Shown here one piece after another: positions 1-64,000 of a stretch of DNA of 64,000 nt. The position numbers and the translations under genes are program-made. Source of the stretch: Sinorhizobium fredii NGR234 (GTDB lineage: Bacteria > Pseudomonadota > Alphaproteobacteria > Rhizobiales > Rhizobiaceae); the NCBI RefSeq assembly GCF_000018545.1, contig NC_012586.1:1426001-1490000 (forward strand), written 5' to 3'. Every line of letters begins with the position of its first letter. Position 1 is the stretch's first letter. The notes under the pieces were generated by a model, which saw only the letters and a program-made list of their open reading frames with translations, was not told the origin of the DNA and searched no databases.

Positions 1-663
1 ACCGATCTGTTCGACGGGCGCTGGCTTTGGATGACCGAAACCGTCGAGAAAGATGGGTGGATGCTTTGCGTCGCCACCGATGTGACCGGCCTCAAGGCCA
101 AGACGCGCGCCGTACGACAGGACCGCGACCTGGCCATCAAGGCTTCATACACCGATGAACTGACCGGGGTCGCTAATCGCCGCTTCGTGACGGCGAGAAT
201 TGACGATATGTTGCAGCAACCCGTCGGCCAAACCTCCCCAGGCTGCCTCTGCGTGCTGGACATCGATCGTTTCAAGAGCATCAACGACCAGTTCGGCCAT
301 CAGACCGGCGATACGATCCTGCGGGACTTCGCCATGCGCATTCACCGCCTGGTGCGGCGCACCGATTGCTTCGGAAGGGTCGGCGGCGAGGAATTCGTGC
401 TCACCCTGCCGGCCACACCCGTCGAGCAGGCCAAATTGATCCTCGAACGGATGCTCGCCTCAGTGCGCAAGTCCCGTCCGCTTCAGGGGCGACCCGATTT
501 CGGATATACGTTTTCAGCGGGTATCGCGGGTGCTCAGCCAGGCGACACGGCGATCAGCCTTTATGCTCGCGCGGACCGGGCTCTATACATGGCCAAGCTC
601 GCCGGCCGGGACCGAATTCACTTGGACGAGACCGACCCCGACCGATCTGCAGTCGCAGGATAA
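1..663 (+). CDS. Diguanylate cyclase (GGDEF), 5' end outside window
   Basis: The reading frame is open to the first base, so the gene starts upstream; 31 is only the first in-window ATG. The segment before residue 30 (counted from 31) reads like the end of a PAS-type sensor, followed by a short helical linker and a GGDEF domain. The active-site motif GGEEF is at residues 118-122. An inhibitory-site RxxD (residues 109-112) sits exactly five residues before it, so an active cyclase with c-di-GMP product inhibition is expected. It would make c-di-GMP from two GTP. The missing N-terminus hides the input signal. Confidence 0.93.
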   Translation, partial: TDLFDGRWLWMTETVEKDGWMLCVATDVTGLKAKTRAVRQDRDLAIKASYTDELTGVANRRFVTARIDDMLQQPVGQTSPGCLCVLDIDRFKSINDQFGHQTGDTILRDFAMRIHRLVRRTDCFGRVGGEEFVLTLPATPVEQAKLILERMLASVRKSRPLQGRPDFGYTFSAGIAGAQPGDTAISLYARADRALYMAKLAGRDRIHLDETDPDRSAVAG

Positions 664-826
664 CTCCGCCGCAGGACTCTTTGATAAACCAAAAGGCGAC
701 CGTTGCCGCGATACGGGCTGTGTATGTGCGGAACGCGATTTCGGCTCCTGCTTCACGGCGAAGCCGAGATCGGCCGAGAACAAATTCGACCCGTTGCAGG
801 TTCAAGCGGTGTGAGAGGAAGCGCGA

Positions 827-1219
827 ATGTCATGGGAACGAGTCAAGCAATGGGCACGCAATCTGAAGCGCGACGTCGTGGCGCTGTGGATAGCTGCCCG
901 TGACCCACGAACACCTTGGTATGCAAAGGCGGCGGCGGGAGCTGTCGCAGCCTACGCCCTGAGCCCGATCGACCTCATCCCCGATTTCATCCCGATTCTG
1001 GGCTACTTGGACGAGTTGTTCATTCTCCCCATCGCCATTGCACTCACGGTCCGTCTTGTTCCAGCGGATCTGATGGCCGAGTTCAGGAGGACGGCGGCCA
1101 TCCGCGAAAGGAAACCTTACAGCATCTTAGCAGCCGTCGTTATCGTCTCTATCTGGATGCTTGCGCTGTTTGCACTCGCCTACCTGGCCTATCGTATGCC
1201 CGCTAAGGGCCTCTTGTGA
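827..1219 (+). CDS. DUF1232 (YkvA-type) small membrane protein
   Basis: A 130-residue protein. The family core, a YALSPIDLIPD-type stretch at about residues 43-60, is followed by a hydrophobic segment and a second predicted membrane helix near residues 100-122. The family is widespread and has no established biochemical role. The start is supported by a purine-rich AGAGGAA about six bases upstream of the ATG. It sits alone between the cyclase and kup on the same strand; the 163-bp gap before it shows nothing recognisable. Confidence 0.85.
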   Translation: MSWERVKQWARNLKRDVVALWIAARDPRTPWYAKAAAGAVAAYALSPIDLIPDFIPILGYLDELFILPIAIALTVRLVPADLMAEFRRTAAIRERKPYSILAAVVIVSIWMLALFALAYLAYRMPAKGLL

Positions 1220-1459
1220 GTGCACCAGCACCGGGCCGTCCTCCCGGGACCGCCGCGCATCGGTTGGAATTGTTCGGCGCAGATTCTGCTGGATTCTCTT
1301 TCGCGGCCATGGAAGTTAGCGATACAGTTCTATACGAGGATAGAAACTTCTAGGTGTTCCGCGCGTTGCAGAGAAGTTGTCGCCCGCGCGAATGCGAACT
1401 GTTCGACAGGCGTGCATCGCGCGTCCTTTACTCCGGGGCCTTTCTGACGTGGAGAATCC

Positions 1460-3361
1460 ATGACCGCCTCCGTCGATCATGTACCGGCACGGGCCAATAG
1501 TCTGCGCCAGTTTCTCGGCCTCATGCTTGGGTCCGTGGGAGTCGTCTATGGCGACATTGGCACCAGCCCGCTCTATGCGTTTCGCGAGGCACTGCGCCCC
1601 TTTGCCGCGGGCGGCGTCGACCGAGCAGAGATCATCGGCCTCATCTCGTTGGTCATCTGGACGCTGACGATCATCGTGACGATCAAATACGTGATCCTGC
1701 TGCTTCGCGCCGACAACAATGGCGAAGGCGGCACTTTGGCCCTTCTTGCGCTGCTGATGAAGAAGGGCACCAAATATCCCGTACTGATGTTCTTTACCGG
1801 CATTTTTGGCGCCTCTCTGTTCATCGGTGACGCCATGATCACGCCGGCGCTGTCGGTGCTCTCGGCCGTCGAGGGGCTGAAGCTGGTGACGCCGGATCTG
1901 CATAACTACGTGCTGCCGATCTCCGTCGCGATCATGGTGCTGCTGTTTGCCGTCCAGTCACGTGGCACCGGCGCCGTCGCGGTCTTCTTCGGGCCGATCA
2001 CGCTCATCTGGTTTCTGGTCCTGGGCGCGGCGGGTGTGGCCCATATCGGCGACGACCTGGCGATCCTGGGAGCCTTCAATCCCGTACACGCCGTCGGCTT
2101 CCTATGGGATGCCGGCCTGGTCGGCTTCATCGTCCTCGGGGCGGTGTTCCTGACGGTCACGGGGGCGGAAGCTCTCTATGCCGATCTCGGGCACTTCGGA
2201 CGCGCGCCGATTCAGGCGGCGTGGATTGCGGTGGTGTTTCCGGCCTTGACCTTGAACTATCTCGGCCAGGGCGCGCTGGTGCTGTCGCACCCCGAGGCGA
2301 TCTCCGACCCATTCTTCTTGATGTTTCCGAAATGGGCCTTGTTGCCGGTGGTCATCCTTGCCACGCTGGCGACGATCATTGCCAGCCAGTCGGTGATAAC
2401 AGGAGCGTTCTCGCTGGTCCGGCAAGCGATCCATCTCGGGTTCCTGCCACGGTTCGAGATCTGCTACACCTCGGAAACGCATACGGGCCAGATTTACCTG
2501 CCGTTGGTCAACACGGCGCTGCTGACCGGCGTCCTGGTTCTCATGTTCGTATTCGGCAGTTCGGAATCTCTCGCTCCGGCCTATGGCGTATCGATCACCG
2601 GCGCCATGCTGATCGACACGGTACTTGCTTTCGAGTTCGTTCGCCGCCAGTGGGGCTGGGCGGTCTTGACGGCAGCGGCGGTCCTGCTCCCCTTGTTCTT
2701 TTTGGAAATGGTCTTTCTCGGCGCCAACCTCTTCAAGGTTCACCACGGTGGTTACGTGCCGATCCTGTTCGCCGGCACGCTGATCACGATCATGTGGACC
2801 TGGCGGAGAGGCGTGGCGCTGTTGCGCGAGAAGACGGCCCGTCTGGAAGTGCCCCTCGACCAGTTCATCGCTGCGATCGAACGAAAGTCCGAGCACGGGC
2901 CGGTCGAGGTGCCGGGAACGGCAATTTTCCTGACCGCCACTCCTGATACGACCCCGTCCGTTCTGCTGCACAACATCAAGCACAACCACGTGCTGCACGA
3001 GCACAACGTCATCCTGACCATCAAGACGGCGAGGGTACCCTATGTCGGAGAGACGGATCGCTATACGCTGACGAAGCTCTCCGACCGGTTCAGCAAGCTC
3101 GAACTGCGATTTGGCTTCATGGACGACCAGAACGTCTCGAGGGCGCTGGCGCGCTGCCGTAAGGAAGGCTTCAAGTTCGAGATCATGTCGACGTCGTTCT
3201 ATCTCGGCCGGCGTAAGCTTGTGCCGGATCCCGCTTCAGGCATGCCGAGATGGCAGGACAGGTTGTTCATCGCGATGGCGGACTCGGCAATCGACCCGAC
3301 CGACTACTTCCATCTGCCGGCCAATCGTGTCGTCGAGCTGGGCGAACAGGTGATCATCTAG
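1460..3361 (+). CDS. kup: Low-affinity potassium transporter Kup
   Basis: A 633-residue KUP/HAK/KT family K+ uptake protein of the inner membrane, thought to work as a K+/H+ symporter. The N-terminal signature [14 protein letters not shown] (about residues 28-41) is diagnostic. About twelve hydrophobic segments follow to residue 450, and the C-terminal cytoplasmic tail of about 180 residues is complete. Length is normal for the family. The ATG is preceded by TGGAG. The 240 bp upstream contain no gene I can support. A palindromic element just after the stop may terminate or stabilise the transcript. Rhizobia often carry more than one kup copy, so the paralogue number cannot be assigned from here. 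Confidence 0.97.
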
Positions 3362-3364
3362 CTA

Positions 3365-3468
3365 CTGCATGTCTCCTTCAATCGACCTCGATTTAAGGAC
3401 AAAGACATGCAGCAATTCAAAGTGTTACGGCGACCTTTGCGCGCCTGATGAGGCGCGCGGCGCTGTAG
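3365..3468. repeat. Dispersed palindromic intergenic element, copy 1
   Basis: Two adjacent hairpins. The first pairs CTGCATGTCTCCTT (3365-3378) with AAGGACAAAGACATGCAG (3395-3412). The second has a perfect 8-bp stem, GCGCGCCT (3439-3446) with AGGCGCGC (3451-3458), inside a longer imperfect stem ending CGCTGTAG at 3468. A diverged second copy with the same order of blocks lies at 22637-22743. It resembles the intergenic mosaic palindromes common in rhizobial genomes (from memory, not searched). It starts four bases after the kup stop and could act as its terminator. Confidence 0.7.
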
Positions 3469-3509
3469 AAGTGCGGGCCGTGGCCTTTGCCCGACAGCCC
3501 CGCCGCTCG

Positions 3510-3707
3510 TCATGATCTTCCGGGTGGTGAGAGCCTCTCTTGCGTCAAAGGTGCATAGACCCTGGCACCCGACGTCTTGTCACCAGCGACGCCGGCCGCC
3601 AGCACCAGATAGGCGACGATGAGGCCAACCGACAAGAGCAAGACGCCAACGGCAAAAGCCGACGAAGCCTCGGACTCTTGAGCGTGCCATTCCTTCCTGC
3701 TGAACAT
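3510..3707 (-). CDS. Small single-span membrane protein, unknown function
   Basis: A 65-residue protein with one clear hydrophobic helix (about residues 18-40, AVGVLLLSVGLIVAYLVLA) between a charged N-terminus and a short polar tail. I do not recognise a named family. The start is well supported: GGGAGG lies five bases before the ATG. It is convergent with kup and stands alone. The 262 bp between it and the next gene hold nothing I can call. Confidence 0.65.
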   Translation of the reverse strand: MFSRKEWHAQESEASSAFAVGVLLLSVGLIVAYLVLAAGVAGDKTSGARVYAPLTQERLSPPGRS

Positions 3708-3969
3708 GGGAACCTCCCATAGAATGGGGAAGTGTGACCGGACGGTTTCGGTGGGGTTAAGAGCATAAAGTTTGCTTTTAAGTGCACCGCCTGCCGCTCG
3801 GTCGTCTTCCCATCAAGGCTCGCACAACGGGGCGCATAGTCAAGAATTAGCTATGACCCGAACGGGCGAGAAGGCATGGAAATAACGGGCATTCGCCGTC
3901 GGATGGGCCGAGTCTAACGCCGGGAGGTGGCCTAGCGCCCACGGGGCATCCTGTGCTAAAGCGCCTGTT

Positions 3970-5070
3970 ATGTCCGAGGAGCAAGTGGAATGTATCGTCG
4001 CGGGGGCGGGCGTGGTCGGGCTTGCCGTTGCGCGCGCCCTGGCGCTGGCGGGTCGCGAGGTGATCATCCTCGAAGCGGCCGATCGCATCGGCAGTGAAAC
4101 CTCATCGCGTAACAGCGAAGTCATTCACGCCGGGATCTACTATCCCGCGGGCAGTCTGATGGCGCGCCTGTGTGTGGAGGGCAGGGGGCTGCTCTATGCC
4201 TATTGCCAGGAGCGCGGCATCCCTCACAGACAATGCGGAAAGCTGATCGTAGCAACCTCTCAATCGGAGCTGGAACAGTTGCCGACGATCGCCGCCAAGG
4301 CGGCAAGGAACGGTGTTCCCGATCTCAGGCAAATCTCTGCCTCGCAGGCACGCTCCCTCGAACCGGCGCTCGCTGCGACCGGGGCGCTGCTGTCGCCCTC
4401 GACCGGCATCGTCGACAGTCACGCCTATATGCTGTCGCTGCTTGGCGATGCCGAGGACGCCGGCGCGGTTCTCGTTTGCAACAGCCCGGTCGAACGGGGG
4501 CGGGTGACCCATCGCGGCGTCGTGGTCGATGTCGGCGGCGCCGAACCAATGAGCCTCGGCTGCCGTCTGTTCGTCAATGCGGCCGGGCTCGCCGCACCCA
4601 AGCTGGCGCGCCTGATCGACGGGATGCCACCGGCGCTCGTGCCGAGGGAATACTTCGCGAAGGGGGATTATTTCTCGCTTGTCGGAAAGGCGCCGTTCTC
4701 GCGCCTGATCTATCCCGTTCCGGTGAAGGGCGGCTTGGGGATCCACCTGACGCTCGACCTTGCCGGCCAGGCCCGCTTCGGCCCGGACATCGAATGGGTC
4801 GACAAGCCGCATTATGATGTCGATCCGGCCAAGGCGGCGCTTTTCTATGCCGGTGTGCGCCGCTATTTCCCTGACCTCAAGGATGGTGCATTGCTGCCCG
4901 CTTATTCCGGCATTCGGCCGAAAATAGTGCCTCCCGAGGTCGCCAACCAGGATTTCCTCGTTCAGGGTCCTGCCGTGCATGGCGTACCCGGACTGATCAA
5001 CCTGTTCGGCATCGAATCGCCCGGCCTTACCGCCTCCCTGGCGCTCGCAAAGCTGGTGGCGGAAGGCTGA
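3970..5070 (+). CDS. FAD-dependent oxidase, L-2-hydroxyglutarate oxidase-like
   Basis: A 366-residue DAO-fold flavoprotein. The dinucleotide-binding motif [13 protein letters not shown] is near residues 12-24. The stretch [15 protein letters not shown] (about 45-59) is characteristic of the LhgO/L2HGDH group, which oxidises L-2-hydroxyglutarate to 2-oxoglutarate. The exact substrate here is inference: the neighbouring aldolase and sugar-acid genes suggest another 2-hydroxy acid is possible. No good ribosome site precedes the ATG at 3970; a GTG at 3985 follows GAGGAG closely and is an alternative start. It converges on the aldolase gene, 14 bases away. Confidence 0.85.
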
Positions 5071-5084
5071 GACGCGTTCCGTAT

Positions 5085-5834
5085 TCAGCGCCGACCGGGC
5101 AGCGATCCGATCATCGCCGAAAATCCTGCCGAAAGGGCTGACAGTTCGTCACCGACCATGACGAAGCTCGGCGCCAGCGGCAGCGCCGTCTCGCGCAGCC
5201 TCGGATTTGCTGCGGGAACAGCCCAGTGCTTTCCGGCGCGGGCGGCGACCGCAGCGATGTGACGAAGATCGGCAAGATCGGCGTCCGTGGCCGTGAACGC
5301 ACCGCGCCCCCGCGCCACCGAAAGGTCGGCCGGGCCGATGAACAATCCGTCAACGCAGGGCAGCGCTGCGATGGCGGCCGCCTCCTCGAAGGCGGTGGCG
5401 GTTTCGATCATCGCATAGCAATGCCGCCGGACGTTCTCCGTCTCGAAGAAGCTGTTCGTTGCACCGGCATAGCGCTGCGTGCGGCCATAGCCGACGCCGC
5501 GCGTGCCGAGAGGCGCAAACTTCGCATATTCGCTGACTTCCCGCGCATGCGCCGCATCCCGAAGTTGCGGCAAAACGATCGCGTCCGCACCGATATCCAG
5601 CGCATGCTGGATGTTGGGTCGCGTCGCGTCCGCCAGGCGCACATAGGCGGTCAGTCCGATCGACTGACAGAAGGGGAGCAGTCGGTCGAGTGCCGCCAGA
5701 TCGAGAATGCCGTGCTCCATGTCGAAGAGGACGAGATCGAAACCGGCGAGACGTGCGAGCTCGCAGGCCTTCTGGCTGTCGCTTTCCAGCCAGAAGCCGA
5801 TTGCAGGGTTGGCGGAGCGGGGTGCGGTGGTCAT
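5085..5834 (-). CDS. HpcH/HpaI-type class II aldolase
   Basis: A 249-residue metal-dependent aldolase of the HpcH/HpaI family, which cleaves 2-keto-3-deoxy or 4-hydroxy-2-oxo acids to pyruvate and an aldehyde. Visible motifs are DMEHG, the metal-ligand Glu in MIETATAFEE, and the metal-ligand Asp in DGLFIGPADLS. I chose the ATG at 5834 because GGACGGA lies upstream at suitable spacing; an in-frame ATG at 5849 lacks one. The LysR gene upstream on the same strand ends 29 bases before it, so the two may be co-transcribed. A paralogue lies at 12630 in the operon on the other strand. Confidence 0.9.
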   Translation of the reverse strand: MTTAPRSANPAIGFWLESDSQKACELARLAGFDLVLFDMEHGILDLAALDRLLPFCQSIGLTAYVRLADATRPNIQHALDIGADAIVLPQLRDAAHAREVSEYAKFAPLGTRGVGYGRTQRYAGATNSFFETENVRRHCYAMIETATAFEEAAAIAALPCVDGLFIGPADLSVARGRGAFTATDADLADLRHIAAVAARAGKHWAVPAANPRLRETALPLAPSFVMVGDELSALSAGFSAMIGSLPGRR

Positions 5835-5863
5835 CGAAAATCCGTCCATGGCTGTGAGTGTGG

Positions 5864-6718
5864 TCAGGCGATGCTCTTGCGGACATGGGCCGCCAGCGCC
5901 TTCGCAACGCTCTCGAAGCCCTTGTCGCGGAAATAGATGACGACGTCGGCGTCGGAGAGCCGGGGCAGACCGGCGTCGCTTCCGAGCACCCGCAGTCCCT
6001 CCGTCACTTCCGTCTTGCCCATCACGGTGACGCCGATGCCGGCGATCACCGAGGCGCGAATTCCGGCCATCGTGCTGCTGTTGCAAACGGTCGTGTAGGG
6101 TTGCTCCGCCGCCGAAAGCGCCCGGATCGCGGCCTTGCGGTAGAAACACGGATCGGGGAGCGTCACCAAAGGCATCGGCTGGCGCATAGGGCTCGGCACC
6201 GCGTTCGACGCGACCCAGACCAATTGCTCCGACCAGAGCGGGATCGAGTTCGGGACCTCCGCCTCCGCCGCGATGACAATAATGTCCAGCCGGCCCTGCA
6301 GCATTTCGATCATCAGGCTGTTGCTGAGCTTGACCTGAACCTGGAGGTTGGCCTCGGGGAAGACTTTCGAGAAGGAATGGAGCACCGCCGGGAGACGGTA
6401 GTTGCCGAGCTCTTCGAGGATGCCGAGCCGCACGAAGGTCTTGATGCTGGGCAGCGTCACCCGGGCGAGCGCTTCGTCGTGGAGCGCGATGATCTGGCGC
6501 GCGTACTCCATCAGCGTCATGCCGACCGGCGTCAGCGGCACCCCGCGCGCGGCGCTGCGCTCGAACACCTGGCCGCCCACCCGCTCTTCCAGCCGTTTGA
6601 TCTGCAAGCTGATCGCCGGCTGGCTGCGTCCGAGAATTTCCGCGGCCTGCGAGAACCCCCCGGACTGATGAACGGTGGCAAACGCGCGCAGCAGATCGAT
6701 ATCCAGATCACCCGACAT
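5864..6718 (-). CDS. LysR-family transcriptional regulator
   Basis: A 284-residue LysR-type regulator. The N-terminal winged helix contains the typical helix-turn-helix segment SQAAEILGRSQPAISLQIKRLE (split here: SQAAEILGRSQP, AISLQIKRLE; residues 23-45), followed by a substrate-binding domain. It is divergent from the ABC transporter/catabolic operon starting at 6817, the usual arrangement for a regulator and its target, and lies upstream of the aldolase gene on its own strand. The inducer is probably the transported compound or an intermediate, which is inference. Confidence 0.93.
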   Translation of the reverse strand: MSGDLDIDLLRAFATVHQSGGFSQAAEILGRSQPAISLQIKRLEERVGGQVFERSAARGVPLTPVGMTLMEYARQIIALHDEALARVTLPSIKTFVRLGILEELGNYRLPAVLHSFSKVFPEANLQVQVKLSNSLMIEMLQGRLDIIVIAAEAEVPNSIPLWSEQLVWVASNAVPSPMRQPMPLVTLPDPCFYRKAAIRALSAAEQPYTTVCNSSTMAGIRASVIAGIGVTVMGKTEVTEGLRVLGSDAGLPRLSDADVVIYFRDKGFESVAKALAAHVRKSIA

Positions 6719-6816
6719 CGGTATTTCAATTTCCTATAGAGTTCATAATAACAATAAATTTGCAAAATAGCGTAGCGCTTATTAGGTTGCCAATCAAGAT
6801 GCGTGGGAGGACGCAA
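6719..6816. promoter_or_regulatory. Divergent LysR/operon promoter region
   Basis: A 98-bp gap between the divergent LysR and ABC permease genes. It is clearly more AT-rich than its surroundings (6721-6770) and contains an imperfect palindrome near 6766-6783 (AATAGCG/CGCTTATT). It must carry both promoters. The exact LysR binding site cannot be fixed by eye. Confidence 0.5.
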
Positions 6817-7701
6817 ATGGAAACCGCAATAGCCTTGAGGAGAGCAGGCACGCATGGGCAATTGGCTTGCCTGCTGCTTCCGCCGCTGCTGACGCTGCTC
6901 ATTCTCTTCGTCGCACCGATTTCACTGATGGCCGTCTATGGCTTCTGGGCGATCGACGAGAACTACCTGATCCAGCCGTCGCTTCAACTGACGCAATACG
7001 AGAAGATTGCCGGCGATCCGCTCTATCTGGGAACACTGGCTTCATCTGCCGGCATGGCGCTCTTGACGACGATCGGCTCGCTCGCCTTGGCGCTGCCGCT
7101 GGCCTACTACATCGTTCGCTTCGTCTCGCCGCGCTGGCGCGTGCTGCTGGTGCTCGCCCTGATCGTGCCCGGCTGGGTGAGCGTGCTTATCCGCACCTAC
7201 TCCTGGAATCTGGTGATCGGCGAAGCCGGATTGATGAACTGGCTGCTCATGTCGGCAGGCGTGATCGACGAGCCGATCAAGCTCCTCTTCACCAAGACCT
7301 CGGTCATCATCGGCCTCATCTACATCTACCTGCCCTATATGCTGGTGCCGATCTACGCTTCGATCGAACGGCTCGACAATTCCGTGCTCGAGGCGGCGGA
7401 AAATCTCGGTGCGGACCCGTTCCGGCGCTTCATCTACGTCACCCTGCCGCTGATTGCGCCCGGTATCGTGGCCGGCTGCGTCATCACCTTCATCCCTGCG
7501 GTCGGTGAGTATGTCGTTCCCAATATGCTTGGCGGTCTGAAGGGCATGATGTACGGCAACCTGATCACCACCGCCTTCTCGAATTTCGACTGGCCGTTCG
7601 GTGCGGCACTGTCGATGGTTCTCCTGGCGAGCATCCTCGCCTGCCTGCTGATCGTTGGCCGTTTCCTCGACGTCAACCGCAGCATGCTCGGTCATGAGTG
7701 A
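6817..7701 (+). CDS. ABC transporter permease, PotB-like
   Basis: A 294-residue inner-membrane permease of the spermidine/putrescine-type (PotB/PotH) group with about six membrane helices. The permease-ATPase contact motif (EAAENLGADPFRRFIYVTLP, about residues 192-211) is complete. The ATG at 6817 is preceded by GGGAGG at ideal spacing, so an upstream TTG at 6760 is unlikely. First gene of a long operon (6817-17602). The family transports polyamines, opines and related compounds; the true substrate is unknown. Confidence 0.92.
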   Translation: METAIALRRAGTHGQLACLLLPPLLTLLILFVAPISLMAVYGFWAIDENYLIQPSLQLTQYEKIAGDPLYLGTLASSAGMALLTTIGSLALALPLAYYIVRFVSPRWRVLLVLALIVPGWVSVLIRTYSWNLVIGEAGLMNWLLMSAGVIDEPIKLLFTKTSVIIGLIYIYLPYMLVPIYASIERLDNSVLEAAENLGADPFRRFIYVTLPLIAPGIVAGCVITFIPAVGEYVVPNMLGGLKGMMYGNLITTAFSNFDWPFGAALSMVLLASILACLLIVGRFLDVNRSMLGHE

Positions 7702-7710
7702 GGGCGAACG

Positions 7711-8484
7711 ATGACACGCTGGGTTCTCGGAACTTTCACACTGCTCGTCTACGCAATGGTCTACCTGCCGATCGCCCTGGTGGTGATCACCAGCTTCAAC
7801 CAGGACACGATCACCACGCTGCCGATCGAGCATCTCGATACGCGCTGGTATGCCGAGCTATTCCAAGACACGAAGACGCTGCAGTCGCTCTGGACGAGCC
7901 TGCAGGTCGGGATCGTCTCGACCACTGTCGCGACCATGCTCGGCCTGCTGTCGGCGCTGGCGATCGTGCGGCACGATTTCCGCGGCAAGAGCCTGTTCAT
8001 GCTGCTGACGGTAATGCCGATGCTGGCGCCGGGCATCATCATGGGCGTGTCGCTTCTGCTCTTCGCCCGCTACATCGGCTTCCAGACCGGCTTCGTCGCC
8101 GTCCTGCTCGGGCACGTCCTGTTGTCGCTGCCTTATTGCACCTTCATCCTCATCTCCAGCCTGGCGCGTTTCGACCGCTCGCTGGAGGAGGCGGCGCGCG
8201 GGCTCGGCGCCGGCGAACTCTCGGTCCTCTGGCGCGTGACTCTGCCGGGTATCATGCCGGGAATCATTGGTGCCGCGCTCTTCGCCTTCACAATCTCGAT
8301 CGGCGAGTTCGTCGTCAGCTTCTTCCTGACGTCGGCCGGCACGACGACATTGCCCATCCGGATCTATTCGATCGTCAAGGTGGGCATCACCCCCGAGATC
8401 AATGCCGTGTCCACGCTGATCCTTGTGGCAACTCTGCTGCTCAGCGCCACGGCACTCAGTCTCACCTGGTCCAAACGCAACTAG
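7711..8484 (+). CDS. ABC transporter permease, PotC-like
   Basis: A 257-residue partner permease of the PotC/PotI type with six predicted helices and the coupling motif EEAARGLGAGELSVLWRVTLP (seen as EEAARGLGAG then the LPGI segment, about residues 155-180). It starts nine bases after the preceding permease stop, so the two are almost certainly co-translated and form the heterodimeric channel. Confidence 0.92.
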   Translation: MTRWVLGTFTLLVYAMVYLPIALVVITSFNQDTITTLPIEHLDTRWYAELFQDTKTLQSLWTSLQVGIVSTTVATMLGLLSALAIVRHDFRGKSLFMLLTVMPMLAPGIIMGVSLLLFARYIGFQTGFVAVLLGHVLLSLPYCTFILISSLARFDRSLEEAARGLGAGELSVLWRVTLPGIMPGIIGAALFAFTISIGEFVVSFFLTSAGTTTLPIRIYSIVKVGITPEINAVSTLILVATLLLSATALSLTWSKRN

Positions 8485-8504
8485 CATCATCACGGGAGGA
8501 ATGG

Positions 8505-9572
8505 ATGAATAGGCGTCAAATGCTCGCGGCAACGGCCGCAGCCGTAACGATCTGTCTCACCGCCAGCGCAGGCTGGGCGGCGGACAAGAAGATCGGTGGC
8601 GAAATCAATGTCTTGAGTTGGGGTAACTATATCGACTTCGCGCTACCTGCCTTCGAGGAGAAATACGGTACGAAGGTCAATATCGACTACTACGCCGACG
8701 AAAAGGAGGCGATGAACAAGATCCGCGCCTCCGGCCTCGGCACCTATGACGTCGTGTTCCTCGGCGTCGGCTACGAGGAAGTCGCGAGGAAGCAGCAGCT
8801 GATCGATGCGCTCGACGTATCGAAGCTCGAAAACTTCAAGGACATGTATGCACCGTTCCAGAAGCCCAAGGCCGACGGCACCCATGTTCACGTCACCTAT
8901 TCCTGGGGCGCGAACGGGCTGATCGCCTACGACCCGGCAAAGACCGGCGGCCCGATCAAGTCCTGGAAGGACGTCTATTCCGGAAAGTTCAAGGGACGGA
9001 TCGGCAAGATCGACAAGGCCAACGAGCAGGCCTACCGGACGGTCTTCCAATCTGGCTTCGAATACGGCGAACTGAGCGACGAGCAGTGGCAGGCAATCGC
9101 CAAGACGCTCGAGACCGACATGCCGCATGTCAGGACCGTCTACCAGCATTATGACGAGATGGCCCAGCTTCTCGCAGCCGGCGAGATCTGGATCGCCGAC
9201 ACGGATGACGGCGGCTTCCGGCAGGCCAAGGCCAAGGGGCTCAACATCGAGCTCGCCTATCCCGAGGAGGGCTTCATCGCCTGGTATGACGGGCCGTGCC
9301 TCGTCAGCCAGGCGCCGCATCCCGAAGCGGCCTACGCCTTCATCGACCACATGATCTCGCCGGAAGTCCAGGCACAGCTTGGCAAGGAGCTTGGCTATGC
9401 GCCGGCCAACCAGAAGGCGGTGGCGCTGATGGATCCGGCGCTCAAGGCGAGCCTCGGCGTCGATCAGGCGGAGGCCAATCTGTCGCGGGTTCAGTTCCAG
9501 CGCTCGCTGGGCGCTGCCTACGAGGCGAAGGCGACCGAAGTCTGGCAGAAGGCCAAGGCCCAGGTTCAGTAA
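8505..9572 (+). CDS. ABC transporter periplasmic substrate-binding protein, PotD/PotF-like
   Basis: A 355-residue extracytoplasmic binding protein. The N-terminus NRRQMLAATAAA looks like a twin-arginine signal, with a likely cleavage after AGWA (about residue 25). The mature start INVLSWGNYIDF is typical of the polyamine-binding PotD/PotF group. The ATG at 8505 follows GGGAGGA. A strong hairpin just after the stop may raise the level of this protein over the downstream ATPase. Ligand unknown: the operon enzymes argue for a hydroxylated acid or sugar-acid conjugate rather than a simple polyamine (inference). Confidence 0.92.
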   Translation: MNRRQMLAATAAAVTICLTASAGWAADKKIGGEINVLSWGNYIDFALPAFEEKYGTKVNIDYYADEKEAMNKIRASGLGTYDVVFLGVGYEEVARKQQLIDALDVSKLENFKDMYAPFQKPKADGTHVHVTYSWGANGLIAYDPAKTGGPIKSWKDVYSGKFKGRIGKIDKANEQAYRTVFQSGFEYGELSDEQWQAIAKTLETDMPHVRTVYQHYDEMAQLLAAGEIWIADTDDGGFRQAKAKGLNIELAYPEEGFIAWYDGPCLVSQAPHPEAAYAFIDHMISPEVQAQLGKELGYAPANQKAVALMDPALKASLGVDQAEANLSRVQFQRSLGAAYEAKATEVWQKAKAQVQ

Positions 9573-9581
9573 CAAGCGCGC

Positions 9582-9607
9582 GGCTGGACGGCACGCGCCG
9601 TCCAGCC
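9582..9607 (+). promoter_or_regulatory. Intra-operon hairpin after the binding-protein gene
   Basis: A perfect 11-bp stem, GGCTGGACGGC (9582-9592) with GCCGTCCAGCC (9597-9607), closes an ACGC tetraloop. There is no T-run, so it is probably not a full terminator. It more likely protects the upstream mRNA or partly attenuates transcription between binding protein and ATPase, an arrangement common in ABC operons. Confidence 0.65.
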
Positions 9608-9630
9608 GCCACGGCTCAGGTGGGAAAACA

Positions 9631-10662
9631 GTGACCCTCAAGCTTCAAGATATCGAAAAGACCTTCGGCAGCTTCCACGCCGTCAAAGGCGTAAGCTTCT
9701 CGCTGGCGCAGGGCGAGGTTTTGAGCCTGCTCGGACCGTCCGGCTGCGGCAAGACGACGACCTTGCGCATGATTGCCGGTTTCGAACAGCCGACGGCCGG
9801 GACGATCCTGCTGGCAAATCGGGACATCACGCACACGGCGGCGCGGCACCGCAACATCGGCATGGTCTTCCAATCCTATGCGCTGTTCCCGCATATGAGC
9901 GTTGCCGACAACGTTGCCTTCGGCCTGCGCATGCGCGGCATGGCGCGCGCCAAGCGCGACGAACGGGTGAGAACGGCGCTCGACATCGTGCGGATGGGCA
10001 AGTTTGCCGAGCGGTCGCCAAAACAGCTCTCCGGCGGCCAGCAGCAGCGCGTCGCCTTGGCACGGGCACTGGCGATCCAACCGGACATCCTGCTGTTGGA
10101 CGAACCGCTTTCGGCGCTCGATCTGAAGCTGCGCGAGGAGATGCGCGACGAGATCAACCGCATCGTCCGGGAACTGAAGATCACCACAGTCTTCGTCACC
10201 CATGACCAGAGCGAAGCGCTCGTCCTCTCCGACTATGTTGCGGTGATGAACGGCGGGGTCGTCGAACAGCTCGATACGCCGACGCGGCTCTACCGCAATC
10301 CGGAGACGCCGTTCGTGGCGGATTTCATCGGCGGCGCCAATGTCGTCAAGGGGGCGGTCGCCGCCGACACGTTCAAGGCCAGCGGCGACATCGTCATACC
10401 CTTGCCCTGCAGCGCCGACGCGGCGGCGAAGGCCATCGCCATTCGACCGGAAGACATTCGCCTTTCGGCGCCGTCGGCACCGGGTCTCTCCGGCGTCGTC
10501 GAGCAGAGCCGCTTCCTCGGCGGCACGACGGAGTATGTCGTCAGGGTTTCCCCGGCGGTGGCTCTGACGGTGCGAAACGAAAGCTACCAGCCGTTCAAGA
10601 ACGGCGATCGCGTCGGTCTAGAGGTCCAGCCTGAGCGGATCGTCTGCCTGCGTACGAATTGA
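9631..10662 (+). CDS. ABC transporter ATP-binding protein, PotA-like
   Basis: A 343-residue ATPase that energises the importer. It shows Walker A GPSGCGKTT (about residues 35-43), the signature LSGGQQQR, Walker B ILLLDEPLSALD, the switch His in VTHDQ, and a C-terminal TOBE-type regulatory region. It starts with GTG at 9631 preceded by GGTGGGAA. It lies between the transport genes and the catabolic enzymes on one strand, with 58 and 10 bases between neighbours. Confidence 0.95.
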   Translation: MTLKLQDIEKTFGSFHAVKGVSFSLAQGEVLSLLGPSGCGKTTTLRMIAGFEQPTAGTILLANRDITHTAARHRNIGMVFQSYALFPHMSVADNVAFGLRMRGMARAKRDERVRTALDIVRMGKFAERSPKQLSGGQQQRVALARALAIQPDILLLDEPLSALDLKLREEMRDEINRIVRELKITTVFVTHDQSEALVLSDYVAVMNGGVVEQLDTPTRLYRNPETPFVADFIGGANVVKGAVAADTFKASGDIVIPLPCSADAAAKAIAIRPEDIRLSAPSAPGLSGVVEQSRFLGGTTEYVVRVSPAVALTVRNESYQPFKNGDRVGLEVQPERIVCLRTN

Positions 10663-10672
10663 GTGATCCGAC

Positions 10673-11845
10673 ATGAAGATTACCGGGCTTGAGACCTTCT
10701 GTCTGGCATACCAGATGCCTTATCCGCTGACCTACCCGCGCGGCGAATACCAGTCGCGCGAGGCGGTGCTGGTCAAGGTGCACACCGACGATCCCGACAT
10801 TTTCGGTTGGGGCGAGGCGGCGATGTGGGGAGGCCCCTGGGCCACCACGACGACCGTGCTCGAACAACAGATCCAGCCGCTGATCGTCGGCCACGATCCG
10901 CGCCGTCCGGAATATCTGTGGGAGAAGGTCTATCAGGAGACATACTATCACGGCCGCAAGGGAATTCTGCTCTCCTGCCTGTCGGCCGTGGACATCGCGC
11001 TCTGGGACATTCTCGGCAAGGCAACGGGCGAGCCCGTGTGGCGCCTGCTGGGAGGGTTTGCGCGGCCGCTGCGCGCCTACGCCTCCTCGGGCTATTACCG
11101 CCGCGACTATTCGATCAACGACCTTGCCGAGGACGTCGCCAAGGCGCGGTCGACCGGCTATCGCGGCTACAAGATGAAGGTCGGCAATATCGCCTCGGCG
11201 GTGCATGCCGGCGTTCTCGACGAAACGCCGCATCGCGTTTCGATTGCCCGCGACCTCGCAAGAGTGCGTGCGGCACGCGACGCGCTGGGTGGCGACCTCG
11301 ATCTGATGTGCGATGCGACGACCTCGCTCGATGCCCGCACCGCAATGACCTATGCCGACGAATTCGAGCGGATCGGCGTTCGCTGGTTCGAGGAGCCGAC
11401 GCAGCCGGAGAACATTGCCGGCTGCGCCGAGCTCGCACGTCGGACCCGCATTCCGATCGCCGGCTTCGAAACCGAGACCAACAAGTTCAATTTTGCCGCG
11501 ATGATGGATGCCGGCGCCATCCAGATGGTCCAGCCTGATGTCATTCAGGTCGGCGGCATTACCGAGGCACGCAAGATCGCCGCCTACGCGCAGATGCGCC
11601 ACCTCGGCTTCTCCAGCAAGAACTACAGCACCGCCGTCAGTCTCGCGGCATGTCTCAACCTTCTCTACGCGCTGCCGAACGCTGACTACTTCGAGTGCGA
11701 CATGGATCCGTCACCGTGGCGGGAAGAGTTCCTGCGCGCGCCGCTGTTCACATTCGACGGTGGCATGGTCGAACCCTTTGAACGGCCCGGCCTCGGGCTC
11801 GACATCGATGAAGCCGCATTGTCGGCATGGCGGGTATCCCAATGA
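10673..11845 (+). CDS. Enolase-superfamily (mandelate racemase-type) acid-sugar dehydratase
   Basis: A 390-residue enzyme of the mandelate racemase/muconate lactonising enzyme group. Visible catalytic features are the KxK pair K167/K169, and the metal ligands D214, E240 (in WFEEP) and E266 (in GFETE). The usual C-terminal catalytic His (a PHxW-type segment before TAxxLAA) is replaced by Lys (SSKNYSTA, K316). That is unusual and may change the reaction from the His-dependent dehydratases. Members typically remove a proton alpha to a carboxylate; dehydration of a sugar acid to a 2-keto-3-deoxy acid would feed the aldolases in this locus (inference). Confidence 0.88.
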   Translation: MKITGLETFCLAYQMPYPLTYPRGEYQSREAVLVKVHTDDPDIFGWGEAAMWGGPWATTTTVLEQQIQPLIVGHDPRRPEYLWEKVYQETYYHGRKGILLSCLSAVDIALWDILGKATGEPVWRLLGGFARPLRAYASSGYYRRDYSINDLAEDVAKARSTGYRGYKMKVGNIASAVHAGVLDETPHRVSIARDLARVRAARDALGGDLDLMCDATTSLDARTAMTYADEFERIGVRWFEEPTQPENIAGCAELARRTRIPIAGFETETNKFNFAAMMDAGAIQMVQPDVIQVGGITEARKIAAYAQMRHLGFSSKNYSTAVSLAACLNLLYALPNADYFECDMDPSPWREEFLRAPLFTFDGGMVEPFERPGLGLDIDEAALSAWRVSQ

Positions 11846-12630
11846 CTGCAAATACATTCGACACGACACTTTTCCGTGGCAAGGTGGCCCTGGTGACCGG
11901 TGCTGCGGGCGGCATCGGCGCCGCGATCGCCGGCGCCTTCGCCGACCTCGGCGCTCATGTCATCGTCCAGGACATCGACGCAGGCCGGCTATCTCGACGC
12001 GCATCCGAGCTTTCCCGCGATGATCACAAAATAACCGCCATCGGCGGAGACCTTTCGATCCCCGGCACGGCGGACACGGTGTTCGACCGGGCGCTGGCCA
12101 CCCATGATCGGGTGGATTTCCTGGTCAACAACGCCGGGCGCTCCTGGGGTGTCGCCACCGACCAGATCACCGCCGAGCGCACCGACGAACTGATGGAGCT
12201 GAACTTCAACAGCGTGCTCTGGCTGTCGAAACGCTTCATCGCCCACGCCCGGACGCACGGCGAGGGCGGCTCCATCATCCAGGTCTCCTCGACCGCCGGC
12301 ATCACCGGCTTTCAGCGCCGGGCAGTCTACTGCGCCACGAAATTCGGCGTCATCGGGCTGACCAAAGTCCTGGCGCTCGACCACGCCCGCGACAATATCC
12401 GGGTCAATGCGATCCTGCCGCATGTCGTCGAGACCGACATGTTCCGCACGGTCGCAACCCCCCAGGACGCCGCCACATGGCGCGCCGCGATCCCGATGGG
12501 CCGCTTCGCGCAAGTGGAGGATGTCGCCAATCTTGCGATATTCCTTTGTTCACCGGCTGCGAGCTATCTAACAGGCGGGCTTTACCCGGTCGATGGCGGC
12601 GCCATGGCCGGATCCTTTGGAGGCGAATGA
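11842..12630 (+). CDS. Short-chain dehydrogenase/reductase
   Basis: A 262-residue classical SDR. It shows the cofactor motif TGAAGGIG (19-26), NNAG (96-99) and the catalytic set S150, Y163, K167 (YxxxK). The start at 11842 overlaps the previous stop as ATGA, a typical translational coupling; an ATG at 11827 is possible but less likely. It probably oxidises a hydroxyl group of the catabolic intermediate with NAD(P)+. The substrate is not predictable from sequence. Confidence 0.92.
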   Translation: MTANTFDTTLFRGKVALVTGAAGGIGAAIAGAFADLGAHVIVQDIDAGRLSRRASELSRDDHKITAIGGDLSIPGTADTVFDRALATHDRVDFLVNNAGRSWGVATDQITAERTDELMELNFNSVLWLSKRFIAHARTHGEGGSIIQVSSTAGITGFQRRAVYCATKFGVIGLTKVLALDHARDNIRVNAILPHVVETDMFRTVATPQDAATWRAAIPMGRFAQVEDVANLAIFLCSPAASYLTGGLYPVDGGAMAGSFGGE

Positions 12631-13382
12631 TGACCGTAATACGCATGGCAAGCCGGCACACCGAACTCGCTTTCTGGCTGATGACACCGAACGAGAATGC
12701 CTGCGAGATCGCATCGATCCTCGGCTACGGCACTGTCATCATCGACATGGAGCACGGCACCTTCGAGCCCTCGACCGCGGCGCGCAGCATCACGATCGCC
12801 AAGGCTTTCGGCATGACCGTCTATACGCGCGTCGCCAGCGCCGAACGCGTCCCTATCCAGCATGCACTCGACTTCGGCAGCGACGGCGTGATCCTGCCGC
12901 AGATCGAGGGCGTCGAGCATGCGCGGGCGGCCACGGCCTTCGCCAAGTTCCCGCCGCTCGGCGTGCGCGGTTTCGGGGGCGGCAAGACCGTCAACTACAT
13001 GCCGGCGCCGCGCCACTTCGTCGAGGCGGAGAACCGCCGGACCAAATGCTGGGTGATGATCGAAACCGCGCAGGCGCTGGAGGAGGTCGAGAAGATCGCC
13101 GGGCTCGCCGCGGTCGATGGACTCTTCATCGGGCCGAACGATCTTTCGCTGGCGCGCGGACGCGGCGAATATCTCGCCGACGGCAGCGATCACGACGATA
13201 TCACGCGTATCGCTCGCGCCGCCCAGGCGCATGACAAGCCCTGGGCGATGCCGGTGTTGAGCAAGCTCGATCGCGATCTGGCACGCAGCCTCAACATCGC
13301 CTTCATGGCCACCACCGACGACCTCACGGCGCTGCGCGACGGTCTTGCCGTCGGATTGCAGATGGTGGAGGAACCGCGTTGA
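12630..13382 (+). CDS. HpcH/HpaI-type aldolase (second copy)
   Basis: A 250-residue paralogue of the aldolase at 5085, with the same motifs DMEHG, MIETAQALEE and DGLFIGPNDLS, so the divalent metal ligands (Glu and Asp) are intact. GGAGG lies six bases before the ATG at 12630; the adjacent ATG at 12627 is also in frame. It overlaps the SDR stop by one base. It probably splits the keto-deoxy acid made by the dehydratase into pyruvate (or oxaloacetate) and an aldehyde taken by the next gene product. Confidence 0.9.
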   Translation: MTVIRMASRHTELAFWLMTPNENACEIASILGYGTVIIDMEHGTFEPSTAARSITIAKAFGMTVYTRVASAERVPIQHALDFGSDGVILPQIEGVEHARAATAFAKFPPLGVRGFGGGKTVNYMPAPRHFVEAENRRTKCWVMIETAQALEEVEKIAGLAAVDGLFIGPNDLSLARGRGEYLADGSDHDDITRIARAAQAHDKPWAMPVLSKLDRDLARSLNIAFMATTDDLTALRDGLAVGLQMVEEPR

Positions 13383-14806
13383 CGACCGTTCTGATCAACG
13401 GCGCTTGGGAAGTCGGCGAGAACGCCGGCCTGCCCGTGGTCGATCCGGCGACCGAGCGCGAAATCTGCAGCGTTCCGAGCGCCAGCGAGGACCAGGTGCG
13501 CCGCGCGGTCGAAGCCGCGGCTGCAGCACAGCCGGCCTGGGCGGCGCTCGAGCCCTGGCGACGGGCGGATGCGCTGCGCGCAATGGCCGCCTGCCTTTCG
13601 CAGAACAGGCAGGAGCTTGCCGAACTCATCAGTGCGGAAGTCGGCAAGCCGCTGCGCAAGGCGGGCGAGGATGTCGACAACGCGGCGGTCTATCTCGACT
13701 ACATGGCCCAATGGGACCGGCGTATCGAGGGCGAGATCGTGCCTGCGGACAATCGCGACGAGACGATCCTCCTGACACGCGTACCGGTCGGCGTCGTTGC
13801 GGCGATCACCGCCTGGAACTATCCGCTGGATCTTTTCATCCGCAAGGCGGCACCGGCCCTCCTTACCGGCAACACCATGGTGGTGAAGCCGACCGAGGTC
13901 ACCCCCCTTGCCACGATCCGGGCGATCGAGCTCATTTCCGAGCAGAAATGCGTGCCCGACGGCGTCCTGAACCTCGTCACCGGCGGCGGCGCGGTCGGCG
14001 CCCGGCTCTGCGCGCATCCGCTCGTCAACATGATCACGATGACCGGCCACCGCGACACCGGCAAGAGGATCATGGCCGGCGCCGCGATGACGCTCGCGCG
14101 TGTTTCGCTCGAGCTCGGCGGCAGTGCGCCGGCGATCGTCTGGAAGGACGCCGATCTCGACCTCGCCGCCGACGCCATCGCCTTTGCCAGCTTCGAGAAC
14201 AGCGGCCAGGTCTGCACCTCGTCGGAGCGGATCCTGGTGCACCGGGACGTGCATGACGATTTCGTCGAGCGCCTGGTCGAACGCGCCAACCGCCTGAAGG
14301 TCGGCGGCGCGCGCGAGAACGTCGATCTCGGCCCGCTGGTCAACCGGGTCCAGTTCCAAAAGGTGTCCGAAGCGATCGACGTCGCCAGGGCAGAAGGCGG
14401 GACGTTGCGATGCGGCGGCCATGGTCTCCCCTCGCTGCCCGCGACCGGCTATTGGGTGCGGCCAACGGTGATGACCGACGTCACCCCGGAGATGTCGATC
14501 TTCAAGGATGAAACCTTCGGGCCGATCGCCCCGGTCATCCGCATCGACAGCTTCGAGGAGGCGATCCGCCTTGCCAACGCCACCCGCTACGGCCTATCCG
14601 CCTTCCTGTTCAGCAATGATTACCGGCTGATCATGCGCGCGCAGAGCGAGCTTCGTTTCGGGGAGATCTACGTCAACCGGACGATGGGCGAGGCGCTGCA
14701 GGGTTTTCACAACGGCCACCAGGAATCCGGCATCGGCGGCGAGGACGGCAAGCACGGCGTGCTGAAGTATACCCAGATCCGCACCGTCTACCATCGTTAC
14801 GGCTAG
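13379..14806 (+). CDS. NAD(P)+-dependent aldehyde dehydrogenase
   Basis: A 475-residue ALDH-superfamily enzyme of normal length. Catalytic residues are visible: N147 (AWNYP), K170, general base E245 (LELGG) and nucleophile C279 (SGQVCTS). It starts with TTG at 13379, overlapping the aldolase stop as TTGA, with GGAGG upstream. It likely oxidises the aldehyde released by the aldolase, such as glycolaldehyde, lactaldehyde or a semialdehyde; the exact one is unknown. Confidence 0.94.
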   Translation: MTTVLINGAWEVGENAGLPVVDPATEREICSVPSASEDQVRRAVEAAAAAQPAWAALEPWRRADALRAMAACLSQNRQELAELISAEVGKPLRKAGEDVDNAAVYLDYMAQWDRRIEGEIVPADNRDETILLTRVPVGVVAAITAWNYPLDLFIRKAAPALLTGNTMVVKPTEVTPLATIRAIELISEQKCVPDGVLNLVTGGGAVGARLCAHPLVNMITMTGHRDTGKRIMAGAAMTLARVSLELGGSAPAIVWKDADLDLAADAIAFASFENSGQVCTSSERILVHRDVHDDFVERLVERANRLKVGGARENVDLGPLVNRVQFQKVSEAIDVARAEGGTLRCGGHGLPSLPATGYWVRPTVMTDVTPEMSIFKDETFGPIAPVIRIDSFEEAIRLANATRYGLSAFLFSNDYRLIMRAQSELRFGEIYVNRTMGEALQGFHNGHQESGIGGEDGKHGVLKYTQIRTVYHRYG

Positions 14807-14813
14807 AGCCATC

Positions 14814-16424
14814 ATGGAAGAATTCGACTTCATCATCGTCGGCGCAGGCTCGGCGGGCTGCGTGCTGGCCAACCGCCTGAGTGCCGACGGCCGTAACACC
14901 GTGCTGCTCCTCGAGGCGGGCGGCAGCGACCGTTCGCCGATCATCAAGATGCCTGCGGCGACCGATCTCTACGGGATCGGCAACCCGAAATACGACTGGA
15001 ACTATCTGACCGAACCCGACCCAACCCGCTGCGGCCGGCAGGATGTCTGGCCGCGCGGAAAAGTCATAGGCGGCAGCAGTTCGCTTTGCGGGCTCGTCTA
15101 TATGCGCGGGCAGGCGAGTGACTATGACAGCTGGGCGGCGCTCGGCAATCCGGGATGGTCCTATGCGGATGTGCTGCCCTACTTCAAGCGCAGCGAAACG
15201 AGCGAGAACGGGGCGGACGCCTATCGCGGCGGCGATGGGCCGCTGCGTACGTCCAACCTGCGCAGCCGCCATCCCCTGGCCGAAAAATTCGTCGAAGCGG
15301 CGATTGCCACCGGCCTGCCGGCGAACGACGACTTCAACGGCCGGTCGCAGGAAGGCGCCGGTTTCGTCCAGGCGAACCAGATCTTCGGCAGGCGTCACAG
15401 CGCCGCCGATGCCTACCTCAAACCCAGTCGCGGCAGCAGAAATCTCGAGGTTCGCGCCAAGGCGCAGGTCACGCGCATCATCTTCGAAGACCGTGCCGCC
15501 GTGGGCATCGAGTATATTCGACGCGACAGCACGCGGGATATCGTGCGGGCGCGGCGCGAGGTCATCCTATCGGCCGGCACGATCGCCTCGCCACAGCTTT
15601 TGATGCTTTCGGGCGTCGGCGACGCCGCCGAACTTGCGAGCTTCGGCATCGAAGCCTGCCATCATCTGCCAGGGGTGGGAAAGAACCTCAGAGACCACGT
15701 CGGCGTCTACCTCACCTACCGGGTCGACCAGCCGACCTACAATAGCGAGGCGGGGCTCTTCAAATCCGCGCTGCACGGCGCGAACTGGCTGTTGCGCGGC
15801 CGCGGTCCCGGCACGGCGCCCGGCGCCCAGGCTATGGTTTTCATGCGCTCCGATCCGAGCCGCTCGGACCCCGATCTGCAGCTGCATTTCACACCGGTCG
15901 GGTACAAGCTGACGCCGGACGAACTGATCGTCCTCAAGGACCCGGTGGTGACCGCCATCCCCAATGTCAGCCGCCCGGAAAGCTGCGGCCATCTCACGCT
16001 CCGCAGCGGCAACTTCCGCGATCCGCCGCGGATTTTTGCCCGGCTTCTCGAAGCGGAGAGCGACGTCCGGGCACTGATTGCCGGCTCCAAATATATTCGC
16101 CGCATTTTCGCCGCGCCGCCGCTCGCCCGGCATGTCGTCGAGGAACTGGCGCCCGGCAAACCTGAGATGACGGATGCCGACTGGGAGGAATTCCTGCGCC
16201 GCGAAAGCGTCACGGTTTTCCACCCGGTCGGAACCTGCAAGATGGGACCCGATCCGATGGCGGTGGTCGACAGCAGCCTGCGTGTCCACGGCATCGAGAA
16301 GTTGCGCGTCGTCGACGCATCGATCATGCCGCATCTCGTCAGCGGCAACACCAACGCCCCGACCGTGATGATCGGCGAACGCGGTGCGGATCTGATCCTT
16401 TCGGAAGAGGGGAGGTCAGGGTGA
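14814..16424 (+). CDS. GMC-family FAD oxidoreductase (choline dehydrogenase-like)
   Basis: A 536-residue glucose-methanol-choline oxidoreductase. The FAD motif GAGSAGCVLANRLS is at residues 9-22. The GMC signature region follows (GGSSSLCGLVYMRG, about 84-97), and the C-terminal active-site His lies in VFHPVGTCKMG with a partner Asn in SGNTNAPTVMIGE. It oxidises a primary or secondary alcohol and passes electrons to a quinone or oxygen. Seven bases separate it from the aldehyde dehydrogenase, so an alcohol-to-aldehyde-to-acid sequence is plausible. Confidence 0.92.
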   Translation: MEEFDFIIVGAGSAGCVLANRLSADGRNTVLLLEAGGSDRSPIIKMPAATDLYGIGNPKYDWNYLTEPDPTRCGRQDVWPRGKVIGGSSSLCGLVYMRGQASDYDSWAALGNPGWSYADVLPYFKRSETSENGADAYRGGDGPLRTSNLRSRHPLAEKFVEAAIATGLPANDDFNGRSQEGAGFVQANQIFGRRHSAADAYLKPSRGSRNLEVRAKAQVTRIIFEDRAAVGIEYIRRDSTRDIVRARREVILSAGTIASPQLLMLSGVGDAAELASFGIEACHHLPGVGKNLRDHVGVYLTYRVDQPTYNSEAGLFKSALHGANWLLRGRGPGTAPGAQAMVFMRSDPSRSDPDLQLHFTPVGYKLTPDELIVLKDPVVTAIPNVSRPESCGHLTLRSGNFRDPPRIFARLLEAESDVRALIAGSKYIRRIFAAPPLARHVVEELAPGKPEMTDADWEEFLRRESVTVFHPVGTCKMGPDPMAVVDSSLRVHGIEKLRVVDASIMPHLVSGNTNAPTVMIGERGADLILSEEGRSG

Positions 16425-17602
16425 CCCGTATCGATGCCGTCGACCTTTTCCTTCTTCAGGTGCCGGACTTCGACGCGGCGCGCGATCCGGTCAAGGATAC
16501 GCTGCTGGTCAGAGTGCGTGCCGGCGAGTTCGAGGGCTGGGGCGAGTGCGAGGCAGCACCCTTCGTGTCGCTTGCCGCCTTCGTCACGCCAGAGTCGCAC
16601 AGCACCTCACAGCCGATCGGCGCCTCGGTGCTCGGGGAGAGGCTCGAGGACCCTGCAGACATCGCCAGAATGGCGCAGCGGATCGCTGAAAGCAGCATGA
16701 ACGTGCTTCAAGCGCCGCATATCTTTTCGGGCGTCGAGATGGCGCTTTGGGACGCACTCGGGAAAAGGCTCCAAGAACCGGTCTATCGGCTGCTGGGCTA
16801 TGAAAAGGCTTTCCCCAAGCAACCCTATGTCGTCCAGCCCTTCGCTTCGGCGCCCGAGCAGACCTATCTCGACATGCGGCGTCTTGTTCGAGCGGGATAT
16901 GGCGCCGTGAAGACCGGCTGGAACGGGTTTGGCGGCGGAGATTTCGCCGCCGATCGGGACCAGCTTGCGGCCGCGCGTGAAGGGTTGGGGCGGGACGGCC
17001 GGCTTTTCCTCGATGCGGCGCGCGTCTGGGGGAACGATGTCGCGGCCGCCAGGTCCTATTCGCACCTGCTGGACGCGTTCGATGTGGAGTGGGTGGAGGA
17101 GCCGTTCGATGCGACTGCGCTCGGCGCTTTTGCCGATTTCAGCCACTATCACGGGCGCAAGCGCGTGGCGGCGGGCGAAAACGTTCACTCCATCGCGCAG
17201 GCGCGCCAGCTCCTGGACATTGCCGATGTCGGCGTGATCCAGATCGATTGCGGCCGGATTGGCGGGATCGCGGCTGCCCGCGACGTTGCGCTGTACGCTG
17301 ATCAGCGAGGCGCGTCCTTCGTCAATCACACCTATACGTCGCATCTGGCGCTGAGCGCAGCGCTGCAGGCCTATGCCGGTTTGGAGCGCCATAGCCTGTG
17401 CGAATACCCGATGGACCGGCCGTCGCTGTCATGGGCGATTTGCAGTGAACACCTGCTGCCCGATGGCGAGGGGAAAGTCAGCGCGCCTGAAAAGCTCGGC
17501 CTCGGTCTGCCCGTCGCGCCAGAGGCGGTGCTGAAATATGTGGTGGATACAGAGATCCGCTTTGGCGCCACGCTGCTCTATCGCACGCCGTCCATTGGTT
17601 AG
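16421..17602 (+). CDS. Enolase-superfamily enzyme (mandelate racemase-type), second copy
   Basis: A 393-residue member distinct from the one at 10673. Metal ligands D198, E226 (WVEEP) and E253 (AAGEN) are present. K164 occupies the first-base position as KTG rather than KxK, and His residues H303/H308 (VNHTYTSH) occupy the C-terminal acid/base region. It starts with GTG overlapping the GMC stop (GTGA) after GAGGGGAGG. Last gene of the operon. Two different enolase-superfamily members suggest two sequential or alternative dehydration/isomerisation steps. Confidence 0.88.
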   Translation: MTRIDAVDLFLLQVPDFDAARDPVKDTLLVRVRAGEFEGWGECEAAPFVSLAAFVTPESHSTSQPIGASVLGERLEDPADIARMAQRIAESSMNVLQAPHIFSGVEMALWDALGKRLQEPVYRLLGYEKAFPKQPYVVQPFASAPEQTYLDMRRLVRAGYGAVKTGWNGFGGGDFAADRDQLAAAREGLGRDGRLFLDAARVWGNDVAAARSYSHLLDAFDVEWVEEPFDATALGAFADFSHYHGRKRVAAGENVHSIAQARQLLDIADVGVIQIDCGRIGGIAAARDVALYADQRGASFVNHTYTSHLALSAALQAYAGLERHSLCEYPMDRPSLSWAICSEHLLPDGEGKVSAPEKLGLGLPVAPEAVLKYVVDTEIRFGATLLYRTPSIG

Positions 17603-17638
17603 CGCCCGGGGAGGGGAAAACGGGGAGGCGTCGCGGGC

Positions 17639-17980
17639 TCACGCCGCGTCCCACGGTTTGCGCCATTGCGGCGGCCAGCGGTCGAAATCCTTGGCCATCC
17701 AGACCATCTCGCCCTCGAGGACGAACAGGACGTAGCGCGGCGGATCAGGCCAACCGAACCAGAAGCGCTCCTTGACGATCCAGCGGCGGCCGTCGAGCTA
17801 TGCCACGGCGACGGTCGTATCTCCGAAACGCCACATCTGCGTGTGGCGCTCTATCCATTCCCTATCGGCGATCCCCGGGCGGCGCCATGGAACAGCAACC
17901 CGCCGGCTTCGTCGGAAACGCCAGAACCAGCGCAGTTCTTCCCACAGACCTTGACCCAAACCATCACACTCGAACGCCAT
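17639..17980 (-). pseudogene. Small hypothetical gene broken by an in-frame TAG
   Basis: Read on the minus strand from the ATG at 17980, one frame gives a Trp/Arg-rich protein of 113 codons interrupted by a single TAG at 17798-17800. Coding-like sequence continues in the same frame on both sides (before: RHTQMWRFGDTTVAVA; after: LDGRRWIVKERFWFGWP, then a region ending WPPQWRKPWDAA). An upstream ATG at 18001 is also in frame. No family is recognised. The likeliest explanation is a recent nonsense mutation, with a sequencing error or readthrough as alternatives. Confidence 0.6.
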
Positions 17981-18165
17981 CGTCGGCTCACGAATGTTCA
18001 CGCAGACGCATTGTTGAATTTGCTATGCATAACGCAAAAATTCCATTGCGGTCGATTGTGGTGCTGGATTTCCGTCAACCATCGCGCTAGCTGTGCGCGC
18101 GTTCTGCCTTTTCCAAGGGCGGAGCTTGAAGACCGCAAGAGTCAAAGGAAACTAGGAGTGCGCAG

Positions 18166-18417
18166 TTGAAGAAGGTCGTTTCCGTCCTTTTCATTACGGT
18201 CGTCACCATGGTCTTGGTCGTCGGCTGGAGATGGTACGCTTATGTCACCAACACCGAGAAGCCTTACGACGAGGTCGGCATCGAACTGAACATCCGTATG
18301 CCAGGGCCTCTCAATGCATGGGGCTGCAAGCGCTTGCACGAAACCTTCGGCAACGTTCCCGCGCCGCATGGCTGCCAGTCATCGCAAGGCCCGTTGGTGT
18401 GGAAAGTCAATGAGTAA
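18166..18417 (+). CDS. Small membrane-anchored/exported hypothetical protein
   Basis: An 83-residue protein with an N-terminal hydrophobic helix (about residues 4-26) and a soluble tail containing two cysteines (WGCKRLHETFGN and HGCQSS). I think similar proteins occur in rhizobia but cannot name a function. The start is TTG at 18166, supported by TAGGAG with seven-base spacing. It lies alone between the broken gene and the ZIP locus. Confidence 0.65.
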   Translation: MKKVVSVLFITVVTMVLVVGWRWYAYVTNTEKPYDEVGIELNIRMPGPLNAWGCKRLHETFGNVPAPHGCQSSQGPLVWKVNE

Positions 18418-18570
18418 GGCGCTTGCGCTGCCGCGCCGCAATGCGTGCCCGGTGCGAGCGGATCGCAAACCGGCAATGAAGACGAGCGACGGTGAGCGGC
18501 GCCGACGGAGCAGGCGAGGGTGGTGAGATCAGCCGGCTCGCCGCATCTTCTTGGCGCCCCCTTTTCGGTA

Positions 18571-19779
18571 TCATATCTTGACGAGCATCGCAGTCACATA
18601 CATGAACGCGAGCCCAGCCGCGAGGCCGCCGAATGCGGCGGAGTTGAGCATGCGGGTGTAGTCGCCACGGGCGTCGTGGCCTTTTGCGACGAGTGCCGTG
18701 ACTTCGACGATGACCTGGGCGATGGCGCCTGCGCCCACCGCCAGGGCGATCGCTGTCCAATGGGGCGCGACGGCCAGACTGCCGAGCCAGATGCCGAGCA
18801 CCGCAGGCCCGCCGGCCAGCATCGCCAGGCCGAGGAAATGGACGATCTTCGGGCGGATGTTCAGGATTGGCGCGGCAATCCCGATCCCCTCGGTAATGTT
18901 GTGAAGCGCGAAGCCGAGCACCAGGAACGTTCCAAGCCCCGCGGCACCCGCCGCAAAAGCCGCGCCGATGGCAAGGCCCTCGCCGAAATTGTGCAGGCCG
19001 ATGCCGATCGCGATGTAGGTCGCGAGCGCGAGGCCCGTCGGGGAGCCGCCATGGCGGCGGCCGATTGCGACGAGCGCCAGGAAGCTCGCGGCCGCGACCA
19101 GGACAACCATCACGGCTCCCTGGAAGACCGGGGCCGCTTCATTGGCAAGTTCCAGTGCTTCGATCATCGTGTCGACGAGCAGGAAGGCGAGCAGGCCGAC
19201 CGTCATCGCCAGCAGGAAGGTCATGGCGTTGCGGCCGGCGCCGCGCAGCGCCGGGTAGCACAGCAGTCCGATCGCCACGGGCAGGATGCCGACAAAGGCA
19301 CCGAGGAGGGCTTGAGAGGCGAGCCCGCCGCCGCTCACCTTCGACGTCGGAACGGCGACCGGAATTTCATGGTCGAAGGTCGCGCCCGTGTTGGTGACGA
19401 ATGTCACCTTGTGAGCTTCGCCGAGAACCCACGGAAACGGGATCGCCACCCAGGCAGTATCGCCGCGCGAAATGGCACCGGAGGGTTCCTGCCGGAATTG
19501 CCAATAGGCAGAATCGACCTGCACCTGTGCAATCGTCATAGGCTCCGAGCTGCCGGCGCGCACCTGCAGCCGCAAGCCGTCTTCGTCGAGCACCGTTCGT
19601 TCGACCGTCAGGTTTTCGACCGGCGGAGCACCATTGTTGAAGCCGCGCAGTTGATCGCCCTGTAGGAGCCACAAAGCCGCGGCGACCAGCACGATCAACG
19701 GCAGGACGAGCCACAGCAAATGTCGCGGGCCGGGCGCTGTCGTGGAGACCGGCGGGAAGTTGCGCGGGTTCTCGTTCAT
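18571..19779 (-). CDS. ZIP-family metal transporter with N-terminal extension
   Basis: A 402-residue protein. A first membrane helix (about 23-44) is followed by an extra soluble region of about 100 residues (beta-rich, probably periplasmic) and then a ZIP transporter core of about eight helices. The metal-site motifs LHNFGEG and LHNITEG of ZIP helices 4 and 5 are intact. It overlaps the multicopper-oxidase stop as ATGA and forms an operon with it. With mntR and MntR-box palindromes upstream, Mn2+ (or Fe2+/Zn2+) is the likely cargo; the direction is inward in known ZIPs. The extension is unusual for bacterial ZIPs. Confidence 0.88.
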   Translation of the reverse strand: MNENPRNFPPVSTTAPGPRHLLWLVLPLIVLVAAALWLLQGDQLRGFNNGAPPVENLTVERTVLDEDGLRLQVRAGSSEPMTIAQVQVDSAYWQFRQEPSGAISRGDTAWVAIPFPWVLGEAHKVTFVTNTGATFDHEIPVAVPTSKVSGGGLASQALLGAFVGILPVAIGLLCYPALRGAGRNAMTFLLAMTVGLLAFLLVDTMIEALELANEAAPVFQGAVMVVLVAAASFLALVAIGRRHGGSPTGLALATYIAIGIGLHNFGEGLAIGAAFAAGAAGLGTFLVLGFALHNITEGIGIAAPILNIRPKIVHFLGLAMLAGGPAVLGIWLGSLAVAPHWTAIALAVGAGAIAQVIVEVTALVAKGHDARGDYTRMLNSAAFGGLAAGLAFMYVTAMLVKI

Positions 19780-20915
19780 GACAGCGTCTCCACGACATCG
19801 AACATGCCCATCCAGCCAAGCTCGGTGAATTCGGACTGATGGGCGTGGAACATGTAGAGCCCGGCCTCGTGCTCCCTGTAGGTGAATTCGAGAAGGCCGC
19901 GCTGCGCCTGGCACTGCATGATGAGGTCGACCATGCGCAGGGTAGGCGTAAGCGTCGTACCCTGGTCGAAATAGTCGAAGAAATTTCCATGCAGGTGGAA
20001 CGAGTTGATCGGATCGAACTCGGTGATGTTCACCAGGTAGATGCGGACCGGCCGATCCTTTTCGATCCTGATCGGCTCCTTGGCATAGCAATGGGCAATC
20101 GTGTTGCAGGCATAGAACTCGTTCTCACCGTCGAAATTGGTGTCGAAAGCGTTCATGATCATCGCCAGTTCCTGCCATTCGGCGTTTTCCGGCGAGCCAA
20201 GAAGGCGGGACTTCGCCACGTCTTGATGGTCGGGGTGACGCGCCGGATCCGGATCGACGACGAAGAGGCCGTACATGCCCTTGTGAAGATGCCGCGCCAA
20301 GGGCAGGGCATGACAATGGTAGAGGTGGCAGCCGAAAGGCCGCGCATCGAATTCGTAGACGAATTCGTCGCCTGGAGCGATGACACCGGCGCCGGGCACG
20401 CCGTCCATGCGAGCCGAGTGAATGCCATGGAAATGCATCGAGTGCGGATGCGATCCGAAATTCCGGAAGATGATCCTGAGCCGCTCGCCTTCCGTCGCCC
20501 TGAGCGCCGGGCCCGGCACCCGGCCGTTGTAGGTCCAGGCCGGAAACATCACGCCGGGTGCGATCTCGATCTCCTTGTCCTCCGCGGTGATTTCGAAGGT
20601 CCTGAGCTTTCGCCCATCCGGCAGGTCGGTAACGGTTCCCGTATACCAGTCCGTCAAAATCTCCGTCGGATGGAAGCCGTTGCGATCGCTGTCGACCGTC
20701 CCGACAGTGATCATCGCCCCATGAGCGGAATGTTGCGAAGGCGTGGTCCCGGACATTTGCACCGTGGCTGGCGCACCGTGGTCGCCGTGGCCCTCCTGGG
20801 CCACTGTTTTGCTCGCGCATATCGTCGTCGCGCCGATGGTCGCCGCGCCGCCGCCCAGCAGCAGGCTTCGTCTGCTCAATGCCGCCTGGGTCCATCTCAG
20901 CATGTCGGCTCCCAT
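19776..20915 (-). CDS. Tat-exported multicopper oxidase/cupredoxin-domain protein
   Basis: A 379-residue secreted protein. The twin-arginine signal is SRRSLLL (residues 14-20) followed by a hydrophobic stretch. Copper-type motifs are H156/H158 and H161/H163 (HPHSMHFHG), C196-H202 (CHLYHCH), H307/H309 (FHLHG) and H357/H359 (MFHAHQ). The final HxH lacks the Cys of a classical type 1 site (HCH), so one copper centre may be altered. The family includes nitrite reductases, laccases and Mn/Fe/Cu oxidases. Placement with a ZIP transporter and MntR suggests metal oxidation or delivery in the periplasm (inference). Confidence 0.85.
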   Translation of the reverse strand: MGADMLRWTQAALSRRSLLLGGGAATIGATTICASKTVAQEGHGDHGAPATVQMSGTTPSQHSAHGAMITVGTVDSDRNGFHPTEILTDWYTGTVTDLPDGRKLRTFEITAEDKEIEIAPGVMFPAWTYNGRVPGPALRATEGERLRIIFRNFGSHPHSMHFHGIHSARMDGVPGAGVIAPGDEFVYEFDARPFGCHLYHCHALPLARHLHKGMYGLFVVDPDPARHPDHQDVAKSRLLGSPENAEWQELAMIMNAFDTNFDGENEFYACNTIAHCYAKEPIRIEKDRPVRIYLVNITEFDPINSFHLHGNFFDYFDQGTTLTPTLRMVDLIMQCQAQRGLLEFTYREHEAGLYMFHAHQSEFTELGWMGMFDVVETLS

Positions 20916-20958
20916 CTACACTTAGCAATTTAGATGAAATAGAGCATGGCAGCTGTAA

Positions 20959-20974
20959 TATAGCAAGTGCTATA
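20959..20974. promoter_or_regulatory. Probable MntR box 1
   Basis: A perfect palindrome, TATAGCA-AG-TGCTATA, in the AT-rich gap between the oxidase gene (minus) and mntR (plus). It closely resembles the E. coli-type MntR operator, a palindrome with ATAGCA and GCTAT half-sites (recalled, not searched). It is expected to repress the oxidase-ZIP operon, mntR, or both when Mn2+ is replete. Confidence 0.72.
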
Positions 20975-21039
20975 ATTTGATGGAGGCGCCAGCGCGTATT
21001 GGCTCAGGCCCGTTCGAATATTCGTGATCATATTGAAAA

Positions 21040-21053
21040 ATAGCCTTAGCTAT
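21040..21053. promoter_or_regulatory. Probable MntR box 2
   Basis: The palindrome ATAGC-CTTA-GCTAT, 65 bp from box 1 and 45 bp before the mntR start. The same ATAGC/GCTAT half-sites with a four-base centre support the same regulator. Two sites in a 182-bp divergent gap fit separate control of the two promoters. Confidence 0.65.
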
Positions 21054-21097
21054 ATTATTTCGATGGAAGTCGAACTTCAGCATAGGGAACGCCGGAA

Positions 21098-21580
21098 TTG
21101 CCGCAGCACGAGAATGTCGGGCACGATGTCGAAACAGGCTTGATCGACGCCGACGCACAGGTCGAAAGCTTTCGGCAGACACGGAACAACCGCCGCACGG
21201 AGCTCGTCGAGGATTATGTCGAACTTATCGCCGACCTCCTCGAGGACGGCGGCGAGGCCCGCCAGGTGGATATTGCCCAGCGCCTCGGTGTTGCCCAGCC
21301 CACCGTCGCCAAGATGCTGAAAAGGCTGATTTCCGAGGGATATATCCAGCAGCGCCGCTATCGCGGCATCTTTCTTACCGACGCCGGCCGGAGGCTCGCG
21401 GAGCTTTGCCGCGAGCGGCACCAGATCGTCGAATCCTTCCTGTGCTCGATCGGCGTTTCGCCCGAAACCGCTCGCATCGACGCCGAGGGGATGGAGCATC
21501 ATGCGAGCCCAGAGACCCTTGAGGCATTCAAGCGCTTCTTGGCCCGCACGACATCATCGCGGATCGCCGCCCAAGGGTGA
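21098..21580 (+). CDS. mntR: Manganese-responsive regulator MntR (DtxR family)
   Basis: A 160-residue DtxR-family repressor of the E. coli-like type. The winged-helix domain spans about residues 30-95, with recognition region [19 protein letters not shown]. The metal-binding and dimer domain ends with the conserved EGMEHHAS (about 130-137). No ATG starts this frame: the TTG at 21098 with AGGGAA upstream is the best start, and a few residues at the N-terminus are uncertain. It is divergent from the oxidase-ZIP operon with two palindromic operators between, so autoregulation and Mn2+-dependent control of that operon are likely. Confidence 0.88.
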
Positions 21581-21586
21581 CCCGAC

Positions 21587-22042
21587 TCACGGGGATCGGC
21601 CTTCAGGTTCCCAGACCTGGCTTGTCACCGGATTGGCGGCGTCTTGCCTGTCCCAGGCCTGCGCGGCGATACGCCAAACGCCTTCATCCTTGACGAGCAG
21701 CATCATTTCGACATTGCGGTTCGTCTCCATGCCGTTCTCGACGTTTTCGCAAGCGATCACCGCGACCGCCACATTTCCGAAGACGTGTATCCTGCTTCCG
21801 AGAACCGTTTCCTCGAAGCTGTGCAAGGTCTTTCCCACCAGGCCGCTCATGCGCTCGATGAATTGCCCGGTCGTTTGTGACCGCAAGGGCCGAGCCGACG
21901 CGTAAAGCGCCGCGTCGGGAAGGAAGTCCCTCTCGAACGCCGCCCAGTCCGGCGTTTCCCCTTCCCGCCAACTGATGCTGTTGAACTGGCGTGCAACAAG
22001 CGAGCGGATCGCCTGAACGTCTTTGTCTCGATCGCTTTCCAT
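21587..22042 (-). CDS. NTF2-like/SnoaL-fold protein (SgcJ/EcaC type)
   Basis: A 151-residue protein with the NTF2-like pattern: an N-terminal helix (DVQAIRSLVARQFNSI), a WxxFxxDFLPDAAL segment and a C-terminal beta region ending in WRIAAQAWDRQ. The family spans enzymes and binding proteins, so no reaction can be assigned. GGGAGG precedes the ATG. It converges on mntR, six bases from its stop. Confidence 0.75.
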   Translation of the reverse strand: MESDRDKDVQAIRSLVARQFNSISWREGETPDWAAFERDFLPDAALYASARPLRSQTTGQFIERMSGLVGKTLHSFEETVLGSRIHVFGNVAVAVIACENVENGMETNRNVEMMLLVKDEGVWRIAAQAWDRQDAANPVTSQVWEPEGRSP

Positions 22043-22083
22043 CGAGGACCTCCCGACCTGGCACGGCCGGCTCTGCTTGCCCC

Positions 22084-22377
22084 TCAGGGGACCGGCGCCG
22101 GAGGCGTGATGCCCAGATAGTAGTCGCCTTGGCCGCCGCCTTGATACTCATGGGTATACCGCTCACGGGCGCCGCCAAGCGTGCGCGCCGGCATCCGCTC
22201 GTAGTAGATGGGGCCCGTCGGCACCGGATCGACATAGACGACGTCCGGGTCGTAGATGCTGCCGGTCGGGGCAGGATCGACATAGTAGTAGCCGTCTGCG
22301 ACTGCCGGTGCTGCTGACCCGGCAAGCGCGGATGAGAGGACAAATGCGACGAACGATGTTCCCGGAGATACTTTCAT
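22084..22377 (-). CDS. Small exported Tyr/Pro-rich hypothetical protein
   Basis: A 97-residue protein with a signal peptide (about residues 1-28, ending APAVA-DG) and a mature part with two similar YYVDP-P-TG-IY units (VDPAPTGSIYDPD, VDPVPTGPIYYE). No named family is recognised. GGGAG eight bases upstream supports the ATG at 22377. It lies downstream of the NTF2-like gene in reading order and faces the BA14K gene across a 382-bp gap, which includes the second palindromic element. Confidence 0.65.
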   Translation of the reverse strand: MKVSPGTSFVAFVLSSALAGSAAPAVADGYYYVDPAPTGSIYDPDVVYVDPVPTGPIYYERMPARTLGGARERYTHEYQGGGQGDYYLGITPPAPVP

Positions 22378-22636
22378 GGCATTGCTCCCGTGTCCGTTCA
22401 GCATCCGTGCACGGCACGGATGCCTATGCGCCTTCGGGCGCCCGTGCGGCCCAGACGCACCTCGCATATTATTCCTAAAACGGCCGCCATTTAAGGGAAC
22501 ATGCAGGCACGAAAGCCGCAATCGAGGGAATATCGCCTTAACCGGCCGGACTGACGGTCGTCAGAGCCAGTTCCGGCAAATCTGATCAGGGTTGCCGATC
22601 GGCCAATTGCAATTTCGGGCGAATGCTTTCCGGCGC

Positions 22637-22743
22637 CTGCATAAATCCTTAAATCAGGATCGATTTTAAGGTAAAATTACGCAGCGCTTTAAAGGGGCGC
22701 CATCGCGTCCTTTGCACGCCGTGTTCGACGCGTCGCGCTGTAG
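22637..22743. repeat. Dispersed palindromic intergenic element, copy 2
   Basis: Diverged copy of the element at 3365-3468, with the same order of blocks: CTGCAT at the left edge, an ATCCTTAAATC arm facing GATTTTAAGG, then CGTCCTTTGCACG and a terminal CGCGCTGTAG. It ends 16 bases before the BA14K start, so it forms most of that gene's leader. The conserved edges in two unrelated places indicate a mobile or amplified intergenic sequence rather than gene-specific control. Confidence 0.6.
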
Positions 22744-22759
22744 AGGAAAGGTGAGGCCA

Positions 22760-23257
22760 ATGAAAAGGCTAGCAATCGCTACTCTGTCACTGGCGGCGGC
22801 GCTGACGAGCGTTCCGCCGGCGGTGGCGTTTCCCACCATGGTAGTCGCGCCCAAGATCGAAGCCCTGGAGGCGCAGCCAGTCCAGTACAGGCGCTATCGC
22901 GGCGGGTACTACCGCGGGGGGCATCACCACAACAACGGTGACGACGATTGGGCTTGGGCGCTGGGCGGGCTCGCCACCGGGGCAATTATCGGCGGACTGC
23001 TGGCGCAGCCGCGCTATTATGGCCCCGGCTACTACGATCAGGGCTACTATGATCAGGGCTATTACGGCCAAGGCTACTACGGCTCGACCTATTACCGTCC
23101 GCGCTACTACGCGCCGCGCTACTACCGCGAGGCCTATTATGGCGGCAACGGCCATACGCGCTGGTGCTATGCGCGCTACCGCTCCTACAGGGCTTTCGAC
23201 AACACGTTCCAGCCCTATTACGGTCCGCGACGGGCCTGCGTCTCGCCGTATTACTAG
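22760..23257 (+). CDS. BA14K-family exported protein with Tyr/Gly repeats
   Basis: A 165-residue protein. A signal peptide (about residues 1-23) and a His/Asp patch are followed by a short glycine-rich hydrophobic segment. Next come repeats of the type YYDQGYY / YYGQGYY, and a C-terminal BA14K motif (WCYARYRSYRAFDNTFQPY, then GPRRAC). BA14K proteins are lectin-like immunoreactive envelope proteins of Brucella and rhizobia. The start at 22760 fits the signal peptide and has AGGTGAGG upstream. The repeats suggest a flexible, surface-associated segment. Confidence 0.88.
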   Translation: MKRLAIATLSLAAALTSVPPAVAFPTMVVAPKIEALEAQPVQYRRYRGGYYRGGHHHNNGDDDWAWALGGLATGAIIGGLLAQPRYYGPGYYDQGYYDQGYYGQGYYGSTYYRPRYYAPRYYREAYYGGNGHTRWCYARYRSYRAFDNTFQPYYGPRRACVSPYY

Positions 23258-23443
23258 CCGCGCTTTGGCAGCGCATCCGGCCCGGCGTCTTGTTCGAGGC
23301 GGAGGCTATCGGCTTCCGCCGAGAGGGCATCATGCGGCCGGAAAGTTTGTGCAATTCCCGAGTTGTCGGCGCTGCAGAATCGCCGCGTCAAGCGAATGAT
23401 AAACGCCGGATGGTTCTGCTTTGCACACACCGCGACGAGAGCG

Positions 23444-24358
23444 TCACGTCCGTTGTGATATCTCCCGAAGCACGCGTCGAAGCCATTGGTGGCCGGGATC
23501 CGCTTCATGACGCGCATGCCACGCCTGAACGACCCGAAACGGCGGAAGATCAATCGGAGGCGCGAAGAACCGAAGCGGCAGCCGACTCGGCATCGGCTCG
23601 AAAAGGCGGCGCGGTTCCGTTGCCACGAGGTCCGAGGAGTCGACCAGAAATGGTGCCATCAGGAAGTGGCCGACGGTAACAGCGACCTTTCTCTTCAACC
23701 CACGCTCCGCCAGGACGGCATCGACGTAACCATGAGGATTGCCCCTCGTCGATACCTGGAGATGCCGCAGCGATAGATAGCGATCGAGATCGAGGGGATA
23801 GGCAAGGGCAGGGTGATCGCCCCGACCGGCACAGACGAAATCCTCCTCGTAAAGCAGTTCCTCGCGCATGTGAGACGGCGGTCCGGGGAAGTTGCCGGCG
23901 ATGAGTTCGACCGAACCTTCTTCCAGCATCGGCAGGCCAACGCCGTGGCTCGTATTGCGGATCACCAGCGATATGTTCGGCGCTTCGCGTTCCAGTCGGG
24001 CTGTCAACCGAGGCAACAACACGAAAGCCGCATAGTCGGAGAGGCCAAGGACGAACTGGCGGGTGCTCTCTTCCGGCTCGAAGGCCGGGCCTCCACTGAG
24101 CACGACTTCGACCTGTTCGAGGATCGACCGGATAGCCGGAGCCGCGTCCAACGCAGCCGGCGTTGCAACCATGCCGCGCGGCGAGCGAACGAACAGAGGA
24201 TCTCCGAACAGGGCGCGTAACCGATTGAGGGCGTGACTGACCGCCGGCTGAGTGAGCCCGATCCGTTCGGCGGCGCGAGTGGCATGCCCTTCCGCTACGA
24301 GGGCGTCGAAGACCACCAAGAGGTTGAGATCGATACTAGCGATATTAACTGGCTTCAT
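23444..24358 (-). CDS. LysR-family regulator (NodD/SyrM-like group)
   Basis: A 304-residue regulator. The N-terminal helix-turn-helix is clear (ATRAAERIGLTQPAVSHALN, residues 26-45) and the effector domain is full length. The start LNLLVVFDALVAEGHATRAA resembles the LysR subgroup that includes NodD. It diverges from the triple-CMD gene at 24536, its likely target. The 186 bp between this gene and the BA14K gene hold nothing I recognise. Confidence 0.92.
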   Translation of the reverse strand: MKPVNIASIDLNLLVVFDALVAEGHATRAAERIGLTQPAVSHALNRLRALFGDPLFVRSPRGMVATPAALDAAPAIRSILEQVEVVLSGGPAFEPEESTRQFVLGLSDYAAFVLLPRLTARLEREAPNISLVIRNTSHGVGLPMLEEGSVELIAGNFPGPPSHMREELLYEEDFVCAGRGDHPALAYPLDLDRYLSLRHLQVSTRGNPHGYVDAVLAERGLKRKVAVTVGHFLMAPFLVDSSDLVATEPRRLFEPMPSRLPLRFFAPPIDLPPFRVVQAWHARHEADPGHQWLRRVLREISQRT

Positions 24359-24362
24359 GATG

Positions 24363-24392
24363 GCGATATTAATTATTCATTGGATTTATCGC
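24363..24392. promoter_or_regulatory. Candidate LysR operator
   Basis: Inverted repeat GCGATA-N18-TATCGC in the AT-rich gap between the divergent LysR and CMD genes. A second CGATATTAA copy at 24340-24348 overlaps the regulator start, giving a direct repeat with 24364-24372. The arrangement fits a LysR site, but the family consensus is too loose to be sure. Confidence 0.4.
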
Positions 24393-24535
24393 AATCGCTC
24401 CGCCTTCAATCGTCGCGTTCCCGTTCGCCAGCCGAAAAAAGTTCGCTGGTGCGCGATACGGCAATGCCGGTGCCTGGGTGACCAGCAAATGAGCTGCGCC
24501 CAGGCACGGCATCGAGGCAGACGAGGGATCCAAAA

Positions 24536-25894
24536 ATGACCAAGGATTGGAACGGTGCCCGGCCCCAAGGCGACGGCACGAGAGATCAGGACAGACGAAC
24601 CATGCTCAAAACATCGATAGGCCTGGCGGCCGCCGCGGCGCTCGGCAACCCTGTCGCGGCCCAAACGACCGATGCTCCGGGCGACGATCGCCGCACAAGG
24701 GGTCTTGAGGCCCTCAGAGCCGTTGGCGGCGGGGATTTCAGCCAGACCCTGGATCCGCTGTCTCCTGATCTCTCACGGATTCTCGTCGAAGACGCCTATG
24801 GCGACGTGATGGCCCGCCCTGGTCTTTCCCAGAAGACGCGCGAGCTTGTAAGTGTCGCCGCCATCACTGTCCTCGGTACGGCGCGCCCGGCGCTTCGTTT
24901 TCACATCGGCGGCATGTTGGAAACCGGTTGGAGCCCGCGTGAGATCGTCGAGACCCTGCTTCACAGCGTCGTCTATGGCGGCTTTCCTTTCGCCCAGGAC
25001 GCCATACTTCTTGCCCGCGAGGTGTTCGCCGAGCGCGGCGTCACCGTCGGAACCGGCACGGGCCGGCCGGAGGGCGATGATTGGACGCTCGGAGTTCAGC
25101 AATTGCTCAAGACAGGCGGGGACGACGCCGGCGCTTTCGCCCTTCGTGTGATCGAGGGAAGTGGTCCATCGCCTGATCTTGATCGGCTGACAATCGAATT
25201 TGCACACGGCGAGATTTGGAACCGGCCGGGGCTCTCCCTCAAGGACCGCGAACTGGCGACGCTCGCCATGGTCATTGCGATCGGCAACCTCGACAGTACG
25301 GTTCGCTTCCACGTCGAGGCATGTTTGCGCACCGGCTGGACGCGCGCCGAAATCACCGAGTTGCTGATACAAATGACTGTCTATATCGGTTGGCCGAAGG
25401 CATTGACGGCGGTGGAGCCCACGCTGGCCGTATTTGCAGAGGTCGAAAGGTCCGGTGGCTTCGCTGCGCCGTCAAGCGCCGGCGAGGCAATTGCCACTCA
25501 GCGCGCACAGGCAGAAACAGACGACGTCCGCTTCAATCGAGGCGTCGAAGCGATGAGCCAGATCAGCCGGGCGTCGGGCGAGGCCGTTGTCAACGCGTTC
25601 CGTGACATCGCCCCCGAGCTTGGCCGCTACATCCTCGAGTTCTCCTACGGGGACGTGTTCTCCAGGCCGGGGCTGGATCTCAAATCGCGTGAATTGGCCG
25701 CCGTCGCCGCTCTTGCGGCGCGTGGGACCATGGCGGATGAAACGCCACTGAAGGTTCACGTCGAAGGCGCCCTGAACACCGGAGCGACAAGAGAGGAGGT
25801 GACCGAAGCCATTCTCCACATGCTTCCCTATGCGGGTTTCAGTCGCGTCCAGTCAGCGATAGCGCTCGCAAGCGAGGTTTTCTCCGAACGATAG
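24536..25894 (+). CDS. Exported protein with three carboxymuconolactone decarboxylase-like domains
   Basis: A 452-residue protein with an N-terminal DRRTMLKTSIGLAAAAALG stretch that looks like a Tat or Sec signal (residues 21-40). Three tandem CMD/AhpD-fold repeats follow. Each has a GDV/GEI-x-RPGL-x-K-RE start and an H-rich centre: RFHIGGMLETG, RFHVEACLRTG and KVHVEGALNTG, at roughly residues 120, 260 and 405. The AhpD CxxC is absent, so a peroxidase role is unlikely; the His-bearing repeats resemble gamma-carboxymuconolactone decarboxylase. Three copies in one exported chain is uncommon. GAGGGATC precedes the ATG. Confidence 0.85.
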   Translation: MTKDWNGARPQGDGTRDQDRRTMLKTSIGLAAAAALGNPVAAQTTDAPGDDRRTRGLEALRAVGGGDFSQTLDPLSPDLSRILVEDAYGDVMARPGLSQKTRELVSVAAITVLGTARPALRFHIGGMLETGWSPREIVETLLHSVVYGGFPFAQDAILLAREVFAERGVTVGTGTGRPEGDDWTLGVQQLLKTGGDDAGAFALRVIEGSGPSPDLDRLTIEFAHGEIWNRPGLSLKDRELATLAMVIAIGNLDSTVRFHVEACLRTGWTRAEITELLIQMTVYIGWPKALTAVEPTLAVFAEVERSGGFAAPSSAGEAIATQRAQAETDDVRFNRGVEAMSQISRASGEAVVNAFRDIAPELGRYILEFSYGDVFSRPGLDLKSRELAAVAALAARGTMADETPLKVHVEGALNTGATREEVTEAILHMLPYAGFSRVQSAIALASEVFSER

Positions 25895-25910
25895 ACATAC
25901 CGGAGAAGGG

Positions 25911-25930
25911 GAGCAGGGGTTCCCTTGCTC
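25911..25930 (+). terminator. Possible terminator hairpin after the triple-CMD gene
   Basis: GAGCAGGGG pairs with CCCTTGCTC (one G-T pair), 17 bases after the stop. No T-run follows, so this may be only an mRNA-end hairpin. Confidence 0.4.
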
Positions 25931-26014
25931 TCCTGAAGGTCCACGACAGTAGCAGGGGGCAATAGTCAGCGGGTCTCGTTGGGGCGAGTTCGACGGCCAT
26001 GAGGGCTCGAACCT

Positions 26015-26146
26015 CTAGTAGTTGGTCGACACGATTGCCGGTCTGGTGGGCGGCGCCTCATCGGCTGGATTGAACGCCAGGATGCTCACCACAACAGCGA
26101 TGAGGATGCCAATGAGGGCTAGAAAGGCCATTCCTGCTCTATCCAT
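26015..26146 (-). CDS. Very small membrane peptide (38-43 aa)
   Basis: An ATG at 26146 (43 residues) or 26131 (38 residues) opens a frame reading MAFLALIGILIAVVVSILAF followed by a polar tail NPADEAPPTRP...STNY. The single hydrophobic helix and the polar C-terminus look like a genuine short membrane peptide. Support for the start is weak, since AGGA abuts the second ATG and nothing convincing precedes the first. Function unknown. Confidence 0.4.
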   Translation of the reverse strand: MDRAGMAFLALIGILIAVVVSILAFNPADEAPPTRPAIVSTNY

Positions 26147-26353
26147 GCTGCATTCTGGTGCGGTGAATGTGCGCAAAACGCGGCACGGAGCAGGAAGACT
26201 TTAGATGCTGGCTGTCGTGGTAAATTTAGCTTTAACGCAGGCAGAGCAAGTGGTAGGCACAGGTTCGAAAGATCCGTCGTGTGTTGCGTAGAGCGCCCCG
26301 ACGCCGCCGGCCCGCCGACTTCGAAGACAAGAAGCGGCGCTCGACGAATTCTC

Positions 26354-26518
26354 TCATAACAGGCTCGGCGGGGCGATGAACTGATAATATGCCCAAACCA
26401 GGACCACCCCGGCCATAACCGCGATCCAGATAAGCGCCTTCCGCTGCCTTGGGGTGACGGTCCTCGGCTCCCGCTTCGGTTTCCGCCGTTCAAACTTGAT
26501 GATGTTATCGTCGCTCAT
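26354..26518 (-). CDS. Small single-span membrane protein, rhizobial type (54 aa)
   Basis: A 54-residue protein: basic cytoplasmic N-terminus (MSDDNIIKFERRKPKREP), then a Trp-flanked membrane helix (ALIWIAVMAGVVLVWAYY) and a short tail. GAGGA lies five bases before the ATG, good support for translation. Similar short proteins starting MSDDN(I/V)IKFERRKP are, to my recollection, common in Rhizobiaceae; their role is unknown. The 207 bp between it and the peptide at 26015 show nothing else. Confidence 0.7.
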   Translation of the reverse strand: MSDDNIIKFERRKPKREPRTVTPRQRKALIWIAVMAGVVLVWAYYQFIAPPSLL

Positions 26519-26585
26519 GTCGTCCTCTTGGGTCAGCCGCGGACCTCATAGCACAATGTTGCTGAATTTACTGCTACGCTGCCGA

Positions 26586-27107
26586 TCAGTCTCTCTGGCT
26601 GTTGACCCGTCGGAGTTTGAAGAAGTAGCTGCGGGTGTCGCCTTGCACGCACATCATTCCAGCTATCTCGTCTCGGTCGACCCTTCGGAAATAGTCGACG
26701 ATCGGCTGCCTGTCGTAGACCATCGCGGCCGTTTTGACGCCGTCGTCAACCTGCAGCCTCAATGACGCCGTCGTGCCGCGTGCACGGAACATCTTCTGCA
26801 GGTGGGAGAACAAGTTGCGCGCCACGAACGTCCGCCCGAAGGAAGAGAACTTGATTGCCAGCCCTATGGGGATGTAGACGGGCTCGATCGGCACGAGACG
26901 GCCGGGCCTTTCTTGGAAGAGCAGGGCGTCCGCCCGCATGTCCGGGTGGAAGCGCTTGCCGAACCAGTCCAGGTTTTCGAGCACGCCGTCGAGGGGATGG
27001 CCGGATGGGATGCCGGCGCCTCGCCACAGTCCGATCATCTCCTCGGGCCGCACAGGCGCCAGCGACCGGAACCAGGTCGCGACCTCCTTCTGCTGGTCGC
27101 CTCGCAT
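26586..27107 (-). CDS. DUF4334 (GXWXG) domain protein
   Basis: A 173-residue protein with the GXWXG motif (GLWRGAGIPSGHPLDG, about residues 26-41) and a DUF4334-type C-terminal half (VDDGVKTAAMVYDRQPIVDYFR). Homologues occur in bacteria and plants without a defined role. I chose the ATG at 27107 because GGGAG precedes it by five bases. The 290 bp upstream, to ppk2, hold nothing I can support. Confidence 0.82.
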   Translation of the reverse strand: MRGDQQKEVATWFRSLAPVRPEEMIGLWRGAGIPSGHPLDGVLENLDWFGKRFHPDMRADALLFQERPGRLVPIEPVYIPIGLAIKFSSFGRTFVARNLFSHLQKMFRARGTTASLRLQVDDGVKTAAMVYDRQPIVDYFRRVDRDEIAGMMCVQGDTRSYFFKLRRVNSQRD

Positions 27108-27396
27108 GGATTCTCCCTCACGGATGCTTACTCCGACCAAATGAGAAGATGGTTTGGAAGTTCCCGCACTCGGAGGCGTTTCTTTGTGAACCGCCCCTGG
27201 CGTCGGCTCGGTCAGATCAGCACCCGCTGCGAGGAGCGGCAGCTTCGCGGAAAACGCATGGAGAGTGAAGACAACCCGGCGCCGGCAAGCGGCACGGCTC
27301 GTTGATGCTTGGAGCGAATCCCCGTCAATTTTCCTTCACGGCGCTGTGGAATAAGGTTCAGTATTGCGGCCTTTATCCAAACGTCGGAGCGGTGAA

Positions 27397-28317
27397 ATGA
27401 CCAAATCTACACGCGGGGAAGAAAACTTCGATTGGCTCGAAGCGGAGCTGGCAGACACCTTGGACGAGGATTACGAGCTCGAACTCTCAGAGCCGGCGCT
27501 GTCGGAAGAGATCCGCAAGATTTACCGCAAGACGCATCCGCCGACGATCCCGCGCATGGACTATTTCCGTGCCCTCCTGACGCTGCAGGCGGAACTGATC
27601 AAGCTGCAGGACTGGGTCGTCTATCATAAGGAGAAGGTCGTCGTGATCTTCGAGGGGCGCGATGCCGCCGGCAAGGGCGGCGTCATAAAACGCATCACGC
27701 AGCGGCTCAACCCGCGCGTTGCGAGGACCGTTGCGCTGCCTGCGCCGTCCGACCGCGAGAAGACCCAATGGTATTTCCAACGCTACGTGCCGTATCTTCC
27801 GGCTGGCGGCGAGATCGTCCTCTTCGACCGGTCCTGGTACAATCGCTCCGGCGTCGAGCGGGTCATGGGTTTCGCGACAGAAGACGAGGTCGAGCAATTC
27901 TTCCACGACGTTCCCGAGTTCGAGCGGATGTTGGTGCGCTCCGGCGTTCGGCTCGTCAAATACTGGTTCTCGATTACCGACGAGGAGCAGCAACTGCGCT
28001 TTCTGATGCGCATCCACGATCCGCTGAAGCAGTGGAAGCTTTCGCCGATGGATCTGCAATCGCGTGTGCGCTGGGAAGCCTACACGAAAGCCAAGGAGGA
28101 AACTTTCGCCCGCACCAACATTCCCGAGGCGCCATGGCATATCGTCGAGGCCAACGACAAGAAACGGGCGCGGCTCAACTGCATCGACCATCTCTTGAGG
28201 CAGATCCCCTATGCGGACGTGCCGCATGAGGACATCAGCCTGCCGGACCGGATATTCAACCCCAACTACGAGCGGAAGGTGTTGCCGCCGGAGCTCTACG
28301 TGCCATCGAAATACTGA
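27397..28317 (+). CDS. ppk2: Polyphosphate kinase 2
   Basis: A 306-residue PPK2-family kinase of the single-domain type, which transfers phosphate between polyphosphate and nucleoside diphosphates, usually making ATP or GTP. It shows Walker A GRDAAGKGG (87-95), the DRSWYNR lid/catalytic motif (144-150) and the conserved PPPAP-like region at the N-terminal end of the core. Length fits class I PPK2. Start chosen at 27397, with GGAG upstream. The CYTH-CHAD protein and two basic Lys/Ala-rich proteins nearby make this a polyphosphate neighbourhood. Confidence 0.95.
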   Translation: MTKSTRGEENFDWLEAELADTLDEDYELELSEPALSEEIRKIYRKTHPPTIPRMDYFRALLTLQAELIKLQDWVVYHKEKVVVIFEGRDAAGKGGVIKRITQRLNPRVARTVALPAPSDREKTQWYFQRYVPYLPAGGEIVLFDRSWYNRSGVERVMGFATEDEVEQFFHDVPEFERMLVRSGVRLVKYWFSITDEEQQLRFLMRIHDPLKQWKLSPMDLQSRVRWEAYTKAKEETFARTNIPEAPWHIVEANDKKRARLNCIDHLLRQIPYADVPHEDISLPDRIFNPNYERKVLPPELYVPSKY

Positions 28318-28412
28318 TCGGGCGACACGGGCTTGTCATCGAACTGTGAGAGGCTTGGTGTCGTTGCCAGACACGGCATTCCTGTTTTGTTGCTTTTTGA
28401 AGAGATGGCGCG

Positions 28413-28619
28413 ATGGACGTGGATCACCGCACGGATATGCTCTCCCTTTATCCCGAAGAGATGCGCATGCTTCGTGAGATGTTCGATTGCGCATTGGTCG
28501 AGCGGCAATGGGGCAGCAATTGCGAGGCGGCGGAGGCGCTCGCAGCACGGATCGCCGATCTCCATGAAACCGGCGAAAAGGACGCCGACGATCTCCTCGC
28601 GATGATCCGCAGTTTCTGA
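28413..28619 (+). CDS. Small helical hypothetical protein
   Basis: A 68-residue acidic protein, predicted all-helical (LYPEEMRMLREMFD... then EALAARIADLHETG and DLLAMIRSF). GAAGAG lies upstream of the ATG. Short helical proteins of this form are frequent in rhizobia, but I know no function. It lies between ppk2 and the first basic protein on the same strand. Confidence 0.55.
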   Translation: MDVDHRTDMLSLYPEEMRMLREMFDCALVERQWGSNCEAAEALAARIADLHETGEKDADDLLAMIRSF

Positions 28620-28797
28620 ACCTGTTTCACAGCGCGCCCTTGGGAGTGACAGCGGCACGCAGCCGCGCGTGCACAGCCGTCTGATCGAGACATATCGGCC
28701 TGAAGCGCAAGCGGTGGATGTCCAGCAACTCGGTCAGTGTTCGGACTGGAACCACCGGCCAGTCAGGCACGTTCCCTCCGCAGCGAGGAGAGCGCCA

Positions 28798-29157
28798 ATG
28801 GCCAAGAAGAGCCGTATTCCGAAGAAGATCGCCGGCGTGAAGGTTCCGAAACCTTTGCGAAAATCAAAAATGCTCCGCGCGATGTTGGGCAACAGTGCGG
28901 GGCGAGCCCTGCTCGCCCATGCCCTGACAGCGGGTGCTGGCGCGGCCGCCGCGAATCTGATCGGCCACCGCGAAGAAGTGATGCAGTCCGCCAAAACAGC
29001 GTCTCGCAAGGGCACTAAGGCGGTCGGCACTGCAGGAGAGGCGCTGCGGGCGGCGTTCTCGGCCGCGATGGAGGTCGTGCGCGACTCCGACGACCTGTCC
29101 TTCAAACGCAGGCGGAGCCAGAAGCATTTCCCTCGCCCACGCGCGCTGTTGCTTTAA
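28798..29157 (+). CDS. Small basic Lys/Ala-rich protein, paralogue A
   Basis: A 119-residue protein with a highly basic start (MAKKSRIPKKIAGVKVPK), an Ala/Gly-rich hydrophobic centre (ALTAGAGAAAANLIG) and a basic tail. It is clearly paralogous to the convergent gene at 29537: the first 24 residues are nearly identical and the Ala-rich centre matches. GAGGAGA precedes the ATG. The composition suggests binding to a polyanion such as polyphosphate or DNA, and the flanking ppk2 and CHAD genes favour polyphosphate (inference). Confidence 0.7.
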   Translation: MAKKSRIPKKIAGVKVPKPLRKSKMLRAMLGNSAGRALLAHALTAGAGAAAANLIGHREEVMQSAKTASRKGTKAVGTAGEALRAAFSAAMEVVRDSDDLSFKRRRSQKHFPRPRALLL

Positions 29158-29264
29158 GGGCAGGGGCGCGCGAACCCGGTGACCCGGGGGAGGGAAGCGA
29201 TCTTTCCGTCATCGAGAGGTTTCTGATCTCGAAGTACGGCGACAAATTCGCTTCCAGGCTGATC

Positions 29265-29498
29265 GTGGCCGCGAGCGTTCGCGCCGTTTCAGTGTTGATC
29301 CGCGAACATCCGATCATCGCAGCGCGGCTCCTCGGAGTCGGATTGGCTCGAGCCGCGAAACTGGGAATGGAGGACGCCTACGAACTTCTGCAGCCGAGCG
29401 AGCAAAAGGACGGTTCACTTGAGCACGAGCCGACGGATAACCAGACTTCCGTCCCCCTTGTCGGTTCGCGCTCGGGAAGTCCCAATGGCAGCAATTGA
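29265..29498 (+). CDS. Doubtful small protein between the two basic paralogues
   Basis: The frame starting with GTG at 29265 encodes 77 residues with a plausible helical segment (VRAVSVLIREHPIIAARLLG). The frame stays open upstream into the end of paralogue A without another good start. No ribosome site is convincing. It may be a real small gene with a missed start, or a relic of a longer protein. Confidence 0.35.
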   Translation: MAASVRAVSVLIREHPIIAARLLGVGLARAAKLGMEDAYELLQPSEQKDGSLEHEPTDNQTSVPLVGSRSGSPNGSN

Positions 29499-29536
29499 GG
29501 GCGCGACCCAAGCCCCCATAGCCTCAACCCGTCTGA

Positions 29537-29899
29537 TCAATGCAGGGCAGCACGGCGGGGTGCCGACTTTCTCTTGTTGCCCGCCTTCTTCTTGGGCGGT
29601 GGGAGGACGGTATCCTTGACGACGTCCAGCGCGGCAGAGAAGCCGCTCTGCATAGCCTCGCGGGCCAGACCAAGCGCTCTGGCTCCCTTCCTTGTCGATT
29701 TGCGTGCGGTCTTGCCGACATCGTCAGGATGATCGATCAGAACGGCTGCGGCGGCGCCTGCGCCGGCGGTCAGCGCTTTGGCAAGCACGTCCCGTCCAAC
29801 ATCGCTCGCCATCATGGCTCCCAGCACCTTCGACTTTCTGAGCGCCTTCGGGACCTTCACGCCGGCAATCTTCTTCGGGATGCGGTTCTTCTTGGCCAT
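29537..29899 (-). CDS. Small basic Lys/Ala-rich protein, paralogue B
   Basis: A 120-residue paralogue of the protein at 28798 on the opposite strand. The N-terminus is MAKKNRIPKKIAGVKVPK; the centre is ALTAGAGAAAAVLIDHPDDV; the tail is Lys/Pro-rich (PPPKKKAGNKRKSAPRR), stronger than in A. GAGGAGA precedes the ATG. The two genes converge on a short segment. I recognise no family; a polyphosphate- or DNA-associated role is inferred from charge and context. Confidence 0.7.
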   Translation of the reverse strand: MAKKNRIPKKIAGVKVPKALRKSKVLGAMMASDVGRDVLAKALTAGAGAAAAVLIDHPDDVGKTARKSTRKGARALGLAREAMQSGFSAALDVVKDTVLPPPKKKAGNKRKSAPRRAALH

Positions 29900-30096
29900 G
29901 GGTCGTTCTCCTCATCATGAGTATATGGAACGTTATCATTCCCCAAGCGGTTCCGGGCGCAGGGTCACTGCTTTCGCCGGTCGTCCTTCCGGCCATGCCG
30001 CGCAGAGCACCGAATTGAGGACGACAGGCCCAGGGATTGTTTGTGACAGCTTTATGACGGACCATCCGCTGCGGAAAGAAGGCTGCCGGGAGCATC

Positions 30097-31548
30097 ATGC
30101 AGGAAACGGAACTAAAGCTCGAGCTGTCCGAATCAGCAGCGTCAGCGCTCCTGAAGCAAAATCCTTTCGAGGGCACACCCACCGTTCTTCGGCAGAGGTC
30201 CGTTTATTTCGATACGGATGGAGGGGATCTGTCGAAACGCGGCCTGTCGCTGCGCATCCGGCAATGCGGGAACGAACGGATCCAGACCGTCAAGTCTGGA
30301 GACGGTTCGGCCGCCGTGTCGCTTACCCGGGAGGAATGGCAGCGCCCCGTCGCCAACGACATCCCGGTTCTCGATGATCCCGAGGTCAAGCCTATGCTTG
30401 CGGGGACCGGCGACAGCCTCGCGCCCGTATTTGCGGTTCATGTCAAGCGACATCGTTGGAATGTCACGGAAGGCGATGCGACGATCGAAGTTGCCTTGGA
30501 TGTTGGAAAGGTCGTCGCAGCGGATCGCGAGGCACCCCTCTGCGAAATCGAGCTTGAAAAGAAGACGGGTTCGCCGACCGCGCTGTTTGCGTTGGCGCGA
30601 AAGATCAATCTGATCACCCCGGCGCATATCGGTGTCTTGAGCAAGGCGGAGCGCGGCAATCGTCTGCTTGGTCCTGCACCCGCTGCCATCAAGGCGAACG
30701 CCAGCGCTCTTACCGCCGACATGAACGCGGCAACGGCTTTCGCGCACATAGCCGCAGCATGTCTCAAGCAATTCCGTCTCAACGAAATGGTCTTGTCCTG
30801 GTCTCGCGATGCCGACGCCTTGCATCAAGCGCGTGTGTCGCTGCGGCGGTTGCGCTCGCTTTTTTCCATATGCAAATCGCTGTTTGCGGACAGCCGTTTC
30901 GACCACCTGCGCGACGAATTGCGCTGGCTCGCCTCGGCACTTGGCAATGCGCGCAATATCGATGTCATGATCAAACGCGCGTCGGACGACAATCTCTCAC
31001 GCCGCCTTCAAGCGGCCCGCAAGGATGCCTACGGAGCCGTCGAAGCATCGCTGTCATCGGTCCGCGCCCGCTCGTTGATGATTGATCTCGCCGAATGGAT
31101 CTCGATCAGAGACTGGCGAAGCGGAGAAACCGGTGCGGCGCTGCTCGTCCGGCCTTCAAGGAAATTTGCCTCGACTGTGCTTGATAAACTTTGGAAGAAG
31201 GTGGCGAGGGGAGGCCGCAACCTCATCGATCTCGACGACGAAACCCGCCATGAACTGCGCATATCCGCAAAGAAACTGCGCTATGCAGCGGAGTTTTTCG
31301 GCCCACTTTACGAGAGCAAGACGGAAGCCAAACGCCAAAAAAGATTCATCATCGCGATGGAGGGCCTGCAGGATCAACTCGGCAGCCTGAACGATCTTGC
31401 GACCGCTCCCGGTATGCTGGCGGAGCTCGAGCTTACGCACACCGCGGGGGCCGAGGACTTGTTCAACGCGGATGACAAGGAAAAGCTTCTGCACGATGCC
31501 GCGGAAGCGCACGACATCTTTGTTGACACGAAGCGTTTCTGGCGCTGA
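30097..31548 (+). CDS. CYTH-CHAD protein (inorganic triphosphatase-like)
   Basis: A 483-residue protein. The N-terminal CYTH domain (about 1-200) opens with the defining ExExK motif (E3-T-E-L-K7), whose acidic tunnel hydrolyses triphosphate. The C-terminal CHAD domain (about 215-475) has conserved His and basic residues (DALHQARVSLRRLRS; ELRISAKKLRYAAEFF) known in this family to bind polyphosphate. Same strand as ppk2. It probably acts on triphosphate or at polyphosphate granules. Confidence 0.93.
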   Translation: MQETELKLELSESAASALLKQNPFEGTPTVLRQRSVYFDTDGGDLSKRGLSLRIRQCGNERIQTVKSGDGSAAVSLTREEWQRPVANDIPVLDDPEVKPMLAGTGDSLAPVFAVHVKRHRWNVTEGDATIEVALDVGKVVAADREAPLCEIELEKKTGSPTALFALARKINLITPAHIGVLSKAERGNRLLGPAPAAIKANASALTADMNAATAFAHIAAACLKQFRLNEMVLSWSRDADALHQARVSLRRLRSLFSICKSLFADSRFDHLRDELRWLASALGNARNIDVMIKRASDDNLSRRLQAARKDAYGAVEASLSSVRARSLMIDLAEWISIRDWRSGETGAALLVRPSRKFASTVLDKLWKKVARGGRNLIDLDDETRHELRISAKKLRYAAEFFGPLYESKTEAKRQKRFIIAMEGLQDQLGSLNDLATAPGMLAELELTHTAGAEDLFNADDKEKLLHDAAEAHDIFVDTKRFWR

Positions 31549-31718
31549 GCGGCGTGTTGGAGCGACTGACGGCGGGATATCGACCGCGTCCCTTCCGTTG
31601 ATGCCGCGGACGGTCGTCCTACTGGCTGTGCGGCGAGGTCGAATCCGCGTTCAGCAATCTCTGCCGGCGACTTCCGAAGCGGCCTGAGCTTCAGCTGTCA
31701 TAGGCATGTCATGGTCCG

Positions 31719-32936
31719 GTGGTGTTTATCCGGGGCCTAAGTTCGTCCGAATGGTGGCTCATCGCTGGGAAAATGATGCTGATCTTGTACGTCGCCGTCG
31801 GTGCATTTCTGGCCATCAATGCCCTGAGCCTGATGATAGCGGGCTGGCGCATCTGGCCTCGCCTAGGTGCTCAGCCTCAGACGCCGCATCGGCCGGCTGT
31901 CTCTGTCGTGATTCCGCTCTGCGGCGTCGAGGTATTTTCCCGCGAAACGCTCGACAGCGCGTTTTGCCTGGATTGGCCGGACTACGAAGTCATCTTCTGC
32001 GTTGCAGACGCAAAGGATCCGGTGATCCCATTGATCGAGGGAGTGCGTGCGCGACACCCAGCCATTGCCGCAACTATTCTTGTCGGCGACGACCCGATCA
32101 GCGCCAATCCCAAGCTGAACAACTGCGTGAAAGGCTGGAACGCGGCCTCGCATGAATGGGTGGTTCTCGCCGACTCGAACGTTCTTATGCCAACCGATTA
32201 TCTCATTCGCCTGATGGCAGCGTGGCGGTCGGATACCGGGCTGGTCTGCTCGACCCCGCTTGGTTCATGCCCATCCGGGTTCTGGGCGGAGGTTGAATGT
32301 GCGTTCCTCAACGCCCACCAGGCACGATGGCAGTACGCCGGCGAAGCGCTCGGCTTCGGGTTCGCGCAGGGCAAGAGCATGCTCTGGCGCAAGAGCACGC
32401 TGGATTCTCACGGCGGCATTCAGGCGCTGGCGTCGGAGATCGCCGAGGATGCAGCCGCAACGAAACTGGTGAGAAGCCTCGGCTCGAAGGTGCACCTGGT
32501 TGCCTCGCCGTTCGAGCAGCCATTGGGTACCAGGACTTTCCGGGAGATCTGGGCTCGGCAGTGCCGTTGGGCGAGGTTGCGGCGGGTGACCTTTCCTCAG
32601 TTCTTCTCGCCGGAAATTCTGCTTGGCGTGGTGCCGCCGCTTCTTCTGTCGGGGATCGCCGCTATCGTTGCTGGCCAGAGCGTGTTGGCCCTCGCCGGTT
32701 TTATCGTAGGCGCTGCCTACTTGCCAGAACTCGCCCTCGCGTTTCGGAAGAACTGGCACGTTTCCCGATGGTCGCTCATCGCCATGCTCACGCGCGATGC
32801 CCTGCTCCCGATAATATGGGTTCGTAGTTGGCTTGCGGGCAGCGCCGATTGGCGCGGCAACAGAATGGTGATCGGGTCGAACGAGTCCCGGCTGGAAACA
32901 AATGCGCTTATGCCGCTCGCTGGCACGTCGTCATAG
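31719..32936 (+). CDS. GT21-type glycosyltransferase (HpnI/ceramide glucosyltransferase-like)
   Basis: A protein of 405 residues from the GTG at 31719, or somewhat shorter from ATG codons near 31773; neither has a strong ribosome site. An N-terminal membrane helix is followed by a GT-A domain with VSVVIPLCG, the metal-binding DSN in VLADSNVLMP, an SEIAEDAA acidic motif and the (Q/R)xxRW-type RQCRWARL. C-terminal membrane helices complete the GT21 layout. Such enzymes glycosylate ceramide, hopanoids or diacylglycerol at the inner membrane; the acceptor here is unknown. Confidence 0.82.
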   Translation: MVFIRGLSSSEWWLIAGKMMLILYVAVGAFLAINALSLMIAGWRIWPRLGAQPQTPHRPAVSVVIPLCGVEVFSRETLDSAFCLDWPDYEVIFCVADAKDPVIPLIEGVRARHPAIAATILVGDDPISANPKLNNCVKGWNAASHEWVVLADSNVLMPTDYLIRLMAAWRSDTGLVCSTPLGSCPSGFWAEVECAFLNAHQARWQYAGEALGFGFAQGKSMLWRKSTLDSHGGIQALASEIAEDAAATKLVRSLGSKVHLVASPFEQPLGTRTFREIWARQCRWARLRRVTFPQFFSPEILLGVVPPLLLSGIAAIVAGQSVLALAGFIVGAAYLPELALAFRKNWHVSRWSLIAMLTRDALLPIIWVRSWLAGSADWRGNRMVIGSNESRLETNALMPLAGTSS

Positions 32937-33283
32937 CGCGACGCCGATTAAAATGAAGTTGGAGCGGCCACCAAACGTCGTCAACTGCTGGCCGCCGATT
33001 GCGGTGGAAAGCAGCGTCGGAGGTTCGAAAACTCTCGAGGCGAGGGCGCAACGGGGCCTCTTTTTGCGGTCACACAGTCCACCGTCCGGTGCTTCAGGCC
33101 ACTGAGCCGCCGCTCTTACAGACCAATTTACTGGTGATCACGCGCAAGGCGGAGTTGCCGCTTGTGACCGCTTTGGGGATTGCCGACAAGCCGGTCGGCA
33201 CCATTTTCAGTAGTGGGAGGCAGGCCGGCTTCCCCGCCCAGCCTTCGGGGGATAGTTTATCGGGACTCAGCATGGAGGTCGAC
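32937..33283. other. 347-bp gap with no supported gene
   Basis: Between the glycosyltransferase and the sulfate-binding protein. Apart from a possible terminator (33037-33065) I see no gene. It should carry the sbp promoter, but no clear -35/-10 pair or regulator palindrome stands out. Confidence 0.6.
33037..33065 (+). terminator. Possible intrinsic terminator after the glycosyltransferase
   Basis: GAGGC (33037-33041) pairs with GCCTC (33056-33060) directly before TTTTT (33061-33065). The stem is short with a 14-base loop, so strength is doubtful. Confidence 0.35.
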
Positions 33284-34309
33284 ATGGGAGCGGATAGACT
33301 TGCCGGAGTCGTGAAGCGAGCCCTTCTGGTCGGAGCCCTTCAGTTCGGCTCCATCAGCGCCGTTCTCGCCGATACGACGATCCTGAATGTGTCCTATGAC
33401 TCGACACGCAAGCTCTACAAGGAATTCAATGCCGCCTTTGCGGAAAAATGGGAGGCGGATACCGGAGAGGCGGTGACGATCCAGACCTCGCATGGCGGCT
33501 CAGGCAAACAAGCCCGATTGGTGATCGACGGCGTGAAGGCCGACGTGGTGACGCTGGCACTCGAAGCCGACATCGATGCAATTGCTCAAGCGACCGGCAA
33601 GATCCCGGCCGACTGGAAGAGCCGCCTCGAAAACAACAGCTCTCCCTATACTTCGACAATCGTCTTCCTGGTCCGCAAGGGCAACCCGAAGGGTATCAAG
33701 GACTGGGGCGATCTCACCAAGGAAGGCATTCAGGTGATCACGCCGAACCCGAAGACCTCGGGCGGCGCCCGCTGGAATTTCCTCGCTGCCTGGGCCTGGG
33801 CGCGGGCTGCCAATGGCGGCGACGAAGCCAAGGCGCGGGAATATGTGACGCAACTCTTCAGACATGTGCTCGTCCTCGACACCGGCGCCTGGGGAGCTAT
33901 GGCTTCTTTCGTCCAGCGCGGCCTCGGCGACGTGCTCCTCGCCTGGGAAAACGAGGCCTATCTCGCTCTCGAGGAACTCGGCCCCGACAATTTCGAGATC
34001 GTCACGCCGTCGATTTCGATCAAGGCCGAACCACCGGTGGCGCTTGTCGACGGCAATGTCGATGCCAGGGGCACCCGCAAGGTGGCGGAAGCCTATCTCG
34101 CCTATCTCTACAGCGATGCCGGCCAGAAGATTGCCGCCAGACATTATTACCGGCCGTTCAAGACGGAAATTGCCGACCCCGATGACGCGGCCCGATTCGC
34201 CGATGTCACACTTGTCACCATTGACGAATTCGGCGGTTGGAAGGAAGCTCAACCAAAGTTCTTCGCCGCCGGAGGGGTCTTCGACCAGATCTATACGCCG
34301 GGACGATAG
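33284..34309 (+). CDS. sbp: Sulfate ABC transporter substrate-binding protein
   Basis: A 341-residue periplasmic protein of the Sbp/CysP family. The signal peptide runs to about residue 30 (SAVLA-DTT). The mature start [16 protein letters not shown], the TSHGGSGKQ sulfate-loop region and [13 protein letters not shown] are diagnostic. GGAGG five bases upstream supports the ATG at 33284. Normally cysT and cysW permease genes follow, but here the cysA-like ATPase comes next after only 82 bp. The protein itself looks intact. Confidence 0.94.
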
Positions 34310-34391
34310 GTTTCCACGGCAGCCGGGAATGAGCTTCGTTGCAGCGATGAGGTTGCTGCTCGCTGCGGGCATTGAAAGGGCCAGACCTTCC

Positions 34392-35432
34392 ATGGAAGTC
34401 CGCGTCGAGAACTTGCGCAAGGAATTCGGCCGTTTCCCGGCGCTGGTCGACGTCACCCTCGACATCTGCTCCGGCGAACTGATTGCGCTGCTCGGGCCCT
34501 CCGGCTCCGGCAAGACGACGCTGCTTAGGCTTGTTGCCGGTCTCGAAAGCCCGACCGATGGCATGATTTTCTTCGGTGCCGAGGACGCCTCGAAGAAGAC
34601 GGTGCAGCAGCGAAATATCGGCTTCGTCTTCCAGCATTACGCGCTGTTCCGCCACATGACGGTGCTCGACAACGTCTCCTTCGGGCTTAGGATCAGACCC
34701 GCCAGCCGGCGGCCGCCCGCTGCCGAGATCCGCCGCCGGGCCCTCGATCTCCTTGAGCTGGTACAGCTTTCTGACCTGGAGAAGCGCTATCCCGCCCAGC
34801 TTTCCGGCGGCCAGCGCCAGCGCGTGGCGCTCGCCCGCGCCATGGCGGTCGAGCCGAGCGTGTTGCTGCTCGACGAGCCCTTCGGCGCGCTCGACGCGCA
34901 GGTTCGCAAGGAACTCCGGCGGTGGCTTCGCGAAATCCACGACCGCACCGGCTACACGACCGTCTTCGTCACGCATGACCAGGAAGAGGCACTCGAGCTC
35001 GCCGACCGCGTCGTGGTGATGAGCAAGGGTGCGATCGAGCAAGTCGGCACGCCCGACGAAATCTACGACCACCCGGGCTCCCCGTTCGTCTACGGCTTCA
35101 TTGGCCAGTCGAACTGTCTCAACGTCACCCTTGCGGACGGCGAGATCAGCCTGGCGGGCCGGCCGACCGGCCTGCGCGCCGCAAACGAGCCGGATGGACC
35201 GGCAACTCTCTATTTCCGCCCGCACGATGTCGAACTCGTCGAGGGAGATGTCGGCCTCGGCGGCCGCGTCACGGCCAGTCGGCGGGTAGCGGGGACGCGC
35301 CACCTCGAACTGGACCTCGGCAAGCCACTGCCTGCGATCGAGATCGAGTTGTCGCCCGAGCGCGCGTCCTCGGCCGACCGCAGCCGGATCGCCTTTCGAC
35401 CCACCAAGTGGAAGCTGTTTCGCGGCGTGTAA
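34392..35432 (+). CDS. cysA: Sulfate/thiosulfate import ATP-binding protein CysA
   Basis: A 346-residue ABC ATPase of the CysA type: Walker [10 protein letters not shown], signature LSGGQRQR, Walker [12 protein letters not shown], switch His in VTHDQ, and a C-terminal regulatory domain ending [11 protein letters not shown]. The frame is open upstream to ATG codons from 34329, but the family start is [12 protein letters not shown] at 34392. It is intact, yet no permease gene lies between it and sbp, so it must use permeases encoded elsewhere or the transporter is inactive. Confidence 0.92.
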
Positions 35433-35468
35433 CCTGCCGGATCGCAGACAGTCAGCGATTATCCATTT

Positions 35469-36695
35469 CTATTTCACAATGGTCCTGATTTTGGCGACAG
35501 ATTCGAGCGTGCGATGGACGGGACACTTGTCGGCAATCTCGGCAATCTTGCCGCGAAGTTCCTCGGAAACCTCGCCGCCGACAGAAATGATCCGGTCAAA
35601 ACGGTCGATCCTGCCGTCACCGCTGCGTTCCGAATTGGTGCATTCCTCGCAGTCCTTGGCGTGAATTTTTGCATGCGAGACGTCAACGCCAATTCGCCCG
35701 AGGTTCAGCTTCTTGTGTTCGGCGTATAGCCGCAGCGTCATCGATGTGCAGGCGCCGAGGGCGATCGACAGGAAGTCATAGGGTGATGGCCCGGAATCGA
35801 GCCCGCCCGCGGCTTCGGGCTCGTCGACGAAAAGCCGGTGTCCGCCCGCCTGAACTGCGTTCTGAAACTTGCCTTCGCCTGTTTCCGTGACCCGGACATG
35901 TTCGATCGGCTCCGTGCCCTGCGGCGTGTCGGCGGCGAGATAACGCGTCAGCCATCCCGAAATGATCCGGCCGGCGAAGGCCGCGTCTTCAGGGTCGGTG
36001 AGCAGGTGGTCGGCCTTGTCGAGCGAAACAAAGCTCTTCGGATGTTTGGCCGCCAGGAAGATTTCGTTGGCGTTCTCGATTCCAACTGTCTGGTCCAGCG
36101 GCGCGTGCAGGATGAGGAGGGGCTTTTTCATCCGCGCAACGGCGTCCTTGATGCGCTGTGCGCGCGCGTCCTCGACGAACTGCTTTTTGACGAGGAATCT
36201 GCGCCCGGCCAGATCGACTTCGGCGGCGCCGCTCGCCTCGATCTCCTCGAGGCTCGCTCCAAAATTCTTCAACACATGGCCGACATCGGCCGGCGCACCG
36301 ACCGTGGCAACAGCGCGCACTTCGGGTATTTCCCCGGCGACGGCCAGGACCGCTGCGCCGCCGAGAGAGTGGCCGATCAGCAATGACGGCGCCTGGTAGT
36401 GTCGTCGCAGATAGTCGGCGGCCGAAAGGAGGTCGCCAACATTGGAGGAGAAGTTCGTCGAGGCGAATTCACCCTCGCTCGATCCCAAACCGGTGAAATC
36501 GAAGCGCAGGACGGCGATACCTTCGCGTGCAAGCTCCGCCGCAACGCGCCGTGCCGCCGCGAGGTCCTTGGAACAGGTGAAGCAATGCGCAAAGAGCGCG
36601 TAGGCGCGCAAAGGCCCGTTGGGGAGATCCAGGCGGGCGGCCAGGGTTGCGCCGGAGTGGCCGGCAAACTGAAGACGTTGCGTATTGAAGGCCAT
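35469..36695 (-). CDS. Bifunctional alpha/beta hydrolase-OsmC family protein
   Basis: A 408-residue fusion. The N-terminal half is an alpha/beta hydrolase with nucleophile Ser in GHSLGG (about residue 109) and an HCFTCSKD oxyanion region. The C-terminal half is an OsmC domain with both redox cysteines (GACTSMTLR and DKCPVHR), the signature of organic hydroperoxide peroxidases. This two-domain form is widespread in proteobacteria. It probably detoxifies lipid hydroperoxides, or hydrolyses and reduces them. It converges on cysA. Confidence 0.92.
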   Translation of the reverse strand: MAFNTQRLQFAGHSGATLAARLDLPNGPLRAYALFAHCFTCSKDLAAARRVAAELAREGIAVLRFDFTGLGSSEGEFASTNFSSNVGDLLSAADYLRRHYQAPSLLIGHSLGGAAVLAVAGEIPEVRAVATVGAPADVGHVLKNFGASLEEIEASGAAEVDLAGRRFLVKKQFVEDARAQRIKDAVARMKKPLLILHAPLDQTVGIENANEIFLAAKHPKSFVSLDKADHLLTDPEDAAFAGRIISGWLTRYLAADTPQGTEPIEHVRVTETGEGKFQNAVQAGGHRLFVDEPEAAGGLDSGPSPYDFLSIALGACTSMTLRLYAEHKKLNLGRIGVDVSHAKIHAKDCEECTNSERSGDGRIDRFDRIISVGGEVSEELRGKIAEIADKCPVHRTLESVAKIRTIVK

Positions 36696-36781
36696 GGGGA
36701 CGCTCCTCGCTGAAAGCGGGGATCATTCTACGCCGGCACGGGCGTGCAACAAACTTGGGGATGGTCGTGTCTGGCAATAAA

Positions 36782-36810
36782 AGGGGGGATGGCCGCGTGC
36801 GGCGGCCATC
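36782..36810 (-). terminator. Intrinsic terminator on the minus strand
   Basis: GATGGCCGC (36788-36796) and GCGGCCATC (36802-36810) form a perfect 9-bp stem. Read on the minus strand it is followed by CCCCCCTTTTATT. It lies just past the tctA relic and probably served that gene. Confidence 0.6.
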
Positions 36811-36836
36811 ACGGATTGCTCGACGTCAGCGTGTGT

Positions 36837-37107
36837 TCACGCCTGGTCCTGGAATGCCTTCTCACGCGTCCGCCTGAACGAGGGCACGATCATCATGATG
36901 AGCAGCCCGGCGGTCGCCAACAGCGGCAAGAACCACGTCGAAGATGCAGTATTTGATGCTGTAAACCCCGACGCAGCAGAAGAGCAGGATAGCCGGATAA
37001 AGCAGACGATAAGACACTGTCAGCAGCTTCACCCACACCCCGATGAGCGGCAGGTTAATGACGACCAGCATCAAGTTGCCGACCCACCTGCTGGCGACGA
37101 CGCCCCA
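36837..37107 (-). pseudogene. Relic of a TctA-type tricarboxylate transporter permease
   Basis: One minus frame encodes WGVVASRWVGNLMLVVINLP followed by IGVWVKLLTVSYRLLYPAIL and FCCVGVYSI, a highly characteristic TctA segment. It breaks after FDVVLAAV. A different minus frame then gives the TctA-like C-terminus GLLIMMIVPSFRRTREKAFQ and a stop at 36837. The intervening part of the domain and the N-terminal majority are missing. So this is a deleted and frameshifted remnant with no associated tctB/tctC here. Confidence 0.7.
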
Positions 37108-37434
37108 GGTAGCCGATTCCTTGGCTTTGCCAGATCTACTCCGATCATCGTATCCTTCATCCACCGTCCTCTCTGTTCTGTGGCCTACACCACATCACCT
37201 TGACACATTGCGATGCCGTTAGGGCAGGACGGCAACCACCCCCATTTGCCAAGCGACAGTCGGTCTGGCGGCATTGCGCCTGAAGGTGTTGAGCCGACGT
37301 CGCGGGCTTCTACAGAACAGCCAGAAATCCTCCTCCGCCACTTGCGATGACCGGCAAGTAATCCTCGATCAAAATTCAGCCGTTGCGACAAAGCTGATAT
37401 ACTGCTGCGGCGGCCGCCTACAGGGAGGCAAAGC

Positions 37435-39084
37435 ATGAGCGATCAAATTGTGCGCATATTGCTTGTCGAGGATAACCCGCTCCACGCAAAGTTGATCCAG
37501 AGGCTGCTCGACACCGAAATGCAGTTGCGCTGCGAGGTGGTGGCGGTGGATCATTTGTCCGACGGGCTTGGACAGCTTGAGCGGGGCGCGACTGATCTGG
37601 TGCTGCTCGACCTGATCCTGCCGGACAGCCAGGAGCTGGAGACGCTGTTCAGAATCCGATCGGCTGCTCCGGATGTCCCGGTGGTGATCCTGACCGGCCT
37701 CGACGATGTGAAGCTCGCGGCCCACGCGGTCGAGGCAGGTGCCAGCGACTTTCTCTTGAAGACGAGGCTCAACGGCGTCGCGCTCGACCGGGCAATCCGC
37801 TACACGCTGGCGCGCAAGCGCGCGCATGGCGGCGAGTGGGACTCGCCGATGTTCCGGCTCGCCCAGCAACAATTCCTGAAGGCCGCCCAGATCATGAATC
37901 TGGATGACAACATCCGCCAGCGGTTGCTGTTCCCGCAGCGCACCCAGGTGGTGTCGTTCCCGTTCTTCCGCGACGACCGCGCGCAGGTCGAGACCGTCTT
38001 CGGATATCGGGTGCAGCATGTCCTGACGATGGGGCCCACCAAGGGAGGCATTCGTTATCACGAGGATGTCGATCTTGGCGATGTCGCGGCGCTGGCGACC
38101 TTGATGACCTGGAAGTGCGCGCTGATGCGGTTGCCCTTTGGCGGCGCCAAGGGTGGTGTGCGGGTCGACCCAACCGGTCTTTCGAAAAGCGAACTGCAAC
38201 GGCTGACCCGGCGCTATACCGCCGAGATCATCGACATCATCGGGCCGGACAAGGACATCCCGGCGCCTGACATGGGGACCGACGAGCAGGTGATGGCCTG
38301 GGTGATGGACACGTACAGCCAGCAGGTTGGCCACGCGGTTCCGGCGGTGGTCACAGGCAAACCGGTGGTGCTCGGGGGGTCGCTCGGACGCAAGGAGGCG
38401 ACCGGGCGCGGGTTGGTCTATGTCATAGAAGCAGCCGCTGAGATGATCGGGTTGGACCTGGCCAAATCCTCAGCCGTGGTGCAGGGGTTCGGCAATGTCG
38501 GCAGCTTCGCCGCGCGTTTTCTGGCCGAGGCGGGCGTCAAGATTATCGCCGTCAGCGACATCTCGACCGGGCTCTACAACCGCGCCGGCCTGTCAGTGAA
38601 TGCGCTCTTGGAGTATGTGGCCAAAAATCGGGCGCTGGCGGGCTTTCCCGATGCGGAGCCGATCTCAAACGCCGAGCTTCTGGAACTGGAATGCGATGTC
38701 CTGGTTCTGGCGGCGCTGCAAAATCAGGTAACCGCCGAGAACGCCGGAAGGATCAGGTGCCGGTTGCTCGCCGAAGGCGCAAACGGCCCGACCACGCTCG
38801 AGGCAGACGAGATTCTCAACGAGCGTGGCGTGCATATCATCCCCGACATTCTCGGCAATGCTGGCGGAGTGACTGTTTCCTATTTCGAGTGGGTGCAGGG
38901 TCTGCAGAACCTGACCTGGACGCTCGATGAAATCAATCACCGGCTCAAGGCGATCTTGCTCGATGCATTTGCGCGGACGCGGCGACGTGCGGAAGATGAC
39001 CAGTCGGACTTGCGTACCGCTGCCTTGATCGAGGGGATCGCCCGCGTGACCCAAGCCAAGCTGCTGCGCGGTCTTTTCCCATAA
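37435..39084 (+). CDS. Receiver domain fused to Glu/Leu/Phe/Val dehydrogenase
   Basis: A 549-residue fusion. Residues 1-125 are a complete response-regulator receiver: acidic E12/D13, phospho-acceptor D59 (VLLDLILPD), T87 and K109. Residues 138-549 are a full glutamate-dehydrogenase-type enzyme: substrate/catalytic Lys in MGPTKGGIRYH and KCALMRLPFGGAKGG (K227, K239), catalytic D279 (PAPDMGT) and a Rossmann motif QGFGNVGSF. It would interconvert an amino acid such as glutamate and its 2-oxo acid with NAD(P). The receiver probably controls activity or assembly by phosphorylation. GGGAGG precedes the ATG. The hybrid kinase gene starts 38 bases downstream, an obvious partner. Such a fusion is not a standard architecture I know. 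Confidence 0.93.
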   Translation: MSDQIVRILLVEDNPLHAKLIQRLLDTEMQLRCEVVAVDHLSDGLGQLERGATDLVLLDLILPDSQELETLFRIRSAAPDVPVVILTGLDDVKLAAHAVEAGASDFLLKTRLNGVALDRAIRYTLARKRAHGGEWDSPMFRLAQQQFLKAAQIMNLDDNIRQRLLFPQRTQVVSFPFFRDDRAQVETVFGYRVQHVLTMGPTKGGIRYHEDVDLGDVAALATLMTWKCALMRLPFGGAKGGVRVDPTGLSKSELQRLTRRYTAEIIDIIGPDKDIPAPDMGTDEQVMAWVMDTYSQQVGHAVPAVVTGKPVVLGGSLGRKEATGRGLVYVIEAAAEMIGLDLAKSSAVVQGFGNVGSFAARFLAEAGVKIIAVSDISTGLYNRAGLSVNALLEYVAKNRALAGFPDAEPISNAELLELECDVLVLAALQNQVTAENAGRIRCRLLAEGANGPTTLEADEILNERGVHIIPDILGNAGGVTVSYFEWVQGLQNLTWTLDEINHRLKAILLDAFARTRRRAEDDQSDLRTAALIEGIARVTQAKLLRGLFP

Positions 39085-39122
39085 GGCCCCTGAACATCCC
39101 ACCCGGGCATGGAGGGATCTAA

Positions 39123-42092
39123 ATGACCAGGAATACCGACGTCACTGACACGTTCCGCACCGAGCGCACGCTTGCGAAGCAGCTCGAAGCTGCCCAGGCT
39201 GCACAGGCTCGGGCAGAAGCGGCACGCGACAGTCTTCTGGATGGGATCGAGTCAGCTTTGGAAGGTTTCGTTCTTTATGATGCCGACGATCGAATGGTCG
39301 CATTCAACTCGCGCTTCGAGGAGCTGTTTTCGCCGAGAGTCAAGCTCGGAATGCGCTTCGAGGACCTGATCCGTTCCGCTGTGGAGCAGGGGGTGGCCCC
39401 AGTAGGCGAGTTGGGTGTGGAGGAGTGGGTCGCGCGACGCATGGAGCGCCATCGAAATCCGGGCCCACCATTCAAGCTCAGGCTTAACAACGGGACATGG
39501 ATTCGCATTAGTGAGGGCCGGACCCGCGATGGCGGCCTGGTCGGCGCCTATACCGACATTACTGAACTTGAGGAACAGCGCGAGCATCTTGAGGAACTGG
39601 TCGAGACAACCGAGGCCGCAACCGAGCGAGCCAAGGCGGCGCAAAGGCAGCTCTTGGACGCAATCGAGTCGTCCCTCGAGGGCTTCGCCCTCTATGATGC
39701 CGACGACCGGCTGGTGGTCTACAATTCGCGCTACCGGGATTTCTTTTCAGGGCCGGAGCGTGCCGTCCTGCCTGCCGGACCATTTGCCGTCGAAACTCCG
39801 GGCACGCCGTTCGAGCTGGTGATCCGTACCTTTGCGGAAAGCGGCTTGTCGCCGCTCGACGGCCAGACGGTCGACGAATGGATTGCCCAGCGCCTCGAGC
39901 GCCATCGCAATCCGCGCGGGCCCTTTAATTTAATGCACAAGGATGGGACCACTATCCGCGTCAGCGAGCGCAAGACCAGCGACGGCGGAACGATCTGTGT
40001 CTATTCCGACATCACCGAGCTTGAAGAGCACCGCCATCGCCTGGAGGAACTGGTTGCCAAGCGCACGGCCAAGCTGGAGCGGCGCACGGAGCAACTGCGC
40101 AAGTCGCGTGAGGAGCTTGAGCGCGCCCGCGACGCGGCCGAGCAGGCAAGCATTGCCAAAAGTGAGTTCCTTGCGAATATGAGCCACGAGATTCGCACCC
40201 CCATGAACGGTGTGATCGGCATTGCGGAACTACTCGAAGGCACTGAGCTTTCCGAACAGCAGCGCAGGTACGTCTCGATCATCCTCCATTCCGCCGACAC
40301 GCTGATGGACCTGATCAACGACATTCTCGACTTCTCGAAAATCGAGGCTGGCCGCTTGGAGCTCGAGACGATCCCGTTCGTGCTGCGCGACACATTGGGT
40401 GACACGCTGCAAACGCTCGCCAAACGCGCTGCCGACAAAGGCCTCGAGCTTGCCTGCCATATCCCTCCCGAGGTGCCGGATCACTTGATGGGGGATCCGA
40501 CAAGGCTCCGGCAGATCATCGTCAACCTTGTCGGGAATGCGATCAAGTTCACCGAGAATGGCGAGGTCGTGGTTGATGTCACTTTGGTGGGCCAGGGGGA
40601 CCACGGGGCGCACCTTCAGTTCGAGGTACGCGACACGGGCATCGGCATTCCGGAAGCACAGCAGGAGCGCATATTCGAGGCTTTCGCCCAAGCCGACGCC
40701 TCGACGACGCGGCAATACGGGGGCACCGGGCTCGGCCTGGCGATCGCCGCACAGCTTGCCGAGAAGATGGGTGGACGGATGCAGCTCGACAGCAAGCCCG
40801 GCGTCGGCAGCGTTTTCACCTTCGCAGCCGATTTCGGGCTCGCGCCGGAGGAAGGGAAGGCGCGCCCGGTGCGCGAGGCAGAGTTGCATGGTCGTCGCGT
40901 ACTGGTGGTCGACGACAACGCCACCAATCGGCAGATTCTCGAGGAAATCGTCGTCAACTGGGGCATGATCCCGATTGTCGCAACAGACGGCATGGCAGCA
41001 CTCAACGCACTCGAACAGGCATCCGGTGCTCTGCCGGACCTCGCGCTTCTCGACGTGATGATGCCCGGGATGAGCGGTTTCGAACTTGCGGCCTGTTTGC
41101 GGCTGCGCTCGGGTCTCAAGGATACCCGAATTGTCATGATGTCGTCCGCAGGCCGGCCGAGTGACGAGGCACTGCTGCAAAAGCTGGATGTCTCCAGATT
41201 GCTGGTGAAGCCTGTCAAACAGTCCGATCTCCTGAACGCGATCACCAACGCCCTTGGCGTCTCGATGCGGGAAGACGAGGGCGATGGTCCAGCCGGCGCG
41301 GCACGCCATCGGACCAGCCCGGGCCTCACCGTGCTGCTCGCCGAGGACGGCGCGGTCAATCGGCAGGTCGCGGTCGATCTTCTGACCAAGCGCGGGCACA
41401 GGGTCGTGGCCGTCGGGAATGGCCAGGAGGCAGTTGAAGCTGTCGAAAGGGGAGGTTACGACCTGGTGCTCATGGACGTGCATATGCCGGTCATGGACGG
41501 GCTCGCCGCGACCGCCGCCATCCGGGCGCTCATTCGGCCCGAGAGCGCCCGCGTGCCGATTGTCGCGCTGACCGCGAGCGCGACCGCTGCCGATCGCGAG
41601 CGCTGCGTCGCGGCGGGAATGGATGGCTACGTGACGAAACCATTCCGCGCCACCGAGCTGTTCCATGTGGTTGAACAATATGACCTCAAGCGGATACCGG
41701 AACCGAAAGAGCCGGCCGCCCATCAACCATTGGGTCTGGCGGCTGCGGACGCATCGGTGCTGGATTGGGAGCGTGCTCTGCGCAATCTCGATCGGAACGA
41801 GGCTCTGCTGCGCGAGTTGGCGGCAATGTTCCTTGTCGAGTATCCGAAGCTGGTCGCCGCAATCGACGCGGCGTATGCCGACGGCGATGCCGCGGAGTTG
41901 CGGCGTGCAGCCCACACCTTGAAGGGCTCGGCGGATGTGATCGGCGCTGATGGCGTGGCGATCGCAGCACAACGCGTTGCGGATTTGGGCCGCGAAGGCA
42001 ATCTTGCATCCCTGCGAGAGGTCCGTGGCGCTATGACAGCTGAGCTGGCTCGCCTGCAGCCCTTGCTCCAAGCAGCGGCATCGGACGCTTAG
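39123..42092 (+). CDS. Soluble hybrid histidine kinase with two PAS, two receivers and HPt
   Basis: A 989-residue protein without membrane helices. Two tandem, mutually similar PAS units (about 35-150 and 174-300, each starting LLD-IES-LEGF-LYDADDR) precede a coiled coil and a HisKA domain with H355 (NMSHEIRTPMNG). An ATPase domain follows (N472 in NLVGNAIKF; DTGIGIP; GGTGLGL). Then come receiver 1 (D644), receiver 2 (D785, LVLMDVHMP) and a C-terminal HPt domain with H931 (HTLKGSA). This is a BarA-like phosphorelay protein. Its HPt could phosphorylate D59 of the co-transcribed receiver-dehydrogenase. GGAGGG precedes the ATG. Confidence 0.95.
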   Translation: MTRNTDVTDTFRTERTLAKQLEAAQAAQARAEAARDSLLDGIESALEGFVLYDADDRMVAFNSRFEELFSPRVKLGMRFEDLIRSAVEQGVAPVGELGVEEWVARRMERHRNPGPPFKLRLNNGTWIRISEGRTRDGGLVGAYTDITELEEQREHLEELVETTEAATERAKAAQRQLLDAIESSLEGFALYDADDRLVVYNSRYRDFFSGPERAVLPAGPFAVETPGTPFELVIRTFAESGLSPLDGQTVDEWIAQRLERHRNPRGPFNLMHKDGTTIRVSERKTSDGGTICVYSDITELEEHRHRLEELVAKRTAKLERRTEQLRKSREELERARDAAEQASIAKSEFLANMSHEIRTPMNGVIGIAELLEGTELSEQQRRYVSIILHSADTLMDLINDILDFSKIEAGRLELETIPFVLRDTLGDTLQTLAKRAADKGLELACHIPPEVPDHLMGDPTRLRQIIVNLVGNAIKFTENGEVVVDVTLVGQGDHGAHLQFEVRDTGIGIPEAQQERIFEAFAQADASTTRQYGGTGLGLAIAAQLAEKMGGRMQLDSKPGVGSVFTFAADFGLAPEEGKARPVREAELHGRRVLVVDDNATNRQILEEIVVNWGMIPIVATDGMAALNALEQASGALPDLALLDVMMPGMSGFELAACLRLRSGLKDTRIVMMSSAGRPSDEALLQKLDVSRLLVKPVKQSDLLNAITNALGVSMREDEGDGPAGAARHRTSPGLTVLLAEDGAVNRQVAVDLLTKRGHRVVAVGNGQEAVEAVERGGYDLVLMDVHMPVMDGLAATAAIRALIRPESARVPIVALTASATAADRERCVAAGMDGYVTKPFRATELFHVVEQYDLKRIPEPKEPAAHQPLGLAAADASVLDWERALRNLDRNEALLRELAAMFLVEYPKLVAAIDAAYADGDAAELRRAAHTLKGSADVIGADGVAIAAQRVADLGREGNLASLREVRGAMTAELARLQPLLQAAASDA

Positions 42093-42387
42093 TCCAAGCG
42101 CGCTTTGGCCCGATCGCATTAAGGTCCGTCAACCATCGCCTCAGCAGGCATGTACTAGATTGGGCCGCTGGTAGTTCTCCAGTCGCCGTAGAAGGCGTCC
42201 GGTGCGCGCAATGCGGGGCCATCGATATCGATTCCATGCCGCCGGCTACGATGATATCCGCATCGCCGGCCGTGATCTGCTGCATGCCAAGTGCCACGGC
42301 GCGGAGCCCCCGAACCGCAAAGCTGGTTCAAGCCGTCCTTTCCTACGGAAGTCCTGCCTTCATTGCTGCCTGGCCGGTTCTGCCCCT

Positions 42388-42396
42388 CGCCGGCGG
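42388..42396. repeat. Left 9-bp target-site duplication of the IS
   Basis: CGCCGGCGG, identical to 43696-43704 on the other side of the element. It lies in the thiolase remnant, so the insertion point is exact. Confidence 0.8.
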
Positions 42397-43695
42397 CAGG
42401 GCTGTCCGGGGAAAGTTCAGGCATAGGCGAAGGCCATCTGGTTGGGGTTTGTTGTGGGTTTTGGTCGGCTTGGATTGACGGGCGGCGGCTTGTCGATGGC
42501 GGCAATGCATTTGCGCTGGAACAGGCATTGGGTGACGAGGTCGGTGAAGCGCAGGATCGGCAGGGTGAGGCGCCAGAGGCGGGTGGCGATGCGCAGCAGC
42601 GCATAGGCGACCATCGCGGCTAAGATCTGCAGGCGGATGGCGTTGTCGTTGTTGCCGAGGAACTTGCGGATCTTCAGGTGCTGCTTGATCCAGCGGAACA
42701 GCAGCTCGATCTGCCAGCGGCCCTTGTAGAGCTGGCCGATGGCGACGGCCGGGCGCTTGAGGTCGTTGGTCAGCAGCGTAATGGTGTCGCCGTCGGCGCG
42801 CTTGACGGTGATGCGGCGCAAGCCGATCGGCAGCTTGGAATCGCCCTTGCTGGCAAGGCGCACCCTGGCGTCCTCGAGAACCGTGAAGCCGTCGCCCTCG
42901 GCGGCCGTGATGCGCCGCTTGCGCACCACCTTCAGCGCCATATTGACCTTCGGGCGGGTGACGAAGACGGCCTTGGCGGCGGCGATCGCCGTCCACCAGC
43001 CATAATGGCAGTAGCCCTTGTCGAAGACGTAGGTGGCGCCTTTCTCGATCGTCACGGTGCGGCCGATCTGGGCGTCGTTGACGTTGGCGTCGGTTATGTC
43101 GAGGAGGCGCGGGCAATCGGCCTTGGGGTCATAGACGACATGCAGCTTCATGCCGCGGATGCGGCCGTTCGACTTGGCCCAGTCGCATAATTTGCCGAGC
43201 GGGATCGGCGTCGAATCGATCAGCCGCAGCATCTTGCTGCCGTCGCGGCGCGTCTGCCGGTCGAGCTGGCCGGCGACAAGCGCAAAAGTCTCGGCGAAGA
43301 CGGCCACCGGCCGGCGGGCATTGGCATCCGACAGCGTCGAGCGCAGCAGCCGGGCGCTGCCGAGGTGGTAATGCTGCTGGGCGTTGGCATTCCAGCCCGC
43401 CTCCAGCCCGCGCAGGCTGGTCGCGGCGCTGAACTGGGCATAGATCAGCGCCACCAGATGGTCCCAGCTGGTGAAGCGCTTGTCATAGGCATCGCCGCCA
43501 TGGCGATCGACAATCGCCTGGAAGCTGCGGCGATCAATGGCTTTCAGCAGCTGGCCGAAAATGCTAGGGCTGAACCGCATGCTCCGTCTCCTTTTCTGAG
43601 TCTCGACAACCAGAAAATAGACGGAAAACCGCCGTCTGACGGGGCATGCGCCTGCGGCATTTCGATTCACCCGGAAAGTTCCCCGGACAGCCCTG
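42397..43695 (-). mobile_element. IS4-like insertion sequence, 1,299 bp, apparently intact
   Basis: The element is bounded by inverted repeats sharing a perfect 17-bp end, CAGGGCTGTCCGGGGAA, then partly matching sequence (left AGTTCAGG, right CTTTCCGG). Perfect 9-bp target duplications flank it. It carries one full-length transposase gene on the minus strand. Intact ends, duplications and reading frame suggest recent insertion. It lies in an already or subsequently decaying thiolase gene. Confidence 0.88.
42417..43580 (-). CDS. IS4-family transposase (DUF4372 N-terminus, DDE domain)
   Basis: A 387-residue transposase. The N-terminus (FGQLLKAIDRRSFQAIVDRH) is the DUF4372-type domain found in many IS4-family enzymes. 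The DDE catalytic part shows the first Asp in LIDSTPIPL, the second in TYVFDKGYCHYGWW and the Glu in GRWQIELLFRWIKQHLKI (the YREK-like region). GGAGACGGAGC precedes the ATG at 43580. It ends 20 bases from the left IS end. Confidence 0.93.
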   Translation of the reverse strand: MRFSPSIFGQLLKAIDRRSFQAIVDRHGGDAYDKRFTSWDHLVALIYAQFSAATSLRGLEAGWNANAQQHYHLGSARLLRSTLSDANARRPVAVFAETFALVAGQLDRQTRRDGSKMLRLIDSTPIPLGKLCDWAKSNGRIRGMKLHVVYDPKADCPRLLDITDANVNDAQIGRTVTIEKGATYVFDKGYCHYGWWTAIAAAKAVFVTRPKVNMALKVVRKRRITAAEGDGFTVLEDARVRLASKGDSKLPIGLRRITVKRADGDTITLLTNDLKRPAVAIGQLYKGRWQIELLFRWIKQHLKIRKFLGNNDNAIRLQILAAMVAYALLRIATRLWRLTLPILRFTDLVTQCLFQRKCIAAIDKPPPVNPSRPKPTTNPNQMAFAYA

Positions 43696-43704
43696 CGCCG
43701 GCGG
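43696..43704. repeat. Right 9-bp target-site duplication of the IS
   Basis: CGCCGGCGG, identical to the left copy at 42388-42396. Confidence 0.8.
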
Positions 43705-43772
43705 GAAGAACTTGGCCGAGGATTACTTCGTCCACCTCTCCTGCGTCGACGCCCGCCCGCTCGAGCGCTGCC

Positions 43773-43847
43773 TTTTCCTGGGATCATCCAGTTGGCTGTA
43801 TCGCCACCTTCGCTGACCTCCATGGCGCCGAGCACCGTCAAGTCTCC
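43773..43847 (-). pseudogene. Fragment of 3-oxoacid CoA-transferase subunit B
   Basis: Twenty-five codons read GDLTVLGAMEVSEGGDTAN then WMIPGK, matching the conserved core of ScoB/AtoA-type CoA-transferase beta subunits. The matching frame stops being ScoB-like at both ends. At its 3' side it abuts the thiolase fragment within a GGAAAAGG stretch. This looks like a deletion that fused two neighbouring genes of a former acetoacetate or beta-ketoadipate pathway. The 218 bp beyond it, to the fic stop, hold nothing recognisable. Confidence 0.65.
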
Positions 43848-44065
43848 CGGGCTATTGGCCGCCGACTTCCAACCCCGGATGGGATCGACTACGTCCATCT
43901 TGTGCTCGAACCCGAACGACGGCAACGGCGACACTTTGCCGTCATAGTATGCGCGAAATCCGAACGACCGGCACGGGTCGAGGACGCGCCACTTTGCGCG
44001 GCTCGTTCCGAGGGGATGTTCGCGTCCTGCGCTGGAAGATCGCATAATGTATCGACCGGAACTCT

Positions 44066-45238
44066 CTAGCCGCTAGCTCCGTCGCTGAGTATTTCCATGT
44101 AGGCGCGGTAGACGAACACTCGGCCACGGCGCCGGCCTGTTGCTTCTTCAACGATCCCGAGTCTCCGGAGTTGATCGAGGGCCGCGTTGACGGTCGGCAT
44201 TGTCAGCCCGCTCCGCTTCATTGCTGTGGAGGCAGTCAAGTAAGGGCTTGTGCGCATGGTTTCATGGATCTGGAGGACCGATCCCGTACGCTCAGCCTCT
44301 CTTATGATCCGTTCGCGGTCGCCCTCGAACAGTCGAGCAATTTGATTGGCAGTCTCAAACGCTTGTTCCGCTGTTTCGGCGATTCCGTCGAGAAAGAACT
44401 CGAGCCAAGCTTCCCACGTGCCGAATTCGCGGACTTCCTGCAGGAGGCGGTAATAGTCGGCCCTGCGGGATTTAAAATAGAGGCTGAGGTAAAGCAGGGG
44501 CTGTCGAAGTACGCCCGTGGCGCAAAGGAATAGCGTGATCAGGAGCCGACCGAGACGGCCATTGCCGTCCAGGAAAGGATGGATGGTTTCAAACTGGACG
44601 TGGATAAGCCCCGCTTTGATCAGAGGGGGAATGTCGGGCGTGTCCAGATGAAGGAACCTTTCCCATTCCCCCAGGCAACTCATGACTTCATTGGGAGGAG
44701 GGGGCACGAACATGGCGTTTCCTGGCCGAGTTCCGCCGATCCAGTTCTGGGACGTGCGGAATTCACCAGGGCTCTTCGTCCCTCCGCGGCCGCTGTCCAG
44801 CAATCGCTGATGCATCTCCCGAATTAGGCGCAGGGATAGTGGTAGCTGTTCCAGGCGCTCGAGGCCAAACATCATGGCATCGACGTAGTTGGAGACTTCG
44901 CGAATATCGTCGACGGGCTCGCCACCGATCGCCTCCGTTTCGAAGCGCAGTAGGTCGGAAAGCGTCGATTGGGTGCCCTCGATTTGGGATGACAGGACCG
45001 CCTCTTTGCGCACATACATATAGAGGAAGAGTTCCTTATTGGGTAACAACACGGAAACACCGTCCAGCCGTCCGAGCGCTCGCTCGGCCGCGCTGAGACG
45101 AGTGAGCAGGCCGGTGATCGCGATTGGCGGAACCGGGGGAAGGGGAGGCGGCACAAACGCCTTGACGCGTTCGCCACCGACAGCGGTTTCCACGAAGCGA
45201 CCCAGCCGCTCGTTGGTGTTGGGATTGTTGCTGCGCAT
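44066..45238 (-). CDS. Fic-family AMPylase with winged-helix C-terminus
   Basis: A 390-residue protein. The Fic motif HPFLDGNGRLGR (220-231) is complete, with the catalytic His. An N-terminal inhibitory helix motif, SSQIEG (83-88), fits the class II (S/T)xxxE(G/N) type, so the enzyme is probably self-inhibited until activated. A Fic/DOC N-terminal domain precedes it. The C-terminal region (about 325-385: TASTAMKRSGLTMPTVNAAL, then DQLRRLGIVEEATG) is a winged helix. It is a stand-alone gene; targets are unknown. A palindrome upstream may be bound by the protein itself. Confidence 0.93.
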   Translation of the reverse strand: MRSNNPNTNERLGRFVETAVGGERVKAFVPPPLPPVPPIAITGLLTRLSAAERALGRLDGVSVLLPNKELFLYMYVRKEAVLSSQIEGTQSTLSDLLRFETEAIGGEPVDDIREVSNYVDAMMFGLERLEQLPLSLRLIREMHQRLLDSGRGGTKSPGEFRTSQNWIGGTRPGNAMFVPPPPNEVMSCLGEWERFLHLDTPDIPPLIKAGLIHVQFETIHPFLDGNGRLGRLLITLFLCATGVLRQPLLYLSLYFKSRRADYYRLLQEVREFGTWEAWLEFFLDGIAETAEQAFETANQIARLFEGDRERIIREAERTGSVLQIHETMRTSPYLTASTAMKRSGLTMPTVNAALDQLRRLGIVEEATGRRRGRVFVYRAYMEILSDGASG

Positions 45239-45285
45239 AGACTTCCCGAGTCGATTGTTGTGCTGAAATTAAATAGCATTACACC

Positions 45286-45317
45286 TTAATAAACGAAACA
45301 GCATTTTTGTTTATTAA
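45286..45317. promoter_or_regulatory. Palindromic operator upstream of fic
   Basis: Perfect 9-bp inverted repeat TTAATAAAC (45286-45294) and GTTTATTAA (45309-45317) with a 14-base AT-rich centre, 48 bp before the fic start. Position and symmetry fit an operator, possibly for the winged-helix domain of the Fic protein. Confidence 0.55.
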
Positions 45318-45483
45318 CGCACTCCCTTAAATAACGATAGGCAATGGCGGTGGTTCGAATCCCTTCAGGACCGCCGATGCCAGAGGCTGCTGCAACGATA
45401 CGGCGCGAAGCTCGCGCTCCTTGGACGCTGGCCACGGGAGTCAACATTGTCCAAAACTGAGACTTGTCGACAACCCGTCATGC

Positions 45484-45945
45484 TCAACGGTTGTTGCGGG
45501 CCACGGGCTGGATAAATCGATCGGCGTCCGCTGGATTGGGGAGGAAACAGGAGGTCGATTTCCTTGCAATTCTGTAGCGATTGCGCGCGATATGATCATA
45601 GAGCGCGTCTGCCCATAGCCGTGGAATAAGACCGAGAGCGTGGCATGCCGTCCAGCCAAGACCGGCTAGCAGCCGAATGATGCCGTTCACGCGCAGATAG
45701 GGTCGGCCGTTTTCCAGGAAAAGGCTGGTCTCGTACAAACACTCGTCAAGGCCGTAGTGTCGATAGAGTGCTGCACCGATCTCCGATTGTGCGGCCAGGA
45801 AGCGATATCTTCGGCGCATGTCGCGCTTCAACGCAAATTTGACCCAAGCCGAGCAAAACCCGCATTCGCCGTCGAAGACGAAGACGGGCTTGTCATCAGG
45901 GAAGGGAGGCACGGCGGGATCGTTTCTGTAACTGTAGTCTGTCAT
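45484..45945 (-). CDS. DCC-family thiol-disulfide oxidoreductase-like protein (DUF393)
   Basis: A 153-residue protein with the family motif FDGECGFC (about residues 23-30), whose two cysteines form a CxxC, followed by a helical domain typical of DUF393 (GLDECLYETSLFLENG...). The family is predicted to be thioredoxin-like but is poorly studied. The ribosome site is weak. It lies upstream of fic on the same strand with 245 bp between. Confidence 0.85.
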   Translation of the reverse strand: MTDYSYRNDPAVPPFPDDKPVFVFDGECGFCSAWVKFALKRDMRRRYRFLAAQSEIGAALYRHYGLDECLYETSLFLENGRPYLRVNGIIRLLAGLGWTACHALGLIPRLWADALYDHIARNRYRIARKSTSCFLPNPADADRFIQPVARNNR

Positions 45946-46000
45946 CGGGGCCGCTGTCTTCGCCTGTCATCCCTTGAGGCGTCCGTCGCCATACCCGCAC

Positions 46001-46300
46001 TCATGTTGCAGTTTTCTGCTTCAACGAGGCGATAAACTCGTGGAGCCCGGCGCGCAGGGGATCAAACAAGGGGTTCTTCTTTTCCCTTATCATGACTTCG
46101 CCGAGCAATTTGGTCCCGACAGCCACGGCGGCAGACGCGTTCGAATCGAGGCCGGAACCGTTGCGCATGCGTTCGACAATGCCGAGAATGTCATCATGGC
46201 TGACGTGTTCGAAGGTCAGCGACGCTGGGTCGGTCGGAACGCTGCCGTCGCGTGCGCGAACAAGCTTCAGCGATATCTCATAGGTGTAGCCGGAAGCCAT
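46001..46300 (-). CDS. DUF3861 family protein
   Basis: A 99-residue protein (YTYEISLKLVRARDG... FEHVSHDDILGIVERMR) matching the small DUF3861 family, of unknown role. I use the ATG at 46300, where GGGA precedes by six bases; an upstream extension is possible but lacks support. It lies between the DCC and gfa genes on the same strand. Confidence 0.75.
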   Translation of the reverse strand: MASGYTYEISLKLVRARDGSVPTDPASLTFEHVSHDDILGIVERMRNGSGLDSNASAAVAVGTKLLGEVMIREKKNPLFDPLRAGLHEFIASLKQKTAT

Positions 46301-46412
46301 GATCATTCCCGTGGTTGGCTGCTGTGCGTGGATGGTTGGCGGCGATTGATTGTCTTCTAGCGCCCGACCGATCAATCCGCCTGCCTTTAGGCGAGCAGGC
46401 CCGATGGTCGGC

Positions 46413-46991
46413 TCAGTTGTGCTGCGCCGTTTTGGTTCTGGCCGCCGTCCAGGACGCGATGTAGTCCATCAATGCCGGGGACAGGCAATCATATGGCGCA
46501 AGTCCCAACTCGGTGAGGCGCTTTCGGATCCCCTCCATCGCTTTCGGATCCGCGCCCGCTTCGATGATGGACGAAACAAAGGCCGCAAATCCGGGTTCCT
46601 GCCAGCCACTCTCCTGAAAACGCTCCGGATGAATGAAGTCGAGGCCCTGGAAGGGATGCTCGCGTTCGACCGGCCCGTACATGTGGACGCCGCATTCTGT
46701 GCACGCATGCCGCTGGATCAGCGCCGCCGGATCGACAACGGCAAGCTTGTCGCCGTTTTCCAGGACCGTCACCTTGTCGTGCGGTGCGACGGCGACCATC
46801 GAAAAGGTTGCGCCTGCAGGTTTCCAGCATTTGGTGCAGCCGCAGACGTGATTGTGCGCGATCGGCCCCTCCACCCTGACTTTGACCGGGCGCTCCGTGC
46901 AGGCGCAGACGAGCACTCCGCCGGCAAATGCCTCGGCACTCCGCGGGATGCCTTGGTCGATAAGGGGGTGGATCGAGATGGAATTTGTCAT
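46413..46991 (-). CDS. gfa: S-(hydroxymethyl)glutathione synthase (glutathione-dependent formaldehyde-activating enzyme)
   Basis: A 192-residue zinc protein that speeds condensation of formaldehyde with glutathione. Cys ligands are visible in [16 protein letters not shown] and HACTECG. AAGGAGG precedes the ATG at 46991. It follows adhC on the same strand by 67 bp, giving the two-step formaldehyde detoxification operon. Its presence beside a P450 cluster suggests formaldehyde is released by oxidative demethylation in that pathway. Confidence 0.93.
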
Positions 46992-47058
46992 GGCTTCCTC
47001 CTTGTTGCGCAGTGCGGTGCCGGTTCGTGCAAACAAAATTTTTTGGCGGCTTTCTTCT

Positions 47059-48171
<1,113 letters not shown>

Positions 48172-48229
48172 ATGGAACCCTCCCTCGGTGCAAGCCGTCT
48201 GGCGGCATTGACGTTCGCATTGGTTTGTA

Positions 48230-48245
48230 GATACTAAGTGGTATC
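48230..48245. promoter_or_regulatory. TetR-type operator O1 (adhC-gfa promoter)
   Basis: GATAC-TAAGTG-GTATC, a 5-bp inverted repeat with a six-base centre, 59 bp upstream of adhC (minus strand). It shares exact arm spacing with six other sites in the next 15 kb. Confidence 0.72.
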
Positions 48246-48358
48246 CGAAATTGCAAGACACAGTTTCGAGGTGTTGTTCACAAGATCGGCTCGCGAGAGG
48301 CGCACGCCGCCGGGCGAGCGAGATCAGGCTTTAAACGAGAAGATATCGGGAGGTTTGA

Positions 48359-48523
48359 ATGTTTGACGTCGCTGGAGCTCAGCCGCAGCGAGATTCGCGG
48401 GCTGAAGTGAAGATACCGGTCCCCTCAGTTGGAGTCCTCGCCCCGCCAGAGTCTCGTCAGATGCGCGATACGACAGCAGCGAGTGGCGGCAAGCGCCTGA
48501 TCGAAGCGCCCGAAGCTGCATAG
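48359..48523 (+). CDS. Possible 54-aa protein before doxX
   Basis: GGGAGG five bases before an ATG opens a 54-codon frame (MFDVAGAQPQRDSRAEVK ... LIEAPEAA) ending 12 bases before doxX. The good ribosome site argues for translation, perhaps as a leader. The protein is Pro/Ala-rich with no known domain. The rest of the 364-bp gap between adhC and doxX holds only the operator at 48230. Confidence 0.35.
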   Translation: MFDVAGAQPQRDSRAEVKIPVPSVGVLAPPESRQMRDTTAASGGKRLIEAPEAA

Positions 48524-48535
48524 GAGGGCCTGGCA

Positions 48536-48892
48536 ATGGATCTCCTCCTCGTCGAGCCGAGCTCAATCCTCCGGGTGCTGTGCGGCCTGTGGTTCCTTCC
48601 CCATTGCATCGGCAAGATGCGCAATGTCGGGCCTGCCTCGGCAACATTTGCCAAGGCCGGGTTCCATCCGCCTAGTGCATTCGTGATCATTACGATCATC
48701 GCGGAGCTGATTGCTGGCACCGGACTGGTTTTCAACATCTTACCGCAGCTTGCCGCGGGCTTGGCCGTCGCCGTTCTTCTTGGCGCCAGCTATGCCGTCG
48801 TTCGGATAAATGGATGGAACTGGCGGTGGCAGAAGCAGGGACCGGAATTCATGGTGTTCTGGTCGGCAACCTGCATCCTGACCGTGCTTTGA
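48536..48892 (+). CDS. DoxX-family membrane protein
   Basis: A 118-residue protein with four hydrophobic segments and the DoxX-like pattern (RVLCGLWFLPHCIGKM near the N-terminus; ELIAGTGLVFNI mid-protein). DoxX proteins are associated with quinone-linked oxidation or membrane redox complexes, but most have no assigned role. AGGAGGG precedes the ATG. It precedes tetR on the same strand by 68 bp, with an operator between. Confidence 0.82.
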   Translation: MDLLLVEPSSILRVLCGLWFLPHCIGKMRNVGPASATFAKAGFHPPSAFVIITIIAELIAGTGLVFNILPQLAAGLAVAVLLGASYAVVRINGWNWRWQKQGPEFMVFWSATCILTVL

Positions 48893-48914
48893 TTTGACGC
48901 TCGCGCGTTTTCAA

Positions 48915-48930
48915 GATACTGGAGGGTATC
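48915..48930. promoter_or_regulatory. TetR-type operator O2 (tetR promoter)
   Basis: GATAC-TGGAGG-GTATC, 30 bp before the tetR start. A TTGACG at 48894-48899 is suitably placed so that the site covers the -10 region (GATACT). Its position suggests autoregulation. Confidence 0.75.
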
Positions 48931-48960
48931 CGAGTGCTGTAGCAATCAGGGAGAGTAATC

Positions 48961-49563
48961 TTGGCGCGATTGACACGCGAACAGAGCCAGGCGCGGACGA
49001 AAGCAAAGTTGCTGGCGTCCGCGCGCGAGGTTGTCGCCCGCGAAGGATACGAGGGCGCAACGGTCGAACGCATCGCCGAGGAGGCGGGGTTCAGCAAGGG
49101 TGCCTTCTACTCCAATTTCAATGGCAAGGAAGACCTGTTCCTCTACCTGCTCGAGACGCATGCCGGTGAAGACGTGACCGAGCTTGAAGAGCTCCTCGGC
49201 CCCATAACCGACGGCCGCCTGTTGATTGACACTCTCAGCAACTGGTCGCAGGAGCGCTCTACGGATCCGAGCTGGGGGATGCTGGCATTGGAGCTTTTTC
49301 GCCACGCCAGGCGAAACGCAACGTTTGGCGAGCGCCATTCGAACCTGTTTCGCGCCCAATGGGAGGGTCTCGGCAAAATCCTGCTGCGGCTTTTTCCGGA
49401 AGGCAAGGCGCCCGCCGGCCCGACGGCACTCGGCGGTATTGTTTTCGAACTCACCTACGGCGCAGCATCGAGTTTCACCAAGGGGCCGACGGTCGGCGAA
49501 CTCGTAAAAGTCGCCTTGACTTCGATGTACGATGCCTATGGTGTTAAGGGAAACGTGTCCTGA
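48961..49563 (+). CDS. TetR-family regulator, candidate master of the P450 regulon
   Basis: A 200-residue TetR-type repressor. The N-terminal helix-turn-helix is typical (REVVAREGYEGATVERIAEE, AGFSKGAFYSNFNGKEDLF; residues 22-60), and the C-terminal ligand domain is helical. It starts with TTG at 48961 after GGGAGAG. Seven copies of one palindrome lie in promoters around it, including its own, and it is the only regulator gene in this part of the window. The ligand is probably the transported substrate or its CoA or acid derivative (inference). Confidence 0.93.
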   Translation: MARLTREQSQARTKAKLLASAREVVAREGYEGATVERIAEEAGFSKGAFYSNFNGKEDLFLYLLETHAGEDVTELEELLGPITDGRLLIDTLSNWSQERSTDPSWGMLALELFRHARRNATFGERHSNLFRAQWEGLGKILLRLFPEGKAPAGPTALGGIVFELTYGAASSFTKGPTVGELVKVALTSMYDAYGVKGNVS

Positions 49564-49740
49564 GCGGCCTTGCTTCTTCATTTGTGGGGCGAATCTCTCC
49601 GACCTGCTGCGAACATCGGGTGGGCGCAAGTCGACGCTGATCCCGCCCGGGCTCTTTTCCCGATCGATACACACTGATGGTGGGGTGAATGCGAGCGCGA
49701 ATGGACCCGCGCCACCGGGTGAGGCGGGTCCAACGATCGA

Positions 49741-50157
49741 TCAGCCGCGTGCATTGCTGCTGAACGTGGGGCGTATTGCAAGAGCGCCATCGCCCGCGAG
49801 AACGACCGCGGCCAGACCGACGATCCACAGTGCCGGAAACTCCCAGCCGCCATTCGGGTTGGTGAAGAAGAAGCCAGCCGCGGCATGGACCGTCATGATC
49901 GCGCCGAGCAACACCGGAATAAGTGCCAGCGCCGCAAGACGCGCGAAGAAGCCAGCGACGAGGGCGAGGCCACCCACGGTCTCGAGGGCAATTGTCAAAT
50001 AGGCGAGGGCAGGCGGCAGGCCCAGGCTGGCGAAGAATTGTGCGGTACCCGCCGGCGTGAAGACGAACGCTTTCAGGCCGGCATGGGCGAGGAAAAGTAG
50101 CCCGAGTGCCACGCGCAGTATGAGTATGGCGTAGGGGGCGGTACGTGGGTCGATCAT
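49741..50157 (-). CDS. DoxX-family membrane protein, second copy
   Basis: A 138-residue, four-helix DoxX protein (RVALGLLFLAHAGLKAFVF; then TPAGTAQFFASLGLP, ETVGGLALVAGFFARL) closer to the canonical family than the one at 48536. The ATG at 50157 follows AGGAG. It diverges from the ABC operon, and the shared gap carries a TetR-type operator. The 177 bp between it and tetR show nothing. Confidence 0.88.
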   Translation of the reverse strand: MIDPRTAPYAILILRVALGLLFLAHAGLKAFVFTPAGTAQFFASLGLPPALAYLTIALETVGGLALVAGFFARLAALALIPVLLGAIMTVHAAAGFFFTNPNGGWEFPALWIVGLAAVVLAGDGALAIRPTFSSNARG

Positions 50158-50390
50158 CGATGTAGCTCCTGTTCGGGTGGGTCGCCAAGTACCCTCCGGA
50201 CCATCCGGCGGACCATTGGCGTAGTGGGGTTTCGCGAAGGTGGCGGTGAGCGGACGAACTGCACGGACCAGATCATTTTCCAACTCCCCTCCGAACGGTT
50301 CACTGGCGTCGCAGGTGCCATGCGAGCGTCTGCCAATGGCCGCCTCCCATCGCTGCATCCGCTGGATGTCCCTACACTTCAAAGTGGGCA

Positions 50391-50428
50391 TTGACATACC
50401 GAACGGACTTCAGATACTTTGTGGTATC
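50391..50428 (+). promoter_or_regulatory. Sigma-70-type promoter with operator O3 (ABC operon)
   Basis: TTGACA at 50391-50396 is followed at 16-17 bp by GATACTT, a fair -10. That element is also the left arm of GATAC-TTTGTG-GTATC (50413-50428), so repressor binding would cover the -10. The ABC operon starts at 50508. The rest of the 350-bp gap (50158-50507) shows no gene. Confidence 0.7.
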
Positions 50429-50507
50429 TTGAGGATTGTCAAGCAGCCGCGAGGAGAAGCGGCGCCGATAGTCCCAGGAGCGAAGGAACAGCCCCAGGGA
50501 GGATAGG

Positions 50508-51314
50508 ATGGCTGTGAATATGCAGGCTGCCGGAAGCGGCGGCCCCGCGCTGGCCGTCGAAAATGTCGATGTTCGCTTTGGCGGCATTCATGCGCTCAAA
50601 GGCGTCTCGCTCAGCGTCAATACCGGCGAGATATGCGGTCTGATCGGACCGAACGGCGCCGGCAAGACCACGTTGTTCAACTCTATTACCCGACTGAGCG
50701 CGGTGACCGCAGGTTCCATCCGACTTTGCGGTCGAGCGATCGAAACCGTTCCCGCCCGGCAGATCATTCGCCTGGGCATTGCACGCACCTTTCAGAACCT
50801 CGGCATCTATGGAGGTATGACGGTACTCGAAAACGTCATGCTCGGCGCTCACCATGTGACCGGCGGCAGCTTCTTCAGGGCCATTCTTCGACCCGGTCTG
50901 ACCCGTCGCCGGGAAAGCGAGATCGAGCAGAATTGCCGGGCAATCCTCGACGAGCTCGATCTCTCCGGCGTTGCCGAAGAAGCAGCGGGCTCGCTGCCCT
51001 ATGCGACGCAAAAGCGTATGGAAATCGCTCGCGCGCTTGCCTCGCGCCCCACGATATTGCTGCTCGACGAGCCGGCCGGCGGCCTCACGCACAGCGAAGT
51101 CGCCGAATTCGGCGAGCTCGTGTCCCGCGTCCGCGACCACCATGGGGTGACGATCGTGCTGATCGAGCATCACATGGGGCTCGTCATGCGCCTTTGCGAT
51201 CGCATCGAAGTCTTCCACCTCGGTCGCAATCTGGCGAGCGGGACGCCGGCAGAGGTGAGGGCCAATCCGGCAGTCATCGATGCCTATCTCGGGAGGACAC
51301 GGGACAATGCTTAA
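50508..51314 (+). CDS. Branched-chain-type ABC transporter ATPase (LivG-like)
   Basis: A 268-residue ATPase of the LivG type: Walker A GPNGAGKTT, a degenerate signature region LPYATQKRMEIARAL, Walker B ILLLDEPAGGL and the switch His in IEHHMGLVM. GGGAGGATAGG precedes the ATG. First gene of a five-gene importer operon (50508-55144). This family imports branched-chain amino acids, aromatic acids, amides and similar small organics; the substrate here is unknown. Confidence 0.94.
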   Translation: MAVNMQAAGSGGPALAVENVDVRFGGIHALKGVSLSVNTGEICGLIGPNGAGKTTLFNSITRLSAVTAGSIRLCGRAIETVPARQIIRLGIARTFQNLGIYGGMTVLENVMLGAHHVTGGSFFRAILRPGLTRRRESEIEQNCRAILDELDLSGVAEEAAGSLPYATQKRMEIARALASRPTILLLDEPAGGLTHSEVAEFGELVSRVRDHHGVTIVLIEHHMGLVMRLCDRIEVFHLGRNLASGTPAEVRANPAVIDAYLGRTRDNA

Positions 51315-52011
51315 GGTGCAAGGCCTTTCGGCGGGTTACGGCGCCGCCGATGTTCTTCATGGCGTCGACTTTTCCGTCGAGCAAGGCACCGTCGTGGCGC
51401 TGCTCGGTTCAAACGGCGCCGGCAAGACGACCATCCTCAGAGCGCTGTCCGGGCTGATGCCGGCGCGCGGAACCATCGATTTCCGCGGTCAGGACCTCGG
51501 GAAATCCAATGCAGGACAAAGGGTGGCGCTTGGACTTGCGCACATACCGCAGGGCCGCGGAACCTTCGGAGAGTTCACAGTCGAGGACAACCTCGCGGCT
51601 GGCGCCTATACGATCGGCGACAGGCGACAGATCGCCCAAGACATGGAACGGTGGTACACGGCTTTTCCGCGCCTCGCCGAGCGTCGGCGGCAGCAGGCCG
51701 GCAGCCTCAGCGGCGGCGAGCAGCAGATGCTGGCGCTCGCCCGGGCGCTGATGTCGCGTCCGAAGCTGTTGATGTGCGACGAACCTTCGCTCGGGCTGGC
51801 GCCGGCAATCACCCAAGAGATCTTCGAAATCTTCAAGACGCTCAATCGGGAGCTCGGCATGACGCTGCTGGTCGTCGAGCAGAACGCCGACCTGACGCTG
51901 CAATTCGCGCATCGCGCCTACGTGCTTGAGTCCGGAGCCATCACTGTCAGCGGTACGGCGCAGGATCTGCGTGGCAACGAGGCCGTACAGCAATCCTATC
52001 TGGGGGTGTGA
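51307..52011 (+). CDS. Branched-chain-type ABC transporter ATPase (LivF-like)
   Basis: A 234-residue second ATPase with Walker A GSNGAGKTT, signature LSGGEQQM, Walker B LLMCDEPSLGLAP and the switch region VVEQNADL. The ATG at 51307 overlaps the livG-like stop by eight bases, so the two are translationally coupled. Confidence 0.94.
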   Translation: MLKVQGLSAGYGAADVLHGVDFSVEQGTVVALLGSNGAGKTTILRALSGLMPARGTIDFRGQDLGKSNAGQRVALGLAHIPQGRGTFGEFTVEDNLAAGAYTIGDRRQIAQDMERWYTAFPRLAERRRQQAGSLSGGEQQMLALARALMSRPKLLMCDEPSLGLAPAITQEIFEIFKTLNRELGMTLLVVEQNADLTLQFAHRAYVLESGAITVSGTAQDLRGNEAVQQSYLGV

Positions 52012-52012
52012 G

Positions 52013-52894
52013 ATGGCGCTGTTCTTCCAACTGACCGCCGACGGACTCGCTTCGGGCGCAATTTATGCCTCGTTGGCATTGGCACTCGTTCTAATCTTTC
52101 GCGCGACGCGCATTGTGAATTTCGGGCAGGGCGAGATGGCGACCTTCTCGGCCTATTGCGCCTGGCAACTTTGCGAATGGGGCGTGCCGATGATGGTTTC
52201 GTTCCTCGTCGTCACCCCCCTGGCCTTCCTGCTCGGGATAGTCGTCTTCCGTTTCGTCATCAGGCCGGTATCGCGCGCGCCGGTCGAGGCCGTCGTGGTG
52301 GTCACGCTCGGATTGTTCGTCGTCTTCCAGGCGCTCTGCTTGTGGCTCTGGGGCTCGGACCAGCGCGCCTTTCCCTCGCTGTTCCCGAATCTCGGCTGGG
52401 ACGTTCTCGGCATACGCGTGACGGCGAGCGCCGTCGGCACGCTTGCCGTCCTTCTCGGTCTGGCGTTCGCCATCGGGGCCGTCTTCCGCTTCACGCGGTT
52501 AGGCCTCGCGATGCGCGCCTCCGCCTACGACGGCGAGAAGAGCCTTCTTGTCGGCATCCCGGTCGAGCGGATGCTGATGCTCGGCTGGGGCTTCGCCGCG
52601 ATGATCGGCTTCATTGCGGCCCTGCTTGTCGGGCCGCGCCTGTTCCTCAGCCCGACGATGATGATGCCGATCCTTCTCTACGCCCTCGCGTCGGCCACCC
52701 TTGGCGGCTGGGATAGTCCGCTCGGCGCCATGGTCGGTGGCCTGATCGTTGGCGTGGTCGAAAGCGTCGGTGCGGCTTTCCTGCCGTTCATCGGTGCCGA
52801 TCTGCGCGTCGTGATCCCGATCATCGTCGCTCTCGTCGTCCTGCTCGTTCGGCCGATCGGCCTCTTTGGTACTCGCACGGTGGTCAAGCTATGA
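52013..52894 (+). CDS. Branched-chain-type ABC transporter permease (LivH-like)
   Basis: A 293-residue permease with about eight membrane helices. The start LTADGLASGAIYASLALALV, the GQGEMATF motif and the EKSLLVGIPVERML coupling region are typical of LivH. It starts one base after the ATPase stop and overlaps the next permease gene as ATGA. Confidence 0.93.
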   Translation: MALFFQLTADGLASGAIYASLALALVLIFRATRIVNFGQGEMATFSAYCAWQLCEWGVPMMVSFLVVTPLAFLLGIVVFRFVIRPVSRAPVEAVVVVTLGLFVVFQALCLWLWGSDQRAFPSLFPNLGWDVLGIRVTASAVGTLAVLLGLAFAIGAVFRFTRLGLAMRASAYDGEKSLLVGIPVERMLMLGWGFAAMIGFIAALLVGPRLFLSPTMMMPILLYALASATLGGWDSPLGAMVGGLIVGVVESVGAAFLPFIGADLRVVIPIIVALVVLLVRPIGLFGTRTVVKL

Positions 52895-53901
52895 GCACGC
52901 ATCTTCTACGATTTGTCTCCGCGGGTTTTGTCGGCGTTGCTGCCCTCGCTTTGCCACTCTTCGTGCCCGACTTTCTGCTTTTCGAGATCAGCATCGCCAT
53001 CGCCTACGGCATCGCGATCCTCGGCCTGAACCTGCTCCTCGGCTTCACCGGGCAGATCTGTCTGGCGCAGGGTGCGCTGTTCGGGGTCGGCGCCTATACG
53101 ACGGCCATTCTCAACGTCAACTTCGGCTGGGATCCGGTGGTGACGCTGCCCGTGTCGGCCATTACCGCCGGTTCGGTCGGTGTGCTTATCGGCCTGCCCG
53201 CCCTGAGGCTGCAGGGACTGCAACTGGCGATCATCACCTTCGGCGTGGCGGCGGCATTTCCGCAACTGCTATTGAAGATGGACAGTTTGACCGGTGGCGT
53301 CACCGGTCTTGCGACCGACCAGCCGTTGGCCCCCGAGTGGTTTCCCGGCAGCCAGGAGGCATGGCTCTACGGCCTGTCGCTGATCTGCGCCGTTGCTTCG
53401 ATCCTGGTGATTAGCCGGCTGATGCGGGGCGATACGGGCCGCCTGATGCGGGCGCTACGCGACAATCCGGTGATCGCCGAAACTCTGGGTGTCAACCTGA
53501 CCAAAGGCCGGCTGGCGGCCTTTGGCGTAAGCTCGGCGCTTGCCGGGCTGGGCGGAGGACTCTTCTGTATCCTGAACGGCTTCATCAGCCCGCAGTCCTT
53601 CCTGCCGATGAAATCGATCGACATCCTGATCGGTGGCATCGTCGGCGGCATCACCAGCATTCCCGGCGCACTCATCGGGGCCGTCTTCATCGTCTTCGTG
53701 CCGGGCGTCACCACAGACATCAGTCCCGCCCTTGGCGGACTGATCTACGGCCTTTGCCTGATGGGCATGATGATGGTTGCCCGCCAGGGCATCGCCGGCC
53801 TGCGTCTGGAAAAATTGACGGCTGCGATACCGGGCGTCTTCAAGTTCAAGGGTTTGTCACGGATGCCGGGCGCGTTGCCCGGTCAATTGGGAGGAGAATG
53901 A
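52891..53901 (+). CDS. Branched-chain-type ABC transporter permease (LivM-like)
   Basis: A 336-residue permease: the GLNLLLGFTGQICLAQGALF motif (about 48-67) is the LivM hallmark, followed by the coupling region LMRALRDNPVIAETLGVN. The last 30 residues are cytoplasmic. The start overlaps the livH-like stop. Confidence 0.93.
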   Translation: MSTHLLRFVSAGFVGVAALALPLFVPDFLLFEISIAIAYGIAILGLNLLLGFTGQICLAQGALFGVGAYTTAILNVNFGWDPVVTLPVSAITAGSVGVLIGLPALRLQGLQLAIITFGVAAAFPQLLLKMDSLTGGVTGLATDQPLAPEWFPGSQEAWLYGLSLICAVASILVISRLMRGDTGRLMRALRDNPVIAETLGVNLTKGRLAAFGVSSALAGLGGGLFCILNGFISPQSFLPMKSIDILIGGIVGGITSIPGALIGAVFIVFVPGVTTDISPALGGLIYGLCLMGMMMVARQGIAGLRLEKLTAAIPGVFKFKGLSRMPGALPGQLGGE

Positions 53902-53902
53902 C

Positions 53903-55144
53903 ATGCCGAGAGGCGTTTTGAGAGGTGCTTACAGCCTGCTGCAGGTGATCGTCCTGACGGGGCTCATTGCCGGCGTAGCGGGGGCGCAGGAGAGCGAGTC
54001 GCCCGGTATCACGGACGATGCCGTCCGGATTGGAGTATCGGGACCCTTGACTGGTCCGGTTGCCGCGCTCGGCGCAATCTCGGGCGGCGTCAGGACGAAG
54101 GTCGACGCGATCAATGCCGCGGGCGGCGTGAAGATGGGTGACGGCAAGACGCGCAAAATCGACCTTGTCGTGGAGGATGATGGGCTTGATCCGCAGCGCA
54201 CGCTCACGAATGTCCGCAAGCTTGTCGAGCGCGAGGAGGTGTTTGCCGTGCTTGCTACGGCGGGGACGCCCAACAACCAGGCGATCGGCCGGTACATGAC
54301 GCAACGCGGAGTCCCGAACCTCTTCATGTACTCGGGCGTCCACGAGCTTGCCGGGCCCGAATGGGAGATCGGGCTCGTTCCGTCCTTCACGACGGAGGCC
54401 GCTGCTTTCGCGCGTTATCTGCTCGAGACGAAGCCCGAGGCAAAGATCGCGCTGCTTTATCTGAACACCGAGACAGGGCAGACCTTCCAGAAGGCCCTCG
54501 AGGACGCGATCAGCGTGTCCAGCATCACGATCGTCGCGGCCCAGCCCGTGACATCGGCCGACCCGACCGTCGAAACGCAGCTCTCGACGCTGAAGGCATC
54601 CGGCGCTGATACACTGGTGGTGATCACCGGGCCGAAACAGGGTGCGGAAGCCGTGCGCTTCGCCGCGGAGAGTGGCTGGAAGCCAACCACCCTCGTCTCG
54701 AACATCGCAGCTTCCGTTGCTTCGCTGAAGCCGGCAGGTCTCGAAAATGCGAAGGGCGTGATAACGAGTCAGTATCTGAAGCAAGTCAGTGCTGCCGCAC
54801 CGGGGGACGACAAGGGAATCACGCGCTACATCGCCGATCACGAGGCGGCGAAGGCAAGTTTCGCCATCGACGACGCGCTCGGCCAGGTCGGGTATGTGAC
54901 CGGAGATGCACTGGTCAAGGTGCTCGAATCGATGAAGCAGCCGAGCCGCGAGGCGATGATGGAGGCCGCGCGAAACCTTCGGGGCGTCGAGTTGGATCTT
55001 CTACTGCCCGGCATCACCTTGAACACCAGGAGTGGCGAGGACGTCTATCCGATCGAATCGCTGCAGCTCTTCCAATTCGACGGAACCGCGTACCAGCCGA
55101 TCGGCTCGATGCTCTCATTCGAAGGGAAAACGCCGACACATTGA
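53903..55144 (+). CDS. Branched-chain-type ABC transporter substrate-binding protein
   Basis: A 413-residue periplasmic binding protein of the LivJ/Peripla_BP_6 type. The signal peptide ends near VAGAQ (about residue 28). VRIGVSGPLTGPVAALG opens the mature domain, and TAGTPNNQAIGRYM contains ligand-region residues. GGGAGGAGA precedes the ATG one base after the permease stop. Last gene of the importer operon, followed by a strong terminator. Confidence 0.93.
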   Translation: MPRGVLRGAYSLLQVIVLTGLIAGVAGAQESESPGITDDAVRIGVSGPLTGPVAALGAISGGVRTKVDAINAAGGVKMGDGKTRKIDLVVEDDGLDPQRTLTNVRKLVEREEVFAVLATAGTPNNQAIGRYMTQRGVPNLFMYSGVHELAGPEWEIGLVPSFTTEAAAFARYLLETKPEAKIALLYLNTETGQTFQKALEDAISVSSITIVAAQPVTSADPTVETQLSTLKASGADTLVVITGPKQGAEAVRFAAESGWKPTTLVSNIAASVASLKPAGLENAKGVITSQYLKQVSAAAPGDDKGITRYIADHEAAKASFAIDDALGQVGYVTGDALVKVLESMKQPSREAMMEAARNLRGVELDLLLPGITLNTRSGEDVYPIESLQLFQFDGTAYQPIGSMLSFEGKTPTH

Positions 55145-55166
55145 TCCGGGAACGGCAGTCACTTTG

Positions 55167-55192
55167 AAGGGGCGCAGCAGCGCCCCTTTTTG
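55167..55192 (+). terminator. Intrinsic terminator of the ABC importer operon
   Basis: AAGGGGCGC-AGCA-GCGCCCCTT forms a perfect 9-bp stem followed by a T-run, 23 bp after the binding-protein stop. One of the clearest terminators in the window. Confidence 0.92.
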
Positions 55193-55223
55193 CGTCTGAT
55201 GCTGGTGTCTGCAAGCGGGTCGT

Positions 55224-55239
55224 CATACGATTTGGTATT
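55224..55239. promoter_or_regulatory. TetR-type operator O4 (rraA promoter, upstream)
   Basis: CATAC-GATTTG-GTATT, with the same six-base centre as the other sites. Its right end overlaps the first bases of the TTGACA -35 element at 55238. Confidence 0.65.
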
Positions 55240-55266
55240 GACATTCTAATTGGAATTGGAATACTG
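55238..55266 (+). promoter_or_regulatory. Sigma-70-type promoter of the rraA-ferredoxin operon
   Basis: TTGACA (55238-55243) and AATACT (55260-55265) with a 16-bp spacer. Operators O4 and O5 overlap the -35 and -10, respectively, so the promoter is bracketed by repressor sites. Confidence 0.65.
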
Positions 55267-55275
55267 AGAAGTATC
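55260..55275. promoter_or_regulatory. TetR-type operator O5 (rraA promoter, downstream)
   Basis: AATAC-TGAGAA-GTATC, covering the -10 of the rraA promoter and 75 bp before the rraA start. Confidence 0.7.
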
Positions 55276-55350
55276 TTGAAATGGTGATGGCGACCGATTG
55301 AAGCTCTTTCGGGTGGGGTCGCCGGAGATGGCTGCCGCGGGAGGGGCGTC

Positions 55351-56025
55351 ATGGCGAAGGTGATGAGGAATATAGTGCGAACCGATGACGCCATCGTGCG
55401 CGGCCTTGGCGCGCTCGGTGTTGCAACCGTTCATGAGGCGCAAGGCAGAAGGGGCCTGCTTGCTCCTTATATGCGCCCCATCTACCGACCTGCGAAAATA
55501 TCCGGCAACGCGCTGACCTGCGAGGTCGCCCCCGGCGACAATTGGATGATTCATGTGGCGCTCGGTGAGGCTCGCCCCGGCGACATACTGGTGGTTTCGC
55601 CGACGTCGCCCTGCGACGACGGCTATTTCGGTGATCTTCTCGCGACCTCTGCCAAGGCGCTCGGCATTCGCGGGCTTGTCATCGACGCGGGCGCTCGCGA
55701 CGTCGCGACGCTTACTGAAATGCGATTCCCGGTCTGGTCGAAGTCGATTTTCGCGCAGGGCACCGTCAAGGAGACCCTGGCCAATGTTCAGGTTCCGATC
55801 GTCTGTGCCGGCTGCCTCGTCAATCCCGGCGATGTCATCGTTGCCGATGACGATGGCGTGTGCGTCGTTCCGGCCGGGAATGCAGCAAAGGTCCTCGAGA
55901 AGGGGCGGCAGCGCGAGCGGATGGAGGAGGAGAAGCGCCAGCGCTATGCGGCGGGCGAGCTCAGCCTCGACGTGAACAATATGCGGGCGAAACTGCTTGA
56001 GGAGGGTCTCGTCTATGTCGACTGA
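55351..56025 (+). CDS. RraA-fold aldolase (4-carboxy-4-hydroxy-2-oxoadipate aldolase-like)
   Basis: A 224-residue protein of the RraA/HMG-CHA aldolase family. Motifs [21 protein letters not shown] and ARDV hold the catalytic Arg/Asp region, and the C-terminus [19 protein letters not shown] matches the LigK/GalC-type aldolases. These cleave 4-carboxy-4-hydroxy-2-oxoadipate to pyruvate and oxaloacetate in protocatechuate/gallate meta-cleavage. The exact substrate here is inferred only. First gene of the operon that includes the P450 redox partners. Confidence 0.87.
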
Positions 56026-56572
56026 CGACAAAGCAGCTCTGCCGCGGCGGGTCATTACCGGCATCAGTGACGGCCGCTCCGTTTTCGTCAGCGACGGTCC
56101 GGCGCCCAATGCGCACCTCCATGCATCGATTCCGGGTTTCATGACCTCCGTTTGCTGGGCGACGCAGCCCCGGCCGGAGTTGCCGGTGGATGGTTTGGAG
56201 CCCGCTTTGCCGGGCATCCGGATAACCCCTTCGGTGGGCGAGACGCGTCTGATGGTCGTTCGTTTCCCGCCGGATTCGGTGATGGCCGATCCGTCCTTCG
56301 ATCCGGCCGCGGCGGATGCGGAGCAGCGCATGCACCTGCCCGGGCTTGCAGAGCTCTTCGAGCGCGAAAATCCCGGCATGCACACGACGGACTCGATCGA
56401 CTACGACATCGTGCTCGATGGCGAGATCTGGCTTGAGCTCGATGACGGAGCTGAGGTGCACCTCAAGCAGGGCGATGTCGCGATCCAGTGCGGCACGCGC
56501 CATGCCTGGCGGAACAAGGGAACGTCGCCGGCCACGATGGCCTTCGTCCTGATCGGAGCGGCCCGCTCCTGA
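56015..56572 (+). CDS. Cupin-domain protein
   Basis: A 185-residue protein. The C-terminal cupin (about 110-180) shows [20 protein letters not shown] and [15 protein letters not shown], with metal-binding His/Glu candidates. The N-terminal half lacks a clear motif. The ATG at 56015 overlaps the rraA-like stop; GGAGGG lies upstream. It could be a small dioxygenase, isomerase or lyase acting on the same intermediate; unassigned. Confidence 0.82.
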
Positions 56573-56646
56573 GCTTCGCCTGCTCGAGCGGAAGACCAAC
56601 CGGAAACCATGAACCTGCGCAATTCACGCGGCCGGAGGAGGGCGCG

Positions 56647-57861
56647 ATGCATTACGATTGCCTCATTGTCGGAAGTGGACATGGCGGCACCCAGGCCGCG
56701 ACATCGCTTCGTCAGCACGGCTTCCAAGGGTCGATCGGCCTCCTCAGCGAGGACCGGGATCCGCCCTATGAACGCCCGCCCCTGTCCAAGGATTATCTGC
56801 TCGGGGACAAGGGTTTCGAACGCATTCTGATCCGGCCGGCGGAGTTCTGGGCATCGCGCTACATCGACCTGTTGCTCGGCCACGAAGTCCTCAAGGTCGA
56901 CGCGCGCGCAAAGCAAGTCCTCTGTGCGCAAGGCGCGACCGTCAGCTACGGCCATCTCGTCTGGTCGGCGGGTGGACGCCCCCGCCGCTTGTCCTGCCCG
57001 GGCCATGATCTCCAGGGCATTCACACGATCAGGACCCGCTCGGATGTGGACCGGCTCGTCGAAGATCTTGGCAGGGCAGAACGGGTGGTCGTGGTCGGCG
57101 GCGGATACATCGGGCTCGAGGCCGCCGCTGCGCTGACCAAGCTTGGAAAGATGGTGACGGTGGTCGAGGCGATGGACCGCGTGCTTGCTCGCGTCGCCGC
57201 AGAGCCGCTGTCGCGATTCTATGAGCGGGAACACCGCGACCACGGCGTCGAGATCCGCCTCAAGGCTGGCATCGAGAGCTTCGTCGGCAGCGAGGGGCGG
57301 CTGACCGGCGTGTTGCTGACGGATGGTGAAACGCTCGACGCGGATATCGCCATCGTCGGCATTGGCATCCTGCCCTGCGTCGAGCCTCTGATCGAGGCGG
57401 GGGCGGCAGGAGGAAACGGCGTCGATACCGACGACCATTGCCGGACGAGCCTGCCGGACGTCTTCGCGATCGGCGACTGCGCCAGGGTGAAGAGCGCCCA
57501 CGGCCTCAGAATTGAGTCCGTTCAGAACGCCCACGATCAGGCGACGGCCGTGGCAAAGACCCTTTGCGGTGATCTGACACCCTTCAGGGCGACACCCTGG
57601 TTCTGGTCGAACCAATACGACCTTCGCCTTCAAACCGTCGGCCTTTCCGCCGGGTTCGATGGGACGGTTGTCAGAGGCGACCCCAGCACCCGCAGCTTCA
57701 GCATCCTCTATCTCCGCGACGGCGCGGTCGTCGCCTTGGACTGCATCAACTGCGTCAGGGACTACGTCGAGGGCCGGATGCTTGTCGAAAAGGCTGCGCG
57801 CATCAGCCCGGAAGTCCTTGCAAACAGCAGCGTCAGATTGAAGTCGCTGGCCGCCGCCTAA
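56647..57861 (+). CDS. NAD(P)H-ferredoxin reductase of putidaredoxin-reductase type
   Basis: A 404-residue FAD enzyme: FAD motif VGSGHGGTQAATSL (8-21), the PPYERPPLSKDYL signature, an NAD-binding motif VVVGGGYIGLEAA and the C-terminal FAD segment DVFAIGDCARVKS. It moves electrons from NAD(P)H to a [2Fe-2S] ferredoxin. GGAGGAGG lies before the ATG at 56647. The ferredoxin gene follows by 27 bp, making the classical redox pair for the P450 at 62961. Confidence 0.94.
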   Translation: MHYDCLIVGSGHGGTQAATSLRQHGFQGSIGLLSEDRDPPYERPPLSKDYLLGDKGFERILIRPAEFWASRYIDLLLGHEVLKVDARAKQVLCAQGATVSYGHLVWSAGGRPRRLSCPGHDLQGIHTIRTRSDVDRLVEDLGRAERVVVVGGGYIGLEAAAALTKLGKMVTVVEAMDRVLARVAAEPLSRFYEREHRDHGVEIRLKAGIESFVGSEGRLTGVLLTDGETLDADIAIVGIGILPCVEPLIEAGAAGGNGVDTDDHCRTSLPDVFAIGDCARVKSAHGLRIESVQNAHDQATAVAKTLCGDLTPFRATPWFWSNQYDLRLQTVGLSAGFDGTVVRGDPSTRSFSILYLRDGAVVALDCINCVRDYVEGRMLVEKAARISPEVLANSSVRLKSLAAA

Positions 57862-57888
57862 GGGCGCGCATGAGATATGGAGGAAGAC

Positions 57889-58206
57889 ATGTCGAACTTC
57901 ACGGTAATCTCGCGAAACGGGCAGGTCGTGCCCATAGAGGGGCGCGAAGGCATCTCGGTCATGGAGCATATTCGCGACGCGGGGGTCGACGAACTGCTCG
58001 CCCTTTGCGGCGGCTGCTGTTCCTGTGCCACCTGTCATGTCTATGTCGACGACGACTTCCAGGAGCACCTGCCGGCACTCACCGTCGACGAAGACGACTT
58101 GCTCGACAGCTCCGACCACCGCAGGTCGCAGTCGCGGCTTTCGTGCCAAATCCGGTTTGCGCCGGAGCTAAAGGGCATGATCGTGACGCTGGCGCCCGAA
58201 GACTGA
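57889..58206 (+). CDS. [2Fe-2S] ferredoxin, putidaredoxin/adrenodoxin type
   Basis: A 105-residue ferredoxin. The cluster ligands are C40, C46, C49 and C86 in the exact C-x5-C-x2-C-x36-C spacing of vertebrate-type ferredoxins ([15 protein letters not shown] ... RLSCQI); C43 and C44 are extra. GGAGGAAGAC precedes the ATG. It is the expected electron carrier between the reductase at 56647 and the P450. Confidence 0.95.
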
Positions 58207-58260
58207 GGGCAGTGCGAATAATTGCTTCGACGTCAGTGATCGAGAACCGGCCGGAGGAAG

Positions 58261-59416
58261 GTGACGGTGAATGTAAGTGTGTACATAGCACGGGAAAACA
58301 GTCCCGACGAACCGCGCGTCGCCGGTTCCGTCGAAAGCGTCAAGAAGCTGAAGTCGCTCGGCTTCGACGTGGTCGTCGAGGCGGGTGCCGGCCTCGGGTC
58401 GCGCGTACCGGATGCCGAGTTCGAGAAAGCCGGGGCGCGGATCGGCAGTGCCGCCGATGCCCAGGGCGCCGACGTGATCCTGAAAGTGCGGCGGCCGACG
58501 GAGCAGGAGATCGGCGGCTACCGGTCCGGGGCGATCGTCATCGCCATCATGGACCCCTACGGCAACGACGCGGCGATCGCCGCGATGGCGGCGGCCGGGC
58601 TGACCACCTTCGCCATGGAACTGATGCCGCGCATCACCCGGGCCCAGTCGATGGACGTGCTGTCCAGCCAGGCGAACCTTGCCGGCTACCAGGCAGTGAT
58701 CGACGCGGCCCACGAATACGACCGGGCCCTGCCGATGATGATGACGGCGGCCGGTACGGTGCCGGCGGCGAAGATCTTCGTCATGGGGGCCGGCGTCGCC
58801 GGCCTGCAGGCGATTGCCACGGCGCGGCGCCTCGGCGCCATGGTGTCGGCCACCGACGTGCGCCCCGCGGCAAAAGAGCAGGTCGCCTCGCTCGGCGCCA
58901 AGTTCATCGCCGTCGAGGACGAGGAGTTCAAGGCGGCCGAGACGGCCGGCGGCTATGCCAAGGAAATGTCGAGGGATTACCAGGTCAAGCAGGCGGCGCT
59001 CGTCGCCGAGCATATCGCCAAGCAGGACATCGTCATCACCACGGCGCTGATCCCCGGCCGGCCGGCGCCGCGGCTCGTCACCCGCGCCATGCTCGACGCG
59101 ATGAAGCCGGGCTCGGTCGTCGTCGACCTCGCCGTCGAACGCGGCGGCAATGTCGAAGGCGCCGAAGCCGGCAAGGTCGTCGACCTTGGCGGCGTCAAGG
59201 TCGTCGGCCACCTCAACGTGCCGGGCCGCATCGCCGCCTCCGCCTCGCTGCTCTACGCCAAGAACCTCGTCACCTTCCTGGAGACGATGGTCTCGAAGGA
59301 AACGAAGGCCCTGGCGGTCAACATGGAGGATGAGCTCGCCAAGGCGACGGCGCTGACCCACGGCGGTGCCGTGGTGCATCCGGCCTTCGGCGGCGCGAAT
59401 GGGGGGGGACAAGTAA
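58261..59416 (+). CDS. pntAA: NAD(P) transhydrogenase subunit alpha 1 (PntAA), with a G8 frame break at its end
   Basis: The NAD(H)-binding dI component of proton-translocating transhydrogenase, about 383 residues, starting with GTG at 58261. GAGVAGLQAIATARRLGA is the cofactor motif, followed by the RPAAKEQVASLGAKF region and TTALIPGRPAPRLV. Near the C-terminus a run of eight Gs (59401-59408) puts the frame past its stop: with seven Gs it would read GGDK and stop at TAA (59414-59416), just before pntAB. As given, the frame runs on across pntAB into pntB for 811 codons. A true frameshift, a length-variable tract or a sequencing error are all possible. Confidence 0.88.
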
Positions 59417-59827
59417 ATGGCGAACGAACTTCTGGACAAGGCGCTGACCGACCTCGAACGGGCGGTCGAGGCGGTCAGGACGGCGGCCGAATACGTGCCG
59501 GATGCGGCCGGCGCCGTGGCGCATGGCGCCACCGGCGGGGCGATCGACCCCTTCGTCTTCCGCCTGGCGATCTTCGTGCTGGCGATCTTCGTCGGCTATT
59601 ATGTCGTCTGGTCGGTGACGCCGGCCCTGCACACGCCGCTGATGGCGGTGACCAACGCGATCTCCTCGGTGATCGTCGTCGGCGCGCTGTTGGCGGTCGG
59701 CATCTCCGCTTCGGGGCTTGCCACCGGCTTCGGCTTCGTCGCCCTGGTGCTCGCCTCGGTCAACATCTTCGGCGGCTTCCTCGTCACCCAGCGCATGCTC
59801 GCCATGTACAAGAAAAAAGACAAGTGA
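59417..59827 (+). CDS. pntAB: NAD(P) transhydrogenase subunit alpha 2 (PntAB)
   Basis: A 136-residue membrane subunit. After a polar helix it has three hydrophobic segments, the later ones containing [20 protein letters not shown] and GALLAVGIS, the transhydrogenase alpha-membrane signature. It begins directly after the expected pntAA stop and precedes pntB by nine bases. Confidence 0.95.
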
Positions 59828-59836
59828 GGCGGGCCG

Positions 59837-61237
59837 ATGAACGCGAACTTCGCAGCCTTCCTCTATCTCGTCTCCGGCGTCCTGTTCATCATGGCGCTCC
59901 GCGGCCTGTCGCATCCGACCACCAGCCGCAAGGGCAATGCCTACGGCATGATCGGCATGGCCATCGCCATCGTCACGACGCTGCTCCTGGCGCTGCCGTC
60001 GATCGGCGGCTTCCTGCTGATCGTCGCCGGCCTGGCACTCGGCGGCGGCGCCGGCGCCTATATCGCCAAGCGCATCCCGATGACGGCGATGCCGCAGCTC
60101 GTCGCCGGCTTCCATTCGCTGGTCGGGCTGGCCGCCGTGCTGGTCGCCGCAGGCGCCCTCTATGCGCCGTCCTCCTACGGCATCGGCGCGGTCGGAGAGA
60201 TCCACGCCCAGGCGCTCGTCGAGATAGCGCTCGGCGTGGCGATCGGCGCGATCACCTTCACCGGCTCGATCATCGCCTTTCTGAAGCTCGACGGCCGCAT
60301 GTCCGGCAAGCCGATCCTGTTGCCCTACCGGCATCTGATCAATCTGGGGCTGGCGGCGCTGATCGTCTTCTTCATCGTCGGCCTGGCGCTGACCGAAAGC
60401 CACTTCGACTTCTGGGCGATCGTCCTTCTGTCGCTGGCGCTCGGCGTGCTGATCATCGTGCCGATCGGCGGCGCCGACATGCCGGTGGTGGTGTCGATGC
60501 TCAACTCCTATTCCGGCTGGGCGGCCGCCGGCATCGGCTTCACGCTCGGCAACCTGGCGCTGATCATCACCGGGGCGCTGGTCGGCTCGTCCGGTGCGAT
60601 CCTCTCCTACATCATGTGCAAGGGCATGAACCGCTCGTTCGTCTCGGTGATCCTCGGCGGCTTCGGCGGCGAGACGGCGGCGGCGGGCGCAGATGACGGC
60701 GTGCAGCGGACCGTCAAGCAGGGCTCGGCCGACGACGCCGCCTTCCTGATGGCGAACGCCTCGAAGGTGATCATCGTGCCGGGCTACGGCATGGCAGTGG
60801 CGCAGGCCCAGCATGCGCTGCGTGAAATGGGCGACCAGCTGAAGGCGGCCGGCGTCGACGTCAAATACGCCATCCATCCGGTCGCCGGCCGCATGCCCGG
60901 CCACATGAACGTGCTCTTGGCCGAGGCGAACGTCCCCTATGACGAGGTGTTCGAGCTCGAGGACATCAACTCGGAATTCGCCCAGGCCGACGTCGCCTAT
61001 GTCATCGGCGCCAACGACGTCACCAACCCGGCGGCGCGCGACGACAAGACCTCGCCGATCTACGGCATGCCGATCCTCGACGTCGACAAGGCCAAGACCT
61101 GCCTGTTCGTCAAGCGCTCGCTCGGCTCCGGCTATGCCGGCATCGACAACACGCTGTTCTACAAGGACGGCACGATGATGCTCTTGGGCGACGCCAAGAA
61201 GGTCACCGAAGAGATCGTCAAGGCGATCAACCACTGA
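59837..61237 (+). CDS. pntB: NAD(P) transhydrogenase subunit beta (PntB)
   Basis: A 466-residue subunit: about eight membrane helices, then the NADP(H)-binding domain III with VIIVPGYGMAVAQAQHAL, the GADMPVVVSMLNSYSGWAAAG segment (seen at about 213-233) and KRSLGSGYAGIDN near the end. The complete Pnt enzyme uses the proton gradient to make NADPH from NADH. At the end of the rraA-ferredoxin operon it could supply reductant to the P450 system. Confidence 0.96.
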   Translation: MNANFAAFLYLVSGVLFIMALRGLSHPTTSRKGNAYGMIGMAIAIVTTLLLALPSIGGFLLIVAGLALGGGAGAYIAKRIPMTAMPQLVAGFHSLVGLAAVLVAAGALYAPSSYGIGAVGEIHAQALVEIALGVAIGAITFTGSIIAFLKLDGRMSGKPILLPYRHLINLGLAALIVFFIVGLALTESHFDFWAIVLLSLALGVLIIVPIGGADMPVVVSMLNSYSGWAAAGIGFTLGNLALIITGALVGSSGAILSYIMCKGMNRSFVSVILGGFGGETAAAGADDGVQRTVKQGSADDAAFLMANASKVIIVPGYGMAVAQAQHALREMGDQLKAAGVDVKYAIHPVAGRMPGHMNVLLAEANVPYDEVFELEDINSEFAQADVAYVIGANDVTNPAARDDKTSPIYGMPILDVDKAKTCLFVKRSLGSGYAGIDNTLFYKDGTMMLLGDAKKVTEEIVKAINH

Positions 61238-61293
61238 GGCGTAACCAAGACCCCGGAAGTCCCGTCTGGGTCGAGGCTTCTTGCGGCCAACTT

Positions 61294-61318
61294 GCCCGGT
61301 CACCGCAGGTGGCCGGGC
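61294..61318 (+). terminator. Terminator-like hairpin after pntB
   Basis: GCCCGGTCACC-GCA-GGTGGCCGGGC, an 11-bp stem with one G-T pair, followed by TTCATT. The short T-stretch makes this a moderate terminator for the pnt operon. Confidence 0.6.
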
Positions 61319-61482
61319 TTCATTGTCCCTTCTTCGCTCTGATCCGAGGACAGCGGTGCTCAAGCTCAAGGGTTCCTTCGGCTCCCGATTGCCCGTGATC
61401 GATCGTCTCGCGCAGGGTGACCAACGACAAAATGACCCGCGGCACTCGGAGCTCGACTGGCCATGCCGGACAGCCGTTGTCA

Positions 61483-61523
61483 AACGAAAGACCCGCCCAG
61501 GAGCACCGGACGGGTCTTTCGTT
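61483..61523. terminator. Bidirectional terminator between pntB and the alcohol dehydrogenase gene
   Basis: AACGAAAGACCCG (61483-61495) and CGGGTCTTTCGTT (61511-61523) form a 13-bp perfect stem with A-rich and T-rich outer ends. It sits between convergent genes and would serve both strands. The 330-bp gap has no gene. Confidence 0.85.
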
Positions 61524-61567
61524 GTGCCATGGCTGAGATCTGTTTTTCCGTCGGGCAGCCCGACGCG

Positions 61568-62677
61568 CTAGATGGCGACCGCGTAATAGGTGAATCCGCC
61601 GTCGCCCTTGGTGACGCCGGAAATCGCTTCGTTGATTTCCTCCAGCGGCCAGACCATCGGCTCCATCACCGAGAGATCGACGACCTTGCTTTCCACCATG
61701 GCCGCTATATCCATGCCTTCGGCTGCGGTGAACCAGACCGAGCCGATCAGTTCCATCTGCTCATCCATCCACCATTTCACGTCGACGGGCAATTCGCCGG
61801 CCGTGCCGCCGATATTGACGATCCGGCCGCCTCTTCGCACGCCCCTCATGGCGTCGAGCATCGAGTCGAGCGGCGCCTTGGCGCCAAGCGTGTCGAGCAT
61901 CAGATCGGCACCGACACCATAGGTTCTGGCTCTGACGAACTCGGCGCTTGAGCCCGTCCAGTTTGAAAAGGTTTCGATCCTGTCCGGTGCAAGCGCCTTC
62001 AGGCGGGCGAGCAATTCGTCGCCGCGCGCGACCGCGTAGATCTTGCCGATGCCCATCGCCAAGGCGAAGATCGTCGCGCCCACGCCGAGCGTTCCGGTGG
62101 CGCCGTTGATGATCAGGGAACGGCCCACAAGCGGCCCGCATTTCTTCAAGGCCGCGTAGGACGTGCCGAGGTATCCCATCCGCGATCCCTGCACAAACGA
62201 CATATTGTCGGGAATCTTGACGACCTGTGCCTGCGGCGCGAGCATGTATTCGCAAAATCCGCCGTAGGGGTATCGTTTGAACATCTCCAGGCTTTTCGGA
62301 TTGTAGCCGAAATAGCCGCCGAGCGTCCAATGCTGGCATGCCTGCGGATGGCCCGACGAGCAGGCGTGGCAGGCGCCACAGTAACGCCCCGGATTGACAT
62401 AGACCCGGTCCCCGGGCTTGAGCGACACGACCTGCTCGCCGACCTGATGAACGATCCCGGAAGGGTCGAGTCCGTGGATTGCCGGCCGTGGCGGCAATGG
62501 CATCTGCGGATACCAAGTCTCCCAATTTGCAAGGACATTGCCGAGGTTTGGCACCATTCCGCAAGCCTTGACTTCAACAACGATATCGGTGCCTGAGGCT
62601 ACCGGCCGCTCCACCTGATCTATTCTCATCGGCTCACCGACGGCGTGCAGCCGCGCGGCGCGCATGGTCTGCGTCAT
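61568..62677 (-). CDS. Zinc-type alcohol dehydrogenase family protein with altered catalytic site
   Basis: A 369-residue MDR-superfamily protein. The structural zinc Cys set is intact (CGACHACSSGHPQAC, about 99-113) and the Rossmann region is present (INGATGTLGVGATIFALAMG). But the catalytic zinc motif CHTD is replaced by CGMVPN and GHE by HGLD. Catalysis may therefore differ or the protein may use another donor. GGGAGG precedes the ATG. It diverges from the P450 gene with operators between, suggesting a role on a P450 product. Confidence 0.88.
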   Translation of the reverse strand: MTQTMRAARLHAVGEPMRIDQVERPVASGTDIVVEVKACGMVPNLGNVLANWETWYPQMPLPPRPAIHGLDPSGIVHQVGEQVVSLKPGDRVYVNPGRYCGACHACSSGHPQACQHWTLGGYFGYNPKSLEMFKRYPYGGFCEYMLAPQAQVVKIPDNMSFVQGSRMGYLGTSYAALKKCGPLVGRSLIINGATGTLGVGATIFALAMGIGKIYAVARGDELLARLKALAPDRIETFSNWTGSSAEFVRARTYGVGADLMLDTLGAKAPLDSMLDAMRGVRRGGRIVNIGGTAGELPVDVKWWMDEQMELIGSVWFTAAEGMDIAAMVESKVVDLSVMEPMVWPLEEINEAISGVTKGDGGFTYYAVAI

Positions 62678-62734
62678 GACTTCCTCCCACTTGCAACTGG
62701 TTCAGATACCGATTTAAATACCAAACAGTGTGCA

Positions 62735-62750
62735 AATACCATTAAGTATC
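62735..62750. promoter_or_regulatory. TetR-type operator O6 (alcohol dehydrogenase promoter)
   Basis: AATAC-CATTAA-GTATC, 58 bp upstream of the alcohol dehydrogenase start (minus). A weaker half-site, AATAC-CAAACA-GTGTG, lies at 62717-62732. Confidence 0.7.
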
Positions 62751-62854
62751 CCAAGACGCAAGGCTGCGCGGCTTTCAGTTCCTGTCGAAGGTTTGCCGCT
62801 GAGCGCCTTCACCATAGCGCATACGCAATCATGCATTGACACACGACGCATTGA

Positions 62855-62870
62855 CATACTAAAAGGTATT
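62855..62870. promoter_or_regulatory. TetR-type operator O7 (P450 promoter)
   Basis: CATAC-TAAAAG-GTATT, overlapping TTGACA at 62851-62856 and downstream of another TTGACA at 62836-62841. It is 91 bp before the P450 start. An isolated GGTATG half-site follows at 62883-62888. Confidence 0.7.
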
Positions 62871-62960
62871 TGAAGTCCGAATGGTATGTGAAATCCTGAT
62901 GGCGGAAGGAGTGGTGCCGAGAGCGGCACCGATGCCGGAAGGTTTGCGTGGGAGGTGGAA

Positions 62961-64000
62961 ATGGCAAGTGATGCGTCTGCCCTGACAGGGGCGAACCTGT
63001 ACAATGATCCCTACCCGGTTTACGCGCGACTGCGCCGCGAGGCCCCGGTCGCGTTCTTCGCGGGGACCAACGAGTATTTCGTTACACGGTATGAGGATTG
63101 CCGCACGGTCGGCGCGAACGACAGGGTGTTCGGACCGTCGGGCGCTCCGGATCGGCCGGAGGCGCGCGTCATGGGCATGCCCAATGTCCTGACCATGTCG
63201 GGGGAGGAGCATGCCTGCCTGCGCGAGGGCATCGACCTCAACCTGACGCAGGAGCGCGTGCGCTCCTATGTCGACCGCCTGACCCGACCGGTGGTGCAGC
63301 GGTTTATCGATGAGATCAGACCGAAGGGCGCGGCAAATCTGACGACCGAGCTTTTCGAGCCGATCTCGGTGCGCTGTATCGGCGACGTGATCGGCCTGAC
63401 GGAAACCTCGAACGACAATCTGGTCGAGTGGTTCCACGCGATGGCGCTGGGTCTCCAGAATGTTTCCAACGACCAGGCGGTCTGGGACCGGCTCGACGCC
63501 GCTCTCGCCGATATCGACAACCAGCTGGGCGCACTTTATGACGCAGCGCTTTCGAAGCCCAACCACACGCTGATGAGCCACGTCATGCATGGCGGCATGC
63601 CCGAGGGCAAGGCGCGCAGCCTTAAGGAGATTTCGCCGACCATGCGCGTCATCATCCTGGGCGGCCTGCAGGAACCTGGCCATGCGGCCGCAAACGCCTG
63701 CGCCGGGTTACTGTCGAACCCGGAACAGGCGAAGGTCATGGCGGAAGATCCGTCGGCTCACGCGCTGAAGGCTTTCGACGAGGGGCTGCGCTGGATCGCG
63801 CCGATCGGGGTGACGCCCCGTGTGGCCGCGCAGGATTTCGAGATCGCCAGCACCGTCATCCCGGCGGGGTCCTCCGTAGCCATCGTCATGGGGTCCGCAA
63901 ACCGCGACGAAGCGCGCTTCGAGAATGCGGATCAGTTCGACATGTTGCGCAAGAAGAAGCAGCACGTCTCCTTCGGCTTCCGTCCGCATTTCTGTTCGGG
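62961..64000 (+). CDS. Cytochrome P450, 3' end outside window
   Basis: The first 346 residues of a bacterial class I P450. The ExxR motif is E274-G-L-R277; the heme region FGFRPHFCSG reaches the axial C345 at the window edge. The I-helix reads GGLQEPGHAAAN (234-245): the usual acid-Thr pair is replaced by E-P-G-H, an arrangement I associate with some demethylating P450 families (recalled, not checked). GGGAGGTGGAA precedes the ATG. Ferredoxin and reductase partners lie at 56647-58206, and the promoter has the shared operator. With gfa-adhC nearby, oxidative O- or N-demethylation is the leading hypothesis. Confidence 0.93.
   Translation, partial: MASDASALTGANLYNDPYPVYARLRREAPVAFFAGTNEYFVTRYEDCRTVGANDRVFGPSGAPDRPEARVMGMPNVLTMSGEEHACLREGIDLNLTQERVRSYVDRLTRPVVQRFIDEIRPKGAANLTTELFEPISVRCIGDVIGLTETSNDNLVEWFHAMALGLQNVSNDQAVWDRLDAALADIDNQLGALYDAALSKPNHTLMSHVMHGGMPEGKARSLKEISPTMRVIILGGLQEPGHAAANACAGLLSNPEQAKVMAEDPSAHALKAFDEGLRWIAPIGVTPRVAAQDFEIASTVIPAGSSVAIVMGSANRDEARFENADQFDMLRKKKQHVSFGFRPHFCS

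Follow-up and report, generated by a model that had tools for sequence, protein, structure and literature searches.

A conserved receiver–glutamate dehydrogenase fusion with an adjoining hybrid kinase suggests direct phosphorelay control of a metabolic enzyme

Introduction

Two-component signalling is generally described as leading to DNA binding, second messengers or chemotaxis, and the response regulators with enzymatic output include CheB, PleD and the GGDEF group, RpfG, and RsbU-type proteins. Can a receiver also act directly on a central metabolic enzyme? The question is raised by a 64,000-nucleotide stretch of Sinorhizobium fredii NGR234 DNA (hereafter, the window), which holds a two-gene cassette on contig C2 of the three-contig, 6.9 Mb genome. 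A first-pass annotation, made from the letters alone, had proposed that phosphotransfer from a soluble hybrid kinase onto a receiver fused to glutamate dehydrogenase (GDH) changes amino-acid and 2-oxo-acid flux. Taken as a whole, that interpretation is partly supported by the analysis reported here. Our preferred reading is that a phosphorelay running H355-D785-H931-D59 probably tunes the GDH through a near-continuous helix.

Results

The cassette comprises two genes on the + strand of the window, separated by 38 bp in the open reading frame list. The first encodes a receiver–GDH fusion of 549 residues (REC-GDH; 37435..39084) and the second a hybrid phosphorelay kinase of 989 residues (39123..42092). 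A ribosome-binding-site-like AGGGAGG precedes the REC-GDH ATG. Upstream of it lies a conserved leader (37369..37434, +), at whose edge homology to four Sinorhizobium/Ensifer loci begins (37356 or 37369). The leader contains a promoter-like CTGATATACT at 37394-37403, and all seven aligned sequences have CTGATATACT, which we regard as a candidate promoter. In protein and species-genome searches, the closest relatives of the cassette came from Sinorhizobium fredii and Ensifer. On the upstream side, the window also encodes an alpha/beta hydrolase fused with an OsmC-like domain (35469-36695, −).

Pfam placed a Response_reg domain at residues 8-110 of the fusion (37456..37764; E 2.2e-19, 70.1 bits against a cut-off of 30.2), followed by ELFV_dehydrog_N at 167-295 (3.9e-51) and ELFV_dehydrog at 314-546 (4.7e-75). 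Both ELFV domains are complete (PF02812, 172.6 bits; PF00208, 252.8 bits). The receiver carries the hallmarks of a response regulator: the acidic pair E12 D13, the presumed phospho-acceptor D59 (37609-37611), T87 and K109. The GDH part, residues 138-549 (37846..39081), is defined by Pfam, structure matching and residue conservation. It aligns with the GDH chains 1b26 and 1b3b of the hexameric Thermotoga maritima enzyme, a member of the ELFV family, up to their last residue, and keeps the catalytic sites. Unlike REC-GDH, the Thermotoga chains have no receiver in the matched stretches; among the best 60 of 110 structure matches, no best-aligned stretch begins before residue 131. Catalytic and substrate-site equivalents, with the roles that such residues have in other GDHs, are K203, K227, K239, D279 and S482. 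In a 90-row alignment (A1), K203, K227, D279 and S482 are invariant and K239 is conserved in at least 90% of rows. REC-GDH is a complete receiver and a complete glutamate dehydrogenase in one open frame, as the first-pass annotation had claimed, and every receiver residue and the catalytic Lys and Asp that it named were found in place. No NCBIfam match reached its curated cut-off among the best 25 of 77 matches (the highest, GdhB_Halo, scored 472.1 bits against 620), so no existing equivalog can be assigned to REC-GDH.

We then considered whether the fused frame is real. An annotation or assembly artefact would mean two separate genes, or an internal GDH start at M139, and two database entries of 411 residues that lack the receiver (P0066 and P0102) do begin at the equivalent of M139. 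The DNA record corresponding to P0102 (NXT3, H6) nevertheless encodes all 549 residues, and current annotation agrees, so the short form of P0102, the one of the two entries traced to DNA, reflects start-site choice. In the window DNA, an AGGAGG-like stretch is absent directly before M139. Of the 80 best loci, 56 contain the fused frame, which a contig end cuts short in three of them (L033, L047 and L076); it also occurs in 168 database proteins, and eight Sinorhizobium/Ensifer plasmid records match it with 92-96% identity across all 549 residues. This recurrence makes chance and assembly error very unlikely; a split gene or mis-assembly was rejected on the same grounds. The artefact reading is already largely refuted, and we give it a very small probability.

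To what extent is this architecture shared? The protein search scored 8000 candidates, and of the best 120 examined, 118 combine a receiver with both ELFV domains, P0066 and P0102 being the two without a receiver. Queried alone, the receiver retrieved 110 proteins joined to an ELFV domain and ten joined to other outputs among its best 120. Across species genomes, 495 relatives were confirmed; the 80 top-ranking loci, to which all locus counts here refer, comprise 56 REC-GDH fusions and 24 GDHs without a receiver. The architecture search that the first-pass annotation had called for came back positive in both collections. Record titles and tree labels place the fusions of the best 80 loci in at least five phyla: Pseudomonadota, Gemmatimonadota, Latescibacterota, Myxococcota and Planctomycetota. 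Distribution is patchy at closer range: of 33 genomes in the genus, 6 gave a full-length match, the genome itself included, and of 190 genomes in the class, the window's own was the sole hit at E <= 1e-140. On the GDH tree, the label 'fusion' needs three changes; the tree is compatible with a single origin of the fusion followed by receiver losses. Judged by its recurrence, REC-GDH is a conserved family.

Residue conservation was scored in 225 rows of fusions, 213 of them distinct, drawn from the 56 loci, 168 proteins and the window itself; the ten non-GDH receiver proteins are left out. Loci and proteins partly overlap, and the rows are non-independent samples. In the receiver, D59 and K109 are present in all 225, E12 in 224, D13 in 223, and T or S at position 87 in 223. 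In the GDH part, K203 is kept in 221, K227 in 222, K239 in 222, D279 in 224 and S482 in 217 (6 gaps). Rows deviating at a GDH lysine or at D279 are P0122, P0147, P0178, the partial P0179 and L058. Two Planctomycetota fusions, L048 and L051, have a broken acidic pocket in the receiver, and these two and L058 are decayed fusions without an adjoining kinase. We count the pocket damage and the altered lysines (L058, P0147, P0178, P0122 and P0179) against the phosphorelay reading.

These data also bear on the idea of a receiver that serves as a passive phosphate sink, or survives as a leftover, on a constitutively active GDH. The damaged pockets fit that idea, as does the finding that REC-less relatives reach 76% identity in the GDH part. 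Set against this, D59 and K109 are invariant although the receivers are only about 58% identical on average (43 kinase-linked rows), a pattern that suggests purifying selection on the switch. We consider a passive receiver very improbable.

The joint between the two halves is similarly constrained. In an AlphaFold2 model built with the 90-row alignment (mean pLDDT 86.3), receiver helix alpha5 is prolonged into a linker (residues 114-136; 37774..37842), breaks at residue 137 and is followed by the first GDH helix (138-153). Confidence at the joint is moderate, with 10-residue block means of pLDDT of 77-85 over residues 111-140 and 77-92 over 111-150. The spacing from K109 to F147 is 38 residues in 224 of the 225 fusion rows, the exception being P0179, an entry of 325 residues. 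A helical joint of fixed length is what a receiver acting mechanically on the GDH would predict. Inter-domain covariation (MI-APC) was not enriched, with 170 pairs among the top 549 where 226 were expected, and this deficit counts, if anything, slightly against receiver–GDH coupling.

Alternatively, the receiver might govern where the GDH is located or how it assembles, through dimerisation, filaments or kinase recruitment, and leave the catalytic constants unaffected. The ten non-GDH receiver relatives among the best 120 carry, by their domain accessions, GGDEF, PP2C-like or kinase-type outputs, and alpha5-mediated dimerisation is a common device among receivers with such outputs. GDH of this kind is a hexamer, and six receivers would be expected to crowd its surface. 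The near-invariant linker length and the near-continuous helix favor tight mechanical coupling over a loose tether, and we judge control of location or assembly alone to be unlikely.

Downstream of the fusion, the kinase contains two PAS_7 domains, HisKA (345-410; 40155..40352), HATPase_c (457-569), two receivers, the second at 41331..41672, and a C-terminal Hpt domain (898-979; 41814..42059). H355 in HisKA, D644 and D785 in the first and second receivers, and H931 in the HPt domain are all present, making this a hybrid phosphorelay kinase; the four residues sit where the first-pass annotation had put them. It shares the HisKA-HATPase-receiver-HPt chain of the BarA/ArcB/TorS-type unorthodox kinases, and BarA is its best NCBIfam match. 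It differs from those kinases in that a pair of receivers, both with their key residues intact, precedes the HPt. Its BarA score stays below the family cut-off (513.8 against 890 bits), and no NCBIfam match of the kinase reaches a cut-off among the best 25 of 157. In the S. fredii NXT3 plasmid locus (L088, 7796-10643), the annotation splits the kinase into two coding sequences that overlap, a PAS part and a kinase part.

Is the kinase always a neighbor of the fusion, as the first-pass annotation had asked? At a threshold of 200 tblastn bits, a kinase adjoins 42 of the 56 fusions (on the same strand in 39, of which 34 are downstream and 5 upstream, and convergent in 3) and none of the 24 REC-less relatives, six of which (L057, L069, L072, L075, L078 and L080) have less than 1.5 kb of downstream DNA. 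Adjacency by chance was rejected on this control set. Among the REC-less loci, L074 shows a weak match of the kinase type (96.7 bits) on the opposite strand about 4.8 kb away; at L050, the one neighbor scanned is a CorA protein.

Adjacency is common, but it is not universal. Of the 56 fusions, 14 showed no kinase, 11 of them with flanks longer than 4 kb on both sides. Nine are from Planctomycetota (L027, L031, L035, L041, L043, L048, L049, L051 and L064); the others are L025 and L058, plus L040, L047 and L076 with at most 1150 bp downstream. The 11 amply flanked fusions count against the phosphorelay reading. No histidine kinase turned up among eight neighbors scanned at five of the Planctomycetota fusions (L043, L041, L035, L031 and L048), a set that contains a transketolase, a sigma factor, two sulfatases and a Ser/Thr-kinase WD40 protein.

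Where a kinase is present, its relay residues are nearly constant. H355 is found in 43 of 43 aligned kinases and D785 in 42, with one gap. The HPt domain lies within the kinase in 36 of 43 and in a separate gene in 5, together 41; of the remaining two, L022 is cut by a contig end and at L033 an HPt was not found. Stand-alone HPt genes, each of about 120 codons with Pfam Hpt scores of 44-60 bits, occur in the order kinase, HPt, REC-GDH at L042 (5570-5944), L044 (5594-5971) and L046 (5609-5986), and next to the kinase at L037 (5770-6141) and L038 (10427-10792). L038 is counted here as having a separate gene, its in-kinase alignment match to H931 having been forced. Receiver and kinase distance matrices correlate with r 0.896 over 43 rows, a value reached by 0 of 1000 permutations (best 0.27); such a correlation also follows from joint inheritance of neighbors, from which the permutation test cannot separate co-evolution. 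On adjacency, matching distance matrices and the near-constant presence of an HPt, the adjoining kinase is very probably the partner of REC-GDH.

The neighborhood also speaks to a reversed flow of information, in which GDH binding glutamate, 2-oxoglutarate or NAD(P)H would set the readiness of D59 for phosphorylation or dephosphorylation, and the enzyme would report metabolic state to the kinase and to any other HPt partner. The anatomy would be identical to that of the preferred reading, and control of a regulator by GDH is known in principle: a review passage describes direct interaction of GDH with the transcription factor GltC. Greedy clustering of open frames gave a kinase cluster that spans 35 loci, whereas the next one made of real neighbors spans 5 (cluster c2, with 10 loci, is built from frames that run antisense across the fusion or the kinase). 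The kinase is therefore the only commonly recurring neighbor, and a further receiver protein adjoins few fusions, such as L036 and L024. Nearly every row retains the catalytic residues of GDH, which argues that the enzyme is not merely a sensor. A reversed flow seems to us improbable.

We compared the sensor regions of eight partner kinases, estimating transmembrane (TM) segments with a simple hydropathy window. The relay core is constant across the eight, with the HPt of L044 in its own gene, and the fronts differ: GAF-PAS-PAS_7-PAS_7 in L006, CHASE-GAF-PAS_7 in L008, YfiR-like in L007, multi-TM plus PAS in L023 and L032, CHASE in L044 and L045, and no domain in L026. By the same hydropathy measure, the window kinase has no TM-like stretch before HisKA. 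The label 'soluble' in the first-pass annotation thus suits this kinase, but it does not carry over to the family, in which many partners have TM-like stretches.

In all three Nitrococcus-clade loci, an H-NOX gene (PF07700, E 7.6e-38 to 2.8e-37) lies beside a sensor-less kinase and precedes it: L026 (9799-10386, −), L029 (6644-7195, −) and L030 (9799-10350, −). The three loci group together in the GDH tree, and all three H-NOX genes contain YxSxR, the H-NOX haem motif. A small gene upstream of H-NOX on the same strand falls in the same cluster in all three and gives a weak globin match in L026 (E 7e-05). H-NOX proteins are bacterial nitric oxide sensors, and nitric oxide systems that pair H-NOX with a hybrid kinase include HnoK and its relatives. 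The position of H-NOX next to a sensor-less partner kinase suggests nitric oxide as the input of the Nitrococcus-clade REC-GDH relay. As in the HnoK systems, the H-NOX gene adjoins the kinase; unlike in those systems, the likely output is a GDH. The window kinase, for its part, has PAS domains, and a scan of ten window proteins around the cassette detected no H-NOX.

Finally, DNA comparison addressed how the cassette travels. Similarity to the four Sinorhizobium/Ensifer loci runs from window position 37356 or 37369 to 42061-42101 at 85-89%, and the 3' side diverges immediately past the kinase stop. In three of the four, the cassette with its short leader is the only shared DNA in the 24.7 kb compared. 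At L015 a second region, window 46019-48712, is also similar (73-83%), and a piece of 477 bp is additionally common to L003 and L015. By these alignments, the cassette moves as a two-gene unit. In the GDH tree, the rhizobial copies have Zobellella and Halomonas as neighbors, a placement that points to lateral transfer. GC content is 0.627 in the cassette and 0.624 in the window, so composition gives no foreign mark. Directly downstream of the cassette, the window has an IS4-type transposase gene (42417-44045, −) and then a gene for a Fic-family protein (44066-45238, −). On an Ensifer adhaerens plasmid (L089, 1-5275), the genes upstream of the cassette encode methylaspartate ammonia-lyase, whose annotation mentions anaerobic glutamate catabolism, a CoA ester lyase and fumarate hydratase.

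Discussion

How might such a relay work? The PAS pair of the kinase would sense a cytoplasmic cue, upon which the kinase would autophosphorylate H355. The phosphoryl group would pass to the kinase receivers, most likely to D785 (the first-pass annotation had offered D644 or D785), then to H931 of the HPt and on to D59 of REC-GDH. Phosphorylation of D59 would shift the alpha4-beta5-alpha5 face of the receiver. As alpha5 leads into the first GDH helix over a constant distance, interrupted once, its shift may alter GDH domain movement or hexamer packing, and the proposed result would be a changed glutamate/2-oxoglutarate flux. The sequences themselves establish the two genes with their domains and key residues, the constant linker length, the conserved kinase neighbor, and the inheritance and movement of both genes together; that phosphate is transferred, in which sequence, how the shift couples to the enzyme, and in what direction and how strongly activity would respond are inferred.

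A broader reading holds that the relay core and REC-GDH have spread across phyla as a transferable switch on nitrogen flux, with sensors repeatedly exchanged and direct, transcription-free His-Asp control exerted through a rigid alpha5. This input-swappable switch is, in our estimation, an evenly balanced proposition.

Enzyme-output regulators provide a close precedent. Like them, REC-GDH has an N-terminal receiver with an intact phosphorylation site followed by an enzyme, and usually adjoins a histidine kinase gene. Unlike them, it carries a dehydrogenase of central metabolism as its output, where they have signalling enzymes.

The architecture has been touched on before. Table 1 of P2CS (2009; PMC2716373) lists EC 1.4.1.3 GDH as 'Probable' among two-component enzymes, an entry that probably reflects REC-GDH in the genomes of that year. 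It is one table line, and its section gives no sequence, partner, conservation or mechanism. A 2018 archaeal census (PMC5847659) notes, citing older work, bacterial receivers joined to 'standard metabolic enzymes'. The same part of the census describes archaeal receiver-enzyme fusions as narrow in phyletic distribution, whereas REC-GDH occurs in several bacterial phyla. Among titles and abstract openings in the open-access literature (in some listings the best matches of more, for example 20 of 1,036), we found no experimental study of REC-GDH. The idea put forward in the first-pass annotation is not entirely new, as these two sources had already hinted at the architecture type.

If the preferred reading is correct, the junction of ammonium, 2-oxoglutarate and glutamate would be under direct and widely distributed phosphoryl control, and the enzyme could be adjusted by a signal without a change in gene expression. 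REC-GDH would offer a rare chance to see a receiver drive a classical allosteric enzyme, as well as a plug-in for engineering signal-controlled metabolism, and the Nitrococcus version supplies a testable input in nitric oxide.

The genome of the window (G000) contains one further small ELFV-type GDH frame, on contig C1 (163615-164832, −), with an in-frame TAG within the match, and a large Bac_GDH. With one of the other GDHs interrupted and the other of the large type, the cassette may encode the main small GDH of this genome.
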